A DNA stretch of 64,000 bases from an uncultured Alphaproteobacteria bacterium (lineage in GTDB: Bacteria > Pseudomonadota > Alphaproteobacteria > HIMB59), in contig CACGPU010000004.1 in the NCBI GenBank assembly GCA_902575065.1, positions 39,767 through 103,766 on the forward strand, in the 5' to 3' direction. Each line of letters begins with the position of its first letter. Positions within the stretch are counted from its first letter, which is position 1. This document shows positions 1-64,000 of the stretch, piece by piece. The notes beneath the pieces were generated by a model. The model did not search any database. It had not been told where the DNA came from and saw only the letters and a list, made by a program, of their open reading frames with translations. Position numbers and translations under genes: made by a program.

Positions 1-398
1 TTTATATACCTTAGACCATTGTTAAGAAAAATACCTTCTGCCCCAAAATATAAAAATACAGGTCTAGATAATAGAAAGGTTGTAAACCCAATGGCTATAG
101 AAATCAATAAAGTGATAACTAAAGCTTGAGTATGTATCTTAATTGCCTCATTAAATTTTTTTTTGCCAATAGCTATTGAGACAAGAGCTGTGGTGCCTTG
201 TCCAAAACCTACAGCGAAGGCCAATAAAATAAAATACAAGGGGTAAGATATTGATAAGCCTGCAATAGCCTCTGTGCTTATGAGACCTGCATAAAAAGTA
301 TCTACTACATTGTACAGAGTATAAAATAAAAGACCTGTTCCTGCTGGAACAGCCATACCGATTAATTGTTTTTTTATATCCCCTTGGGTAAGATCCAT
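1..398 (-). CDS. MATE family efflux transporter, N-terminal part (truncated by window edge)
   Basis: Open minus frame from ATG at 398 reads MDLTQGDIKKQLIGMAVPAGTGLLFYTLYNVVDTFYAGLISTEAIAGLSISYPLYFILLAFAVGFGQGTTALVSIAIG..., a typical MATE N-terminus. Confidence 0.8.
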   Translation of the reverse strand, partial: MDLTQGDIKKQLIGMAVPAGTGLLFYTLYNVVDTFYAGLISTEAIAGLSISYPLYFILLAFAVGFGQGTTALVSIAIGKKKFNEAIKIHTQALVITLLISIAIGFTTFLLSRPVFLYFGAEGIFLNNGLRYI

Positions 399-402
399 AA
401 AA

Positions 403-819
403 TTAAAAAGGTCTTACAACTACAAGTATTACAATTAAAATTAGAAGAACAGTAGGCACTTCATTGATTATTCTTAGATATTTTGAGGTATAGTCTCTAA
501 AATTACTCTCTAGACTTTTTCTAATATTACTTAAATACATATGAAATGCAGAGAGAATAAGAACTAAAATAATTTTCAAAAAAAGCCATAATTCAAAACC
601 TACATAATGGATAAGGGCTAAACCAAATACCCAAGTCAATATCATTGCTGGGTTCATTATAATTTTTAGCAATTTATATTCCATTTTTTGAAATACACTA
701 TTCATTTCAGGATTGGTTATGTTTTCTACATGATAAACAAAAAGTCTTGGTAAATAAAATAACCCAGCAAACCATGATACAAAAGATATGATATGTAAAA
801 TTTTTAATAACTCATACAT
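403..819 (-). CDS. hemJ: HemJ-type protoporphyrinogen oxidase
   Basis: 138 aa, multi-TM; LKILHIISFVSWFAGLFYLPRLFVYH motif; adjacent to hemF/hemH/hemE. Confidence 0.88.
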   Translation of the reverse strand: MYELLKILHIISFVSWFAGLFYLPRLFVYHVENITNPEMNSVFQKMEYKLLKIIMNPAMILTWVFGLALIHYVGFELWLFLKIILVLILSAFHMYLSNIRKSLESNFRDYTSKYLRIINEVPTVLLILIVILVVVRPF

Positions 820-823
820 TTTG

Positions 824-1645
824 TTACCATTTAGCCTCTGGAGGCATTGACATTAATATAGCATCAATATTACCACCGGTTTTTAATCCAAATAATGTCC
901 CTCTATCATAAAGCAAATTAAATTCTACGTAACGAGATCTTTTTTTTGAGAGAGCATCTAAGTCATCTTGATTAAAGTTAAAATCTTTTTTTCTTTTTGA
1001 GTTTTCAATTACAAAATTAACAAAGAATTGCCCAACATCTTTTATGAAAGATAAGTCCTTATCAAAGTCTGTATTGATATAATCAAAAAAAATCCCTCCT
1101 ATACCTCTACTTTCTTTTCGATGCTCTAAATAAAAGTATTCATCACATTGTTTTTTAAATTTTTCATAATAAGTTGAATTATGTTGATCACATGTTCGTT
1201 GGAGACCTTGATGAAAATTATCTGTTTCTAATTTTTCAGGTATTGCAGGGGTTAAATCACAACCACCACCAAACCATTGTTTTCCTTTTGTGGTTATGTA
1301 CCGAGTGTTAAAATGAGCTGCAGCAATTTTCGGGTTTTTCATATGAGCTACGACTGAGATACCACTGGCCCAAAAGCTTGGATCCTCTTCGGTTCCCGGC
1401 ATTGATTTTTTAAATTCTTCACTAAAATTACCATGCACTGTTGAAATGTTTACTCCTACTTTTTCAAATATTTCTCCTTTTAGTAAGGACATCAAACCTC
1501 CACCACCACCAGGTCTTTGCCACTCTTTTTCTATAAATTCAGACCCATCAAGCTTTTGCATTGATCCAACCATTTGATTTCGAAGTTCTCGAAACCACTT
1601 TTCTGCTTTAGTTTGTTGATTTTTTATTTGATCACTCATACCCAC
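824..1645 (-). CDS. hemF: oxygen-dependent coproporphyrinogen III oxidase
   Basis: WFGGGCDLTPAIP, HFNTRYI, YVEFNLLYDRGTLFGLKTGGNIDAILMSMPP motifs. Confidence 0.95.
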   Translation of the reverse strand: MGMSDQIKNQQTKAEKWFRELRNQMVGSMQKLDGSEFIEKEWQRPGGGGGLMSLLKGEIFEKVGVNISTVHGNFSEEFKKSMPGTEEDPSFWASGISVVAHMKNPKIAAAHFNTRYITTKGKQWFGGGCDLTPAIPEKLETDNFHQGLQRTCDQHNSTYYEKFKKQCDEYFYLEHRKESRGIGGIFFDYINTDFDKDLSFIKDVGQFFVNFVIENSKRKKDFNFNQDDLDALSKKRSRYVEFNLLYDRGTLFGLKTGGNIDAILMSMPPEAKW

Positions 1646-2658
1646 CCATGTAGTTCGTTTTCTATCAACGAAGTGAGTAGGAGTATATGATCTTCTCGAT
1701 CATTTAGACAAGGAATATATCCAAATTCCTTTCCACCATTTTCCATGAATATTTCTCTATTTTCCTCGTTAAGTTCTTCTATTGTCTCGAGACAATCTGA
1801 GGAAAAAGCAGGACTTATAACATGAATGTGGTCTGTACCATTTTTTGCTAAGCTCTCTATAGTTTTATCTGTGTAAGGTTGAAGCCATTCTGCTGGTCCA
1901 AATCTAGATTGAAATGTGGTCATATAACTTTCCTCTGGTAAGCCCATGGTCTCTGCCACCAGCCTAGTAGTTTTTCTGCAAAAACAATGATACGGATCCC
2001 CTTTATCTAAATATTTTTTTGGAACACCATGATAGCTAAATATGATTTTTTTTGGTTTTGAATTTTTAGTCCAAAATTCTTCAATGCTATTTTTAAGAGC
2101 TTTAATATAAAGTTCATTTTCGTAATATCCTCCAATAAAACGAAGAGATGGTACCCAACGCCAACTTTTTAATTCTTCTGCAACAGCATCAAACGTTGAG
2201 CCCGTTGTAGCCGCACAATATTGAGGGTATAAAGGTAAAATAATAATACGATCACAATTTTGATTTCTAAGATTATTTAAACCCTTAGAGATGCTAGGAT
2301 TCCCATAACGCATTCCAATATCAAATACGATATTTTGATATTTCTTATTAATAAATTCTTTTATTTTCGATAATTGGTTTTTTGTGTGGAACAGAAGAGG
2401 TGAACCTTCCTCTGTCCAAACAGATTTGTAATTTTTAGCTGACTTCGCTGGTCGAGTATTTAAAACTATTCCATTAAGAATAGGCCACCAAATAGCTTTT
2501 GGTGTTTCTATGACACGTTCATCTGATAGAAATTGCTTTAGATAAGTCTTTAAAGACGACTTAGTTGGTTCATCTGGTGTTCCTAAATTTGTGATCAAAA
2601 TACCTGTCTTAAGACCAGAGCCATGAACGTATAGTTTATTACCTTTAAATGAAGCCAT
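1636..2658 (-). CDS. hemH: ferrochelatase
   Basis: GILITNLGTPDEP, LPLYPQYCAATTGST, FSYHGVPKKYLDKGDPYHCFC, TFQSRFGPAEWLQPYTD motifs. Confidence 0.95.
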   Translation of the reverse strand: MASFKGNKLYVHGSGLKTGILITNLGTPDEPTKSSLKTYLKQFLSDERVIETPKAIWWPILNGIVLNTRPAKSAKNYKSVWTEEGSPLLFHTKNQLSKIKEFINKKYQNIVFDIGMRYGNPSISKGLNNLRNQNCDRIIILPLYPQYCAATTGSTFDAVAEELKSWRWVPSLRFIGGYYENELYIKALKNSIEEFWTKNSKPKKIIFSYHGVPKKYLDKGDPYHCFCRKTTRLVAETMGLPEESYMTTFQSRFGPAEWLQPYTDKTIESLAKNGTDHIHVISPAFSSDCLETIEELNEENREIFMENGGKEFGYIPCLNDREDHILLLTSLIENELHGWV

Positions 2659-2676
2659 TGAAAAACATTACGATTT

Positions 2677-3693
2677 TTATGATAACTTAGTTCTTATCTT
2701 TTCTATGAATAAATGAACATTAGCCTCAGGAGTAGTTTTTTTTACACCGTGATCGAGGCTAGCAATCCACCCAGATCTATGAGATAACTCACTCTGTAAG
2801 CATTCCTCAATATATTTATCAATATAATCAGAAAAGGATTTAGTGTCCTCCATAGCTAACAAATCATTTGAAAAATTCCCCTGTAAAGATAAATGTGTCT
2901 TTGGTAGTTCAGTGAAAACCTCCAAATTAGTTCCTAAAACTGTAAGTTTTAAATTTTTTAAATTTTGTAATTTATTAAATTTAGTTTGAGAAATTTCTTT
3001 AGTGAAATATCCAATTTTATTTGGATAACTATTTGAAATTTTAAATAAAAAAGGAATAACGAATTCATCAAAATCTTTATCATTTAGTTTATTAGCTTCA
3101 GTATCAAATATCATTAACAAATCAATGTCATTTTGTAACTGAATTTGTATATTTTTTTGTATTAACATTTCTAAAACGGGCAGGGTTTGTTGAAATAGTG
3201 TTTGTGATACAGGATTATTCCTCGTTGCAAAATGGTATAAGGTTACAGGTCCACCAGTAAATCCAATTAAGGATTTATCATTTGAAAGTTCATTTCTAAT
3301 ATGTTTTAGAGATATATTCTGAAAATCTATAAAACTTTCAAATTCATCAATATTAAATTCGGATATCATTTTTGAACTTAAATTTTTTTCAAATATTGGT
3401 CCAGGATTAAACTTCAAACTCATACCTAAATAATCTAAAGGAAAAAGAATATCACTAAACAATATTGCAGCATCAAAATCGAATTCAACAATAGGTCCAA
3501 GAGTTACCTCACAAGCAAGCTCAGGCTCTTTACATAATTGTTCAAAAGAATATTTTTCTTTTAATTTTCTGTAATGCTGATGATATCGACCAGCCTGTCT
3601 CATAAACCAAATTGGAGGAATTTTTTGTTCAACTTTATTTAAGGCATTAAAAAAATTTTTGTTATAGGTATTTTGCAATATCTCTAGCTCCAT
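2677..3693 (-). CDS. hemE: uroporphyrinogen decarboxylase
   Basis: PPIWFMRQAGRYHQHYR, AAILFSDILFPLDYLGM, GFTGGPVTL motifs; 3' neighbour of hemB with overlap. Confidence 0.93.
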   Translation of the reverse strand: MELEILQNTYNKNFFNALNKVEQKIPPIWFMRQAGRYHQHYRKLKEKYSFEQLCKEPELACEVTLGPIVEFDFDAAILFSDILFPLDYLGMSLKFNPGPIFEKNLSSKMISEFNIDEFESFIDFQNISLKHIRNELSNDKSLIGFTGGPVTLYHFATRNNPVSQTLFQQTLPVLEMLIQKNIQIQLQNDIDLLMIFDTEANKLNDKDFDEFVIPFLFKISNSYPNKIGYFTKEISQTKFNKLQNLKNLKLTVLGTNLEVFTELPKTHLSLQGNFSNDLLAMEDTKSFSDYIDKYIEECLQSELSHRSGWIASLDHGVKKTTPEANVHLFIEKIRTKLS

Positions 3694-4585
3694 AAGTAAT
3701 AATAAAATCTGCTTGAGCTCTTTTGAGTACCGTTAAAGACTCTATGAGCAAATCAACATAATTGCCAAATTTAGCTTTGCTGAGCATTTGTAGACTAGCA
3801 TACTCACCACTTACTTGGTACGCACCCGTGGGAAGCAGTGTCTCCTTTTTTATATCTCTTATTAAATCTATTGAAGTCATACCAGGCTTAACCATTAAAT
3901 AATTTGCACCTTGAGCTGCATTACTAATTGAACTTTTAATTGCCTTTGCTTTGTCTTCAACAGGTAATTGATATGATGACCGATCAAATCCCTGTGGTGA
4001 TGATTTTGCAACATCTCTAAAAGGGCCGTAGAAGTGACTTTTAAATTTTGTTGAGTAACTCATTATTTGAGAATTTGAAAAACCATTTTGAACAAATATT
4101 TTTCTCAAATATTTAGTTGTATTTTTCATCATGTCACTTGGTGCAATTATATCAGCTCCCGCCTCAAGATATGTATTTGCCGCTAATCCTAAAGAGTAAT
4201 GTGTCTTATTAAGATCAATTGATTTTTTATGAGTAACTCCACAATGCCCATCAACAGTTATTGAGCATAAGCATGTATCTATAAGTAAAACTATATCTTT
4301 TCCAAAATAATTTTTAATTTTTCTTATAACTTCATAGTGAAAGCTAAAATCCTCCGGATTTTTTTGTTTTTTATTTGGAACGATAAAAAGTAGAAAATTA
4401 TTGATACCTTTTTTTAAATCCTTTTCAATTGCCTTAATTATAGATGAAGATGACCAACTCTTATTATCACCTAATCCTTTAATTTCCTTTGAATTTTTTA
4501 CCTTTTGATCCACAAATAAAGGTTGAATTAAAATTTTCTTTTTAAGAGATTTAGACTGATCAATAGGGAAATAATTTTTAATCAT
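3662..4585 (-). CDS. hemB: porphobilinogen synthase (ALA dehydratase), Cys-rich metal site
   Basis: DTCLCSITVDGHCGV metal site, YSTKFKSHFYGPFRD and MVKPGM active-site lysines, GAYQVSGEYA. Confidence 0.94.
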   Translation of the reverse strand: MIKNYFPIDQSKSLKKKILIQPLFVDQKVKNSKEIKGLGDNKSWSSSSIIKAIEKDLKKGINNFLLFIVPNKKQKNPEDFSFHYEVIRKIKNYFGKDIVLLIDTCLCSITVDGHCGVTHKKSIDLNKTHYSLGLAANTYLEAGADIIAPSDMMKNTTKYLRKIFVQNGFSNSQIMSYSTKFKSHFYGPFRDVAKSSPQGFDRSSYQLPVEDKAKAIKSSISNAAQGANYLMVKPGMTSIDLIRDIKKETLLPTGAYQVSGEYASLQMLSKAKFGNYVDLLIESLTVLKRAQADFIITYGARDIAKYL

Positions 4586-6060
4586 TTAAGTTCAAAATTT
4601 TTAAAATCATCATAAGTAAGATATACATTTAATTGATTTTTAGGAATAAATTTAGAAATTTGAAGATACGTTTGACCAGGTCCACACGAATTACGCTTAT
4701 TTAGTATTTCTGGTCTTAGTTGTATAGCTAATTTAAATGCAGAGAAGCTCATCCAATAAAAACTCTCCGCTACAAATAAATTATCAATCGTATTGTCATT
4801 AATCAAAGGGACTAAACTATAGTGTGATATAACAGGGAATTTTTTATTTAGCATATTTCCTTCATATGTAAGTTTATAAGTAGGTTTTTGATTATCTTTA
4901 TAAAAATTTTCAGTTTCTCGATAATTTTCACCAAAACTATCGAGAGAAGAATTTACAAGAATGCCCATTTTACTTATTTTTTTCCAAGAACTTACGCCGG
5001 AAGTTATAAGATTTGATACACTTTTCAAAGATTTAAACTCTTTAAATTCTGATCTTGTGGCCAAAACATTTTTATTTTTTACTGTTTTATTAAATTCATG
5101 CAAATTTCTCTGAAACATTTGATATTTTGATAAGCTTGAAGGAAATATATTTTTAACTTTTTTAACTTTTTTATTATTTAGATATTTTTTTTCTTTAAAA
5201 TATTTTTTTGTTTGATTATCTTTCCCTTGTGCAAATAAGATTTTTTCATTTAGAATATTTTCAATAGTTACACCTACATCTAAATTGCAACCACCTCCCC
5301 ATTTGTATAAATATTTTCTCTCTCTTTGACAATCATCTAACGAAGGTAAATGATTAATTTTTTTCAATATTTTTTCTGTTTTTCGATCATCTCTCCTATA
5401 TTCCAAAGCAATGCATCCTTGTGCTGCCGCACTAGGAAATTCAGAAATTGGTAAAATTATCTTTTCAAACTTTTTAAATTTCAATTTAAAATTTCTATAA
5501 TCTTTTTTATTAATTTTTTCTCCATATTTAAAAATTCTATCTATAGCAGCTTTAGCCATAAACACCCCGTCCTCTTTTGAGGAATTTAATATTTTTTCCA
5601 GCCTAGATGGTACGTTTCCCCTAATGTCGAATGGCTTCAATTCTTCAAAGGGTAAAAACTTTCTTAATTTTTTTAAATAATATTTTCTTCTAGGAGAGGA
5701 TGTCCCTATAACTAATTTTTTTTTATTTAATGAAGTCTTTTTAATAAGAATAACATCTCTTGGATCATCTCTTTTGAGACAAATAAAAGAAGTCTTATTA
5801 AGATTTTTAACAGGAAGATCTTTGAATGAATGAACTACCACATCTGCATCTTTTAAGATTAACTTTTTTGAGAGTGAATTTGTAAATATTCCAAATCCAT
5901 GTTGTTCCCAAGCTTTAGCTGACATGTCCGTGTCACCAACGCTTGATGAGTAATGTGTATCAATTATATTTTTTTGTATTTTATTAATTTCTATTTCCGC
6001 AATGTGAGTCTGAATTTTAGCGAGAAAACTTTTTCTTGATAATAAAACAATCTTTTTCAT
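4582..6060 (-). CDS. hemC: hydroxymethylbilane synthase with long C-terminal extension (possible divergent HemD-like domain)
   Basis: HSFKDLPV, GTSSPRRKYYLKK, DIRGNVPSRLEKI, AAAQGCIALEYRRDD and cofactor Cys in KWGGGCNLDVGV; about 170 further residues follow the HemC domain. Start set at MKKIVLLS (internal ATG at 6060) rather than the ORF track start at 6096. Confidence 0.88.
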   Translation of the reverse strand: MKKIVLLSRKSFLAKIQTHIAEIEINKIQKNIIDTHYSSSVGDTDMSAKAWEQHGFGIFTNSLSKKLILKDADVVVHSFKDLPVKNLNKTSFICLKRDDPRDVILIKKTSLNKKKLVIGTSSPRRKYYLKKLRKFLPFEELKPFDIRGNVPSRLEKILNSSKEDGVFMAKAAIDRIFKYGEKINKKDYRNFKLKFKKFEKIILPISEFPSAAAQGCIALEYRRDDRKTEKILKKINHLPSLDDCQRERKYLYKWGGGCNLDVGVTIENILNEKILFAQGKDNQTKKYFKEKKYLNNKKVKKVKNIFPSSLSKYQMFQRNLHEFNKTVKNKNVLATRSEFKEFKSLKSVSNLITSGVSSWKKISKMGILVNSSLDSFGENYRETENFYKDNQKPTYKLTYEGNMLNKKFPVISHYSLVPLINDNTIDNLFVAESFYWMSFSAFKLAIQLRPEILNKRNSCGPGQTYLQISKFIPKNQLNVYLTYDDFKNFELK

Positions 6061-6100
6061 AACCATTGATGACATTAAGAAATAACAAATAATCAACGCT

Positions 6101-6130
6101 AATACAATTTAAGCGAGACTTATTGGTCAA
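6101..6130 (-). promoter_or_regulatory. candidate sigma70-like promoter for the hem operon
   Basis: On the minus strand TTGACC (6130-6125), 18-nt spacer, TGTATT (6106-6101), upstream of the hemC start at 6060 in the divergent hemC/SDR spacer. By eye only. Confidence 0.3.
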
Positions 6131-6177
6131 TATGTACTTATTTCAAAATATGTTATATCTAAATAACGTTTGAAATT

Positions 6178-6855
6178 ATGACACAAAAAGCAGTTTTAAT
6201 TGTCGGAGCAGGATCAGGTTTAAGTGCTTCTTTGGCTAGAGCATTTAATTCAAAGGGGATGAAAATTGTACTTGCTGCCAGAAACATAGACAAACTTGAC
6301 AGTTTAAAAAAAGAGATCGACGCTTTAGTTTTTAAGTGTGACTCAACGGAAAATAAAAGTGTTCAAAATTTATTTTTGCAGACTGACTCAATTATAGGCA
6401 CTCCAGAAATTGTTATCTATAATCCATCTCTTAGAATTGTAAAACCTTTTATTGAATACGATCCTGATGAAATGCTTCAATCAATAAAAGTAAATAGTTA
6501 TGGGGCTTTTCTAGTAGCGCATGAATCAGTAAAAAGAATGTTAAAAATAGGAAAAGGTAATATTTTTTTCACTGGATCATCTGCAAGTGTAAAGGGTTTT
6601 GCCAAATCTACGTCTTTTGCTATGGGAAAGTTTGGTTTGAGAGGCTTAGCACAATCTTTGGCAAGAGAGCTGCACCCACAAAATATTCATATAGGTCATT
6701 TCGTTATAGATGGAGGAATAGGTAAAGAACCAGTTGGAAATTATCAAATGATACACCCTGATGAAATTGCAAAACAATACCTAAATTTTTATTTACAGGA
6801 TAAAAAAGCTTGGTCATGGGAAATTGAAATTAGAACAAACACTGAAAAATTTTAG
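6178..6855 (+). CDS. SDR family NAD(P)-dependent oxidoreductase
   Basis: VLIVGAGSGLSASLARAF Rossmann motif, SDR core; Phe at the usual catalytic Tyr position (SFAMGK). Confidence 0.88.
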   Translation: MTQKAVLIVGAGSGLSASLARAFNSKGMKIVLAARNIDKLDSLKKEIDALVFKCDSTENKSVQNLFLQTDSIIGTPEIVIYNPSLRIVKPFIEYDPDEMLQSIKVNSYGAFLVAHESVKRMLKIGKGNIFFTGSSASVKGFAKSTSFAMGKFGLRGLAQSLARELHPQNIHIGHFVIDGGIGKEPVGNYQMIHPDEIAKQYLNFYLQDKKAWSWEIEIRTNTEKF

Positions 6856-6864
6856 AAGAACACC

Positions 6865-7884
6865 TTGGAAATCGGTATAGACAGTTTTGCAGATAAAAGA
6901 GAGGGCTCAGATAGTGTTAAAGCCATCAATAATGTTATTGATAGAATTATTTTTGCAGATGAAGTTGGATTAAATTCATTTGGGATAGGAGAGCATCATA
7001 GAAAAGAATTTTTAGACTCAGCACCATTCATGATATTAGCTGCAGCTGCAGCACAAACAAAAAATATTAAGCTAATAAGTGCTGTAACTGTTTTAAGCGC
7101 AGCAGATCCTGTTCGTGTATTTCAAAACTTGTCTACTCTTGATCTGATATCCGGAGGTAGAGCAGAAATGGTAGCTGGAAGAGGATCATTTTCTGAGGCC
7201 TTTCCATTGTTTGGTTTGGATTTCAAAGATTATGATGAATTGTTTATTGAAAAGCTCGGTTTGCTTTTAAAAATTAGAGAAAATGAATTTGTTAGTTGGT
7301 CTGGTAAATTTAGACCTTCGATAAATAATTTACCTATTTATCCAAGGCCTATTCAAAACCCTGTCCCAATTTGGTTAGGTGTTGGTGGCACACCTCAATC
7401 TTTTGCAAGAGCAGGTTCAATGGGCTTACCTCTAATGATTGCCATAATTGGAGGCAATACTCATCGCTTTAGGCCTTTGGTAGATATTTATCGACAGGCG
7501 GGTAAAGAAGCAGGACACCCCCCAGAAAAACTCTCCGTAGGACTTCATTCATTGGGATATGTCGCAAATAGTATGGATGAAGCAATAGATTTGTATTATG
7601 AGGGTTATCATAAAATGTTCACAAAAATTGGAAAAGAAAGAGGTTGGGGCCCTGTTACGAGAGACCAATTTGACAATCAAATTGGCCCATTAGGAGCTAT
7701 AGTTTTAGGCGATCCCGATCAGGTCGCTGAAAAGATTATCAGACATAGTCAAGCCCTTGGAGGTATTGATAGATTCCAATTTCAAATGGATATAGCTGAT
7801 ATTACCCATGAAAATTTAATCAAATCTATTGAACTGATTGGCAAAGAAGTAATTCCTAAGATAAATAGGACAAAAAGCCCCTAA
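6865..7884 (+). CDS. LLM class flavin-dependent (luciferase-like) oxidoreductase
   Basis: GEHHRKEFLDSAPFMILAAAAAQT, LDLISGGRAEMVAGRGS, PVPIWLGVGGTPQSFARAG; TTG start. Confidence 0.92.
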   Translation: MEIGIDSFADKREGSDSVKAINNVIDRIIFADEVGLNSFGIGEHHRKEFLDSAPFMILAAAAAQTKNIKLISAVTVLSAADPVRVFQNLSTLDLISGGRAEMVAGRGSFSEAFPLFGLDFKDYDELFIEKLGLLLKIRENEFVSWSGKFRPSINNLPIYPRPIQNPVPIWLGVGGTPQSFARAGSMGLPLMIAIIGGNTHRFRPLVDIYRQAGKEAGHPPEKLSVGLHSLGYVANSMDEAIDLYYEGYHKMFTKIGKERGWGPVTRDQFDNQIGPLGAIVLGDPDQVAEKIIRHSQALGGIDRFQFQMDIADITHENLIKSIELIGKEVIPKINRTKSP

Positions 7885-7896
7885 TTAGAGGCTTTA
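7874..7896 (+). terminator. hairpin overlapping the stop codon of the LLM oxidoreductase gene
   Basis: AAAGCC-C-CTAATTAG-A-GGCTTT inverted repeat; no clear U-tract after it. Confidence 0.4.
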
Positions 7897-7947
7897 TGCG
7901 TCTTTATTGCAGTATCTTTTAGATTAGTAAAAAATAAATTAATAATT

Positions 7948-9216
7948 GTGAAAAATCACAATTGGAAATCTAATTATCTAAGCACTCTTCAATCTGAAAT
8001 TGATAAAATTAAGGATGAAGGCCACTACAGAGTATTTAACAACATAGAAAGAAAAGCCGGACAGTATCCCAAAGCTACAAGACATAGTAATGGTCAAACC
8101 GAAGAGATTGATGTCTGGTGTTCAAATGATTACTTAGGCATGAGCCAGAACAAAGAAGTTATTTCCGCAATGCAATCTGCTGCTGAAAAGTTAGGAGCGG
8201 GAAGCGGAGGAACAAGGAATATATCAGGTACTACTAATTTTCATATTCAACTCGAAAAAGAAATCGCACTCTTACATAAAAAAGAAAGAGCTCTAGCATT
8301 TAATTCTGGATATAGTGCTAATGAGTCTGCATTAAAGTCTATTATATCTGCTTTTGATAATTGTTTAGTTTTAAGTGATGAACTAAATCACGCATCACTT
8401 ATAGAAGGAATTCGTACAAGTAAAAAAGAAAAAGCTATTTATCGTCATAATGATGTAAAACACCTAAAGGACATTCTAAAGGGAGTAGATTTTTCTCGAC
8501 CAAAAATTATCGTCTTGGAGTCTGTCTATTCAATGGAAGCTGATTTTGCACCACTAGAAGACATTATTCAGGTTGCACAGGATAATGGAGCATTAATATA
8601 CTTAGATGAAGTTCATGCTGTAGGTTTATACGGTCCCAATGCAGCAGGTGTAGCAGATCAAAAAGGATTATCTGAGCATATTGATATTATCAATGGAACA
8701 TTGGCAAAAGCATTTGGTCTAGCTGGAGGTTACATAGCCTCGACTGAGACAATAATTGATTTTGTTAGAAGTTTTTCAAAAGGATTTATTTTCACAACAT
8801 CCATGTGCCCAGCAGTAGCTGCTGGAAGTCTAGAGAGCATTAGACAAGTAAAGAAAAACGATGAAATTCGATCTTCATTCTTTGAGAATGTAGATTTTGT
8901 TAAAAAAGAACTACGAACCGCAGGTATTCCTTTTTTAGACTCAGGTTCACATATAATCCCAGTATTAATTGGAGATAGCAAATTATGTAAAGAGATTAGT
9001 GATTTTCTTTTAAATGAGCACCAGGTTTATGTTCAGCCTATTAATTATCCAACAGTCCCAAAAGGAACTGAGAGAATAAGAATAACTCCCACTCCATGTC
9101 ATGACCCAGAGTCTACTGAAAAATTTGTAGAAGCTTTGAAAGATGCTTGGTTTAAATTTATGCCTCAGTTAGTTAAATTTGAAAATCAATTTACTAATAA
9201 AATCAAAGGAATTTAA
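7948..9216 (+). CDS. hemA: 5-aminolevulinate synthase
   Basis: VWCSNDYLGMSQN, GAGSGGTRNISGTTNFH, YLDEVHAVGLYGP, GTLAKAFGLAGGYIA; GTG start. Confidence 0.95.
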   Translation: MKNHNWKSNYLSTLQSEIDKIKDEGHYRVFNNIERKAGQYPKATRHSNGQTEEIDVWCSNDYLGMSQNKEVISAMQSAAEKLGAGSGGTRNISGTTNFHIQLEKEIALLHKKERALAFNSGYSANESALKSIISAFDNCLVLSDELNHASLIEGIRTSKKEKAIYRHNDVKHLKDILKGVDFSRPKIIVLESVYSMEADFAPLEDIIQVAQDNGALIYLDEVHAVGLYGPNAAGVADQKGLSEHIDIINGTLAKAFGLAGGYIASTETIIDFVRSFSKGFIFTTSMCPAVAAGSLESIRQVKKNDEIRSSFFENVDFVKKELRTAGIPFLDSGSHIIPVLIGDSKLCKEISDFLLNEHQVYVQPINYPTVPKGTERIRITPTPCHDPESTEKFVEALKDAWFKFMPQLVKFENQFTNKIKGI

Positions 9217-9260
9217 ACGCCTTATTTGATCAATCTATACATTTGTTATAAAACATACTA

Positions 9261-10124
9261 ATGAGAGTCATTGCGTTTTATAGTTTCTTTAACGTATCCA
9301 ATCCCAGATTATTAAAAGAGAGGTTAAATTTACACTTTCTTTTAAAACAAATAAAAGGTTCGATTATTGTCAGTGAGGAAGGTTTAAATGGTACAATAGC
9401 AGTCTCTTCAAAATTAGAAAAAAAAATTATTGACTATTTAATGTCTTTAGGAGTCACTAAAGAAAATATAAAAATATCAGACTTTAATGGCCAAAGAATT
9501 TTTAACGAGCTTAAAATTAAACTTAAAAAGGAAATAGTTACATCTGATTTTGGATTAAAAATTTCAGACATTAAAAAATCTAAATTTATTGAACCAAGTG
9601 ATTGGGATAAATTTGCTAATGATAAAAATGTAGAAATTCTTGATACAAGAAATGATTATGAATTTAAAATTGGTCATTATAAAAATGCTATCAACCCTAA
9701 AATTGAAACATTTAAAGATTTCAAAAATTATATAAAGAATAACAAAGAAAAATTTCAGAATAAAAAAGTTGGTATTTATTGTACAGGTGGTATTAGATGT
9801 GAAAAAGCAGGACCTTTAATGGAAAAATATGGTATTGAGACATATCAACTTAAAGGAGGAATATTAAAATATTTTGAAACCACATCTGCTGACTCATGGA
9901 AGGGTGAATGCTTTGTTTTTGACTACAGAGTATCTTTGAACAAGCAACTTTCTCAAGGTACGAGTAAGCTTTGTTACGGGTGTAACATGCCTTTAACTCC
10001 AAGAGAGAGAAAATCTCCTAAATATGAAGAAGGATATTCATGTTCCATCTGTTTTGATAATATGACAGAAAAAAAGAGACGTTCTCTCAAAGATAAGCGA
10101 GAACATTGGAAAAAAGTTCTTTAA
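9261..10124 (+). CDS. trhO: rhodanese-related tRNA uridine(34) hydroxylase (TrhO/YceA family)
   Basis: SEEGLNGTIA, ILDTRNDYEFKIGHYKNAINP, IYCTGGIRCEKAG. Confidence 0.9.
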   Translation: MRVIAFYSFFNVSNPRLLKERLNLHFLLKQIKGSIIVSEEGLNGTIAVSSKLEKKIIDYLMSLGVTKENIKISDFNGQRIFNELKIKLKKEIVTSDFGLKISDIKKSKFIEPSDWDKFANDKNVEILDTRNDYEFKIGHYKNAINPKIETFKDFKNYIKNNKEKFQNKKVGIYCTGGIRCEKAGPLMEKYGIETYQLKGGILKYFETTSADSWKGECFVFDYRVSLNKQLSQGTSKLCYGCNMPLTPRERKSPKYEEGYSCSICFDNMTEKKRRSLKDKREHWKKVL

Positions 10125-10176
10125 TTTCATTAAATATCAATGTTGACCAAATTCAAAATTAGTTTAGTTTACGCCA

Positions 10177-10371
10177 ATGGCTAAAAAGTCTACATACCAA
10201 CTTAAACAGTTAATACCTGAAGAAAAACCTGAAACTGGCACAAAATATATTGTACGTAAACCCACTAAAGGATTGAAAGTTTCTGACAAACTTCGCCAGA
10301 GAAAGTATGACCCTGTTTTGAAACAGCATGTTTGGTTTGTAGAAAAGAAAATGCCTCCTCATAGTAAATAA
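10177..10371 (+). CDS. rpmG: ribosomal protein bL33-like
   Basis: 64 aa; KLRQRKYDPVLKQHVWFVEKK resembles the L33 core KYDPVxxKHVxFKExK; N-terminal half divergent. Confidence 0.6.
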   Translation: MAKKSTYQLKQLIPEEKPETGTKYIVRKPTKGLKVSDKLRQRKYDPVLKQHVWFVEKKMPPHSK

Positions 10372-10386
10372 TTTTGTTATTATTTT

Positions 10387-11796
10387 ATCATCGAAAATAG
10401 AACTTTATATTGGCTGAGAAGAGACTTTAGGATTACTGATAATCCTTGTCTGGAATTTATATCAAAACAAAAATCCCCGGCATTACTTGTTTATATTTAT
10501 GATGACATTGAAAAGAAAGCCACTGGAGATGCTGGTCAATGGTGGTTAAACAAAAGTCTTCATTTGCATTCCAAGAATTTAGAACAAAAATTTAATGTAA
10601 AGCTTATTATAACTGATGGTGAAGCGAAAAATAATCTCTCACACCTAATTGAAAAATACAATATTTCATCATTAATTTGGAATAGGCTCTACTCAGACCA
10701 ATCTATTAAAAGAGACACTGAGATAAAGAGTTTTTTTAAAAATAAAAATATTCATGTTGAAACTTTTAATTCACACTTACTTAATGAGCCTTGGGAAGTA
10801 CAAAATAACTCTGGTCAGTTCTTTAAAGTTTTTACTCCTTATTGGAAAACCGCTTTTAAAGTTTATTTGAACAAGAAATATTCTTACCAAAAAAATACAT
10901 CAATCAAATCATTTAAACACAATGAAAAAACTAAAATCAATTTTTTATCTAATAGAAGTTGGTATGAGAAGTTTAATAATTATTGGAGTCCAGGAGAGGA
11001 TGCAGCTTTGAAAAAAATTGAGACTTACATTTCTTCTCAAATAGATAAATATGATGTAAATAGAAATAGGCCTGATTTTGATCAAACATCAAGAATATCT
11101 CCTCACTTAAGATTTGGAGAGATATCCCCGCGGGTAATAATTGAAAAAATTCAAAATTCTAAAAAATCTAATAATGCTGTAAATACTTATTTATCAGAAA
11201 TTGGCTGGCGAGAATTTTCTTATTCATTGTTGTATTATTCTGAAGATTTATCAACTAAACCGATTAACCCTAAATTTAAAAAATTCCCATGGAGAAATAG
11301 TAAAAAAGATTTTGCTCTATGGACTGAGGGTAAAACAGGCATACCCCTTGTAGACGCAGCAATGAGTCAAATTTATGAAGAGGGATGGATGCATAATAGG
11401 CTTAGAATGGTTGTTGGAAGTTTTCTTGTGAAAAATTTATTATTAAACTGGACATTAGGTGAGCGGTATTTTCAAAAAAGTTTACTAGATTATGATGAAG
11501 CTAGTAATGCAGCTGGATGGCAGTGGATAGCAGGTTGTGGCGCAGATGCTTCCCCATATTTTCGTGTATTTAATCCTGTGCTTCAGTCAGAAAAGTTCGA
11601 TCCACAGGCTCAATTTATCTTGAAGTATATTCCACAATTAAAAATATTTAATTCATCAAAAACAGTATTCGAGCCATATTTAGATAAAAAATTATTAGAT
11701 AGTTTAGTCAAAGAAAAGAAATATGTTAATCCAATCGTTGATTTGAAAGAGTCTCGCAACAGAGCACTTGATGCTTATCAACAAACGAAATCATAA
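10387..11796 (+). CDS. phrB: deoxyribodipyrimidine photolyase / cryptochrome family
   Basis: ORF track starts at TTG 10564, but the same frame upstream reads IIENRTLYWLRRDFRITDNPCLEFISKQKSPALLVYIYDDIEKKATGDAGQWWLNKSL (photolyase N-terminus). C-terminal FAD domain WREFSYSLLY, DAAMSQIYEEGWMHNRLRMVVGSFLVKNLL, ASNAAGWQWIAGCGADASPYFRVFNP. Start codon unresolved. Confidence 0.85.
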   Translation: MIENRTLYWLRRDFRITDNPCLEFISKQKSPALLVYIYDDIEKKATGDAGQWWLNKSLHLHSKNLEQKFNVKLIITDGEAKNNLSHLIEKYNISSLIWNRLYSDQSIKRDTEIKSFFKNKNIHVETFNSHLLNEPWEVQNNSGQFFKVFTPYWKTAFKVYLNKKYSYQKNTSIKSFKHNEKTKINFLSNRSWYEKFNNYWSPGEDAALKKIETYISSQIDKYDVNRNRPDFDQTSRISPHLRFGEISPRVIIEKIQNSKKSNNAVNTYLSEIGWREFSYSLLYYSEDLSTKPINPKFKKFPWRNSKKDFALWTEGKTGIPLVDAAMSQIYEEGWMHNRLRMVVGSFLVKNLLLNWTLGERYFQKSLLDYDEASNAAGWQWIAGCGADASPYFRVFNPVLQSEKFDPQAQFILKYIPQLKIFNSSKTVFEPYLDKKLLDSLVKEKKYVNPIVDLKESRNRALDAYQQTKS

Positions 11797-13063
11797 TTTG
11801 AAAAAAAGCGTAGCTATAATTGGATCTGGTATAGCGGGATTATCTACAGCATATTTTTCACAAGAATATTTTGATGTAACACTATTTGAAAAAAATGATT
11901 ATTTAGGTGGGCATGCAAATACAAGAGAAGTCAGAGATAGTAACGGAAATACTATACCAATAGATACAGGTTTTATTGTCTACAATGAACTGACATACCC
12001 AAATTTAACAAAATTTTTTGATCTTCTCAAAGTCGAAACTGTTAATAGCAATATGTCCTTTAGTTTTCTTAATGAGGAAAACAAATTCGAGTACGGGGGA
12101 GGAAGTTTAAGTACATTATTTGCAGATCGTAAAAATTTTTTTAATTTAAAATTTTACAAAATGTTAAAAGACATCATTATTTTTTATAAAGTTTATCAAA
12201 AAAAAAATATTACATCAGATATTTCAATTAGAGATTTTCTTAAAACAAAAAATTACTCTGATGAATTTATTAATTTCCATCTTGTTCCTTTAATTTCAAG
12301 TATTTGGTCAACTCCCGATCAAGACTCTCTTAATCAGCCATTAAAAAGTATTATTAATTTTTTTCAAAATCACAAATTGTTTAATTTCACGGATAGACCA
12401 CAATGGAAAACAATAAGAAATGGTTCTAAACAATATATCAATTTATTAATTAAATCTGCAAAATTTAAAATCAATAAGTCATGTAGAATTCAAAAAATTT
12501 CAAGAAATGACAAGATTGAAATTTTCTTTGAAGGAAAAAAATCTGTTTTTGACATTATAATATTTGCATGTCCCCCCAATCATTTTTTTCCTCTTTTAGA
12601 TAAAATACATCAGAAAGAGCATAAGATTTTAAATGAATTTGATTTTCAAAAAAATTTAGCACAATTGCATCAAAATAACTCTCTTATGCCAACTCATTTA
12701 AAAGCTTGGTCAAGTTGGAATTTTCATACGAATTTAAATAATAAATGTACTTTAAGTTATTGGATGAATAAATTGCAACCACTAGAAACTAATGACAATT
12801 TCTTTGTCTCTCTAAATCAGGATCAAAATCAGAATCGCTATCAAACAATTTACGAACATCCAATTTTCTCACCTAAAACTCTAAATGCTCAAAAAAGTAT
12901 TTCACAAATTCAAGGCTATGAGAATTCTTATTATGTTGGCAGTTATCTTGGCTATGGTTTTCATGAAGACGGTATTCAATCTGCTATAAAAGTTTGTAAA
13001 AGGCTAAATATAGATTTAAAGGAGTTTAAAAATACGGATACATCAAGAGTGCAATGGAATTAA
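11768..13063 (+). CDS. FAD-dependent amine-oxidase-like oxidoreductase
   Basis: KSVAIIGSGIAGLSTAYFSQEYFDVTLFEKNDYLGGHANT; neighbours DUF1365 and cfa-like gene. True start may be the TTG near 11798. Confidence 0.88.
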   Translation: MMLINKRNHNLKKSVAIIGSGIAGLSTAYFSQEYFDVTLFEKNDYLGGHANTREVRDSNGNTIPIDTGFIVYNELTYPNLTKFFDLLKVETVNSNMSFSFLNEENKFEYGGGSLSTLFADRKNFFNLKFYKMLKDIIIFYKVYQKKNITSDISIRDFLKTKNYSDEFINFHLVPLISSIWSTPDQDSLNQPLKSIINFFQNHKLFNFTDRPQWKTIRNGSKQYINLLIKSAKFKINKSCRIQKISRNDKIEIFFEGKKSVFDIIIFACPPNHFFPLLDKIHQKEHKILNEFDFQKNLAQLHQNNSLMPTHLKAWSSWNFHTNLNNKCTLSYWMNKLQPLETNDNFFVSLNQDQNQNRYQTIYEHPIFSPKTLNAQKSISQIQGYENSYYVGSYLGYGFHEDGIQSAIKVCKRLNIDLKEFKNTDTSRVQWN

Positions 13064-13806
13064 TTTCTTCTCATTGTTTTGGAATAGGTAAAATAATTCA
13101 TAAAAGAACAAGGGATACTGATAATTTTTTTCAATATAACGCACCTTACTTAAGTATAAATCTAAGTAACACAATAAACATCCATCCATTTATATCTCTA
13201 AATAGATTTAACTTTTTTTCAATTTTTTATAAACAGCACGGATTTAGAAATAAAAAAAAGAGTTTATATGATTTTGCAAAAAATGTTGCTGAAAAACACA
13301 ATATTGTTTTTAATAGTATTCAATTTATATGTATCCCATCAATTGTTGGTTATTCTTTTAACCCTATTAGCTTCTATTTATATCTTGATAGTAAAAATAA
13401 AGTTAAGTCGATCATATATGAAGTAAAAAATACATTTGGAGATCAAGTTCATTATTTAACTTTGAACAAATTTAAAGATAAAGAGTTTAAAAAAAATATG
13501 TATGTGTCACCATTTATTGAAATGGATTGCATTTATAAGATTTCTTCAAAAAATAAAAGAAAAAACCATTTTTTTTGTAATATTCATCAATTTAACCTTA
13601 AAAAGGAGCAAATATTTTATGCCTCTATAGATTTAAATTTAAAAGAAATAACTTTCTATAATTTTATTTTGTTTTTAATTTTAAATATTTTTGGGAGTGT
13701 AAAAACAATCACTCTTATTCACTATCAGGCAATCAAGCTTTTTCTAAAAAAAAGTAAATTCTTTAAATATTCCAATAGAATAAAAGATAATCTATACTTA
13801 GATTAG
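13054..13806 (+). CDS. DUF1365 family protein
   Basis: Position between FAD oxidoreductase and cfa-like gene; IPSIVGYSFNPISFYLYLD (FNPxSFYxC-type motif), EVKNTFGDQVHYL. Confidence 0.85.
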   Translation: MELISSHCFGIGKIIHKRTRDTDNFFQYNAPYLSINLSNTINIHPFISLNRFNFFSIFYKQHGFRNKKKSLYDFAKNVAEKHNIVFNSIQFICIPSIVGYSFNPISFYLYLDSKNKVKSIIYEVKNTFGDQVHYLTLNKFKDKEFKKNMYVSPFIEMDCIYKISSKNKRKNHFFCNIHQFNLKKEQIFYASIDLNLKEITFYNFILFLILNIFGSVKTITLIHYQAIKLFLKKSKFFKYSNRIKDNLYLD

Positions 13807-13824
13807 TTAAAATTAGGTAAAATC

Positions 13825-14994
13825 TTGTTTATTGATAGATATATAAAAAAAGTTTGTTCTAAAATCAGATATGGATCTTTGACTTTAAATGTTAAGGGTA
13901 AATCCTATCAGTTTTACGGTGAATTAGAGGGTCCTTCAGTGCATTTAACAATTAGTCGTATTTCTATGATATGGGATTTGTATTTTCGTGGTTCAGTCGG
14001 GCTTGGTGAAGCTTATATAAAAAAGAAATTTGAAGCAGATGATTTAAGTAAATTCTTAGAATTTGGTGCACTAAATGAAAGAGCTTTTGGTAACGAAATG
14101 AGTGGATCTAAGTTTTACAGATTTTTATCAAAAAAATATATGAATAAAACTAAAAACTCATTATTTCAGAGTAAAAAAAATATTCATGCTCATTATGATC
14201 TTGGTAATGACTTCTATTTGGAGTGGCTGGACGATACTTTAACTTATTCATCAGGTTTTTTTAAAACAGGCTCGGAAACGTTATCTGAGGCACAAAAAAA
14301 TAAATTTGAAAGTCTTATTGAGGGTAATGAGCCTAGACCAGGTGATCATGTCTTAGAAATTGGGTCTGGATGGGGAAGTTTCGCTTTTTATTTAATTTCA
14401 AAATTCCCTGATATCAAAATCGATACTTTAACTATTTCAAAAGAGCAATACGAATTTGTAAAAACAAAAATTAGAGAACATCATTTAGAACATAAGCTAA
14501 ATGTCATATATAAAGATTACAGAGAACATCAAGGAGAATATTCTAGAATCTACTCCATTGAAATGTTTGAGGCTGTTGGAATACAATATTGGCAAACTTA
14601 TTTTGAAAAAATTAAAGACTTGTTAAAACCATCTGGAGTCTTTTCAATGCAAACTATTGTAATCTTTGAAGATTTCTTTGAGAGGTATACTCGAAAAATT
14701 GATTTTATTCAAAAATATATTTTTCCTGGTGGAATGTTACCATCAGTAAAAGCTTTAGAAAAAATAGCTAATCAAAAAAAATTCGAATTCCAAATTAAAA
14801 ATCAAATGGCGGATAGTTATTATCAAACACTTGAGATGTGGAGAAAAAATTTTAACAATAAATGGGGTATAATAAAAAATTTAGGTTACTCTGAAGATTT
14901 CAAAAGAATGTGGAATTTTTACTTATCATACTGTTCAGGAGGTTTTAAAGCAAAAACTATTGATGTATATCAAATAGATTTTATCAATAAGTAA
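13825..14994 (+). CDS. cyclopropane-fatty-acyl-phospholipid synthase family SAM methyltransferase
   Basis: NIHAHYDLGNDFYLEWLDDTLTYSSGFF, VLEIGSGWGSFAFYL, SIEMFEAVGIQYW, YIFPGGMLPS; TTG start. Confidence 0.92.
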   Translation: MFIDRYIKKVCSKIRYGSLTLNVKGKSYQFYGELEGPSVHLTISRISMIWDLYFRGSVGLGEAYIKKKFEADDLSKFLEFGALNERAFGNEMSGSKFYRFLSKKYMNKTKNSLFQSKKNIHAHYDLGNDFYLEWLDDTLTYSSGFFKTGSETLSEAQKNKFESLIEGNEPRPGDHVLEIGSGWGSFAFYLISKFPDIKIDTLTISKEQYEFVKTKIREHHLEHKLNVIYKDYREHQGEYSRIYSIEMFEAVGIQYWQTYFEKIKDLLKPSGVFSMQTIVIFEDFFERYTRKIDFIQKYIFPGGMLPSVKALEKIANQKKFEFQIKNQMADSYYQTLEMWRKNFNNKWGIIKNLGYSEDFKRMWNFYLSYCSGGFKAKTIDVYQIDFINK

Positions 14995-15024
14995 ATTAAA
15001 TCTGTTAAAGATCTACTTTCATCA

Positions 15025-15570
15025 ATGAGCGTATTGATTGTGTGTATGAGAAATGTATTAATAGCGAGTATTTTATTAATATTTGTCAGTGGGTGCAATA
15101 ACATGAAACTTGAAGACTTTGCCAACAAAAAACCAATATTTAAAATAGAAGAGTATTTTTTAGGAAAAACAACAGCTAGTGGTCTTTTTATTGATAGACT
15201 CGGAAAGGTAAGGCGACAATTTACTGTTGAAATGGAAGGTATTCAACAGGAAGATAATTTTATTCTCAATGAAACCTTCCTCTATGATGATGGAGAGGAA
15301 GAATTCAGAAAATGGGAAATAAAAAAAACTGGTGAAAATACTTATGAAGGAATTTCTGATGATATTATAGGTGTAGCTTTAGGTGAAAGATCAGGTAATG
15401 CTTTAAATTGGCATTACACATTAAAACTCAAGTATGGTGATGGAATAATGAATGTTAAATTTGATGATTGGATGATTATGCAAGATGAAAAAAATGTATT
15501 TAACAAAGCTACTATGAAAAAATTTGGTATAAGATTAGGAGACGTTTATTTATTCTTCACTAAGCAGTAG
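15025..15570 (+). CDS. DUF3833-like lipoprotein
   Basis: Lipobox FVSGC; FLGKTTASGLFIDRLGKVRRQF, TFLYDDGEEEFRKW, GIRLGDVYLFFTKQ as in DUF3833. Confidence 0.75.
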   Translation: MSVLIVCMRNVLIASILLIFVSGCNNMKLEDFANKKPIFKIEEYFLGKTTASGLFIDRLGKVRRQFTVEMEGIQQEDNFILNETFLYDDGEEEFRKWEIKKTGENTYEGISDDIIGVALGERSGNALNWHYTLKLKYGDGIMNVKFDDWMIMQDEKNVFNKATMKKFGIRLGDVYLFFTKQ

Positions 15571-16144
15571 AAGACTGTAATTTTTCTGCCTTTTCTTTTG
15601 CTTTTCTCTCGCGTTCTGCTTTTCGCTGACCTTTTTCAACTAGTGCTTCGAGCTCTTCATAAGTACATAAACCAAGATCAGTGGGGTTTCTAAATTCTGT
15701 AATTGGTTGAGATTGATTACCAGCCCTTATATTAGCAACAGTTGGCTTAGTAGAACTTGTAAGTTTAGCTATTTGCGTATCTGTTAGTATTTGTCCATAC
15801 TCACGAATTAGCCAAGCTATAGCTTTAGGTCTTTCTTGTCTTACTGATAATGGTAAGTATTTTTTTGTTTTAACGCTTGATTGAATGGACTCAGATTTTT
15901 TATTTTGCAATTGAAGTTCAAGTGAATGATCTCCCTCACAACGTTTAATCTCATCCATAGTTAATTGACCACTGGCTATAGGGTTTAATCCTTGCATACG
16001 ATAAGCGTCCTCACCATCTGCAATACTTTGAACTTCTAGCTCATGTAATTGACAGAATTGAGATATTTGGGAAAAACTTAAAGCAGTATTGTCTACCAAC
16101 CATACGGCCGTAGCTAAGGGCATTAAAGGTTTATTGTCAGACAT
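15560..16144 (-). CDS. trcR: DUF1013 / TrcR family cell-cycle transcriptional regulator
   Basis: MPLATAVWLVDNTALSFSQISQFCQLHELEVQSIADGE ... DPTDLGLC-like ending; recognisable alphaproteobacterial DUF1013 family. Confidence 0.85.
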   Translation of the reverse strand: MSDNKPLMPLATAVWLVDNTALSFSQISQFCQLHELEVQSIADGEDAYRMQGLNPIASGQLTMDEIKRCEGDHSLELQLQNKKSESIQSSVKTKKYLPLSVRQERPKAIAWLIREYGQILTDTQIAKLTSSTKPTVANIRAGNQSQPITEFRNPTDLGLCTYEELEALVEKGQRKAERERKAKEKAEKLQSSTA

Positions 16145-16159
16145 GGTCTTGTTAAAATA

Positions 16160-16381
16160 TTAAATATTAAATGACTTATATTTATTTTTAAAACGTGCAA
16201 CTCTTCCACCTGAGTCAACCATTTTTCCAGATCCTTGATTCCAAGCTGGATGAGATAATGGGTCAATTTCAAGCTTCATAGTATCGCCAGCTTTACCCCA
16301 TGTAGATCTCGTCTTATATGTTGATCCGTCAGTACGTTCTACGGTAATTTCATGGTAATCAGGATGTATTTTTTGTTTCAT
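16160..16381 (-). CDS. rpmE: ribosomal protein bL31
   Basis: [29 protein letters not shown] ... [26 protein letters not shown]. Confidence 0.93.
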
Positions 16382-16427
16382 GGTTATGAGAAAATAGAGA
16401 TCAAAGGTTAAAAAATCAAGTAAATAT

Positions 16428-17222
16428 TTATAGGCTTTTCAGCAATTCGCCGCTAATGGCTGCACTAGAGGCTATTAAACTCTCATCATTTAAGGGATCA
16501 AAAACATTACCTTTTTCATTTAGGCATATCCCACCAGCCTCATTTACTAAAATAATACCTGCTACGATATCCCAAAGATTTAATCTTAATGACCAAAATC
16601 CATCAAATTTTCCTGATGCCACATTTGCTAAATCAAGAGCTGAAGAACCAAGTATTCTGACACTTGTTTTCCTTTGAAGCGATCCTATTTGAGCAATTCC
16701 TTTTTCAAGAATATCTTCATGCTTGATTTGCACACCAGATGTAAACATACATCCATCTAACTTATCTCTTTGGGAAACCCTGAGCCTTTGGTTGTTAATC
16801 CAAGATCCAGAACCCTTATGAGCCCAAAATAATTCATTCAAAATTGGGTTATATGTAACACCAGCAATAATCTCTCCTTTTTGCATCAATCCAATGGTTA
16901 CTGCAAAGTAACCATTTCCATGTATGAAATTTTTTGTTCCGTCAAGTGGGTCTGAGATAAACACAGGAGTATCACCTTTAAGCTTATCTAAATCTTCAGC
17001 ACTAAAAGTCTCCTCATCAATTTGAAGAAAATCAGGTCTATCTTTTCCCAAAGTATAACTGATAGTTTCAGATGCTCTAATATCTGCAGAGGATACAAAA
17101 TCATTTTTGTCTTTTTTAGAAATTTGAAGTTTCTCAAGCTCTCCAAAATCTCTTATTAAAGATTTAGCAGCATTCCTACATGCCTTTTCCATAACAACAA
17201 TTACTGGTGGGACAATAGCCAT
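16428..17222 (-). CDS. inositol monophosphatase family protein
   Basis: [15 protein letters not shown] and [18 protein letters not shown] motifs. Confidence 0.93.
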
Positions 17223-17230
17223 AGAAAAAA

Positions 17231-17797
17231 TTATTTTGCTTTTTCTATGTAAGTTAATTCAGACGTGTTTATTCTAATTTTGTCACCCGTTTCAATATGA
17301 GGTGGAACAGTGATTCTTACACCGTTAGTTAACAATGCTGGTTTATATGATGAAGATGCTGTTTGTCCTTTAACAACTGCCTCTGTTTCGGATATTTGCA
17401 CAGTAAGACTTTCAGGAGGATTAACATTCATTGGTTTTTCATCATAAAACTCAATAGAGACTTCCATTCCATCTTTAAGAAATTTTGCTGTATTTTCATT
17501 CACTTGACTAATATTCATAACTATTTGCTCATAGGTTTGGTTATTCATAAAAGTAAAATCCTCTCCACTACGAAATAAAAATTGATGATCTATCTCTTCA
17601 GCACGAATTTTTTCAAGAGACTCTGAACTTCTAAATCTCTCATTTAATTTTGACTGGTTTGAAATATTTTTCAACTCAGCTTGAATATATGCCCCACCTT
17701 TTCCAGGTTGCGTATGGGATAATTTAGCGACTTTCCAAAGCGAATTATTATGTTGAATTATATTTCCTATCTTTAAGTCGTTAGCATTAATTTTCAT
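17231..17797 (-). CDS. efp: elongation factor P
   Basis: LKIGNIIQHNNSLWKVAKLSHTQPGKGGAYIQAELKNI; KGQTASSSYKPALLTNGVRITVPPHIETGDKIRINT. Confidence 0.96.
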   Translation of the reverse strand: MKINANDLKIGNIIQHNNSLWKVAKLSHTQPGKGGAYIQAELKNISNQSKLNERFRSSESLEKIRAEEIDHQFLFRSGEDFTFMNNQTYEQIVMNISQVNENTAKFLKDGMEVSIEFYDEKPMNVNPPESLTVQISETEAVVKGQTASSSYKPALLTNGVRITVPPHIETGDKIRINTSELTYIEKAK

Positions 17798-18711
17798 TTA
17801 GATTTATAAATTTGAATCATTCGCTCTAATAAAGCCAAGGCATCTACTTTAGATCTTTGAAAACAATTTCTTCCAATAATTGAGCCGTTTCCATCTCCCT
17901 GGTGAATTGCAAGCACCTCATCCATTAAAGCTTGATCATCTTTTGCATCACCACCCGAAAATACTACTAAGCGTTTTCCATCAAATGCAACTTTTTTGAT
18001 ATGAGCCACACGATCTTTTAAAGTGCTTATAGGTATATTATTATCTTCAAATGCTTTTTTAGTTGGGTCTTCCTCTAAAAAATCACTAGGAAGTTTTACT
18101 TTAATAATATTTGCCCCCAATAGAGCAGACATGTGTGCTGCATATGAAATTATGTTCATTGCTGTTTCACCTTTTTTGCTAATCTTTGAACCTCTCGCAT
18201 AAGCCCATAAAACCACAGCAAGACCTTTTTCTTTAGCTTCGAAACTAAGTCTTTTAAATTCTTCCATTAATTCAAAATTATGATCAGACCCAGGATAAAT
18301 TGTAAAACCTATCGCAGCACATCCTAATTTTAATGCATCATTTACACTCCCAGTAACAGCTTGATCAAAAGATGTTGCAAGAGTATTAGAGCTATTAATT
18401 TTCAATATAGTAGGAATTTGACCATTATAATTTCCAGAACTTGTTTGAAGTAAACCAAGAGGAGCTGCATAAGCTGATAAACCAGCATCTATTGCAAGTT
18501 GGTGATGATAGTTTGGATCGTAAGCTGGGGAATTTACAGCAAAGCTTCTATCAGGCCCGTGTTCAAAACCCTGATCGACAGGTAAAATTATCATTCTCCC
18601 AGTTCCGCCTAACTTTCCATGTCCCAAAATTTTCATAAGATTTGACCTCACACCGATATTCTCGTGAGTGTAGTTTGATATAATTTTTCTGGTTGTATTT
18701 GTAACTTTCAT
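17794..18711 (-). CDS. fba: class I (DhnA-type) fructose-bisphosphate aldolase
   Basis: IILPVDQGFEHGPDRSFAVN, VVLWAYARGSKI, IIKVKLP, VVFSGGDAKDDQ, GSIIGRNCFQRS. Confidence 0.92.
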   Translation of the reverse strand: MKVTNTTRKIISNYTHENIGVRSNLMKILGHGKLGGTGRMIILPVDQGFEHGPDRSFAVNSPAYDPNYHHQLAIDAGLSAYAAPLGLLQTSSGNYNGQIPTILKINSSNTLATSFDQAVTGSVNDALKLGCAAIGFTIYPGSDHNFELMEEFKRLSFEAKEKGLAVVLWAYARGSKISKKGETAMNIISYAAHMSALLGANIIKVKLPSDFLEEDPTKKAFEDNNIPISTLKDRVAHIKKVAFDGKRLVVFSGGDAKDDQALMDEVLAIHQGDGNGSIIGRNCFQRSKVDALALLERMIQIYKSK

Positions 18712-18719
18712 AATTTCTC

Positions 18720-19736
18720 CTATAAATTACACACTTGAGCCGTTGTCTCAAGCATTCTATTTGAAAATCCCCACTCGTTATCATACCAAGTCAACACTCT
18801 ACCAAAATTTTCTGATACCGTTGTTGTTTCACTTAGATCTAAAATAGAGCTCCTAGCGTCATGATTATAATCACTTGATACCTTAGGGTCTTTATCTACA
18901 CCTAAAATTCCTTTAAGTGAGCTATTTGCATATTCTTGAAACTTATTATTTAAATTTTCAGTCGAGATATTTTTTTTTGTATTAAATTTAAAATCTACAA
19001 GAGATACATTAGGAGTTGGGACTCTTATCGCAGTACCGTCTAATTTTCCCATTAAATGAGGCAGAACGAGGCCAACAGCTTTTGCTGCACCTGTACTTGT
19101 TGGTATGATGTTACTTGCAGCTGCTCTTGCTCTTCTAAGGTCTTTATGAAATGTGTCTACAGTATTTTGATCTCCTGTATAAGAGTGAATAGTTGTCATG
19201 TATCCACTCTCAATTCCAAACTCTTGATCTATAACAAAAGCTACAGGCGCAAGACAATTAGTTGTACAAGAGGCGTTAGATATTACTTGATGATCAATAT
19301 TAATATTTTTGTTATTAACTCCTTGCACAACCGTTATATCAGCATCAGAGCATGGAGCTGAGACTATAACTTTGCTAGCACCGCTTTCAATATGTGACAT
19401 TGCCTTTTCTTTAGATGCAAAAACACCCGTGCACTCTAAAATAATGTCGACTTTCTTATCTTTCCATTTCAAATCACTAGGGTTTCTTTCAGATGTAACA
19501 GTTACTGTATTTTCACCTATTATGAATTGCTCATTGGAGATTTTATTTATCTCCTTATTGAAAGTCCCGTGAATACTATCATATTTAAGTAAGTGAATAT
19601 TTGAGTCAATATCAGCTAAGTCGTTTATATAACTTATCTCATATTGATCACTAAATTCATTTAATCTTTCCAAAAAAGCCCGGTAAACAAGCCTCCCAAT
19701 TCTACCAAAACCATTAATAGCTACTTTTTTTTTCAT
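18720..19736 (-). CDS. gap: glyceraldehyde-3-phosphate dehydrogenase
   Basis: VAINGFGRIGRLVYRAF, SNASCTTNCLAP, SVIPTSTGAAKAVG-like, WYDNEWGFSNRM. Confidence 0.97.
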   Translation of the reverse strand: MKKKVAINGFGRIGRLVYRAFLERLNEFSDQYEISYINDLADIDSNIHLLKYDSIHGTFNKEINKISNEQFIIGENTVTVTSERNPSDLKWKDKKVDIILECTGVFASKEKAMSHIESGASKVIVSAPCSDADITVVQGVNNKNINIDHQVISNASCTTNCLAPVAFVIDQEFGIESGYMTTIHSYTGDQNTVDTFHKDLRRARAAASNIIPTSTGAAKAVGLVLPHLMGKLDGTAIRVPTPNVSLVDFKFNTKKNISTENLNNKFQEYANSSLKGILGVDKDPKVSSDYNHDARSSILDLSETTTVSENFGRVLTWYDNEWGFSNRMLETTAQVCNL

Positions 19737-21664
19737 TTTGTTTTAATTTTCCTTAATATTTTACTAGATATAGTTTTTACTGTTAAACCAAATTTTTTAA
19801 AAACTTCTTTTCCAGGTGCACTAGCACCAAAATTATCTAATCCAAATATATTTTCATATTTTGTGTACTTATTCCAATACATTGAAGACCCAGCTTCGAT
19901 TACAAAAGTTTCACTAGATTTTGATTTTAATAAATTATTTTTAAAAGTTTTTGACTGCTTTTCAAAAATAGATGTTGATGGCATTGAAATGACTTTTGCA
20001 ATAATACCATCACCTCTAATTCTTATAGCAACGTTGACAGCTAAAGACACTTCTGAACCAGTAGCTATAATAGTAATATCATTATTAATTTTTGGACCAT
20101 ATATAACGTAAGCACCTTTAAATATTTTTGAGTTTAATTTTTTATTTGAAATTTGTGCCAGATTTTGCCTCGAAAGACAGATAAATGAGGGAGCATCATT
20201 AATTTTTAAAGCCTCTCTCCAACATACAATTGTTTCTTTAAGATCGCAGGGTCTGAAAACATAACTATTGGGTATGAGTCTTAACATATTAATATGTTCA
20301 ACAGGTTGATGAGTAGGTCCATCTTCACCTAATCCGATAGAATCGTGTGTGAAAACTTGTATAGGATCAATTTTCATTAGTGCAGCTAAACGAAGACTTG
20401 GCTTCATATAATCAGCAAAACTCAAAAAAGTTCCCGAATATGTTTTATAAATTTTAGTAGCAGCAATACCATTCATTATGGCAGCCATACCATGCTCTCT
20501 TACACCATAATGGATATATTGTCCCACTGTGTTCGTACTATCCATTACGGACATTTTTTTACCTTTGGTATTATTGGAGCCAGTTAAGTCTGCAGAGCCT
20601 CCGAGTATCGGATGATCTTCTTTGAAATAATGTAATATTGCCTCAGAGGATTTTCTAGTAGCCTGATCAGAGTTAAAATCTCTTAAATCTATTTCTATTT
20701 TATTAAATAACTTATCTATATCTTTATTTGATAAATTTGTGTGAGATATTGATTTAGTTTTTTTGTATATTCTTAAATTTTTGGTGGATGAATTCCTCCA
20801 AATTTTTAAAAGTTTATCAGGAATTTGAAAAGGTTTTTCATTCCAAGATAATTTACTTCTCGTTAATTTTACCTCCTCTGGACCTAAGGGCGAGCCATGT
20901 GATGATGCTTTTGCAGATTTATTCGGAGAACCAAATCCAATAGTAGTTTTAAAATTTAACAAACAAGGTACTTTTGATACTTGTGCTTTTTTTAAAAGTT
21001 TATAAATATTTTTATGATCATGACCTTTTCCGCTATGTACCTCCCAATTTACTGATTTAAATCTAAGGTTTGTGTTATCACTAAAAGCTAGGTCTGTAGA
21101 TCCATCGATACTAATTTTGTTGTTGTCGTATATTAGTATCAAATTATTAAGTTTTAAGTGCCCAGCTAGACTTATTGCCTCTTGGCTAATTCCCTCCATT
21201 AAACAACCATCACCACAAAAAACATATACTTTTGGGGCTTTAGTCAATTTTTTCTCTTTTGAAAGCTTTTTAAGAGCTATGGCCATTCCTACTGCATTCG
21301 AAATTCCTTGCCCAAGAGGACCAGTCGTTATTTCTACACCAGCATCTGGTTCATATTCAGGATGTCCCGCTGTGATATATCCCAATTGTCTAAAATTTTT
21401 AATTTGAGAAATTGTCATTTTTTTATAACCGGTGAGGTATAAAAGTGAGTAAAGTAACATCGATCCATGCCCATTCGATAAAACGAATCGATCTCTAAGT
21501 AACCAGTTCGGATCCTTGGGATTATGAACAAGAAAATCGTGAAAGAGCACTGTGGCAATGTCAGCCATTCCCATCGGCATACCAGGATGACCAGATTTTG
21601 CTTTTTCTACCGCATCAATTGATAAAAATCTGATACAATTCGCTAATTTAGTATAATTTTTCAA
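19733..21664 (-). CDS. tkt: transketolase
   Basis: KSGHPGMPMGMADIATVLF, GPLGQGISNAVGMA, DGPTHQPVEHI motifs. Confidence 0.97.
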   Translation of the reverse strand: MKNYTKLANCIRFLSIDAVEKAKSGHPGMPMGMADIATVLFHDFLVHNPKDPNWLLRDRFVLSNGHGSMLLYSLLYLTGYKKMTISQIKNFRQLGYITAGHPEYEPDAGVEITTGPLGQGISNAVGMAIALKKLSKEKKLTKAPKVYVFCGDGCLMEGISQEAISLAGHLKLNNLILIYDNNKISIDGSTDLAFSDNTNLRFKSVNWEVHSGKGHDHKNIYKLLKKAQVSKVPCLLNFKTTIGFGSPNKSAKASSHGSPLGPEEVKLTRSKLSWNEKPFQIPDKLLKIWRNSSTKNLRIYKKTKSISHTNLSNKDIDKLFNKIEIDLRDFNSDQATRKSSEAILHYFKEDHPILGGSADLTGSNNTKGKKMSVMDSTNTVGQYIHYGVREHGMAAIMNGIAATKIYKTYSGTFLSFADYMKPSLRLAALMKIDPIQVFTHDSIGLGEDGPTHQPVEHINMLRLIPNSYVFRPCDLKETIVCWREALKINDAPSFICLSRQNLAQISNKKLNSKIFKGAYVIYGPKINNDITIIATGSEVSLAVNVAIRIRGDGIIAKVISMPSTSIFEKQSKTFKNNLLKSKSSETFVIEAGSSMYWNKYTKYENIFGLDNFGASAPGKEVFKKFGLTVKTISSKILRKIKTK

Positions 21665-21699
21665 TGGAATAACTTTTCTTTATAACTAATAATTAATGT

Positions 21700-21960
21700 A
21701 TGAACGAATTTCAACAACAAATACTTCAAAAAATCGACCAAATTGCAACAAAACTCCAGAATTATAAAACTAATAATCAAGAATTAATAAATGAGAAACA
21801 AGAATTAAAAGCCAAGTTAGAATATTTAGAAAGAAGAGAGTTAGAATTAGTAACCGAATTAGAAAATAACAAATCAGAGTTATCTGAAAAATCTCAAATT
21901 ATCGATCAAGCAACTAATAAAATTGAGGAATTATTGGGCTCAATAGATATAGATGGCTAA
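21700..21960 (+). CDS. small coiled-coil protein (DUF4164-like)
   Basis: 86 aa heptad-rich protein immediately upstream of zapA and divergent from tkt, the usual DUF4164 position in alphaproteobacteria. Confidence 0.6.
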   Translation: MNEFQQQILQKIDQIATKLQNYKTNNQELINEKQELKAKLEYLERRELELVTELENNKSELSEKSQIIDQATNKIEELLGSIDIDG

Positions 21961-22285
21961 TTTAACTCTAACAATTGGAGGGAGACCACTAAAAGTACAA
22001 TGCTCCGATGATAATGTTGAAACAGTAAAAGAGATAGCTTCCTCAATTAGTAAACTTATTGAAGATGAGAAAAAAGAGAATGTACCTTTTTTAACATCGA
22101 CACTTATTGCCTATCTTAAATCCATGGAAGATGTTTTAAAAAAACAAAAAATATTGCAAGACTCATTGAATAAGAAATTATTTTATGAGAGTCGTATTCA
22201 AGAATTACAAAATGAAAATAATCATTTAAAATCTGACATTGAGCAAATTTTCAAAAAACTAAATGATAATATAATCATTGAATAA
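21953..22285 (+). CDS. zapA: cell division protein ZapA
   Basis: LTIGGRPLKVQCSDDNVETVKEIASSISKLIEDEK plus C-terminal coiled coil. Confidence 0.88.
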   Translation: MANLTLTIGGRPLKVQCSDDNVETVKEIASSISKLIEDEKKENVPFLTSTLIAYLKSMEDVLKKQKILQDSLNKKLFYESRIQELQNENNHLKSDIEQIFKKLNDNIIIE

Positions 22286-22841
22286 AAAACAAATTCGAAA
22301 ACATCACCTGGACCTAAGAATGCAACTAGGCACTTCAGATTTAAATATTTTTTCTAATATAATAAATTCAAAAATATTAGATTTAATTGAAAAAATTAAT
22401 CCAAATAGTTCTGTTGGTTTATTTTATCCATATAAGAATGAAGTTGATGTATTGAGAATTTCTAGTGATTTAATAAATAAAAATATCAAATGTTCACTTC
22501 CCAAAGTAATATCAAAAGGGTCCTCATTAAAGTATTTTGAATACAACCCTTATAGTCCAAATTTAGAAAAAGGTTTCAGCGGTATTATGGAACCTAAGGG
22601 TGAAAAGACATTAGATCCTGATATAATTATTGCATCATGCTCCGCATTTAACGAACAAGGTTTTAGAGTAGGCTATGGAGGTGGTTTTTTTGACAGAACT
22701 ATTGAAGAATTGAGAAAAAAAGGAAATTTAAAAACTATTCTAGCTGCTTTTGAAATTCAAAAAACCAACTACAATTTTCAGGAGAGTTTTGACCAAAAAG
22801 TAGATTACATTTGTTCAGAACAAAAAATCTATTCTTTATGA
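22278..22841 (+). CDS. 5-formyltetrahydrofolate cyclo-ligase
   Basis: GLFYPYKNEVDV, AFNEQGFRVGYGGGFFDRTIEEL motif. Confidence 0.93.
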   Translation: MNKKQIRKHHLDLRMQLGTSDLNIFSNIINSKILDLIEKINPNSSVGLFYPYKNEVDVLRISSDLINKNIKCSLPKVISKGSSLKYFEYNPYSPNLEKGFSGIMEPKGEKTLDPDIIIASCSAFNEQGFRVGYGGGFFDRTIEELRKKGNLKTILAAFEIQKTNYNFQESFDQKVDYICSEQKIYSL

Positions 22842-23653
22842 ATTTTTTGGTGATAGGAGATGTTGTTGGAAGGTCAGGTAGAACAGCTCTTAAAGAAAAT
22901 TTAAAAAAGATACAAGATCAATTTAATATCAGCTTTACAATAATTAATGCTGAAAATTCAGCTGGTGGTTATGGACTTACAGGAAAAATATATGAAGAGC
23001 TTATAAGTTGGGGAGCTGATGCTATCACTTTAGGAAATCATGCTTGGAAACAAAAAGAGATCATAGAATATATGGATCAAAACCCAGATCATAATATTAT
23101 CAGACCTTTAAATTTCGAAGTTGGATCTCCTGGTAGGGGGTTTAAAATTTTCACACATGAAAATGGAAAAAGAATATTGGTAAGTCAAGTTCATGGTCAA
23201 ACATTTATCGACCTTCCTTTAAGTAACCCTTTTCATTCTATTGATACACAACTTTTATCTATGATTAATGACCATAAAATAGATTATTCATTTTTAGAAG
23301 TACATGCTGAAGTAACATCTGAAAAAAATGGTATAGCTCAAAATTATGATGGAAAATTTACAGCAATATATGGGACTCATGTTCATATTCCAACCTCAGA
23401 CGCTAGGGTGTTAGAAAAAGGCACTTGTTTTCAAACAGATATTGGCATGACAGGAGATTATAATTCTGTTATTGGTATGAAAAAAGAAAGCGCAATCAAA
23501 AGAATGAGAACTGGGTCAAACTCTCACAGACTGGAACCTGCAGAGGGATTGGCAACTATTTCTGGAGCGGTCATTACTACAAATTTAGGGGATAAAAATT
23601 CAATTCAATCTATTCAAATAGGTGGTGTTTTGGATAGTAATTTATTATCTTAG
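22838..23653 (+). CDS. ymdB: YmdB family metallophosphoesterase
   Basis: MNFLVIGDVVGRSGRTALKENL, NAENSAGGYGLT, ITLGNHAWKQKEI, GTHVHIPTSDARVL. Confidence 0.92.
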   Translation: MNFLVIGDVVGRSGRTALKENLKKIQDQFNISFTIINAENSAGGYGLTGKIYEELISWGADAITLGNHAWKQKEIIEYMDQNPDHNIIRPLNFEVGSPGRGFKIFTHENGKRILVSQVHGQTFIDLPLSNPFHSIDTQLLSMINDHKIDYSFLEVHAEVTSEKNGIAQNYDGKFTAIYGTHVHIPTSDARVLEKGTCFQTDIGMTGDYNSVIGMKKESAIKRMRTGSNSHRLEPAEGLATISGAVITTNLGDKNSIQSIQIGGVLDSNLLS

Positions 23654-23656
23654 CTC

Positions 23657-24397
23657 ATGGCAGGACATTCAAAATTTAAAAATATTCAATATCGTAAAGG
23701 TGCTCAGGACAAAAAAAGAGCAAAACAATTTGCAAAAATTGGAAGAGAAATTCAAATAGCCGTGAAGATTGGAGGAACTGATCCAGAGTCCAATCCAAGA
23801 TTGAGACTAGCAATAACAAATGCTCGAAGTGTAAATATGCCAAAGGATAATGTAGATAGAGCTATTAATAAAAATAATAATGAAGCTTCTGATTATTCAG
23901 AGGTTCGATATGAGGGGTATGGTCCATTTGGAACAGCTTTTATAGTTGAGGCCTTAACAGATAATAAAAATAGAACAGCATCAGAAATTAGATCTATTTT
24001 TTCAAAGAATGGGGGAAATTTGGGGGAGACAGGAAGTGTGAGCTTTAATTTTAATAAAGTAGGAGAAATACAAATCAAAAAAGAAATTGACGATAGTGCA
24101 CTGGAGGATTTACTTGACCATGGCTTAGAGGATTATAATACAGATGACGATGTAACATATCTTTATTCTTCTTTTGAGGAATTAGCATCTTTTGAGAAAA
24201 TTTTAGTAGATAAAAAGTTTGACATTGAAAGTGCAAATATTATCTGGAAGCCAAATTTAACTGTAAAAATTGAAAAAAAGGAAGATCTTGACAAGCTTAT
24301 TAGATTAAATGAAGAGTTAGAGGATAACGATGATGTTCAAAATTGTTTTTCAAATCTTGATTTTGATAGTGAATTACTAGAGGTTAATAATGCCTGA
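23657..24397 (+). CDS. yebC: YebC/PmpR family transcriptional regulator
   Basis: MAGHSKFKNIQYRKGAQDKKRAKQFAKIGREIQIAVK, MPKDNVDRAI, NRTASEIRSIFSKNGGNLGETGSVSFNF. Confidence 0.97.
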   Translation: MAGHSKFKNIQYRKGAQDKKRAKQFAKIGREIQIAVKIGGTDPESNPRLRLAITNARSVNMPKDNVDRAINKNNNEASDYSEVRYEGYGPFGTAFIVEALTDNKNRTASEIRSIFSKNGGNLGETGSVSFNFNKVGEIQIKKEIDDSALEDLLDHGLEDYNTDDDVTYLYSSFEELASFEKILVDKKFDIESANIIWKPNLTVKIEKKEDLDKLIRLNEELEDNDDVQNCFSNLDFDSELLEVNNA

Positions 24398-24713
24398 TAA
24401 AGCTTGGAAAAATAGGGAAAGACTTGTTGCAAAGTTTTTTGGAGGTTTGAGAAATGCTCTTAGTGGGATCAATTCAAAAGTTACTCATTCTGATGTAATT
24501 CACGATAATTTATTCATTGAGTGTAAATTAAGAGCTAAACATACAGCTATTAAATTATGGGATGATACAAAATCTTTAGCAGATAAGGAAAAAAAGACCC
24601 CAGTCATTGCATTATGTGAAAAAAATAGACCTGGTTTTTGGATAATGGTACATTCAGATGATTTTGAGAAGGTCTCTAAAGAACTTAAAAATAAAAATAT
24701 AATTGATGAATAA
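24390..24713 (+). CDS. small PD-(D/E)xK-like nuclease / putative Holliday-junction-resolvase-like protein
   Basis: 107 aa; N-term WKNRERLVAKFFGGLRNALSG then SDVIHDNLFIECKLRAKH (D-X(n)-ExK) and KTPVIALCEKNRPGFWIMVHSDDF; occupies the yebC-tolQ interval. Function inferred from motif pattern. Confidence 0.6.
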   Translation: MPDKAWKNRERLVAKFFGGLRNALSGINSKVTHSDVIHDNLFIECKLRAKHTAIKLWDDTKSLADKEKKTPVIALCEKNRPGFWIMVHSDDFEKVSKELKNKNIIDE

Positions 24714-24719
24714 TAAATA

Positions 24720-25418
24720 ATGGAAGAAGTAGTCAACTTAGCATCCCTTGAAGGTTCGGTAGATTTTTCAATGATGGGAATGTTTTTAAAATCTGACTGG
24801 GTTGTAAAATTTGTAATTATATTGTTAGTTATTTTTTCAATTCAATCTTGGAAGACAATCATTCAAAAAATTTTATTAATAAATAAACTTAAAAAAATAT
24901 CAAAAAAATTTGAAAACCATTTTTGGTCTGGGGTGTCTTTAGATGAGCTATACAAACAAATTGACGAATTTGATCAAGAAAGTTTCTCAAATATATTTAG
25001 AAATATTATGAATGAATACGAAAAATCTCGAATTCAGAAAAATAAAATAGACTCAGCTTTCATTCAAAGACTTTATACCTCTCTTGATTTAAGTATTGCT
25101 GTTGAAGATACAAATTTAAATAAAGGATTGTCTTTTTTGGCTTCCTCTGGATCTGTAGCACCTTTTATAGGATTATTTGGTACAGTTTGGGGAATTATGA
25201 ACAGTTTTCAAGCAATAGCAATTGCTCAAAATACTAATCTCGCTGTAGTTGCACCCGGTATTGCAGAGGCTTTATTTGTAACCGCTTTAGGTCTTTTCGT
25301 TGCTATTCCCTCAACCGCATACTACAACCTCATTACCTCAAAAATCGATAACTATTTGTCAGAGGCTGAGAGTTTTGGGAAGGATTTAGTTAATATAATT
25401 TCACGCCAAGTTAAATAA
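24720..25418 (+). CDS. tolQ: Tol-Pal system protein TolQ
   Basis: SSGSVAPFIGLFGTVWGIMNSFQAIA, IAEALFVTALGLFVAIPSTAYYN. Confidence 0.95.
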   Translation: MEEVVNLASLEGSVDFSMMGMFLKSDWVVKFVIILLVIFSIQSWKTIIQKILLINKLKKISKKFENHFWSGVSLDELYKQIDEFDQESFSNIFRNIMNEYEKSRIQKNKIDSAFIQRLYTSLDLSIAVEDTNLNKGLSFLASSGSVAPFIGLFGTVWGIMNSFQAIAIAQNTNLAVVAPGIAEALFVTALGLFVAIPSTAYYNLITSKIDNYLSEAESFGKDLVNIISRQVK

Positions 25419-25422
25419 TTAT

Positions 25423-25818
25423 ATGAGAAAAAAACATCGACCTGTTTCTAGTATAAATGTTACTCCGATGGTTGATGTAATGTTGGTTTTACTTATTGTG
25501 TTTATGGTCACAGCTCCCCTTCTAACTGTAGGTGTTCCAGTTAATTTGCCAAAAGTTGAGGCTAACTCTTTAGATGCACAAAAGGAACCACTTGAAATCT
25601 CAATTAATGAAAATAATGAAATTTACTTAGGTGAAGAATTAATACCCTTTGATGAGTTAATATTGAAAGTTAAAACTATTGCAGGCTCAAATACTGACAT
25701 AAGAATTTTTTTAAGAGCTGATACCACAATTAATTACGGAGAGGTAATGAAGGTTCTTGGTGCTCTGAACACATCAGGTTTTTTAAAAATTGCTCTTGTG
25801 ACGAAAAAACCAAGTTAA
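25423..25818 (+). CDS. tolR: Tol-Pal system protein TolR (ExbD family)
   Basis: SSINVTPMVDVMLVLLIVFMVTAPLLTVGVPVNLPK. Confidence 0.95.
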   Translation: MRKKHRPVSSINVTPMVDVMLVLLIVFMVTAPLLTVGVPVNLPKVEANSLDAQKEPLEISINENNEIYLGEELIPFDELILKVKTIAGSNTDIRIFLRADTTINYGEVMKVLGALNTSGFLKIALVTKKPS

Positions 25819-26823
25819 GTGTCTACTATTTCACTATTTAATCCTTTTAGAAACTTAATCTTATTCATTGAAAATTTCAGTTACAAAAAAAGTGATTTTT
25901 ATTTCCAAATATTTTCTTTTTTATTACATCTTTTAATTTTAATACCGATGATAAATTTTACTTTTGAAAAAAAAATCAGTGATATTCCAATGATTTTACC
26001 AGTTGAAATGTTCATTATTGAAGAAGAGACAGCCGCACCTGAATTTGTTGAGGAGATAAGTGAAATTGTTCCAACATTTCAAGAAGAGACCCCAAAACAA
26101 AATGAAACTAAGGCCATAGAACCAGATATAAAAGAAATAGCATCTCAAGATTCAATTGATCCATTAATTCAGGATACTAATGAAGAGGTATTAGTTGATA
26201 ATTCTGCAGACAAAACGAATGAATTTATCATTGATGAGAAAGTAAAACCTGAAATTAAAAAACCAGAAGAGGAGACACCGCCACCGATAGAAAATGATTT
26301 TGAGATTAAATTAAAACAAAAACCTGAACCTAAAGAAATACCTGAACCCAAAAAAGATATTGAGATTGTTGTTAAGAAAAAGCCTGTAAAGAAAACTTTT
26401 AATGTTAGTACTGTATTAAAAGATTTAGAAAATCAAGATAAGGAATTTAAAAAAGAGCAGGAAGCATCTGAAGTCAAACAAGAGGAAGTTTTTACAGAAA
26501 AAGTTGGACCAACAATGACTATTTCAGAAATTGACTTATTAAGACAACAATTACATGGCTGTTTAAATCTTAATGTTGGTGTCGCAAATTTAAAAGAAAT
26601 AAAACCTGTCATTTACATAGAAGTTAACCCTGATCGAACTGTAAAAAATTCTAAAGTAGTCAATAAAGAGAAATTAAATGATCCATCATTTAGAACTGCT
26701 GCTGAAGCTGCAATGAGAGCAGTAAATAATCCAGATTGTAGCCCTCTTTTATTACCTGCAGATAAATATGAACAGTGGAAAGAAATTAACTTTACTTTTG
26801 ATTTCAGCTGGATGTTTGATTAA
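25819..26823 (+). CDS. tolA: TolA-like protein
   Basis: Single N-terminal TM, long acidic/Pro/Lys-rich linker, C-terminal domain; between tolR and tolB; GTG start. Confidence 0.82.
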   Translation: MSTISLFNPFRNLILFIENFSYKKSDFYFQIFSFLLHLLILIPMINFTFEKKISDIPMILPVEMFIIEEETAAPEFVEEISEIVPTFQEETPKQNETKAIEPDIKEIASQDSIDPLIQDTNEEVLVDNSADKTNEFIIDEKVKPEIKKPEEETPPPIENDFEIKLKQKPEPKEIPEPKKDIEIVVKKKPVKKTFNVSTVLKDLENQDKEFKKEQEASEVKQEEVFTEKVGPTMTISEIDLLRQQLHGCLNLNVGVANLKEIKPVIYIEVNPDRTVKNSKVVNKEKLNDPSFRTAAEAAMRAVNNPDCSPLLLPADKYEQWKEINFTFDFSWMFD

Positions 26824-26868
26824 TAAAAATTTAAGATAAGTATTGAGTAATCGGCTACAAATATTCTT

Positions 26869-28188
26869 ATGATTAAAAAAATTATAATAATTTTGTTTTT
26901 TTCACTTAATGCAAACGCTGCTTTAGAGGTAACCATTGCACAAGGTAAAGTTGAACCTACTCCCATAGCTATAACCCAAATTTTTGGTGCTGACTCAGAC
27001 ACAGCTAGATACGGAAACACACTTAGACAAATTATTTCAAATAATCTAACTAATTCTGGACTTTTTTACACTGTAAATGAAGATCTTTATATTCAATCTG
27101 ACAATTTAGTTGAAAAAGTCCCACGTTTTGAAGACTGGAAATTAATCAAAGCACAATTTTTATTAAGTGCAGATGTCAGTAAAACTGACAAAGGGATTAG
27201 ACTACGAATGAGGCTTTATGATGTCTTTAATGCAAAAGAAATAGAAAAATTACAACTAACTATACCAGATGAAAATTTGATAAGAAGAGTGGGCCATACA
27301 GTAAGCGACATTGTTTATGAAAGGATTACTGGTGAAACTGGTTATTTTGATACTAGGATTGTTTATGTTTCTGAAATTGGTCCGCTAGACCAAAGAGTAA
27401 AAAGACTAGCAATCATGGACCAAGATGGACATATAGATAGTCATCAATTTTTAACAGATGGTAAAAATTTGGTGTTAACTCCACGCTTCGCACCAAATAA
27501 ACAATTAATAACATATATGGAATACAAAAATAATCTTCCGAGAGTTTATATTTACAATCTTAAAACAGGTGAAAGAGAAATTGTTGGAGATTTTCCTGGT
27601 ATGACTTTTGCACCAAGATTTTCACCAGATAGCCAAAGTGTAGTAATGTCTTTTTCAGACCCTAACGATGCAGCAAATTCTGAAATATATCTAATGGATT
27701 TAAACACTCGATCCCGCACACCATTAACAAATGACTCTGGAATTGATACATCACCCTCTTTCTCACCCGATGGAGAAAAAATTGTTTTTAATTCTGATCG
27801 TGGTGGAAGCCCCCAATTATTCATTATGGATAAAAATGGAGATAACATAAAAAGAATTTCAAAAGGTAGAGGTGTATATGGTAATCCAGTTTGGTCACCA
27901 AGAGGTGACTTGATAGCTTTTACTAAGTTAACCCAGGGTAATTTCCATATAGGTGTTATGGATATAAATGGAAATAATGAAAGAGTGATTGTGAGAGATT
28001 TTGCTTTAGAGTCACCCGCTTGGTCCCCAAATGGTAGATATTTGATATTTCATCGACAAAAAAGGTCAAATCTTGATGGCACAGGTGGGGAAGTAACAAT
28101 TCATTTTATTGATATTACTGGATACAATGAGAGGGTTATTCCAACTCCAAGGGATGGAAGTGACCCTGCTTGGTCACCTTTGTTGTGA
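26869..28188 (+). CDS. tolB: Tol-Pal system beta-propeller protein TolB
   Basis: Repeated SPDGEKIVFNSDRGG / SPRGDLIAFTK / SPNGRYLIFHRQ WD-like repeats; signal peptide. Confidence 0.95.
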   Translation: MIKKIIIILFFSLNANAALEVTIAQGKVEPTPIAITQIFGADSDTARYGNTLRQIISNNLTNSGLFYTVNEDLYIQSDNLVEKVPRFEDWKLIKAQFLLSADVSKTDKGIRLRMRLYDVFNAKEIEKLQLTIPDENLIRRVGHTVSDIVYERITGETGYFDTRIVYVSEIGPLDQRVKRLAIMDQDGHIDSHQFLTDGKNLVLTPRFAPNKQLITYMEYKNNLPRVYIYNLKTGEREIVGDFPGMTFAPRFSPDSQSVVMSFSDPNDAANSEIYLMDLNTRSRTPLTNDSGIDTSPSFSPDGEKIVFNSDRGGSPQLFIMDKNGDNIKRISKGRGVYGNPVWSPRGDLIAFTKLTQGNFHIGVMDINGNNERVIVRDFALESPAWSPNGRYLIFHRQKRSNLDGTGGEVTIHFIDITGYNERVIPTPRDGSDPAWSPLL

Positions 28189-28310
28189 AAATTCTATGGA
28201 AATCAACAAAATATGATTAATTTGAATAAGAATTATCTTGATTTCCATAAAATTCAGTGTTTATTTACCTTAACTATAGTAAGAATATATTTACGCGGAG
28301 ATTTATAATA

Positions 28311-28805
28311 ATGTTAAAAAAATTGTTTATGCTTATTGTTGCGGGCTTTTTCCTTGCTTCATGTGCTGCTACTAATACCGATCAAGGTGGAGACGTTGAT
28401 GCAGCTTCTGCTAGTGCTAGTTCATCTTCTGGTGGCGAAATTACAGCTGGTACTCAAGAGGATTTAATTGTTAACGTTGGTGACAGAGTTTTCTTTGAAT
28501 TTGATAGTTCAGAACTCACTGTTGATGCTCAAGCAACACTTGATGCACAGGCAGCTTGGTTAATGCAATACCCTGACACTAACATAACTGTTGAAGGTCA
28601 TGCAGATGAAAGAGGTACTCGTGAGTACAACTTAGCTTTAGGAGATAAAAGAGCATTTTCTGTCTATTCTTATCTAGCTCAGGCTGGAGTTGATACTAAT
28701 AGAATGGAATATGTAAGTTGGGGTAAAGAGAGACCTGAAGTCATTGGATCTGATGAAACTGCTTACAGTCAAAATAGACGCGGCGTAACCCTAGTAAGTA
28801 ATTAA
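28311..28805 (+). CDS. pal: peptidoglycan-associated lipoprotein Pal
   Basis: Lipobox LASC; VFFEFDSSELT, VEGHADERGTREYNLALGDKRA; start set at MLKKLFML with upstream GCGGAG. Confidence 0.95.
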   Translation: MLKKLFMLIVAGFFLASCAATNTDQGGDVDAASASASSSSGGEITAGTQEDLIVNVGDRVFFEFDSSELTVDAQATLDAQAAWLMQYPDTNITVEGHADERGTREYNLALGDKRAFSVYSYLAQAGVDTNRMEYVSWGKERPEVIGSDETAYSQNRRGVTLVSN

Positions 28806-28819
28806 TTAAAATTTCATTA

Positions 28820-28844
28820 AGGTGCTCTTTTTAAAAGAGCACCT
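28820..28844 (+). terminator. strong perfect hairpin between pal and cpoB
   Basis: AGGTGCTCTTTTTAAAAGAGCACCT: 12-bp inverted repeat around one central base, 15 nt after the pal stop and 9 nt before the cpoB ATG; no U-tract downstream. Confidence 0.6.
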
Positions 28845-28853
28845 GAAACTTTC

Positions 28854-29882
28854 ATGAAAAAAATAAACAAAATTTTGGTTATTTTTTTCCTAGTACTTTT
28901 TTGTAACCAATCTAATTCAGAAAATCACAATCAAGTATCTGTAGAATTAGACAGAATTAAAAATGACATAATTGATCTTCAAAAGTTTGTTTATAAAAAT
29001 GAGTCATCACTAGTTAATAATTCTAAATCAAATTCAAAAAATGATTTAGAAGAATTAAAAATATTAATCAATGATATTTCAAAAAATATCATTTCATTAG
29101 AAAAACAAATTTCAGATATTAAAGATGATGTAAAAAATCTATACTCTCTATACACATCATCTGACTCTAACGAAAAAAAAATTATTAGTGCATCTGATCA
29201 ATTAAACATAGAAGAAAGCTCCTCAAATATTGTAGAGAATTCAGAGGATGATCAATTATTAGGACAAATTAGTTTGTCTGATCTTGAAGGAGATGAAATA
29301 AAAAATTTGGAAATACCTAATGAGGCGTCTAATGAGACAATTTCTTCATTAGGTCTTGAAAAAGAGGAATTAGATGAAATGGAGACAAAATCTATCTCAG
29401 AAGTAAATACCTCAATGCTTAATGATTTAGATAAGCTTATAGAAGAGAGAGAAGCTGAGCTTAATAAGCCAATAATTGACGTTAAACAAGAGTTAAAAAA
29501 TGCAAAAACAAGCTTTGCAAGTTTTGATAATAAGTCTGCTATTGAGAGTTTACTTTTGATAATTAATTCAAATACTGATCAAGATGAATATTTAGCCGAA
29601 ACTTATTATCTTCTTGGCAGGACTTACTTTATGGAGAATGAAATAATTGAAGCTGTAAAATATTTTGGAATAAGACACAGAGATTTCTCATCATTTTCTA
29701 AATTTAAGTCAGAAAATTACTTTTGGCTTGGAAAGTCCCTCTTTAGTATTGGAGATCAAGAAAATGGTTGTTTAATAATGGAAGATCTAATTTTTTCTAA
29801 TACTTACACAGAAAGTAAAGATGTGATTGACTCTGCTAAATCACTTCAAACTGAAAAAAATTGCGGTTTAATTATTGACTAA
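28854..29882 (+). CDS. cpoB: CpoB/YbgF-like tol-pal associated protein
   Basis: Signal peptide, coiled coil, C-terminal TPR-like region (AETYYLLGRTYFMENEIIEAVKYF); downstream of pal. Confidence 0.75.
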   Translation: MKKINKILVIFFLVLFCNQSNSENHNQVSVELDRIKNDIIDLQKFVYKNESSLVNNSKSNSKNDLEELKILINDISKNIISLEKQISDIKDDVKNLYSLYTSSDSNEKKIISASDQLNIEESSSNIVENSEDDQLLGQISLSDLEGDEIKNLEIPNEASNETISSLGLEKEELDEMETKSISEVNTSMLNDLDKLIEEREAELNKPIIDVKQELKNAKTSFASFDNKSAIESLLLIINSNTDQDEYLAETYYLLGRTYFMENEIIEAVKYFGIRHRDFSSFSKFKSENYFWLGKSLFSIGDQENGCLIMEDLIFSNTYTESKDVIDSAKSLQTEKNCGLIID

Positions 29883-30831
29883 AGAAGTATTGCCTTCAAT
29901 CAGTATAAAAAAGTATCTTAAAAATAATGTAAATGCTAATCAGAAGATATTAATTTCTCTTTCATGTGGCTTAGATAGCACAGTGTTATTTGATCTGATA
30001 ATAAAATCAAAATATTTCAATAATAAAAATATATATTACTTAATCTTTGATCATCAAAAAAGGTCTGAGGGGAAATATGAAATAAAACAATTCATCAAGT
30101 ATTATAAACTTGTTAATAAAAATGTTTTTATAAAAAAATTACCCCTCAAAGAAAAATTAATAGGTTTTCAAGAAAAATCTAGATCTATTAGATACGATTT
30201 TTTATGCAAATTTTCAAAAAAGAGAAATATTGATGATATATTTTTAGGCCATCATCTTGATGATCTAAATGAAACATTTTTCTTGAGAAAAATTCAACAA
30301 TCAAGTGCATTTGGATTATCAAATATTTTTATTCAAAAATACAATGAGATCAAATTACATCGCCCATTAAAGAAATATTCAAAAAAACAAATCAAAAATT
30401 ATGCTAATAAAAATAGATTGATTTGGTTTGAGGATAGAAGTAATTTAGAATTAGAATATACGAGAAACAAAATTAGAAATTATTTATATTCAGAAAAACT
30501 TCTTAAACAAATTAACAGTGAAAGGATTACATTCTCTAAAATATTACATTTAAATTGCCTACATCAAAATTTTTTTAAAAGGAAACGTAAAAAAATTTTT
30601 GAAATTGACATAGAAAAATTTAATAATTTAAATGAAATTCTTAAGTTTTTTACTGTGCAGTCTTTTTACTACGAATATCGACATTTATTGATAAAAAAAC
30701 AAATTCGTGATGAAAATATAAGAAATTTTATCAAAATACTAAAGGCTCACCTTACAAATAGTAAAGATTTGTCAGTATTTTCAGGGAAAATAGGTGTCTT
30801 TGATAAAAAAATATGTTTAAATCTTACTTAG
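29875..30831 (+). CDS. tilS: tRNA(Ile)-lysidine synthase
   Basis: PP-loop [52 protein letters not shown] start. Confidence 0.9.
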
Positions 30832-30868
30832 CACTTTAAACGTATGTATCACTAACTATATTAATTAT

Positions 30869-32800
30869 ATGAAAAATTTTTCAAAAAACATTTTTGTCTG
30901 GATTATTATCAGCCTTATTTTGTTAGGGTTATTTAATGTATTTAAAAATTCTCAAAGAGATTACTCATCAGTAACTTACACATACTCAACTTTGCTAGAT
31001 AAAGCCCAAAATGGTGAAATTAAATCTGTTGAAATACAAGGAAATAATATTTTCGGTCAAACCATGGACGGAGTTGACTTTTCAACATATGCACCAAGAG
31101 ACCCAAATCTAATTGAAACTCTAAACGATAACCAGGTAGCTATTAATGCTAAACCTGAGCAATCGGGTATGCACCCACTGTTAAGTATATTTGTTTCTTG
31201 GTTCCCAATGCTTCTTTTAATTGGTGTTTGGATATTCTTTATGCGTCAGATGCAATCAGGCAAAGGTGGAGGTGCACTTGGATTTGGTAGATCAAAAGCC
31301 AAGTTGCTGAACGAAAATAAACAAAGAGTTACATTTAATGACGTTGCTGGTATTGATGAGGCGAAACAAGAATTAGAGGAGGTCGTTTCATTTTTAAAGG
31401 ACCCTCATAAATTTCAAAGATTGGGCGCTAAAATACCAAAAGGGGCTCTGTTAGTTGGTCCTCCAGGTACCGGTAAAACTCTTCTTGCTCGAGCAATCGC
31501 TGGTGAGGCCGGTGTGCCATTTTTTTCAATATCTGGTTCCGATTTTGTTGAGATGTTTGTTGGTGTTGGTGCGAGTAGGGTTAGAGATATGTTTGAACAA
31601 GGTAAGAAAAACGCACCATGTATTATTTTTATTGATGAGATAGACGCTGTTGGGAGACACAGAGGAGCTGGTTTAGGCGGTGGTAATGATGAAAGAGAAC
31701 AAACTTTAAATCAACTTCTAGTTGAAATGGATGGTTTTGAGGCAAACGAAGGTGTAATAATCGTTGCTGCAACTAATAGACCTGATGTTCTTGATCCAGC
31801 ATTATTAAGACCCGGAAGATTTGACAGACAAGTTGTCGTCCCTGCCCCTGATATTATTGGTAGAGATAAAATTTTAAGGGTTCACACAAGAAAAATAAAG
31901 ATGGATAAATCTGTTAAAACCATTGCAATCGCAAGATCAACACCTGGTTTCTCTGGTGCAGATTTAGCTAATATTGTAAATGAGGCAGCTCTAATTGCAG
32001 CAAGGAAGAATAAAAAAATTGTTACGATGGATGATTTTGAGGATGCAAAAGATAAAGTTATGCTTGGTACACAAAATAAGTCAAAGATAATTTCTGATAC
32101 TGAGAAAGAAGTAATCGCTTACCATGAGGCAGGTCATGCTTTGGCTAATTTGCATTCAAAACACGCAGATCCAATTTATAAATCTTCAATAATTCCAACA
32201 GGTAGGGCACTTGGTTTTGTCATGAGCGTTCCTGAGCAAGATAAAGTAATACACCGTAAAGATGAATATCTAGATAAATTAGTCGTGACCGTTGCAGCAC
32301 GAATTGCTGAAGAGCTAATATTTGGACCAGAAAAAATAGGATCTGGTGCAGCAGGCGATATTCAACAAGTCACTAATTTAGCAAGAGCAATGGTAACACA
32401 AATGGGTTATAGCGATAAATTAGGTAGAGTAAGATACACTGGTAATCAGGAAGAGGTTTTTTTAGGTCACTCTGTGACACAATCTAAAAACATATCTGAG
32501 GAGACTGCTAGAATTATCGATAAAGAGGTTATCAGGTTAGTTGAAGAAGCTGAAACAAAAGCAAGAAAGATATTAACTGATAATATTAAAGATCTTCACA
32601 CTATAGCTAAAGGTCTTTTAGAATATGAGACATTGACTGGCGATGAAATACAAAACTTAATTAAGGGTATTAAACCTAAAAGGGACGATGACTTATCCTC
32701 AGACAGTTCAGATGATAGCTCAGATAGTAAAAAGGAAACTTCAAATAAAGGTCCTTTACCATCTTTTACAAAAGATCAAAATTTTCCTCTTCCAAATTAA
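30869..32800 (+). CDS. ftsH: ATP-dependent zinc metalloprotease FtsH
   Basis: [56 protein letters not shown] region. Confidence 0.98.
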
Positions 32801-32827
32801 CTCTAAGTCTATTACTAACTATTCTTC

Positions 32828-34180
32828 ATGAGATTATTTGGTACTGATGGTATTAGGGGTGAAGTTGGAAAATATCCTTTAACTCCAGAAAATGTTCTTA
32901 AATTAGCTAAAGCCTCTTCTCTAGTATTAAGTAAGAAAAATCCAATATCAAGAGTGGTTATTAATAAAGATACACGACTATCAGGATATATATTTGAGCC
33001 AGCACTAACAGCAGGTTTTATATCAATGGGGATAGATGTAATTTTAGTTGGACCTTTGCCAACACCCGCTCTAACAGTTTTAAGTAAGTCGCTTAGAGCA
33101 GATTTTTCAGTAATGATTACAGCATCCCATAATCCTTATAAAGATAATGGATTAAAATTTTTTTCTGGACAAGGTTTAAAGATCTCGGCTGAGGAAGAAA
33201 ATAGAATAGAGGATTTTTTTTATAATTACGATTTTGATAATTTTAAAATCAAACAGTCAAACTATGGTAAAGCTATTAGACTAAAAAATGCATTAGGAAG
33301 ATACTCTGAGGCTCTTAAACAAAGTGCTGATCGAAACTTAAATTATAGTCAACTAAAAGTAACTTTAGATTGTGCAAATGGAGCCTCTTACAAAGTTGCA
33401 CCAGAGGTTTTATTTGAATTAGGTTTAGATTTACATACTCTCGGAAATAATCCATCTGGTACAAACATTAATCAAAACTGTGGCTCTTTATTTCCTCATA
33501 AAGCATCAGAGTTAGTTAAAAAAAAAAGATGTGATATCGGAATTTGTTTAGATGGAGATGGTGATAGGGTTATAATTATTGACGAAAAAGGTAATGTATT
33601 AAATGGAGAGGAAATTATTTTTATTTTTGCCAAATATTATTTATATGAAAAAAAAATTAAAAAAGGCTCTGTATTAGTTACTAACGAAGTTGCAAATCAT
33701 GGTCTTGACATAGCTTTAAAAAAATTAGGTCTTAAATTAAAACGAGTAAAAGTTGGTGATAAAAATATTTTAAAGGAAATTCGAGATAATAAATATTTTT
33801 TTGGAGGAGAACCATCTGGACATTTTATATTTAAAGATGACATTTTAATTGGAGATGGTATGGCAACTGCTATTAGGTTACTCACATTAATTCTTAAAGA
33901 AAAGAAAAAGTTATCATTATTGAGAAATGGTATAGATTTACTTGATGAATTGAACATAAATCAAAGAATAGATCGCGAAAAATTTTACTTAAATCAAGAG
34001 AGTATTTATAAGAAACTTAACAATCTACTAAAAAATTTAGAAATTTATTACAATATTCGTCCATCGGGAACTGAGCCACTATTAAGAGTGAACTTGCAAT
34101 ATCATAAAAGAAATATAAAAGTAATTACTCTTAATAAATTAAAAAAACAAATAATAAAAGTAATTTCAGATGCTTGTTAA
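32828..34180 (+). CDS. glmM: phosphoglucosamine mutase
   Basis: LFGTDGIRGEVG, MITASHNPYKDNGLKFF, DGDGDRVIIID, GGEPSGHFIF, RPSGTEPLLRV. Confidence 0.96.
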   Translation: MRLFGTDGIRGEVGKYPLTPENVLKLAKASSLVLSKKNPISRVVINKDTRLSGYIFEPALTAGFISMGIDVILVGPLPTPALTVLSKSLRADFSVMITASHNPYKDNGLKFFSGQGLKISAEEENRIEDFFYNYDFDNFKIKQSNYGKAIRLKNALGRYSEALKQSADRNLNYSQLKVTLDCANGASYKVAPEVLFELGLDLHTLGNNPSGTNINQNCGSLFPHKASELVKKKRCDIGICLDGDGDRVIIIDEKGNVLNGEEIIFIFAKYYLYEKKIKKGSVLVTNEVANHGLDIALKKLGLKLKRVKVGDKNILKEIRDNKYFFGGEPSGHFIFKDDILIGDGMATAIRLLTLILKEKKKLSLLRNGIDLLDELNINQRIDREKFYLNQESIYKKLNNLLKNLEIYYNIRPSGTEPLLRVNLQYHKRNIKVITLNKLKKQIIKVISDAC

Positions 34181-34880
34181 TTCTTTTGATACAAAATACT
34201 CACTAACAGCAAAAAAATATGAAAGTTTGGATAACTCATTTACAAAAATTGTTAGTGCGAATAAAAAATTTTCAAGAATTTTTACATCTGTAATTGAAGA
34301 TAAATCTTTAAAGTCACTATCAGATGCAACTCTTCGTTCAGATATTACAGGCCAGGTTATTAATACAATTTTGACTCATGACTCAAAATCTAAACACTTC
34401 CTTTATTATATGGGAGATGTTTTTAAAAAAGATAAAATGAACAGCGATAATATTAAGCAATTTAGGCAACATGGTGTTGAAATTATTAATTTATCTAAAA
34501 ATGATTCTTTCAAAGAAGCTTTACAGATATTAGATAAGTTTCTCAAAAAGATTATTAAAAAAAATTACACTTATGTTTTTACTGATCCAAAAATATCAAA
34601 AAATAAAAGTTACCTTTTAGACAGTATCAGCCATAAAAATAATATTTCTAAATTTGTTAATATTTTTAAAAAAAAATTTAATGCTCCTTTTGAGTTAAAT
34701 TTAGAAAAAGACTTTTTTTCTCAAGACTATCATCAGGATATTTTTTTTTATGTTTATTCTAATTCCACAAAAAAAATATTAGCTCAAGGTGGTGGCTATA
34801 AATATAAAAAAAATACAAAAAAAATTGAGGGTTTTGGTTTCTCATGCAATGTTGATTACATTGCTGAATTAATTATATGA
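34170..34880 (+). CDS. short HisZ-like (class II aaRS-like, ATP phosphoribosyltransferase regulatory subunit-like) protein
   Basis: 236 aa; LSDATLRSDITGQVINTI resembles the LRxDITxQ motif, and KILAQGGGYKYKKNTKKIEGFGFSCNVDYIAEL resembles the GGxYD...GFG(x)D/LD HisZ/HisS C-term; immediately upstream of purA. Confidence 0.6.
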   Translation: MLVNSFDTKYSLTAKKYESLDNSFTKIVSANKKFSRIFTSVIEDKSLKSLSDATLRSDITGQVINTILTHDSKSKHFLYYMGDVFKKDKMNSDNIKQFRQHGVEIINLSKNDSFKEALQILDKFLKKIIKKNYTYVFTDPKISKNKSYLLDSISHKNNISKFVNIFKKKFNAPFELNLEKDFFSQDYHQDIFFYVYSNSTKKILAQGGGYKYKKNTKKIEGFGFSCNVDYIAELII

Positions 34881-36130
34881 ATACAGCTGTTATAGGACTT
34901 CAATGGGGCGATGAGGGCAAGGGTAAGATAGTTGATTATCTTTCTGAAGAATTTGATTTGGTTGTAAGATATCAAGGCGGTAATAACGCGGGTCATACTG
35001 TAATTGTTGACGATACTACTTATAAATTAAACCTTATACCATCTGGTATAATTCGCGGAAAAGTTTGTTATTTAGGTCAAGGTGTTGTACTTGATCCTAA
35101 TCATTTTTATAATGAGTATGATCAAATTACTAAAAAGATTGAGAGTCCTAAGATATTTTTATCTTCAAATATATCTCTTATCTTAGAATATCATAAGCAA
35201 TTAGATAAAATTAATGAATTAATTTTAAAAAATGAAAAAAAAATTGGAACCACTTCTAAGGGGATTGGACCTGCATACCAAGATAAAGTTGGAAGAAAGA
35301 GTGTTAAACTTTACGATTTAAAATCTAAAAATATAATTGAAGAAAAATTAGAGACAATTAAAAAGTTTTATGACCCTATTCTTGAGAGTTTTGATGAAAG
35401 TAAAATTAATATTGATAAAACAGTTCAAGACTTATTGAGTTTTTACGATTTAGTTAAAGAATTAATTGTTGATAATTCTTTTATCAAAAAAGAATTTAAA
35501 AATAAAAAAATATTATTTGAAGGTGCACAAGGTGCACTTCTTGATTTAGATCATGGCTCTTACCCCTTTGTAACTTCATCAAATACTGTTTCATCAAATA
35601 TTGTTATTGGTTCAGCAATACAGGTTGATTATAAGACTGTTGGCATATTTAAAGCCTATGCTACTAGAGTTGGCAATGGGCCATTCCCATCTGAATTATT
35701 TGATAATGTTGGGGATTATATCGCTGAGAAAGGTGTTGAAATTGGTACAGTTACAAAAAGAAAAAGAAGGTGTGGTTGGCTTGATTTAGTTTCTTTAAAG
35801 TATAGTTGTGAAATAAATCGTGTTAATGAACTTTGCATAACTAAAGCTGATGTATTAAATAACCTCTCAGAAATCAAAGTATGCAAAAGCTATAATTCAA
35901 AAAAATATGAGGATGTAAATTTTAGCGATAGTAACTTTTTGGAGTCATTGTCTTTAGAAGATAATGACTTTGAGTTATTTTCAAGCTGGGGCGAAATTAA
36001 AGATTTAAGTAGTTTTGAATACTTACCTGAAAATCTTAAAAAATTTATTTCATATATTGAAGACTACTTAAGTATTCCAATAAAAATTATTTCATTAGGG
36101 CCTGAAAGAAATCAAACACTTATTAGGTAA
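34877..36130 (+). CDS. purA: adenylosuccinate synthetase
   Basis: VIGLQWGDEGKGKIVDYLSEEFDLVVRYQGGNNAGHT, GTTSKGIGPAYQDKVGR, GRVGNGPFPSEL-like. Confidence 0.97.
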   Translation: MNTAVIGLQWGDEGKGKIVDYLSEEFDLVVRYQGGNNAGHTVIVDDTTYKLNLIPSGIIRGKVCYLGQGVVLDPNHFYNEYDQITKKIESPKIFLSSNISLILEYHKQLDKINELILKNEKKIGTTSKGIGPAYQDKVGRKSVKLYDLKSKNIIEEKLETIKKFYDPILESFDESKINIDKTVQDLLSFYDLVKELIVDNSFIKKEFKNKKILFEGAQGALLDLDHGSYPFVTSSNTVSSNIVIGSAIQVDYKTVGIFKAYATRVGNGPFPSELFDNVGDYIAEKGVEIGTVTKRKRRCGWLDLVSLKYSCEINRVNELCITKADVLNNLSEIKVCKSYNSKKYEDVNFSDSNFLESLSLEDNDFELFSSWGEIKDLSSFEYLPENLKKFISYIEDYLSIPIKIISLGPERNQTLIR

Positions 36131-36131
36131 T

Positions 36132-37025
36132 TTAAGATTTAGTTAAAAGTTTCTGATCTGTAATAATTTTGATTTCTTCTTGAAGTTTTTTAATTGCTTT
36201 ATTCTCTATTTGCCTAACCCTTTCTCTACTTATTGAATATTTCTGGCTAAGGTCCTCTAAAGTTTTAGGCTCTTCATCTAATCGTCTTGCAGTTAATATT
36301 TCTATTTCTCTAGGTTCAAGTTTTGTTACAGCTTGATCATAAAGCGCTTTTCTTTTTTTTAATTCATCACTTTGTTCAACTTTTGAGACAGTATCAATTG
36401 TTTCATCTTCTACTTGATCAATCCATTCTGAGTCATTTTCATCATTTAAAGGGGTATTTAATGAGAAATCTTGATTAAATACTCTTCCTTCCATTTGCTT
36501 AACTTCGTCTTCAGTTACTCCAAGATCATTAGAAATAGACTTAATCTGATCATTAGTAAGGTAACCATCTTCATATTTTTTAAGTTGATTTCTAAGTCTT
36601 CGAAGATTAAAAAAAAGTTTTTTTTGGGCTGCAGTAGTTCCTATTTTAACAAGAGACCAACTATGTAAGACATACTCCTGAATAGATGCTCTGATCCACC
36701 ATATTGCATAAGTAGCTAACCTAAAACCTTTTTCAGGATCAAATTTTCTTATTGCTTGGATAAGTCCTAAATTACCCTCAGAAATTAAATCAAATAATGG
36801 CAAACCATAACCTTTATAGCCCATAGCTATTTTTGCAACCAGTCTTAAATGACTTGTAACAAGTTTTTGAGCAGCTTTTTTATCTCCATTTTTGAGCCAA
36901 TCTATTGCAAGCCTTTTTTCCTCTTCATCTGACAAAATAGGAAACTGATTAATTTTTTTTAAATAGGGATAAACATCATTTTCAGAGGTAATAACAGGTA
37001 GCAAATTTTTATTTTCAATATTCAT
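36132..37025 (-). CDS. rpoH: RNA polymerase sigma-32 factor
   Basis: HLRLVAKIAMGYKGYGLPLFDLISEGNLGLIQAIRKFDPEKGFRLATYAIWWIRASIQEYVL plus RpoH box QKKLFFNLRRLR. Confidence 0.95.
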   Translation of the reverse strand: MNIENKNLLPVITSENDVYPYLKKINQFPILSDEEEKRLAIDWLKNGDKKAAQKLVTSHLRLVAKIAMGYKGYGLPLFDLISEGNLGLIQAIRKFDPEKGFRLATYAIWWIRASIQEYVLHSWSLVKIGTTAAQKKLFFNLRRLRNQLKKYEDGYLTNDQIKSISNDLGVTEDEVKQMEGRVFNQDFSLNTPLNDENDSEWIDQVEDETIDTVSKVEQSDELKKRKALYDQAVTKLEPREIEILTARRLDEEPKTLEDLSQKYSISRERVRQIENKAIKKLQEEIKIITDQKLLTKS

Positions 37026-37771
37026 TGCAAATTTGCATTTAAATTTTTCATATCATCAGGTAAATCACAAGTAATTTTAATATGTTTTTTTATAATTGGA
37101 TGATCAAATTCTATTTTATGGGAGTGCAATGCTTGTCGTGGAAATAATAAAATAAAATCCTTTTTTTTAGTAGCCATATTTGTCAATCGAAATTTTTCCT
37201 CTTTATTAAGCTTATAATCTTTATCTCCAACAATTGGAAGTCCCAGACTCAAAAGGTGTACTCTAATTTGATGCGTTCTACCGGTGATAATTTCACAATT
37301 TAGAAGACTAATTGAGCCGTGGAAAGTTTTTATGTTAGAAACTTTTGTGATTGCTTGTTTTCCAAGAATATCTGATACATTAAATTTTGTTCTTTGAATT
37401 TTATTCCTAGATATATTTTTGTTGATTTCAACTTGCCTTTGATTAAGTACACCATATGTAAAAGCTAAATAATTTTTTTTTATATTTCTATTTTTAAACA
37501 TTTCCTTAAATTTGTTTTTCGAATTATAATTTTTAGTAATGACTATGACGCCACTTGTATCTTTATCCAGACGATGAACAATCCCCTCCTTTAAATATTC
37601 GTTATCATGTATTGTAAATTGGTCTTTAAGACTTTCCTGTAAGTTAGGGCTATTATCTAATCCATTTTTTTTATGTGTTAAAAGCCCAGAAGGTTTATTT
37701 AATATTGCTATATAACTATCCTCGTATAATATTTCTATTTTAAAATCTTTGTAATAATAAGATTTAATCAT
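37022..37771 (-). CDS. RluA/RluD family 23S rRNA pseudouridine synthase
   Basis: IVHRLDKDTSGVIVITKN, GRTHQIRVHLLSLGLPIVGDKDY. Confidence 0.92.
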   Translation of the reverse strand: MIKSYYYKDFKIEILYEDSYIAILNKPSGLLTHKKNGLDNSPNLQESLKDQFTIHDNEYLKEGIVHRLDKDTSGVIVITKNYNSKNKFKEMFKNRNIKKNYLAFTYGVLNQRQVEINKNISRNKIQRTKFNVSDILGKQAITKVSNIKTFHGSISLLNCEIITGRTHQIRVHLLSLGLPIVGDKDYKLNKEEKFRLTNMATKKKDFILLFPRQALHSHKIEFDHPIIKKHIKITCDLPDDMKNLNANLQ

Positions 37772-37778
37772 TGTGTAT

Positions 37779-38054
37779 ATGTTAAAAAAAAAAATTCTTA
37801 TTAGTTTAGTTATAATTCAAGGTTTATTAATAATTGCTGGGATAATAGCAATTATTTTTGGTGTTTTCTATAAAATGAGTAATAACGATAATAAAACAAT
37901 TATTATGAATAAAATTATCGACTTAAATGATGTCTATTTGATTAATGAAAATCAATATCAACAAAAAATAGTAAAAGATAACAAAGTAATTTTTCAAATT
38001 GTAGATATTGAAACTAAAAAAGTATTAAGAGAAATAGTGATTGAAAAAGATTAA
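37779..38054 (+). CDS. small membrane protein (DUF6476-like position)
   Basis: One N-terminal TM helix followed by charged domain; divergent from rluD; family assignment tentative. Confidence 0.5.
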   Translation: MLKKKILISLVIIQGLLIIAGIIAIIFGVFYKMSNNDNKTIIMNKIIDLNDVYLINENQYQQKIVKDNKVIFQIVDIETKKVLREIVIEKD

Positions 38055-39042
38055 ATATATTGTGATAGCAGGGTCTTCAGGCGGTCATATATTACCAGCA
38101 CTTGCGTATATTAATAAATTAAGTCTTAATAAAAATCCAAATAATATTCTTTTTATATCGAATGAGGTAGGAAAAAAATATTTAGGAAAAATTAAAAGTA
38201 AAAAAATAAATAAAATTATTTTAGAATCTAAAAATAAAATTTTTTTTATTCTAAATTTATTATTAAAAGTATTCTTTGTATTTTTATCTAATAGGAGAAT
38301 AATATTGATAGGTTTTGGTGGTTTTATTACAACTCCCGTTTTGATAATTTCAAAATTATTTAATATTTTTCTTTTATCTTTTAATAAAATTTATATTCAT
38401 GAGCAAAATGTAATCTATGGATTAGCAAACAAAATAAACTATTTTATTGCCAAAAATGCATTTATATCATTTCCAAAAGACAATATGCGTAGCAAAGAAA
38501 TATTTGTTGGTAATTTTTTTGTAAATAGAAATAAATTTAGAGAAAAACTCGACCATAAATTTATAAATATTTTGTTAATAGGCGGAAGTGCTGGTTCATT
38601 AGATTTGAATTATATGATGCTTAAAGAAATAACAAATTTTAATAGGGCATATTATAAAAAAACTAAATTTTTTATTCAAATACCTGAGTCTCATGTAAAA
38701 GTTTTTAAAAAAAAGTATACAAATCTTATAGATCATAATAAATGCGAATTTTTTTCTTTTAAAGATGATTTTAATCCCCAGGAATATGATATAATACTTT
38801 CAAGGTCTGGTTCAGGTTCTTTAAATGAAATCTTGTATTATACTAATAATGTCTATTTCTCTCCTCATTTGATATCGAGAGATCAACACCAGAAATTTAA
38901 TTTAGAATATTTTTCCTCTCATGATATGAGTCAAAAAAAATTTTACATTCCAAATAAAAAAAACTTAATAAGTAAATTTTATTTTAATCCACTTATAAAT
39001 CCTCATTCTATTGAAAAAATCATCTGTTATATTACAAGATGA
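38041..39042 (+). CDS. murG: UDP-N-acetylglucosamine--N-acetylmuramyl-(pentapeptide) pyrophosphoryl-undecaprenol N-acetylglucosamine transferase
   Basis: IAGSSGGHILPALAY, IHEQNVIYGLANKI, GGSAGSLDLN, SRSGSGSLNEILYYTNNVYFSPH; TTG start. Confidence 0.9.
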   Translation: MKKIKYIVIAGSSGGHILPALAYINKLSLNKNPNNILFISNEVGKKYLGKIKSKKINKIILESKNKIFFILNLLLKVFFVFLSNRRIILIGFGGFITTPVLIISKLFNIFLLSFNKIYIHEQNVIYGLANKINYFIAKNAFISFPKDNMRSKEIFVGNFFVNRNKFREKLDHKFINILLIGGSAGSLDLNYMMLKEITNFNRAYYKKTKFFIQIPESHVKVFKKKYTNLIDHNKCEFFSFKDDFNPQEYDIILSRSGSGSLNEILYYTNNVYFSPHLISRDQHQKFNLEYFSSHDMSQKKFYIPNKKNLISKFYFNPLINPHSIEKIICYITR

Positions 39043-40418
39043 AATTCTCAGATCTATCTTCAATAAAAGTACATATTATTGGTATAAATGGAATAGGTAT
39101 GAGTGCTTTAGCTATTTACTTAAAAAAAAACAATGTGGACATAACGGGTAGTGATATTACCTACAACGCTAATACTATTAACTTAGAAAAATATAAAATA
39201 CCTGTTTATATTGGTCACAAAATTTCAAATATTAAAGATAGAGAAATAATATTTTATTCCACTGCAATTAAAAATAATCCTGAAATAAAAGAGGCAAAAA
39301 AAAATAAAATACCTTGCTATAACAGATCTAAACTTCTCCAACTTATTTGTCGTGATAAATTCACAATTGTAGTATCTGGATCACATGGAAAAACTTCAAC
39401 GACATCTCTTTTAGGGCATTTATTAGTTTGTGCTGGTCTAAATCCAACTGTTATTTCAGGGGGAGTTATGCATAATTTTGGTCAAAATATTTACCTTACT
39501 AATAGTAAATACGTAGTTGTTGAAGCAGATGAAAGTGATGGAACAGTATTTAAGTTAAATCCAAAATATCTCTTGTATTTAAATGTTGATAGAGAGCATA
39601 TAGATTTTTATAAATCATATTCAAATTTTAAATTAAAAATAAAAAAATATATTTATAGACAAAGTCGAAAAGACTCTAAAATTTTTATTAATAATGATGA
39701 TTATTTTTTATCCTCATTAAAAAAATATTCTAGAAATATAAAAACATTCGGTTCAAATTCTTATGCAAATTATAGTTATAAATTGACAAAATTGACTAAT
39801 AAAAGATCATATTTTGATTTTCTAATGGGTAAAAAAACTTTATTTAAAAATTTATCCACTAATTTACTAGGAGAGCACAATGTTCAAAATTTAACCGCAG
39901 TTCTCTCAGTTATAGACGATTTAGGATACAAAATAAAAAAGTCGCATATACTTAGTTTTAAAGGAACAAAAAGAAGAATGAATATTCTCGGTAAAATAAA
40001 AAAAACAATATTTATTGATGATTATGCACATCATCCTACAGAAATAGAAAAGTTAATTGACGTTATATCTTTATATAAAAAAAAGAACGTTTGTTTAATT
40101 ATAGAACCACATAGATACTCAAGATTAAATGATTTATATAGCAAATATTTAAGCGTATTAAAAAATATAAATAATTTAATTATTTTAAAAACTTATGAGG
40201 CTGGAGAAATTTATAAGAAGGGTATGAAAAATTCGAAAAACTTAGTCAATGATTTGAATGTTTTAAATAATCAAAAAACTAAATACATTGATAATTATAG
40301 TGATTTATTTAGTTTACTGGATCAATATGTAAAAAATAAAAGAGAGAGTATAATTATTTCTGCAGGGGCAGGTGAAATTTCAAACCAAATACGTTTTTTT
40401 TATGAATCTAAAAACTAA
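39039..40418 (+). CDS. murC: UDP-N-acetylmuramate--L-alanine ligase
   Basis: HIIGINGIGMSALAIYL, VVSGSHGKTSTTSLLGHLL, VEADESDGTVFKLNP, IDDYAHHPTEIE. Confidence 0.96.
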   Translation: MKFSDLSSIKVHIIGINGIGMSALAIYLKKNNVDITGSDITYNANTINLEKYKIPVYIGHKISNIKDREIIFYSTAIKNNPEIKEAKKNKIPCYNRSKLLQLICRDKFTIVVSGSHGKTSTTSLLGHLLVCAGLNPTVISGGVMHNFGQNIYLTNSKYVVVEADESDGTVFKLNPKYLLYLNVDREHIDFYKSYSNFKLKIKKYIYRQSRKDSKIFINNDDYFLSSLKKYSRNIKTFGSNSYANYSYKLTKLTNKRSYFDFLMGKKTLFKNLSTNLLGEHNVQNLTAVLSVIDDLGYKIKKSHILSFKGTKRRMNILGKIKKTIFIDDYAHHPTEIEKLIDVISLYKKKNVCLIIEPHRYSRLNDLYSKYLSVLKNINNLIILKTYEAGEIYKKGMKNSKNLVNDLNVLNNQKTKYIDNYSDLFSLLDQYVKNKRESIIISAGAGEISNQIRFFYESKN

Positions 40419-41277
40419 AACATTAGTTACCAATTATTCATCAGCAAAATTTTCATGGATGAAATCTGGAGGAAATATTAGCCATCTCTATAAAGTTCAT
40501 AATCAAGTTGAATTAAATAAGATATTTAGTCAAAACGATATCAAAGCAAAATCACTTCTAGTAATAGGTAATTTATCAAATACACTAATTAACGACGATG
40601 GTTTCAATGGAATAGGTATTAAGCTTTTAGGTGATTTTACAAAAGTTCAAATAAATTCTGATCACATGCTAGTTGGTGCTGGTGTTTTGGATAATTACTT
40701 TTCAAAATTTTGTTATCAAAAATCTATAGCTGGTTATGAGTTCTTATATACAATTCCAGGCTCAGTTGGGGGAAATATATTTATGAATGCAGGTTGTTAC
40801 AATCAGGAAATTAAAGATAAATTAATAAGTGTTATTTATTATGACATAAATCAGAACCAAATATTTGAAAAAAATATTTGCGATATAAATTTTGATTATC
40901 GGATGGGTTTTCAAAAAAATAATACTATAATTTTATATGGAAAATTTAAAATTTCATATGGAGATCAAAACTATATAAATAGTTTAATGCATGAGTACGA
41001 TATAATTAGAAAACAAACACAACCCCAGAAAGTAAATTGCTGTGGTAGTATTTTTAAAAATCCAAAAAATCAAAGTGCATGGAAACTTATAAAGTCTTCT
41101 GTAGATGAGAGTTTCTATGATGGACCAGTGAAATTATCAAAAACACATTCTAATTTTTTTGAAAATGATCCTAATATAAGTGCCAATAGGATAAGTTCGT
41201 TTATTTCCAAAATACAAAAAAGAGTGAAAGAGAAACATAATATTTTACTTGAAAAAGAATTAAGAATCATAGATTGA
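40402..41277 (+). CDS. murB: UDP-N-acetylenolpyruvoylglucosamine reductase
   Basis: YEFLYTIPGSVGGNIFMNAGCYNQEI, DFDYRMGFQ-like, GSIFKNPKNQSAWKLI; start set at internal ATG MNLKTKTL after the murC overlap. Confidence 0.92.
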   Translation: MNLKTKTLVTNYSSAKFSWMKSGGNISHLYKVHNQVELNKIFSQNDIKAKSLLVIGNLSNTLINDDGFNGIGIKLLGDFTKVQINSDHMLVGAGVLDNYFSKFCYQKSIAGYEFLYTIPGSVGGNIFMNAGCYNQEIKDKLISVIYYDINQNQIFEKNICDINFDYRMGFQKNNTIILYGKFKISYGDQNYINSLMHEYDIIRKQTQPQKVNCCGSIFKNPKNQSAWKLIKSSVDESFYDGPVKLSKTHSNFFENDPNISANRISSFISKIQKRVKEKHNILLEKELRIID

Positions 41278-42167
41278 TAGATAAAAAAAATAAATTTCAT
41301 AAAATTATTGTAGTTGCAGGTGGATGGTCAGACGAGAGAGAAATATCTCTCATGTCAGGAAAAAATGTTTATTCTTGCCTTCGAAAAAATAAATTTAATG
41401 TAAAGTTTTTCAATTTAAAAAAAAATAATATTGAGGAAATTTTACTTTTCAGGCCTGACATTATATTTAATTCTCTTCATGGAGAATATGGAGAAGATGG
41501 TGGGCTAAATTCTCTGGCAAATAAAAATAATATTATTATCTCACATTCTGGTGCTATTTCATCCGCCCTATGTTTCAATAAGCGTTTATTAAAAAAATTT
41601 CTAAAAAAAGAAATCAATATTTTATCACCTAAAGAGGTGGTTAATGAAAATCAAATAAAATATCCAGTTATATTAAAGCCAAATTGGGGAGGTTCCTCAA
41701 AAGGTATTAAATTTTTAAAAAATAAAGAAGAGCTAAAAAAGAAAATTAATAATCATAAATATTTAATTGAAGAAGTTATTTATGGGAAAGAATTAACAGT
41801 TACTGTTATTGAAAATAATAAGAAAATTAAGGCGCTAGGTGTCACAGAAATTGAATTTAATAATATGCATTATGACTACATTGCAAAATATAGAAAAAAT
41901 AAAAGTTCTCATTTTTTACCAGCACGCATCTCTAACACCGAATATAAATTTTTGATTAAAATTTCAAAAGAAATATTTCGTGTTTGTAATTGTAAAGGAA
42001 TTGCAAGAATAGATTACATAATGAGTGAAAAAAATGGAAAAATATATTTTTTAGAAATGAATACTCATCCTGGACTAACTAAGTTATCACTTGCACCTGA
42101 GCAAGCTAAATACCACGGACTTTCATATTTGGATTTACTAAAACAAATAATTGATTCTTCTTTATGA
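41274..42167 (+). CDS. ddl: D-alanine--D-alanine ligase
   Basis: GGWSDEREISLMSGKNV, LHGEYGEDGGLNSL, KPNWGGSSKGI, LEMNTHPGLTKLSLAPEQA. Confidence 0.95.
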   Translation: MIDKKNKFHKIIVVAGGWSDEREISLMSGKNVYSCLRKNKFNVKFFNLKKNNIEEILLFRPDIIFNSLHGEYGEDGGLNSLANKNNIIISHSGAISSALCFNKRLLKKFLKKEINILSPKEVVNENQIKYPVILKPNWGGSSKGIKFLKNKEELKKKINNHKYLIEEVIYGKELTVTVIENNKKIKALGVTEIEFNNMHYDYIAKYRKNKSSHFLPARISNTEYKFLIKISKEIFRVCNCKGIARIDYIMSEKNGKIYFLEMNTHPGLTKLSLAPEQAKYHGLSYLDLLKQIIDSSL

Positions 42168-42811
42168 AATTAAGATTAAAAGAAATATCAATTTATTTAA
42201 TTTCAATCATATTGCTTCTATCTTCTTTTTATTTTTCTATACATTATTTTTTTAATAAAGACTCAGTAATTATAAATTTTATTGACTCTGATATACATGA
42301 AGATTTTGAAATAGAAATTACAAATAATTTAGACGACATAAATAATTTTTTTAGAGAATATTTATTTATTGAAAATTATTTATTAAAGAGAAAAAAAAAT
42401 GAAATAACAATTCAATTAAAACTCAAACAACCTTTTGCAATAAACAATTTAACAAAAGAAGTAATATTTATTGATAACACTACAGCTCCATTTAAATATT
42501 TTAATACAAATTACTTAGACACTATTAAACTTATCGACATATCTAAAAGTAGTATTTATATAAACAATTACCTAAATGAAAATTATTATGATTTATTCTC
42601 ATTATTTGATATTCGTCAAATAGAATATATTGATGAAAGGAGATATAATTTAGTTTTGACTAACGATAGGATAGTTATGCTTCCTAAAGTTATTGACTCT
42701 AAACTGTTATATTTTATTAAAAATAATATTGATTTAATTGATAAAAGTACAAACTATAAAAAGTTTTTAGATTTGAGAAATTTTCATAATAAGACTATAA
42801 GATTAAAATAA
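42164..42811 (+). CDS. ftsQ: cell division protein FtsQ
   Basis: Single TM, position between ddl and ftsA, YIDERRYNLVLTNDRIVMLP near C-terminus. Confidence 0.82.
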   Translation: MKLRLKEISIYLISIILLLSSFYFSIHYFFNKDSVIINFIDSDIHEDFEIEITNNLDDINNFFREYLFIENYLLKRKKNEITIQLKLKQPFAINNLTKEVIFIDNTTAPFKYFNTNYLDTIKLIDISKSSIYINNYLNENYYDLFSLFDIRQIEYIDERRYNLVLTNDRIVMLPKVIDSKLLYFIKNNIDLIDKSTNYKKFLDLRNFHNKTIRLK

Positions 42812-44002
42812 TTGGATACTTACAAAACATTAATTGAAATAGGTTCTTTCTCTATAAAAACAATTATTTATTACGAATTAAATAAAAAGTTTTCAATTAT
42901 TGGAACTGGAAAAACAAGATCTAGAGGATACACAGGTGAGGAAATAGAAAATTTTGATGATTTCATCGATTGTATAAAAAATTCAATTGTTCAAGCAGAA
43001 AAACAAGCTAACCATATAATTAAAAATGCATATATTCTTGTTACTAATCAAACTGTTCAAATTAAGAAAACACAAAAAGACCTAAATCTTTATGGTGCTA
43101 TCGTTGAAAAAAATGATTTAAGAAAAATATCTAAAATCAAAATTCCTAAAGATAAAAATTATCATTATAATCTTTATACATCACATTACAAAATTGATGA
43201 TAAATTAATTACTGATAACCCAGTAGGTTTAAATTGTAATAAGTTATCTATGATTTCTTTAGTTTCAATGATTGATATTAAACAAATTAATCTTCTTAAT
43301 AATATATTTCAAAAACTTCAAATTAAAATTTTAAATTACCTAGACTCTACAACTTGTTATTATTTTTATTTAAAAAATAAACCTAAAACTAAAACCAATG
43401 TAGTACTAATTGATTACGGTTTTAACTATATTAATATTATTATGATCAAGAATAAAGTTTTACATTTTATAAAAAAAATACCACAAGGTAGTAAAAAAAT
43501 TTCTGATGATTTAGTCAATATACATAATATAAGTTTTGACTTTGCTGAAAAACTTAAAATTTCTACAATTGATTTATCTGATACTAGAAATTCTATAGTT
43601 GAAATTCCTATTTGGGAAGAGTTTGGTGATAATAAAAAAAAAAATGTTGGACACGATAATTTAAAGGAAATTACTGTAGATCGTTTAGATGAAACTTTTG
43701 AATTAGTTTTAAAATCTTTACCAAAAGATAAAGACTTTTATTCATATGTTTTTACAGGGGGTGGTTCAAAAATAAAAAATTTTTATAATTATTTTCGGAC
43801 AAAATTTGGTTATGACATCCAATTTTTGGAGCCTCCAAAGTCTTGTGGAATACCTAAGGTTTTAAATGACGCAAGTATAATGTCTCTTTACTCAAGTTTT
43901 TGGCTTTTAACCGATGATAATTCTCAAAATAAGAATTTTACTCAAAAAATTGATTCTTTTTCAAACAAAATATGGTACAAAAGATTCGTAGACCTACTAT
44001 AG
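42812..44002 (+). CDS. ftsA: cell division protein FtsA
   Basis: Actin-like; GAIVEKNDL, LIDYGFNYINIIMIKNKVLHF, YVFTGGGSKIKNF; TTG start. Confidence 0.92.
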   Translation: MDTYKTLIEIGSFSIKTIIYYELNKKFSIIGTGKTRSRGYTGEEIENFDDFIDCIKNSIVQAEKQANHIIKNAYILVTNQTVQIKKTQKDLNLYGAIVEKNDLRKISKIKIPKDKNYHYNLYTSHYKIDDKLITDNPVGLNCNKLSMISLVSMIDIKQINLLNNIFQKLQIKILNYLDSTTCYYFYLKNKPKTKTNVVLIDYGFNYINIIMIKNKVLHFIKKIPQGSKKISDDLVNIHNISFDFAEKLKISTIDLSDTRNSIVEIPIWEEFGDNKKKNVGHDNLKEITVDRLDETFELVLKSLPKDKDFYSYVFTGGGSKIKNFYNYFRTKFGYDIQFLEPPKSCGIPKVLNDASIMSLYSSFWLLTDDNSQNKNFTQKIDSFSNKIWYKRFVDLL

Positions 44003-44022
44003 GTTGATTTGCGGGGATAAAA

Positions 44023-45549
44023 ATGACACTAGATATTGAAGCAGTAGTTGATCAAAAAAACTTAAAACCATCTTTAACAGTTATGGGTATTGGCGGCGCA
44101 GGTAACAATGCTGTAAATAACATGATTCAATCAAATTTAAATAATGTTGATTTTATTGTAGCTAATACTGATGCCCAAGCACTTGAAAATTCACTTTGTT
44201 ATAATCGTATCCAATTAGGCCTTGAAAAAACTAAAGGTCTTGGAGCAGGTGCAGATCCAGCGATTGGAAAAGATGCAGCTGAAGAAAGTATTGATTTAAT
44301 ATCAGAAGAATTAAGGAATACTAATATGTTATTTTTAACTGCTGGTTTGGGTGGAGGTACTGGCACAGGCGCTTTACCAGTTATCGCAAGTATAGCAAAA
44401 AAATTAGGAATAGTAACAGTTGCTATAGTTTCTACCCCGTTCAATTTTGAAGGTACAAAGAGAATGAATTTGGCCTTAAAAGGACTTGAGGAAGTTAAAA
44501 GTAATGTGGACACATTACTTATCATACCAAACCAAAATTTATTTAAAGTATCTAATGAACAGACATCTTTCGCGGAGGCTTTTAAAAAAGCAGACAATGT
44601 TCTTTTTGATGGTGTAAAAGGACTAACAGATTTAATTACGCAGCCTGGACTTATTAACTTAGATTTTGCAGATGTAAGAACAGTAATAAAAGAAATGGGA
44701 TTTGCTATGATGGGTACCGCTGTAGCTGAAGGTGATAATAAAGCTGTAGAGGCATCAAATTTGGCTTTAACTAACCCATTAATTGAAAATATAGATATGA
44801 ATACAGCTAAAGGAGTTATCGTTAATATTTCTGGAGGAAGTGATATGACTTTATTAGAGGTTGATCATGCAGCTAATATCATTAGACAGAGTGTTAACCC
44901 TGAGGCAAATATAATCTTTGGCTCTTTAATAGACGACAGTCTGCAAGGTAAATTAAAAATTAGTATTTTTGCTACTGGAATAGAGGCATCAGGAAAAAAA
45001 ATTCTTTACTATCCGGAGACAGAAAATAATTCAGGATTTAGCTCAATTCAAAATAAAATTGATGGAAGCTTATCTTATGATAGCCCAGATACTAAAACTT
45101 ATGAAGATATATCCGGTGTAGTCGAAAATAAACAACTTAATACCGAAAAAGAAGAATTTAACTTGACTAATGAGTCGGAAAACACCCAAGTTGATAAAGA
45201 TGAATTAACTGATAAATCTTCTGAAAATTCTGACAATCTTGAAAAATTTGAAGAAAAAAAGAAAAAAGGTTTTTTTAGTATACTTTCCAATTTGATGACT
45301 TCTAATAGAAAAACTACAGAAGAAAGTATTGAAATTCCTGTTAAAAAGCAAAAAACAAAAAAAATAAAGACAGATCCAAATCTTTTTTTATTTAGTGATG
45401 TTGTTGATCAGGACTCTGAAAAAACTAAACAAATCAAAGATAGTGATGAAATATCAGAAGTTTCCGATATTTCAGAATTTAGTGATGAAAATGAGACTAT
45501 TGATGATATAGATATTCCATCATATCTTCGTAAAGGCTCTAACGAGTAA
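44023..45549 (+). CDS. ftsZ: cell division protein FtsZ
   Basis: VMGIGGAGNNAVNNMI, TAGLGGGTGTGALPVIA; C-terminal peptide DIDIPSYLRKG. Confidence 0.98.
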   Translation: MTLDIEAVVDQKNLKPSLTVMGIGGAGNNAVNNMIQSNLNNVDFIVANTDAQALENSLCYNRIQLGLEKTKGLGAGADPAIGKDAAEESIDLISEELRNTNMLFLTAGLGGGTGTGALPVIASIAKKLGIVTVAIVSTPFNFEGTKRMNLALKGLEEVKSNVDTLLIIPNQNLFKVSNEQTSFAEAFKKADNVLFDGVKGLTDLITQPGLINLDFADVRTVIKEMGFAMMGTAVAEGDNKAVEASNLALTNPLIENIDMNTAKGVIVNISGGSDMTLLEVDHAANIIRQSVNPEANIIFGSLIDDSLQGKLKISIFATGIEASGKKILYYPETENNSGFSSIQNKIDGSLSYDSPDTKTYEDISGVVENKQLNTEKEEFNLTNESENTQVDKDELTDKSSENSDNLEKFEEKKKKGFFSILSNLMTSNRKTTEESIEIPVKKQKTKKIKTDPNLFLFSDVVDQDSEKTKQIKDSDEISEVSDISEFSDENETIDDIDIPSYLRKGSNE

Positions 45550-45618
45550 GTTATATAAATACAAAGTTTTACAAATATAAAGTAATACTTTTTAGTTATT
45601 TTCATACTATCATATTAA

Positions 45619-46476
45619 ATGAAGAGCTCCACCCTTAATGAATCCATAAAAATAGATGGGATTGGACTACATACCGGAGTTAAAACTAATATCACTCTTA
45701 ATCCTGCACCTCTAAAGTCTGGCATTTTTTTTAATAGAACTGATAAATCAACAATTATTCCTGCCAAATGGAATAATGTAATATCTACAAAATTCTCAAC
45801 CAACATTGCTTCAAATGGGGTCGAAGTCAAAACTGTTGAACACTTATTGAGCGCTCTTGCAGGTCTACATATTGATAATTGTGAAATTTTAATTGACAAT
45901 GTTGAAGTACCTATTCTTGACGGAAGTTCTAATGTATTTGTTGAGAGTATTTTAAATAAAGGAATAAAAGAGCAAGATTCAGAACAAACGATTTTAGAAA
46001 TAATTAATCCTGTTAAATTCTCATGTGATTATGGATATGCCGAATTTACCCCCAACCAGCCAAAAGACAAAGGGTTAAATATAAATTTAGAGTCTAGTTT
46101 TGAAGGAAAGTATGAGGATCAAAATATTAAAATTACAAACTTAAATGGTAATTATGTAGAGTCTATATCTAGAGCAAGAACTTTTGGCTTTTTTCAAGAA
46201 ATAGAATACCTCAAGTCGCAAAATCTAATTAAAGGAGGGTCACTAGATAATGCCATCGTTATCAAAGACAAAAAACCACTTAACAAAGATGGATTGAGAT
46301 ATGATAATGAATTAATGCGCCATAAAGTTTTGGACGTGGTAGGTGATCTTTATTTATCTGGTTACCCAATTATTGGAACTTATAAAGGTTTTAAAACAGG
46401 TCACTTCATTACAAATAATTTGCTTAAAGAACTATTTAAATCTAAAGATAATTATAAGGTTCACAAGATAAACTAA
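45619..46476 (+). CDS. lpxC: UDP-3-O-acyl-N-acetylglucosamine deacetylase
   Basis: IDGIGLHTG, VKTVEHLLSALAGLHIDNCEI, DGSSNVFVE, RHKVLDVVGDLYLSGYPI. Confidence 0.96.
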   Translation: MKSSTLNESIKIDGIGLHTGVKTNITLNPAPLKSGIFFNRTDKSTIIPAKWNNVISTKFSTNIASNGVEVKTVEHLLSALAGLHIDNCEILIDNVEVPILDGSSNVFVESILNKGIKEQDSEQTILEIINPVKFSCDYGYAEFTPNQPKDKGLNINLESSFEGKYEDQNIKITNLNGNYVESISRARTFGFFQEIEYLKSQNLIKGGSLDNAIVIKDKKPLNKDGLRYDNELMRHKVLDVVGDLYLSGYPIIGTYKGFKTGHFITNNLLKELFKSKDNYKVHKIN

Positions 46477-47858
46477 ACCATCTTCTTAGGGTCAGTATAT
46501 TTATCAAAGTCTTCTTCAGATAAATCAGTTAGTTCCATACATGACTCTTTTAACGAAATATTTTTATTATAAGCATTAAGTGCTACTTTAGAGGCTAGAT
46601 CGTAACCTATAATTTTGGTTAATGGCGTCACTAACATTAAAGAGCGATTTAAAAGTTCATTTACTCTTTTTTTGTTAACTTTTAATCCTTTCAAACAATT
46701 TTTATTAAAGGAGGCCATAGCCTCTCTAATTAAACTAATCGCATCAAGGGTATTATGGATAATTAATGGATTATAAACATTCAATTGGAAATGGCCTTGA
46801 GTACAAGCGAAGGCTATAGAGTTTCTCAGACCAATAACATGTGTACACACCATTGATAGTGCTTCACACTGTGTAGGATTTATTTTTCCTGGCATGATTG
46901 ATGAGCCAGGTTCATTGGCTGGAAGAATTAACTCAGAAATTCCACTTCTTGGCCCAGAAGCTAATACTCTGATATCATTTGCCATTTTAAATAAAGCACT
47001 AGTTAAAATTTCGACACCAGACATGACTTCAATAAATACATCATGGGAAGCAAGCGACTCATACTTATTTGGGGCAGATTTAAATGGAAGTCCAGTTTCC
47101 TTTTTTAAGTATTTAATAAATATTTTAGAAAAACTTTTTGGAGCATTTACTCCAGATCCAACTGCAGTTCCTCCTTGAGCCAATTCATAAAGCTTATTTA
47201 AACTTTTTTTAATAACATTCTCTGCATAAGAGATTTGATCATAAAACGCTAAAAATTCATTTGAAATTTTTATTGGTGTTGCATCCTGAGTGTGAGTTCT
47301 TCCAATTTTAATTATTCCTGCAAACTCAGAAATTTTCTTTTTTAAAGTTTTCTTGAAAAAAGCTATCTCAGGAAGTAATTTTTTTATCGATAGTACAGTA
47401 GATATATGCATAGCAGTAGGAATACTATCATTTGATGATTGAGACATATTAATATGATCATTTGGATGAAGTGGGGTATTTGTTGGAAGTTTTCTTCCTA
47501 ACAACTGGTTACTTTTATTTGCAATGACTTCATTGAGATTCATGTTGATTTGAGTCCCAGATCCTGTTTGCCATACAACAAGAGGAAAGTGATCATTTAA
47601 TTTTCCAGATATAATTAAATCACAAACTTTACCGATAATTTTTGTATGATTGCCTGGTAATAATTTTAATTCTGCATTTGCAAAAGCACATGATTTTTTT
47701 TGTAAGGCAAGGGCCTCTATAAAAATATTTTGAAAATGAAATTTCCCAATACCTATTTGAAAGTTTTCTATTGATCTTTGAGTCTGCGCTCCCCAAAGTT
47801 TCGTGCTTTCAACTTTAATTTCACCTAAGCTATCTTTTTCAATGCGAAATTTGACCAT
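46473..47858 (-). CDS. fumC: class II fumarate hydratase
   Basis: KLWGAQTQRSIENFQIG, WQTGSGTQINMNLNEVIAN, GSSIMPGKINPTQCEA. Confidence 0.96.
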   Translation of the reverse strand: MVKFRIEKDSLGEIKVESTKLWGAQTQRSIENFQIGIGKFHFQNIFIEALALQKKSCAFANAELKLLPGNHTKIIGKVCDLIISGKLNDHFPLVVWQTGSGTQINMNLNEVIANKSNQLLGRKLPTNTPLHPNDHINMSQSSNDSIPTAMHISTVLSIKKLLPEIAFFKKTLKKKISEFAGIIKIGRTHTQDATPIKISNEFLAFYDQISYAENVIKKSLNKLYELAQGGTAVGSGVNAPKSFSKIFIKYLKKETGLPFKSAPNKYESLASHDVFIEVMSGVEILTSALFKMANDIRVLASGPRSGISELILPANEPGSSIMPGKINPTQCEALSMVCTHVIGLRNSIAFACTQGHFQLNVYNPLIIHNTLDAISLIREAMASFNKNCLKGLKVNKKRVNELLNRSLMLVTPLTKIIGYDLASKVALNAYNKNISLKESCMELTDLSEEDFDKYTDPKKMV

Positions 47859-47886
47859 GAGTAATTAATAATATATATCAAATTCA

Positions 47887-48510
47887 ATGAAAAATATTTT
47901 ATTAATTCGCCATGGTCAAAGCGAGTGGAATAAATTAAATCTTTTTACTGGCTTTAAAAATATTGAATTATCTGAACAAGGCATTGAGGAAGCGAATAAA
48001 GCTGGGCAAAACTTCAAAAATTTAGATATTAAATTTAATATTGTATTTACAAGCGAACTAAAAAGAGCTCAAGAAACCGCTAAAATAATTCTTCAAAACC
48101 TTGATCAGTGGAATTTTTTAAATGATGAAGGAAAAATAATCTCTAACATTAACTTAAATGAAAGAGATTATGGAGATCTCACGGGTTTAAACAAAAAAGA
48201 AACTGCTCAAAAATTTGGAGAAGAACAAGTTCATAAATGGAGAAGAGGATATTCTGATCAGCCCCCTAACGGTGAAAGTCTTGAGGATGTGGTCAGAAGA
48301 GTTACAAAATACTTCGAAGAAGTTATTAAACCTGCTATTCAAAGCGATGAAAATGATAATATTTTAATCGCAGCACATGGGAATTCTCTTAGAGCACTTT
48401 TAATTGTTATGAATATTTATGAACCAAATAATATTAATTCTGTTGAACTTTCGACTGGTGTTCCAATACATGTTATCTTAAAAGATAATAAGTTTAGTAT
48501 TAAAGATTAA
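47887..48510 (+). CDS. gpmA: 2,3-bisphosphoglycerate-dependent phosphoglycerate mutase
   Basis: LIRHGQSEWNKLNLFTGFKN, LNERDYGDLTGLNK, PPNGESLEDVVRR, AAHGNSLRAL. Confidence 0.95.
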   Translation: MKNILLIRHGQSEWNKLNLFTGFKNIELSEQGIEEANKAGQNFKNLDIKFNIVFTSELKRAQETAKIILQNLDQWNFLNDEGKIISNINLNERDYGDLTGLNKKETAQKFGEEQVHKWRRGYSDQPPNGESLEDVVRRVTKYFEEVIKPAIQSDENDNILIAAHGNSLRALLIVMNIYEPNNINSVELSTGVPIHVILKDNKFSIKD

Positions 48511-48514
48511 TTAA

Positions 48515-49114
48515 TTGATAGATATAGCTTTAGTTATAGCAATCGTATCATATTACACCGTCATGTTTATCACACCTGGGCCCAATAATGCTATGTTGAC
48601 AATCTCAGGCTTAAAATTTGGTTTCAAAAGGTCTCTACCACATATTACTGGTATTTCTTTAGGTCATGCTCTTCAAGTTTCATTAATTTGCACAGGTTTA
48701 GGTTTAATTTTGATTAATAAACCAGAATTTCAAATGATACTAAAATGGCTTTGTTTTATTTATCTCATTTATTTAGCTTATCAAATGATTGGGTCACTAA
48801 AGGACTATAAGAAAGATACAGGCAGACCTTTAAATATATACGAAGCTGCTCTTTTTCAATGGGTAAACCCTAAGGCATGGACAATTGCTATTACAGTTGC
48901 ATCTGGTTTTATGCCTTTAGAAGAAAAGCTTTGGATAGCAGTTGTTTTCACAGGGTTGATGTCATCACTGGTAAGCTTTCCATGTATAAGTTTATGGGCA
49001 CTTTTTGGAAGTTTAATTAAAAATTTAGTATCTAACCCTAAATTAAAAAGAAGCTTTGAGTATTTCTTTGCATTATTATTAGTATCTACGGGTATTTATT
49101 TAATATTAAACTAA
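48515..49114 (+). CDS. LysE family translocator
   Basis: MFITPGPNNAMLTISGLKFGFKRSLPHITGISLGHALQV, FQWVNPKAWTIA. Confidence 0.92.
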   Translation: MIDIALVIAIVSYYTVMFITPGPNNAMLTISGLKFGFKRSLPHITGISLGHALQVSLICTGLGLILINKPEFQMILKWLCFIYLIYLAYQMIGSLKDYKKDTGRPLNIYEAALFQWVNPKAWTIAITVASGFMPLEEKLWIAVVFTGLMSSLVSFPCISLWALFGSLIKNLVSNPKLKRSFEYFFALLLVSTGIYLILN

Positions 49115-49657
49115 TTTTTCAAGTAAACTTAAATAACGAAAATTAATATATCCTTTTTTGGATATATAAAATTTCTCAATGCTATCTCTTTTTAAGGAAT
49201 TACAAAATACTGGTAATTTTGCTTTTAATTTTTTACTTATATAAATAGTTGATTTTAGCAAATGCTCTTTATTAGCAGATTTTAAAATTCTGATAGAGTG
49301 TTTGCCACTCAATAAATCATAAAATAACAGAGAACAATTATTTTTTAATATTGTATTCAACATAGCTCTATTTTGCTCAACACACTCTACAACATCAAAT
49401 AAGACTAAGTAATTTTGATTTGACTTTATTTGACTTTGTTTCAAACCTTGCATTGATAAGAATAAATCTATTTTTTGATTTGTATAGTACTTACACCCAA
49501 CTGAGATATATTCTTTTTCTTCAATTATTCTGTCAGTAAATTTTTCAATATAAAAGTCAAATTTGGTTGATATATTTTTTAGTTCAACAATATCATCTGG
49601 TATTAGGGGCATTCTTGTTTCTTTTTTGACCATATTTGAGAGCATACAAATATTCAT
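49106..49657 (-). CDS. orphan alanine dehydrogenase/PNT (saccharopine-dehydrogenase-like) N-terminal-like domain protein
   Basis: 183 aa; KKETRMPLIPDDIVELKN ... FTDRIIEEKEYISVGCKY ... LFLSMQGLKQSQIKSNQNYLVLFDVVECVEQNRAMLNTILKNNCSLLFYDLLSG parallels the AlaDh_PNT N-domain layout; no NAD-binding GxGxxG half follows. Confidence 0.5.
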   Translation of the reverse strand: MNICMLSNMVKKETRMPLIPDDIVELKNISTKFDFYIEKFTDRIIEEKEYISVGCKYYTNQKIDLFLSMQGLKQSQIKSNQNYLVLFDVVECVEQNRAMLNTILKNNCSLLFYDLLSGKHSIRILKSANKEHLLKSTIYISKKLKAKLPVFCNSLKRDSIEKFYISKKGYINFRYLSLLEKLV

Positions 49658-49686
49658 AATTAAAAAAAAATATATACTATAATCTT

Positions 49687-50676
49687 ATGAAGTTAATTCC
49701 AGAATGGGAGGCACATGACAAATGTCTAATGGCTTGGCCATGTAATAAAAATCTTTACAACGAAATAATTAAAGATGCCAGAATAGAAATGGCTAATTTA
49801 GCTAATTGTATTTCGGATGAAGAGACAGTTTATATGTACTGTAATAAAGAGGATTATAATGAGTGTAAAAATTATATTAAAAATCAAAAAATAAATATTA
49901 TTCAATTAGGACTAGATGACTCTTGGATGAGAGATATTGCCCCAATCTTTATCAAAGGGGACAATGAACTTAAATGTATTAATTTTAATTTTAATGGTTA
50001 TGGAAAATACCCAAATTATTTTAATGATAATAAAGTAGGTGAATATATCTCAAATCAATTTTCTATTACTTCATATTTAAATGACCTTACTTTAGAGGGT
50101 GGTGCTATTACTTACGATGAATACGGAAACTTGTTTACCACTGAAAGTGTCCTACTTAACCCAAATAGAAATAATCCTGAAAAAGCAAAAATAGAGCAAA
50201 CATTGACTAGTTTATTTGATTTAAATTCAATAATTTGGATCCCCGAAGGTTTAAAAGATGATGATACTGATGGGCACATAGACAATATTTTATGCCCTAT
50301 TGGAAATAGAAAATATTTAATAGCAAAAAGTTATGATTTAAATGATTTGAATTCAAATAATTTGACTAAGATTAAATCAATTATTCTAAGTAGCCTTTCG
50401 AGCATTGACAGTAAAATAGAATTAATTGATATACCACTACCTTCAAAAATAGTTGTCAATGATAAAAAGCTTATTGCCTCGTATATAAATTTTTATTTTT
50501 CAACACGTAAAATCTTTGTTCCAAAATTTAATGTTAAAGAAGATGAAATGGTTTTTGATATTTTTAAAGATATTTTTAAAGATAAAAAAATTGAGATGAT
50601 TGAAACTTCACATATAAATTATGGTGGAGGTAATATCCATTGTGTTACTATGAATGTGCCAAAAAATGTTAGTTAA
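49687..50676 (+). CDS. aguA: agmatine deiminase
   Basis: MKLIPEWEAHDKCLMAWPCN, DDSWMRDIAPIF, LEGGAITYDEYGN, DDTDGHIDNI, NYGGGNIHCVTMNVP. Confidence 0.96.
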   Translation: MKLIPEWEAHDKCLMAWPCNKNLYNEIIKDARIEMANLANCISDEETVYMYCNKEDYNECKNYIKNQKINIIQLGLDDSWMRDIAPIFIKGDNELKCINFNFNGYGKYPNYFNDNKVGEYISNQFSITSYLNDLTLEGGAITYDEYGNLFTTESVLLNPNRNNPEKAKIEQTLTSLFDLNSIIWIPEGLKDDDTDGHIDNILCPIGNRKYLIAKSYDLNDLNSNNLTKIKSIILSSLSSIDSKIELIDIPLPSKIVVNDKKLIASYINFYFSTRKIFVPKFNVKEDEMVFDIFKDIFKDKKIEMIETSHINYGGGNIHCVTMNVPKNVS

Positions 50677-51523
50677 GGTTGCTGCTTCACAATTTAAATC
50701 AATAAAAGAAAAAAAAGATTTAAATATAAATAAGGCTATACATATTGCTCAACAAGCATCTAAGGAAAATGTAAATATTTTCCTCCTGCAGGAGTTATTT
50801 CAAACTGAGTACTTTTGCTCAACTCAGGATAAAAAGTTTTTTAATTATGCAATTGAATTTCCTAATGACAAACTATTTGAAATTTTTTCTAATTTTTGTA
50901 AGAAAAATAATATGGTAATGCCGATTAGTTTTTTTGAAAAAAAAGAAAATAATTTTTTTAATTCTCTAGTTGTGATTAATGCTGATGGTAAATTAAGTGA
51001 TTTATATAGAAAGTCTCATATTCCTGAGGGCCCTGGTTATAACGAAAAGTTTTACTTTAAACCTGGAGATACTGGCTTCAAAGTATTTAACACAAATTTT
51101 GGAAATCTTGGTTGTGGTATATGCTGGGATCAATGGTTTCCTGAATGTGCGAGATCTATGACACTTTCAGGTGCAGATATTTTATTATATCCCACAGCAA
51201 TTGGTTCTGAGCCTCAAGACCCTCTATTAGACTCAAAAGATCACTGGCAAAACGTAATGAAAGGTCATGCAGCTGCAAATCAAATTCCAGTTATTGCTTC
51301 TAATAGAATTGGCACAGAAAATGAAGGTTCAATATCTGTTACATTTTATGGAAGTTCCTTTATCGCTAATCATTTGGGTAATATTGAAATTGAAATGGAC
51401 AAAAAAGATGAGGGCTTTGTATCTAAGAATTTCGACTTTTCAGAAATAACAAAATACCGCCAATCTTGGGGAAATTTTAGAGATCGTAGACCAGATCTAT
51501 ATAAAAAAATTTGTGATTTTTAA
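50666..51523 (+). CDS. aguB: N-carbamoylputrescine amidase
   Basis: LLQELFQTEYFCSTQ, RKSHIPEGPGYNEKFYFKPGDTGF, GCGICWDQWFPECARSM, YPTAIGSEP. Confidence 0.95.
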   Translation: MLVKVAASQFKSIKEKKDLNINKAIHIAQQASKENVNIFLLQELFQTEYFCSTQDKKFFNYAIEFPNDKLFEIFSNFCKKNNMVMPISFFEKKENNFFNSLVVINADGKLSDLYRKSHIPEGPGYNEKFYFKPGDTGFKVFNTNFGNLGCGICWDQWFPECARSMTLSGADILLYPTAIGSEPQDPLLDSKDHWQNVMKGHAAANQIPVIASNRIGTENEGSISVTFYGSSFIANHLGNIEIEMDKKDEGFVSKNFDFSEITKYRQSWGNFRDRRPDLYKKICDF

Positions 51524-51573
51524 AAAAAATTATCATATTATTCAAATTCTACTTATTTAAGAGGAGAGGTAAT

Positions 51574-52641
51574 ATGAATAAATTTTTAACAGCTCTTATA
51601 GTGCTACTACTTCCTATGAGTTTGAGTGCTAAAGAAGAGTTATTTATATACAATTGGTCCGATTACATAGCTGAAGATACAATTGCAAATTTTGAGGAAG
51701 AAACTGGTATTGATGTAACATACGATGTATTTGACTCAAACGAAGTTCTAGAGGCTAAGCTTTTAGCTGGAGGAAGTGGTTATGACTTAGTTGTTCCATC
51801 AGGCTCCTTTATGGAAAACCAAATTAAAGCTGGAGTTTTTCAAAAACTTGATAAAAGTATGATTCCAAACCTCAAAAATTTAGATCCAAGTGTTTTAGAT
51901 AAAACTGATGCTCATGATCCAGGTGGGGAATACTCTGTTAATTACATGTATGGCACAACTGGAATTGGTTACAATGTTGCTGCCGTCGAGGAAAGAGGCG
52001 GAGATGTTGAGTCATGGGACATAATATTTGATGTAGATCAAATTTCTAAATACGAAGATTGTGGTGTAGCTTTCTTAGATGCACCAAGTGAAATTGTTGA
52101 GATTGCATTAAACTATCTTGGCCATGATCCAAATACAGAAAACACTAAAGCTAATCAAGAGGCACTAGAATTATTGAACAATATTAGACCTTACATAAAG
52201 TATTTTGACTCTTCTCAGTACATTGATGATTTAGCAAATGGTGAGATTTGCCTAGCAATAGGTTGGTCAGGTGATGTATTTATAGCAGCATACGAGGAAA
52301 TCGAAGAGGTCTGGTATTCAATTCCAAATGAAGGAACAGTAATTTGGTTTGATATGATGGGAATTCCAGCAGACGCAAAAAACGTAGAAAATGCTCATAA
52401 ATTTATAGATTATATTTTGAGACCAGAAGTTGTTGCAGAGATTACTAACTATGTGTGGTACTCAAATCCTAATCTAGTAGCTAACACAACTGAAGGTTTG
52501 ATAGATCCTGATATTCTTTCAGACCCAGCTATTTATCCAACAGAAGAGACATTAACTAAACTTTTTGCAGATACAGCTGACTCACCTCAAAAGTCTAGGA
52601 TATCTTCGAGAGTATTTAATAGTTTTAAAGCTTCTCAATAA
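51574..52641 (+). CDS. potF: polyamine ABC transporter substrate-binding protein (PotF/PotD type)
   Basis: Signal peptide; EELFIYNWSDYIAEDTIANFEEETGIDVTYDVFDSNEVLEAKLLAGGSGYDLVVPSG; preceded by AAGAGGAGAGG ribosome-binding site. Confidence 0.94.
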   Translation: MNKFLTALIVLLLPMSLSAKEELFIYNWSDYIAEDTIANFEEETGIDVTYDVFDSNEVLEAKLLAGGSGYDLVVPSGSFMENQIKAGVFQKLDKSMIPNLKNLDPSVLDKTDAHDPGGEYSVNYMYGTTGIGYNVAAVEERGGDVESWDIIFDVDQISKYEDCGVAFLDAPSEIVEIALNYLGHDPNTENTKANQEALELLNNIRPYIKYFDSSQYIDDLANGEICLAIGWSGDVFIAAYEEIEEVWYSIPNEGTVIWFDMMGIPADAKNVENAHKFIDYILRPEVVAEITNYVWYSNPNLVANTTEGLIDPDILSDPAIYPTEETLTKLFADTADSPQKSRISSRVFNSFKASQ

Positions 52642-52647
52642 TTTAAT

Positions 52648-52679
52648 AAAAGCGCAACTTTTACTTTAGTTGCGCTTTT
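52648..52679 (+). terminator. strong hairpin between substrate-binding protein and ATPase genes
   Basis: AAAAGCGCAAC-TTTTACTTTA-GTTGCGCTTTT, 11-bp perfect stem with 3' TTTT, 6 nt after the potF stop. Confidence 0.8.
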
Positions 52680-52691
52680 CACAATCTTTTT

Positions 52692-53750
52692 ATGTATGAA
52701 CCTTTTTTACAAATCATAGATGTATCAAAAAGGTTTGATAATGTTGTTGCTTTAGACAAAGTTAATCTAAAAATAGAAAAATCTGAAATATTCAGTCTCC
52801 TAGGATCTTCAGGATGTGGTAAGTCAACACTTTTGAGAATTATAGCAGGTTTCGAGAAGCCTGATGAAGGAAGAATTCTACTCGAGGGAAAGGATATCAC
52901 GAAACTTCCACCATATGTAAGACCTCTAAATATTATGTTCCAAAATTATGCACTATTTCCGCATTTAAATGTCACTAATAATATCCAGTTTGGACTAAAA
53001 GAAGAAAAAATTTCTAAAGAAGAAATCAATCATCGTGTTAATGAAATTTTAAATTTACTAGAACTGAATGGTTTAGAGAAAAGAAAAATCAATGAGATAT
53101 CTGGTGGCCAACAACAACGTGTAGCGTTAGCAAGATGTTTAGTCAAAAAACCAAAATTACTTTTATTGGATGAACCACTTGCAGCATTAGATAAACAGCT
53201 AAGAGTACAAACACAATTCGAGTTAGTTAATCTACAATATAAGTTAGGTATCACTTTTATTATTGTTACCCATGATCAAGAGGAAGCAATGTCATTATCT
53301 GACAGAATGGCAATTATGAAAAATGGAGAAATTCTCCAAGTCGGTAATCCTGTTGAGATATATGAAAAACCGAAGGACAAATATATAGCGAATTTTATAG
53401 GCACAGCCAATATCTTTAATGTTCTTAATAAAAATAATCAAATCATCATTAAAGAATTAAATTATGAAGTTAAAAATATTAACAATAAAGAAAACTATTT
53501 TAAATGTTTAATTAGGCCTGAAAAAATTTCTGTTAAAAAACTAGAAAATCAATCTGATAATTTAAATATTGGTGTAGTTAAAGAAGTAGCTTATTTAGGG
53601 AGCTATACTAAGTATTTAATTGATGTTAATGGATTTGAATTTTATTCTTTTATGCAAAATAGTTTAGTTTCAGATAACCTTCAAATAAGATGGGATGATA
53701 AAGTTCAGATAATTTTTAACGAAACATCAATATATTTCTTTAATGATTAA
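52692..53750 (+). CDS. potA: polyamine ABC transporter ATP-binding protein
   Basis: LLGSSGCGKSTLLRIIAGFEKPDEG, EISGGQQQRVALARCLVKKPKLLLLDEPLAALDKQLR, VTHDQEEAMSLSDR. Confidence 0.95.
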   Translation: MYEPFLQIIDVSKRFDNVVALDKVNLKIEKSEIFSLLGSSGCGKSTLLRIIAGFEKPDEGRILLEGKDITKLPPYVRPLNIMFQNYALFPHLNVTNNIQFGLKEEKISKEEINHRVNEILNLLELNGLEKRKINEISGGQQQRVALARCLVKKPKLLLLDEPLAALDKQLRVQTQFELVNLQYKLGITFIIVTHDQEEAMSLSDRMAIMKNGEILQVGNPVEIYEKPKDKYIANFIGTANIFNVLNKNNQIIIKELNYEVKNINNKENYFKCLIRPEKISVKKLENQSDNLNIGVVKEVAYLGSYTKYLIDVNGFEFYSFMQNSLVSDNLQIRWDDKVQIIFNETSIYFFND

Positions 53751-54636
53751 AAATTTAAAAAAACAAAACGTCTGGTTTGTATTCACTCCTTATTTATGGC
53801 TCGTTTTGTTTTTTTTTGTTCCATTAGCTTTGATTTTTAAAATATCTATATCTGTGTCTGAATGGGGTATGCCACCTTATCGTGATCTTTTTTCTTTATC
53901 TGAAAATGGATTGGAGATTAATTCAACTCTTGGAAATTATTTATTCATTTTTTCAGACCCTTTCTATATTAGATCTTATCTCAATTCACTTTCACTAGCT
54001 TTCACATCTACAGTATTATGTTTATTGATTGGTTATCCCATAGCTTTTTACGTTGCAAAATCTAAAACAAATATAAGAAACATACTATTGATTATGCTTA
54101 TCATACCTTTTTGGAGTTCTTTTCTTCTAAGGGTATATGCATGGAAAGTCTTACTACAAGGCTCTGGTATTATAAATTCAATTCTTATACATATAGGGCT
54201 AATTTCTGAACCAATATCTATGTTACACAATCATTATGCTGTAATTTTAGGTGTTGTTTATACTTACCTTCCATTTATGATTTTACCGCTTTATGGATAT
54301 TTGGTTAAATTTGATTTAAATTTGATTGACGCATCTAATGATTTAGGTGCAAAGCCTTTAAACACGTTTGTAAAAGTTATCTTACCTCTATCTTTACCAG
54401 GAATAGTAGCGGGGAGCATGTTGGTTTTTATACCAGTTGTTGGAGAATATATAATACCAGAAATGTTAGGCGGCAGTGATAAGCTTTATTTTGGGAAGAT
54501 AATTTGGGATGAATTTTTCGTAAATAGAGATTGGCCTATTGCTAGTGCGCTTGCGATGTCTGGAATTATAATACTTGTATTTCCCATAATTATTTTTCAA
54601 TTAATGTACGCAAAATATAATTTTAAGAATGAATAA
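53743..54636 (+). CDS. potB: polyamine ABC transporter permease (PotB/PotH type)
   Basis: WSSFLLRVYAWKVLLQGSGIIN, EAA-type loop DASNDLGAKPLNTFVKVILPLSLPGI, GEYIIPEMLGG. Confidence 0.94.
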   Translation: MIKNLKKQNVWFVFTPYLWLVLFFFVPLALIFKISISVSEWGMPPYRDLFSLSENGLEINSTLGNYLFIFSDPFYIRSYLNSLSLAFTSTVLCLLIGYPIAFYVAKSKTNIRNILLIMLIIPFWSSFLLRVYAWKVLLQGSGIINSILIHIGLISEPISMLHNHYAVILGVVYTYLPFMILPLYGYLVKFDLNLIDASNDLGAKPLNTFVKVILPLSLPGIVAGSMLVFIPVVGEYIIPEMLGGSDKLYFGKIIWDEFFVNRDWPIASALAMSGIIILVFPIIIFQLMYAKYNFKNE

Positions 54637-55426
54637 ATTATTTTTAAAAATATTTACCCTTACAATTGGATTTTCGTTTCTATATTTTCCTATTTTAACT
54701 CTTATAGCTTATTCATTTAATGATAATAAAAGAGTTATGGTCTGGAAGGGTTTTTCTTTTAGATGGTATAAGGAATTATTTCATAATGAACAAATTTTAG
54801 AGGCTTTTTATACTAGTTTAAAAATTGCTTCTCTTTCAGCAACATTTGCAACAGTCATGGGTGTAATGATTGGTTTTTCATTAACAAGAATATCAAAAAT
54901 TCCAGCCAGGCCTTTCTTTATTTTCTTGAGCTCTTCTCCTTTGGTAATGCCTGAGATAATTTTAGGGCTTTCTTTGTTGTTATTCTTTATATCATCTAAC
55001 CATATTATTGGCTTTCCTTCCTCAAAAGGACAACTAACAGTCTTAATATCGCATATAACTTTCTCTGTAGCTTTTGTTGCAGTCATTATCCAATCAAGGT
55101 TGAGTAGTTACGATAAAAATATAGAAGAGGCTGCTCAGGATCTTGGGACAATTCCAAATATGATTTTTTGGAAAGTAACTGCTCCTGTAATATTACCTGC
55201 AATATTATCAGGATGGTTACTTGCATTTACACTCTCTTTGGACGATCTTGTAGTTGCTAGTTTTACTACCGGTCCCGGAGCTAACACTTTGCCAATAGTG
55301 GTTTTTTCTAAAGTTAGATTGGGATTGAGTCCAGAAGTTAATGCTCTTTCTGCAATAATAATGCTAATTGTTATATTAGCAGCAATTAGTATTTACTTAA
55401 TTAATAGATCAAACATTAAGAAGTAA
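54629..55426 (+). CDS. potC: polyamine ABC transporter permease (PotC/PotI type)
   Basis: SFNDNKRVMVWKGFSFRWYKELF, EEAAQDLGTIPNMIFWKVTAPVILPAILSGWLLAFTLSLDDLVVASF. Confidence 0.95.
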   Translation: MNKLFLKIFTLTIGFSFLYFPILTLIAYSFNDNKRVMVWKGFSFRWYKELFHNEQILEAFYTSLKIASLSATFATVMGVMIGFSLTRISKIPARPFFIFLSSSPLVMPEIILGLSLLLFFISSNHIIGFPSSKGQLTVLISHITFSVAFVAVIIQSRLSSYDKNIEEAAQDLGTIPNMIFWKVTAPVILPAILSGWLLAFTLSLDDLVVASFTTGPGANTLPIVVFSKVRLGLSPEVNALSAIIMLIVILAAISIYLINRSNIKK

Positions 55427-56761
55427 ATATTCTCTTTCCCATGCAGTAATTATTTTATTATAGGCATTTACCTCTAAGTCTTTGATTGAACAAAATAATT
55501 CTATAAATGTTTCACCAAATATCTCTTTTGCCTCCTTAGATCTAGAAAAAGTATCTATTGATTGATAGATGCTTTCTGTCAAAGAAACATTTACGTTATA
55601 AGCAGCTTTTTTGGTCTCTGGGGTTGCTTTTAATTTTTTCTTCAAACCTAGATATCCCGCAGATAAAGTTGCAGCTATAGCTAAGTATGGATTTACGTCT
55701 GATCCACAAAGTCTATTTTCAATTCTTGCTTGGTTAGCAGAGTTAAAATTTGGGACTCTAAAACCACAGGTACGGTTTTCAAACCCCCAGTTTAGGTTAA
55801 AAGGTGTACCTTCCTCCCAAAAACCTCTAAGCCTTTTAAAGGAATTAACATTTGGTGCAAAAAGAGGTAAAAAAGCTTTTGAATATTTTTGTAATCCACC
55901 CAAATAGTTATCAAAATGTTTTGTAGTTTTAAGATTTTTGTCCACAAATATTGGTTTACCTTTTTTTAAAATTGATTGATGTATATGCATCGAGTTTCCT
56001 GGAGTATCTTCCATCGGTTTAGCCATAAAAGTTGCATACAAATTATGCTTCAATGCAGTATGTCTCAGAGTTCTTTTAAATAAAAAAACCTGATCAGCCA
56101 AGTCAAGAGGGTTACCATGCTTGAAGTTAATTTCCATTTGTGCTGGTCCATCCTCATGATTAATGTTCTCAACCTCTAATTCTTGAGTTTCACAGTAGTC
56201 ATATAGATCCTCAAAAATATGATCAAATTCATTAACAGCGTCAATACCGTAAGACTGATTTCCTTTTTCAATTCTTCCAGATTGCCCACTCGGTGTCTCC
56301 AAAGGATTATCTGGATCATTGTTTTTCTTAACTAAATAAAATTCAATTTCTGGAGCGACAACTGGTTCAAGCCCTATTTTTTCAAAGAGACCAATTACTT
56401 TTTTTAAAATACCTCTAGAGTGGACCTCTATAACATTATCATTGTTATCAACAGCATCACAAATAACCTGTGCGGTTGGTTCTTCATACCATGGAACAGT
56501 TCTCAGAGTATTAAAATCAGGCTTTAAAATAAAATCACCATCTGTAGGATTTAAAATCTGATCATCTATTGAATAAGTCACATCTCTAGATACTGCTAAT
56601 TTGAATAGTGCTAAAGGTAATCTTAATCCACCTGACTCAATAGAGCTTAAAAATTTTTTTGTTGGTAGTATTTTACCCCTTGGTATACCTGAATTATCAG
56701 GAATCATACATTCTACCTCTGTTATTTTATTTTTCTTTAACCAATCGACATAATCATTCAT
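55409..56761 (-). CDS. puuA: glutamine synthetase family protein (gamma-glutamylputrescine synthetase-like)
   Basis: GS catalytic motifs EFYLVKKNND, NHEDGPAQMEINFKHG, NSMHIHQSI, NRTCGFRVPN...ARIENRLCGSDVNPYLAIAA; next to polyamine genes. Confidence 0.85.
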   Translation of the reverse strand: MNDYVDWLKKNKITEVECMIPDNSGIPRGKILPTKKFLSSIESGGLRLPLALFKLAVSRDVTYSIDDQILNPTDGDFILKPDFNTLRTVPWYEEPTAQVICDAVDNNDNVIEVHSRGILKKVIGLFEKIGLEPVVAPEIEFYLVKKNNDPDNPLETPSGQSGRIEKGNQSYGIDAVNEFDHIFEDLYDYCETQELEVENINHEDGPAQMEINFKHGNPLDLADQVFLFKRTLRHTALKHNLYATFMAKPMEDTPGNSMHIHQSILKKGKPIFVDKNLKTTKHFDNYLGGLQKYSKAFLPLFAPNVNSFKRLRGFWEEGTPFNLNWGFENRTCGFRVPNFNSANQARIENRLCGSDVNPYLAIAATLSAGYLGLKKKLKATPETKKAAYNVNVSLTESIYQSIDTFSRSKEAKEIFGETFIELFCSIKDLEVNAYNKIITAWEREYLLLNV

Positions 56762-56783
56762 AGCTATAACTAACCTTTAAAAT

Positions 56784-58091
56784 TTGATATTTATGTATCT
56801 GATGGATTACTCAGATAATTATTACGTAAGAACAAAAGCATTCAGCATTAATACTAACAAATTAAATGAGAGCTTACAATGTGATGTTTGTATAATTGGT
56901 GCAGGTTTATCAGGAATTTCATCAGCATTATATTTATCTAAATTAAATCCAGATTTAAACATAGTCATATTGGAGAAAAATAAAGTTGGTTGGGGCGCAT
57001 CTGGAAGAAATGGTGGGCAATTATTACATGGTTTTTCCTCAGAGAATTACTCTAGCCAAAAACACACTCAAGAGGAAATTAAGATATTATGGCAATTCAC
57101 ATTAGACGCTGTTAGAGAAGTAAAAAAAAATATCAAAGACTTAAATATACAATGTGACTTAATCGAGGGTTATGTTTTAGCCGCAGTAAGTAAATCCCAT
57201 GATGAGGAGTTAAAAAAATACGTAGACAGGCTTCAAACAAAATTTGATTATGAGTCAGTGACGTATCTACCAAAAAATAGAATGGACCAGTATTTTGATA
57301 GCCCTTATTACAAATCTGCAATGTATGACTCAGAGTGTGGTCAAATTCATCCACTTAATTATTGTCTAGGATTAGCAAGAGAATTATTAAAAAATCAAAA
57401 TTGTAAAATATTTGAAGATACAGGAGTGATATCATATGAATCTCAAAAAAAAGTAATAATAAAAACTGAAAAAAATTTAACTGTTAAATCTGATAAATTA
57501 ATTATCTGCTGTAATGCATATATTGATAATTTGAATAAAAGTTTAAGAAAAAAAATAATGCCTGTTAAAACTTATGTATCAGCATTTACTGAAATTCCAA
57601 ATACAGAATTGAGTAAATATTTTCGAAAACCTATCACAGTGGGAGATATGTTATTTGTACTAAATTATTTTAGACTGGATTCTAATAATAATTTAATTTT
57701 TGGTGGAGGTGTAAGTTACTCTAATATAGATCCGATAAATTTGGAATTATCTTTAAAAAAAAGTATAAAAAAGATACTTCCTGGTTTAGAAAAGTTCAAA
57801 GCTTGGTGTACTTGGAGTGGGCACGTTGCCATAACTGTAAACAGATTCCCTCATATCGGTAGTATTGATAATAATATTTTTTTTGCGCAAGGATATTCAG
57901 GACATGGCTTAGCAATAACAACTATGGTTGGAAAAATGCTTGCTGAAACAATAACAAATCAGAACAATAATTTGAGCTTATTTGAAAAGTTTAGACATAA
58001 AAACTTTCCTGGTTTTGGCGTAATTGATAAGCCATTATTAGTTTTAGCAATGAGTTATTTTAAATTAAAAGATCAACTAAGCCTGAAATAA
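56784..58091 (+). CDS. puuB: FAD-binding oxidoreductase (gamma-glutamylputrescine oxidase-like)
   Basis: CDVCIIGAGLSGISSALYLSKLNPDLNIVILEKNKVGWGASGRNGGQLLHGF; FFAQGYSGHGLAITTMVGKMLAE; divergent from puuA-like gene. Confidence 0.82.
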   Translation: MIFMYLMDYSDNYYVRTKAFSINTNKLNESLQCDVCIIGAGLSGISSALYLSKLNPDLNIVILEKNKVGWGASGRNGGQLLHGFSSENYSSQKHTQEEIKILWQFTLDAVREVKKNIKDLNIQCDLIEGYVLAAVSKSHDEELKKYVDRLQTKFDYESVTYLPKNRMDQYFDSPYYKSAMYDSECGQIHPLNYCLGLARELLKNQNCKIFEDTGVISYESQKKVIIKTEKNLTVKSDKLIICCNAYIDNLNKSLRKKIMPVKTYVSAFTEIPNTELSKYFRKPITVGDMLFVLNYFRLDSNNNLIFGGGVSYSNIDPINLELSLKKSIKKILPGLEKFKAWCTWSGHVAITVNRFPHIGSIDNNIFFAQGYSGHGLAITTMVGKMLAETITNQNNNLSLFEKFRHKNFPGFGVIDKPLLVLAMSYFKLKDQLSLK

Positions 58092-59342
58092 CTTATTTTT
58101 GCCTAATCTAGAGTTAGGATCTAAGTGTTTTTTTAATTTTTTAATAAAAAGGTAATTTTCACTAGGTTTATATTTTTTTAATAGATAATTTTTTTTCAAA
58201 CCAAGACCGTGTTCTGCTGCCACACTACCTTCACTTTGAATAGTCAAATCATAAATAAATTTTGAGAGGTAAGCATAATTCTTTTTTGAATTAGGATGTA
58301 CTTTAAAATTACAATGCAAATTACCATCTCCCAAATGCCCAAAAAAATAAGGAGTAAAGATTTTATTATCCTTTACAAATGTATTTACCTTCTTAATAAA
58401 GACAGACCACTTATCAATGGGTAAAGAAATATCAAATTTTTCAGTAAAATTATATTTTATCTGATTATATACTAACTCTTCTCTTTTGCCCCATATCCAT
58501 GATTTCGATTTATCATGTTCTATTTTATAAATTTTAAAATCATTTAAATTAAAGTATTTTTTTAAGTCTTTTTTGTAATTACCAATAATATTAGATTGTA
58601 TCTCTATGATTAAATTGAAGTGATGTGTACTTTCATTAAATAAATAAGAGCTAGGTATTGGAAATATTATTTCAAAACTTGTTAAATTATCGAAGTACTT
58701 GTTTCTTAAAAATTTTAGTAATCGAATTGACTTATTTAAACTATTTGTTTGTATTAAATATGTAGAATTGTATTTTTTTTTTGGGATTAACTTTAAGCTC
58801 GCTCTTGTAATTATTCCAAAAACACCCTCAGAACCACAAAATAATTTCCACAGTTTTGGGCCAAAATTATCTTTTTTGAGTTTATTTAAAAAATTTAAAA
58901 TAGTTCCATCACTAAGCACTACTTCAAGGCCATTTATATGATCCTCTATGTTACCATATCTCAAGGTTTGCAAACCCCCAACATTAGTTGATATATTACC
59001 GCCAATTGTACATTTATCACTTGGCGCAATATTAACTGGAAATAAAAGTTTTTTATTATTTGCGGCTTTTTGTATGGTTTTTAACAATGTTCCGCTTTGA
59101 GCTGTTATTATAAAATTATTAGTATCAACTTCTTCAATACGATTCATTTTTTTAAAATCTATTAGGATAGTTTTTTCAAATTGAGGTTTTGTGCCATCCA
59201 CTCTATTAGTCTCTCCACCAATAGGTAAAATATGAAATTTATATTTGTTAGAAAATTTAACCAGTTTAGATACCTCCAAAGAATTTTTAGGGAAAGCAGT
59301 TATTTGGCCACCCCGTCTTATAGTTTTTATTGGAAATTTCAT
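58077..59342 (-). CDS. FAD-linked oxidase / D-lactate (D-2-hydroxyacid) dehydrogenase family
   Basis: TIGGNISTNVGGLQTLRYGNIEDHINGLEVVLSDGTIL, LWKLFCGSEGVFGIITRASLKLIP, FGHLGDGNLHCNF, AAEHGLGLKKN. Confidence 0.9.
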   Translation of the reverse strand: MKFPIKTIRRGGQITAFPKNSLEVSKLVKFSNKYKFHILPIGGETNRVDGTKPQFEKTILIDFKKMNRIEEVDTNNFIITAQSGTLLKTIQKAANNKKLLFPVNIAPSDKCTIGGNISTNVGGLQTLRYGNIEDHINGLEVVLSDGTILNFLNKLKKDNFGPKLWKLFCGSEGVFGIITRASLKLIPKKKYNSTYLIQTNSLNKSIRLLKFLRNKYFDNLTSFEIIFPIPSSYLFNESTHHFNLIIEIQSNIIGNYKKDLKKYFNLNDFKIYKIEHDKSKSWIWGKREELVYNQIKYNFTEKFDISLPIDKWSVFIKKVNTFVKDNKIFTPYFFGHLGDGNLHCNFKVHPNSKKNYAYLSKFIYDLTIQSEGSVAAEHGLGLKKNYLLKKYKPSENYLFIKKLKKHLDPNSRLGKNKLFQA

Positions 59343-60277
59343 TTAGATGCTCTTCGCAATCTATCATTTATAGCGATTCCTATTTTCTTATAAGGAATAG
59401 GTGCGATACTTATATTTTTATATTGGTCGTCGTTATCTGCTAAAAAAATAAAATGATAAAGATTTTTGGCAGCTTCAATTAAATTTCTATTCTTACTTAA
59501 ATTTTTGAATTGATATCTCTTGTTTGCTCCAAAGTTTATATAAGCAGATTTTTTTTTAGCATTTTTGACATTTAAATATATTTTCTTCTTGGGAGAATAA
59601 TGTTTTTTTGAAGTTCCAGGAAAACTTAAATTTTTGTTATATTTACTAATAACCATATAGGGTAATATTTTTTTCACATTTTCTAATGATATAAACCCTG
59701 GTCTTATTATGTTCAATTTGTTATCAGATATTTTAATTAAAGTTGACTCGATACCAACTTTACATTTTCCATCATCTACAATTAATAAATTTGTCTCTAT
59801 AAATTGCTGAAAAACCATTTCACTGTTGATTGGGCTTAGTTGTTTAAATTTGTTTGCTGAGGGCATTACAAGGGGCTTACCTACTTTATAAATTAAATTT
59901 AATGTAAATTTATTATTTGGAACTCTTACAGCACACTCATTATTTAATGTAAGAGATTTGGGTATTTCGAGAGACTTCCTTTGTAAAACAAGAGTAAGAG
60001 GTCCAGGCCAAAATTCCTTAGCTAAAATTAAATTTTCATCATCTAACTTAAAAAATTTATCTACCATTTTTAAACTTGAACAATGAAATATTAATTTTTT
60101 TTTCAAAGGTCTTTTTTTTAATAAGAAAATTTTTTTTGCTGCTTTAATATTGGTTCCTAAACCAGCTAGCCCATAAACAGTTTCTGTTGGCAAAACTACT
60201 AATTCATCTTTTAATAGTTTAGACTTTAAGAAATGTGTAAGTTGCTTTGATAAATTTGATTTAACAATAATTGGCAT
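59339..60277 (-). CDS. L-threonylcarbamoyladenylate synthase (Sua5/YwlC family)
   Basis: DELVVLPTETVYGLAGLGTNIKAAKKIFLLKKRP, LVMPSANKFKQLSP, GIESTLIKISDNKLNIIRPG, SFPGTSKKHYSPK. Confidence 0.93.
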   Translation of the reverse strand: MPIIVKSNLSKQLTHFLKSKLLKDELVVLPTETVYGLAGLGTNIKAAKKIFLLKKRPLKKKLIFHCSSLKMVDKFFKLDDENLILAKEFWPGPLTLVLQRKSLEIPKSLTLNNECAVRVPNNKFTLNLIYKVGKPLVMPSANKFKQLSPINSEMVFQQFIETNLLIVDDGKCKVGIESTLIKISDNKLNIIRPGFISLENVKKILPYMVISKYNKNLSFPGTSKKHYSPKKKIYLNVKNAKKKSAYINFGANKRYQFKNLSKNRNLIEAAKNLYHFIFLADNDDQYKNISIAPIPYKKIGIAINDRLRRASK

Positions 60278-60342
60278 AATTTACATAATTAGATATATTT
60301 TTAGTATTCAGTTAAGATTAATTAATATTATTTTACAACTTT

Positions 60343-61626
60343 ATGAATATATGCGCCATTATTCTTTCTGCCGGAAAGAGCAAAAGATTTAAATCACCTA
60401 AACCAAAATTTCTTCATGAAATATCTGGTAAAGAGTTAATACAGTATAATTTAGATGCACTAAATAAAATTAAACAAGTAAAAAAAACTTTTATTATTTC
60501 AAGTAAAGCTAATAAAAAATATTTTATTCATGAAAAAGTATTTATTCAAAATCCAATAGACGGTACTGGTGGAGCTTTTAAACAATTTTATAAATACAAT
60601 AATAAATTTGATTATTTCTTATTGACCTTAGCAGACACACCTATTTTCGATTATAAAATACTCTCTGATTTTGTTTCAAAAGGTGTAAAGAATGATGATG
60701 ACTTATCAGTTCTTACACAAAATGTAAGAAACCCAAAAGGATATGGAAGAGTAGTTAAAAAAAATAATTTATTAATTAGTATTATTGAAGAAAATGAATG
60801 TTCAAACGAAGAGAAATTAATCAATGAGATAAATACTGGCATATTTTTAATTTCAAAAAAAGCTGCATTAAATTTAAAATTAATAAAAAAAAATAAAAAT
60901 AAGAATGAATTTTATATTACTGATTTAGTAAATGTCTGTTTAAATAAAAAACTTAAAATGACTACTTTTTTAAATAAAGCCACAGTCATATCAGGTGCTA
61001 ACACCTTAAATGATCTTAATAAATTGGAAACATTATCTCAAGATTTTATAAAGAAAAAATTAATAGATAGCGGTGTTAGAATTATTCATCCTGATACGGT
61101 TTATATAGAGAGCAATGTTAGTATCGCTCCGGGAGTAGTAATTGAGCCACATGTTGTTATAAAAAAAAATGTAAGCATCAAAAGTAATTCTATTATTAAG
61201 TCCTTTTCTTATATTGAAAATTCCACAATAGGTAATAACTGCTCCATTGGCCCTTATGCAAGAATAAGACCTGAGGTTATTATCGCAGATGACGTAAAAA
61301 TTGGTAATTTTGTTGAGATTAAAAAATCAAAATTATCAAAGGGAGTAAAAGTAAATCATTTAAGTTATATCGGAGACTCATTTATAGGAACAAATAGCAA
61401 TATTGGGGCTGGAACTATTACTTGTAATTATGATGGAAAAAATAAGCTGAAATGCAAAATAGGTAATAATACCTTTATTGGCTCAAATTCTTCTATTATT
61501 GCACCTGTTAATATAGGCAATAAAGTATACATAGCTGCAGGATCTGTAATTACTAAATCAATACCAAATAATCATTTTTCAATAGCCAGATCAAAACAGA
61601 AAAATAAAATTAATAATAAAAAATAA
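60343..61626 (+). CDS. glmU: bifunctional UDP-GlcNAc pyrophosphorylase / glucosamine-1-P acetyltransferase
   Basis: ICAIILSAGKSKRFKSPKPKFLHEI; hexapeptide repeats; HLSYIGDSFIGTNSNIGAGTITCNYDGKNK. Confidence 0.94.
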   Translation: MNICAIILSAGKSKRFKSPKPKFLHEISGKELIQYNLDALNKIKQVKKTFIISSKANKKYFIHEKVFIQNPIDGTGGAFKQFYKYNNKFDYFLLTLADTPIFDYKILSDFVSKGVKNDDDLSVLTQNVRNPKGYGRVVKKNNLLISIIEENECSNEEKLINEINTGIFLISKKAALNLKLIKKNKNKNEFYITDLVNVCLNKKLKMTTFLNKATVISGANTLNDLNKLETLSQDFIKKKLIDSGVRIIHPDTVYIESNVSIAPGVVIEPHVVIKKNVSIKSNSIIKSFSYIENSTIGNNCSIGPYARIRPEVIIADDVKIGNFVEIKKSKLSKGVKVNHLSYIGDSFIGTNSNIGAGTITCNYDGKNKLKCKIGNNTFIGSNSSIIAPVNIGNKVYIAAGSVITKSIPNNHFSIARSKQKNKINNKK

Positions 61627-63422
61627 TGTGCGGTATAGTTGGTATCTTAAATTCATCTTCTTTAAAGAATAACTCTATAGATATTTTAAAAAAGCTGGAA
61701 TATAGAGGGTATGACTCTGCTGGCATTTCCTTGTTTTCAAAAGAACGAATAAAAACCATTAAAAGTGTCGGCAAAATATCAGAACTAAAAAATAAAGCTC
61801 AAAATGTATCAGATAAAAATTTTTATGGTGTGATAGGTCATACAAGATGGGCAACACATGGAGTTGTTAGCAAAAATAATGCTCATCCATTTGCAAATGA
61901 TGATCTCACTTTAGTTTGTAATGGTATTATTGAAAACTATAGAAAAATTCAAAATCGATTTGTAGAAATTCCTAAAAATATTCAATCAGATACTGAAATC
62001 AGTTTTTACTTTCTCACCTATTTAGTCAATAAATATAAAAATTCAGATGAAGCTATTAGAGTGTTTAAAAGTGTAATTAAAGGAAACTACGCTTTTGTTA
62101 TATTTATAAAAAAAAATAATTGTTTTTACTTATTAAAAAATGGCAGTCCAATCGCCTTATCACATAATAGAAACTCCTCTTACATATGCTCAGATTCATC
62201 TATTTTATCTAATTATAGTGATAAGATTTATCATCTTAAAGATGGTGATATTATTAAAATTCAGCAGTCTAAAATATCTAGTTTAAATAAAGCTAAAATA
62301 CTCTTCGAAAAAAATGAAATTAAACAAAACCCATATGATAAAGGAAAATATCAACATTATATGTTGAAAGAGATTCATGAGCAGCCTGAAGTTATAAAAA
62401 CTACTCAAAAAAATTATGTAAAAGAATTTTTTAATGATTTTGAAAGCAAATTTAAAAATTTAATTTTAAACAAAAAAATAATATTTGTTGGATGTGGTAC
62501 TGCATACCATGCCTGTTTAGTTGGTGAGTATTACTTTAATAAATATACAAATATAGATACTTCATCAGAATTAGCTTCCGAGCTTAGATATAAAAAAATA
62601 AATAAAGACGAAAAAATTTTATTTATTTTTATTTCACAATCTGGTGAAACCATGGATACCTTGATGGCTCTAAAATATATCAAAAAAAACAAACATTCCT
62701 CTATAGTCATCACTAATTCTTTGCAGAGTAGTATGGTAAGAGAGGCTGATGTAACCATACCTACTTATGCTGATAAAGAAGTTGGTGTAGCCTCAACTAA
62801 AGCTTTTACTTGTCAAATATTGAGCTTAGCCAATCTTTCTATTGAAATTGGTAAAATGACAAATTCCATATCGAAAAAAGATTATAATAAGAATTTAGCA
62901 ATTCTAAAGTTATTACCAATAAAGCTGAAAAAATTAATAAATGATTTTACACCAGAGGCGAAAAAAATTGCAAAAAAATTAAGCCAATCTGATACTTGTT
63001 ATTTTATTGGAAGGAATATTGTATACCCAATAGCATTAGAGGGATCCTTGAAATTAAAAGAGATATCTTATATGCATAGCGAAGGCTTTCCAGGAGGAGA
63101 GATGAAACATGGCCCAATCGCATTGATCGATAAAAAATCATTAACAATTTGCTTATCGCCAAATAACGAACTATATGAGAAATCTATTTCTAATGCTGAG
63201 GAAATCGCTGCTAGAAATGGTAAGGTTATAATTTTATCTAGTGTTAAAATTCACAGAAAATCATTAAACACACATGATGTAAGCCTACCCAAAGAAAACT
63301 TTATTGACACACCTTTCATTTATACTATTCCTCTTCAACTCATTTCATATTATTTTGCTCTTAATGAAGGTACTGATATTGATCAACCAAGGAATCTCGC
63401 TAAATCAGTTACCGTTGAATAA
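61626..63422 (+). CDS. glmS: glutamine--fructose-6-phosphate aminotransferase
   Basis: MCGIVGILNSSSLKNNSIDILKKLEYRGYDSAGISLF, GHTRWATHGVVSKNNAHPF, GCGTAYHACLVGEYYF, SQSGETMDTLMAL, C-term LAKSVTVE. Confidence 0.98.
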   Translation: MCGIVGILNSSSLKNNSIDILKKLEYRGYDSAGISLFSKERIKTIKSVGKISELKNKAQNVSDKNFYGVIGHTRWATHGVVSKNNAHPFANDDLTLVCNGIIENYRKIQNRFVEIPKNIQSDTEISFYFLTYLVNKYKNSDEAIRVFKSVIKGNYAFVIFIKKNNCFYLLKNGSPIALSHNRNSSYICSDSSILSNYSDKIYHLKDGDIIKIQQSKISSLNKAKILFEKNEIKQNPYDKGKYQHYMLKEIHEQPEVIKTTQKNYVKEFFNDFESKFKNLILNKKIIFVGCGTAYHACLVGEYYFNKYTNIDTSSELASELRYKKINKDEKILFIFISQSGETMDTLMALKYIKKNKHSSIVITNSLQSSMVREADVTIPTYADKEVGVASTKAFTCQILSLANLSIEIGKMTNSISKKDYNKNLAILKLLPIKLKKLINDFTPEAKKIAKKLSQSDTCYFIGRNIVYPIALEGSLKLKEISYMHSEGFPGGEMKHGPIALIDKKSLTICLSPNNELYEKSISNAEEIAARNGKVIILSSVKIHRKSLNTHDVSLPKENFIDTPFIYTIPLQLISYYFALNEGTDIDQPRNLAKSVTVE

Positions 63423-63439
63423 ATTGAATACTATTTAAT

Positions 63440-64000
63440 ATGAATATCGAAGTTGATAATGAGATTTTGGCTAGTGTGATTGACGCTCGGTTTGGTATCA
63501 AACCACAGCTTTCTTCAAGTATTGAAAAAGCTAATTTCAAACAAACTATTTTTTTCCCTGAGGATAAATTGAAATCAAATACATTTAATTCAGTGCCTTT
63601 AGACACATATGGAATAATCAATAAATCTAAGTTATTTACAAGAGAACCTATTACAGGAGAACAAATATCTTATTTAATTAATGATAATGGCTACACTGTT
63701 AAAGATAATAATCCAGATATTAAAATCCAAACAACAGATTATAAAATTTTTTATAGATTTGAAATCAATGAGACTCAACACAAATATTGCTCATCAATTT
63801 TTACTAATTTAAAATTTAAAAAAATAAATATTGTTTTTCCAAATAGCAGCACAATACACTTTTTTTCTGATAATATATCCCTTTTAAAAAAATATATTAA
63901 GAAAATTGCTAATAAAAAAATTCAAGAGAGTGATCTTATTAAAATCAAAGTCCCAACTAGTTTATCTATTTATTACTCTAAAAATAATAATACCAAAGAG
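63440..64000 (+). CDS. hypothetical protein, truncated by window edge
   Basis: Open frame from ATG 63440 (MNIEVDNEILASVIDARFGIKPQLSSSIEKANFKQTIFFPEDKLKSNTFNSVPLDTYGIINKSKLF...) to window end without a stop, 17 nt after glmS; no family recognised. Confidence 0.6.
   Translation, partial: MNIEVDNEILASVIDARFGIKPQLSSSIEKANFKQTIFFPEDKLKSNTFNSVPLDTYGIINKSKLFTREPITGEQISYLINDNGYTVKDNNPDIKIQTTDYKIFYRFEINETQHKYCSSIFTNLKFKKINIVFPNSSTIHFFSDNISLLKKYIKKIANKKIQESDLIKIKVPTSLSIYYSKNNNTKE

Follow-up and report, generated by a model that had tools for sequence, protein, structure and literature searches.

A phage-type PD-(D/E)xK nuclease in the yebC-tolQ slot as the probable Holliday junction resolvase of the marine alphaproteobacterial order HIMB59

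The 107-aa protein encoded between yebC and tolQ in HIMB59 is probably a PD-(D/E)xK Holliday junction resolvase of phage type that has become the cell's own enzyme, with RecG as the likely branch migrator. We also favour, with less assurance, the wider reading that a resolvase from a phage packaging module is the sole dedicated resolvase of an order devoid of RuvABC, that it works without a RuvAB motor and that the yebC-tol slot was swapped independently in at least two further lineages. HIMB59 is among the most abundant marine bacterial orders, and it seems to manage without RuvABC by means of a single small enzyme of phage origin.

We analysed a 64,000-nucleotide stretch of an HIMB59 contig (hereafter the window). 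The nuclease ORF lies on its plus strand at 24390..24713 (ATG at 24390, stop at 24711-24713), and these coordinates, together with the yebC end at 24397 and the tolQ start at 24720, agree exactly with those given by a first-pass annotation of the DNA. The two markers of the ruv slot are encoded on the same strand, yebC of the TACO1/YebC family upstream (23657..24397; Pfam PF01709 1.3e-50, PF20772 5.6e-29) and tolQ downstream (24720..25418; PF01618 8.4e-34), and are flanked by the conserved ymdB (22811..23653, plus strand; PF13277 5.1e-87) and by tolR (25423..25818, plus strand; PF02472 2.8e-30). The nuclease ATG is placed within the final yebC codons, giving an 8-bp overlap with the yebC stop (ATGCCTGA), and a gap of 6 bp separates the nuclease stop from tolQ. 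By Pfam, the neighbours in the window encode 5-FTHF cyclo-ligase, YmdB, YebC, TolQ, TolR and TolB, and an OmpA-domain (Pal-type) and a PP-loop (TilS-type) protein were confirmed as well. As the annotation had stated, none of ruvC, ruvA, ruvB and ybgC lies in the yebC-tolQ interval of the window. Control genomes carry the canonical ruvC-ruvA-ruvB genes in the yebC slot, and the order yebC-ruvC-ruvA-ruvB-ybgC-tolQRAB-pal, which had been put forward as the canonical one, was seen in the control alphaproteobacterium L258 as ymdB-yebC-ruvC-ruvA-ruvB-ybgC-tolQRAB-pal-cpoB-tilS. The flanks and their order are the same as in the window, with ruvC-ruvA-ruvB-ybgC standing in place of the 107-aa gene.

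The nuclease ORF is a real gene under purifying selection, as follows from its homologues in relatives, the kept adjacency, dN/dS values of 0.03-0.19 between the window copy and its relatives, and an invariant motif. The gene was present in 53 of 60 HIMB59 relatives, which span six genera and both sampled families of the order, and in all 17 of those at least 90% complete. The yebC-nuclease-tolQ adjacency was found at 124 of 125 bacterial loci (some of which overlap), the lone exception being at a contig edge. A copy identical at 99% is carried by the single-cell genome AG-891-G06, which a paper on the HIMB59 order of the Alphaproteobacteria uses for genomospecies HIMB59-1.B (PMC10734472); this supports placing the window in HIMB59. 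In the class-wide sample the gene was restricted to the order HIMB59 and to one genome (G080) of another RuvC-less family of the class, whose copy is 62% identical and likewise occupies the yebC-tolQ slot. The G080 bin has two recA copies and 6% contamination and may be mixed; its yebC-nuclease-tolQ locus is all on one contig. Genome-wide searches with PHROG_2002 lacked sensitivity, recovering genome G037 only, and say nothing on absence.

Loss of the canonical system appears to extend across the order. RuvC (PF02075) was found in none of the 60 HIMB59 genomes, including the 17 at least 90% complete, with a family model that is sensitive, since it detected RuvC in 226 of the 242 genomes sampled from the class. 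None of the 60 had a match to RuvB (TIGR00635) or RuvA (TIGR00084) that passed the cut-off, and the control genomes exceeded the cut-off in 8, 10 and 10 of 14 cases in the RuvC, RuvB and RuvA searches, respectively. The weaker RuvB-like matches in HIMB59, far below the RuvB cut-off, fell in frames of about 420, 540, 660 and 815 aa and look like other AAA+ proteins, with the lengths of ClpX, DnaX, FtsH and Lon; RuvA-like matches were only short stretches within frames of about 920 aa. The possibility that an incomplete draft accounts for the lack of ruvABC, and that the ORF is a chance frame or a remnant prophage gene, draws on the draft state of most of the genomes, which come from single cells or metagenomes, and on the 85% completeness of the window's own genome (1.25 Mb in 27 contigs). 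It is refuted by the genomes at least 90% complete, in which RuvC was as absent as in the rest, by a 99%-complete single-contig genome of 1,410,127 bp without RuvA, RuvB and RuvC, by the purifying selection on the ORF and by the slot itself, which is fully sequenced; we regard it as extremely improbable.

The canonical genes are therefore without a match while RecA is kept, in 23 of the 23 HIMB59 genomes tested. RecG was found in 22 of them, the 23rd being a 94%-complete draft, and RuvX (YqgF) was matched in 20. The retention of RecA, RecG and RuvX implies that homologous recombination is kept and that junctions should still form. The first-pass annotation had proposed a search of the whole genome for these genes and had named a canonical ruvCAB elsewhere as evidence against displacement; across the 60 genomes ruvA, ruvB and ruvC had no match above cut-off, the controls were positive, and recG and yqgF were present in 22 and 20 of the 23 genomes tested. 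Its claim that RuvC was displaced holds in so far as RuvC is missing, but it was too narrow, as the whole of RuvABC is lost.

The family assignment comes from phage protein profiles. The window protein matched the PHROG_2002 (Holliday junction resolvase) HMM with E=1.3e-8 over residues 3-102 (profile positions 16-120 of 130), and its relatives matched down to 2.5e-10; the "Holliday junction resolvase" label of this family is an annotation and not an assayed activity. Six residues (E10, R21, S25, D35, E44 and K46) are invariant in 44 aligned bacterial and phage sequences, which bears out the D-X(n)-E-x-K pattern noticed earlier, and judged from sequence their layout is that of a PD-(D/E)xK active site. 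On the plus strand of the window, the codon of E10, within R-E-R, is at 24417..24419, and this residue is a candidate catalytic Glu of the first helix, as in Hjc; D35, a candidate metal-binding Asp of the motif, is encoded at 24492..24494, and E44-C45-K46, the E-x-K of the motif, at 24519..24527. An AlphaFold2 model built from the 44 sequences (pLDDT 85.7, pTM 0.79) has a helix at 4-16, a strand at 41-46 with E44-x-K46, a helix at 53-66 and a strand at 70-75. With a helix preceding the invariant D35/E44/K46 and with PD-(D/E)xK enzymes as the top PDB matches, the protein falls in this superfamily. For both AlphaFold models the top PDB match was archaeal Hjc, as a weak one (E 0.034-0.036, TMq 0.44-0.51), and the predicted fold is nuclease-like. 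Against viral structure models, the best match of the first model was an uncharacterised phage protein (7.6e-6), and several annotated phage Holliday junction resolvases stood lower in the list at weaker E-values.

Other identities found no such match. PF02075 (RuvC) gave no match, and at E up to 10 there was no Pfam match to RecU, RusA, VRR-NUC or archaeal Hjc; the sole match in the all-Pfam search at that limit was a sub-threshold one to DDE_Tnp_IS1595. Alignment of the window-protein family with P. furiosus Hjc by hhalign was not significant, and as no relationship to archaeal Hjc could be seen at the sequence level, the protein is not filed as Hjc. NCBIfam yielded no usable hit, the PDB sequence search was uninformative, and PADLOC left the window protein without a match and returned only a Cas4 hint, devoid of meaning, for one phage copy. 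The first-pass annotation had spoken of a phage/archaeal-type resolvase displacing RuvC in a streamlined genome. Displacement is supported by the order-wide RuvABC loss together with the phage family match, and the evidence for the phage part of the reading, from PHROG_2002 and from relatives in terminase modules, is far stronger than that for the archaeal part, for which sequence kinship with Hjc was undetected.

The same slot was found to be refilled elsewhere in the class. Two further families (f43 and f89) are without RuvC (PF02075) and without a true RuvB, and have a single phage-type resolvase gene directly after yebC. In f43 this is a 168-aa PDDEXK_15 nuclease (PF24608 E=2e-21; PHROG_244 4.5e-14), encoded at 1745-2248 of locus L169 and at 969-1472 of L171 (minus strand); a profile comparison between it and the window protein was not significant, homology being undetected. 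In f89 it is a 165-aa RuvC-like PHROG_1770 protein (E=5e-36), encoded at 998-1492 of L173 (minus strand) and 2233-2724 of L178, and followed by ybgC-tolQ in genome G146 (L260) and by tolQ in G244 (L178). At the f43 locus the slot nuclease is followed by tilS and then ftsH, and the tol-pal genes do not lie between. In a 1.5-Mb alphaproteobacterium without RuvC (G249; L262 3141-5300), about 2.1 kb between yebC and ybgC hold no ORF of 60 aa or more, as though ruvCAB had degenerated there.

The strongest circumstantial evidence for a resolvase function is that one slot has received three different resolvases of phage type, with RuvAB gone each time. These parallel cases also bear on the alternative in which RuvX (YqgF) or RecG-dependent pathways handle the junctions and the 107-aa nuclease has another job in the old ruv slot, such as cutting flaps, D-loops or forks, or repairing DNA. 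This alternative gains from the frequency of RuvX and RecG in the genomes tested (20 and 22 of 23), from the many substrates of PD-(D/E)xK nucleases and from the weakness of the PDB fold match to Hjc. However, RuvX also occurs beside canonical RuvABC in an f9 control genome and so does not explain the loss, and three RuvABC-less lineages filled exactly the ruv slot with phage families annotated as Holliday junction resolvases, which points to resolvase function. We therefore hold the alternative to be unlikely and prefer the nuclease as the resolvase, although RuvX, present in nearly all members of the order, could be an additional junction resolver.

The nuclease also has viral relatives. It matched 134 viral loci, and the IMG/VR relatives, from marine phages, are 56-77% identical. 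In the phage loci the gene sits between those for TerS and TerL (both identified by Pfam); nearly all fetched loci contained a relative of TerL and over half one of TerS, many of the loci ending at a contig edge. This position suggests that the phage nuclease belongs to the packaging module, as would fit a debranching enzyme. By TerL, the closest isolate is Pelagibacter phage EXVC032P Baldr (77%), in which no nuclease copy was detected in the stretch around TerL; isolate phages gave two distant nuclease matches only (about 41-44% identity), and the plasmid collection gave none. Phage copies L068, L069 and L070 match only residues 37-103 or so, and the N-terminal portion that bears E10 and D35 is missing or replaced in them. 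In Bacteroides phage BS162P1 (L151 5323-6315) a distant relative (about 44%) lies within an ORF of 330 aa that carries the annotation DNA endonuclease I-HmuI, where the nuclease domain may be fused.

A tree of 107 columns placed the bacterial copies at three places among the phage copies, and a single bacterial clade was not rejected (p-AU 0.073). With so short a tree and this p-AU, phage-to-host transfer, in one or several events, is the favoured but tentative course. The opposite course, in which marine phages captured a cellular resolvase of HIMB59 type, concerns the origin only and not the function; an old origin, implied by the order-wide syntenic bacterial copy, and the unrejected single clade would suit it. 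Against it stand the nesting of the bacterial copies, the wide phage diversity with a fixed position beside TerL, the restriction of the gene to HIMB59 and G080 in the class-wide sample, and the membership of PHROG_2002, which consists of phage proteins. Capture by phages appears rather unlikely to us, and transfer from phage to host is the course we adopt below.

In the proposed history, an ancestor would have acquired the gene from a marine tailed phage, in whose packaging module the enzyme presumably debranches concatemers before packaging. The acquired gene would then have come to occupy the yebC-tolQ slot, with loss of the canonical ruvC-ruvA-ruvB(-ybgC). In the cell, a presumed dimer of the nuclease may bind the four-way junction left by RecA, with D35 and E44 (together with E10) and K46 predicted to coordinate the metal, and symmetric nicks in two opposing strands would yield ligatable duplexes. 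Without RuvAB, RecG is the likely motor of branch migration, to which the junction would be handed over, and cleavage need not be coupled to this migration.

RuvAB and RuvC/RecU are regarded as a near-universal core of bacterial recombination (PMC1193525). In the literature that we searched, the coverage of which is incomplete, we found nothing on point about RuvABC loss in SAR11 or HIMB59, and neither RuvABC loss throughout a free-living order nor a packaging-module resolvase in the ruv slot nor parallel swaps were encountered. HIMB59 thus offers a natural experiment on the minimal needs of junction resolution and on phage genes assuming housekeeping roles, and the claim is directly testable by complementation of E. 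coli ruv mutants.

Among known systems, PHROG_2002 shares with the window protein a near full-length HMM match, the size and the conserved core; the HIMB59 gene differs in being chromosomal, order-wide and part of a bacterial housekeeping operon rather than of a prophage. The nuclease of marine phages (IMG/VR, e.g. L056, L183 and L186) has the same catalytic residues and length at up to 77% identity, but it is placed in the packaging module and the HIMB59 copy in the yebC-tolQ slot. The archaeal enzyme Hjc (1gef, 2wcw, 2wiw) is alike in the order Glu (first helix)-Asp-E-x-K, in its similar size and as the top structural match, whereas significant sequence similarity was not detected and the TM-score is only about 0.5. 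The PDDEXK_15 (L169/L171) and PHROG_1770 (L173/L178) slot genes represent the same kind of event, a phage-type, one-gene replacement of ruvCAB after yebC; the former is not detectably homologous to the window protein and the latter is RuvC-like by its family matches. In Firmicutes, which retain RuvAB, RuvC is displaced by RecU, whose gene is rarely found next to ruvAB (Rocha et al. 2005, PMC1193525). Both cases are non-orthologous displacements of RuvC by an unrelated nuclease, but HIMB59 is also without RuvAB and carries the substitute in the old ruv slot.
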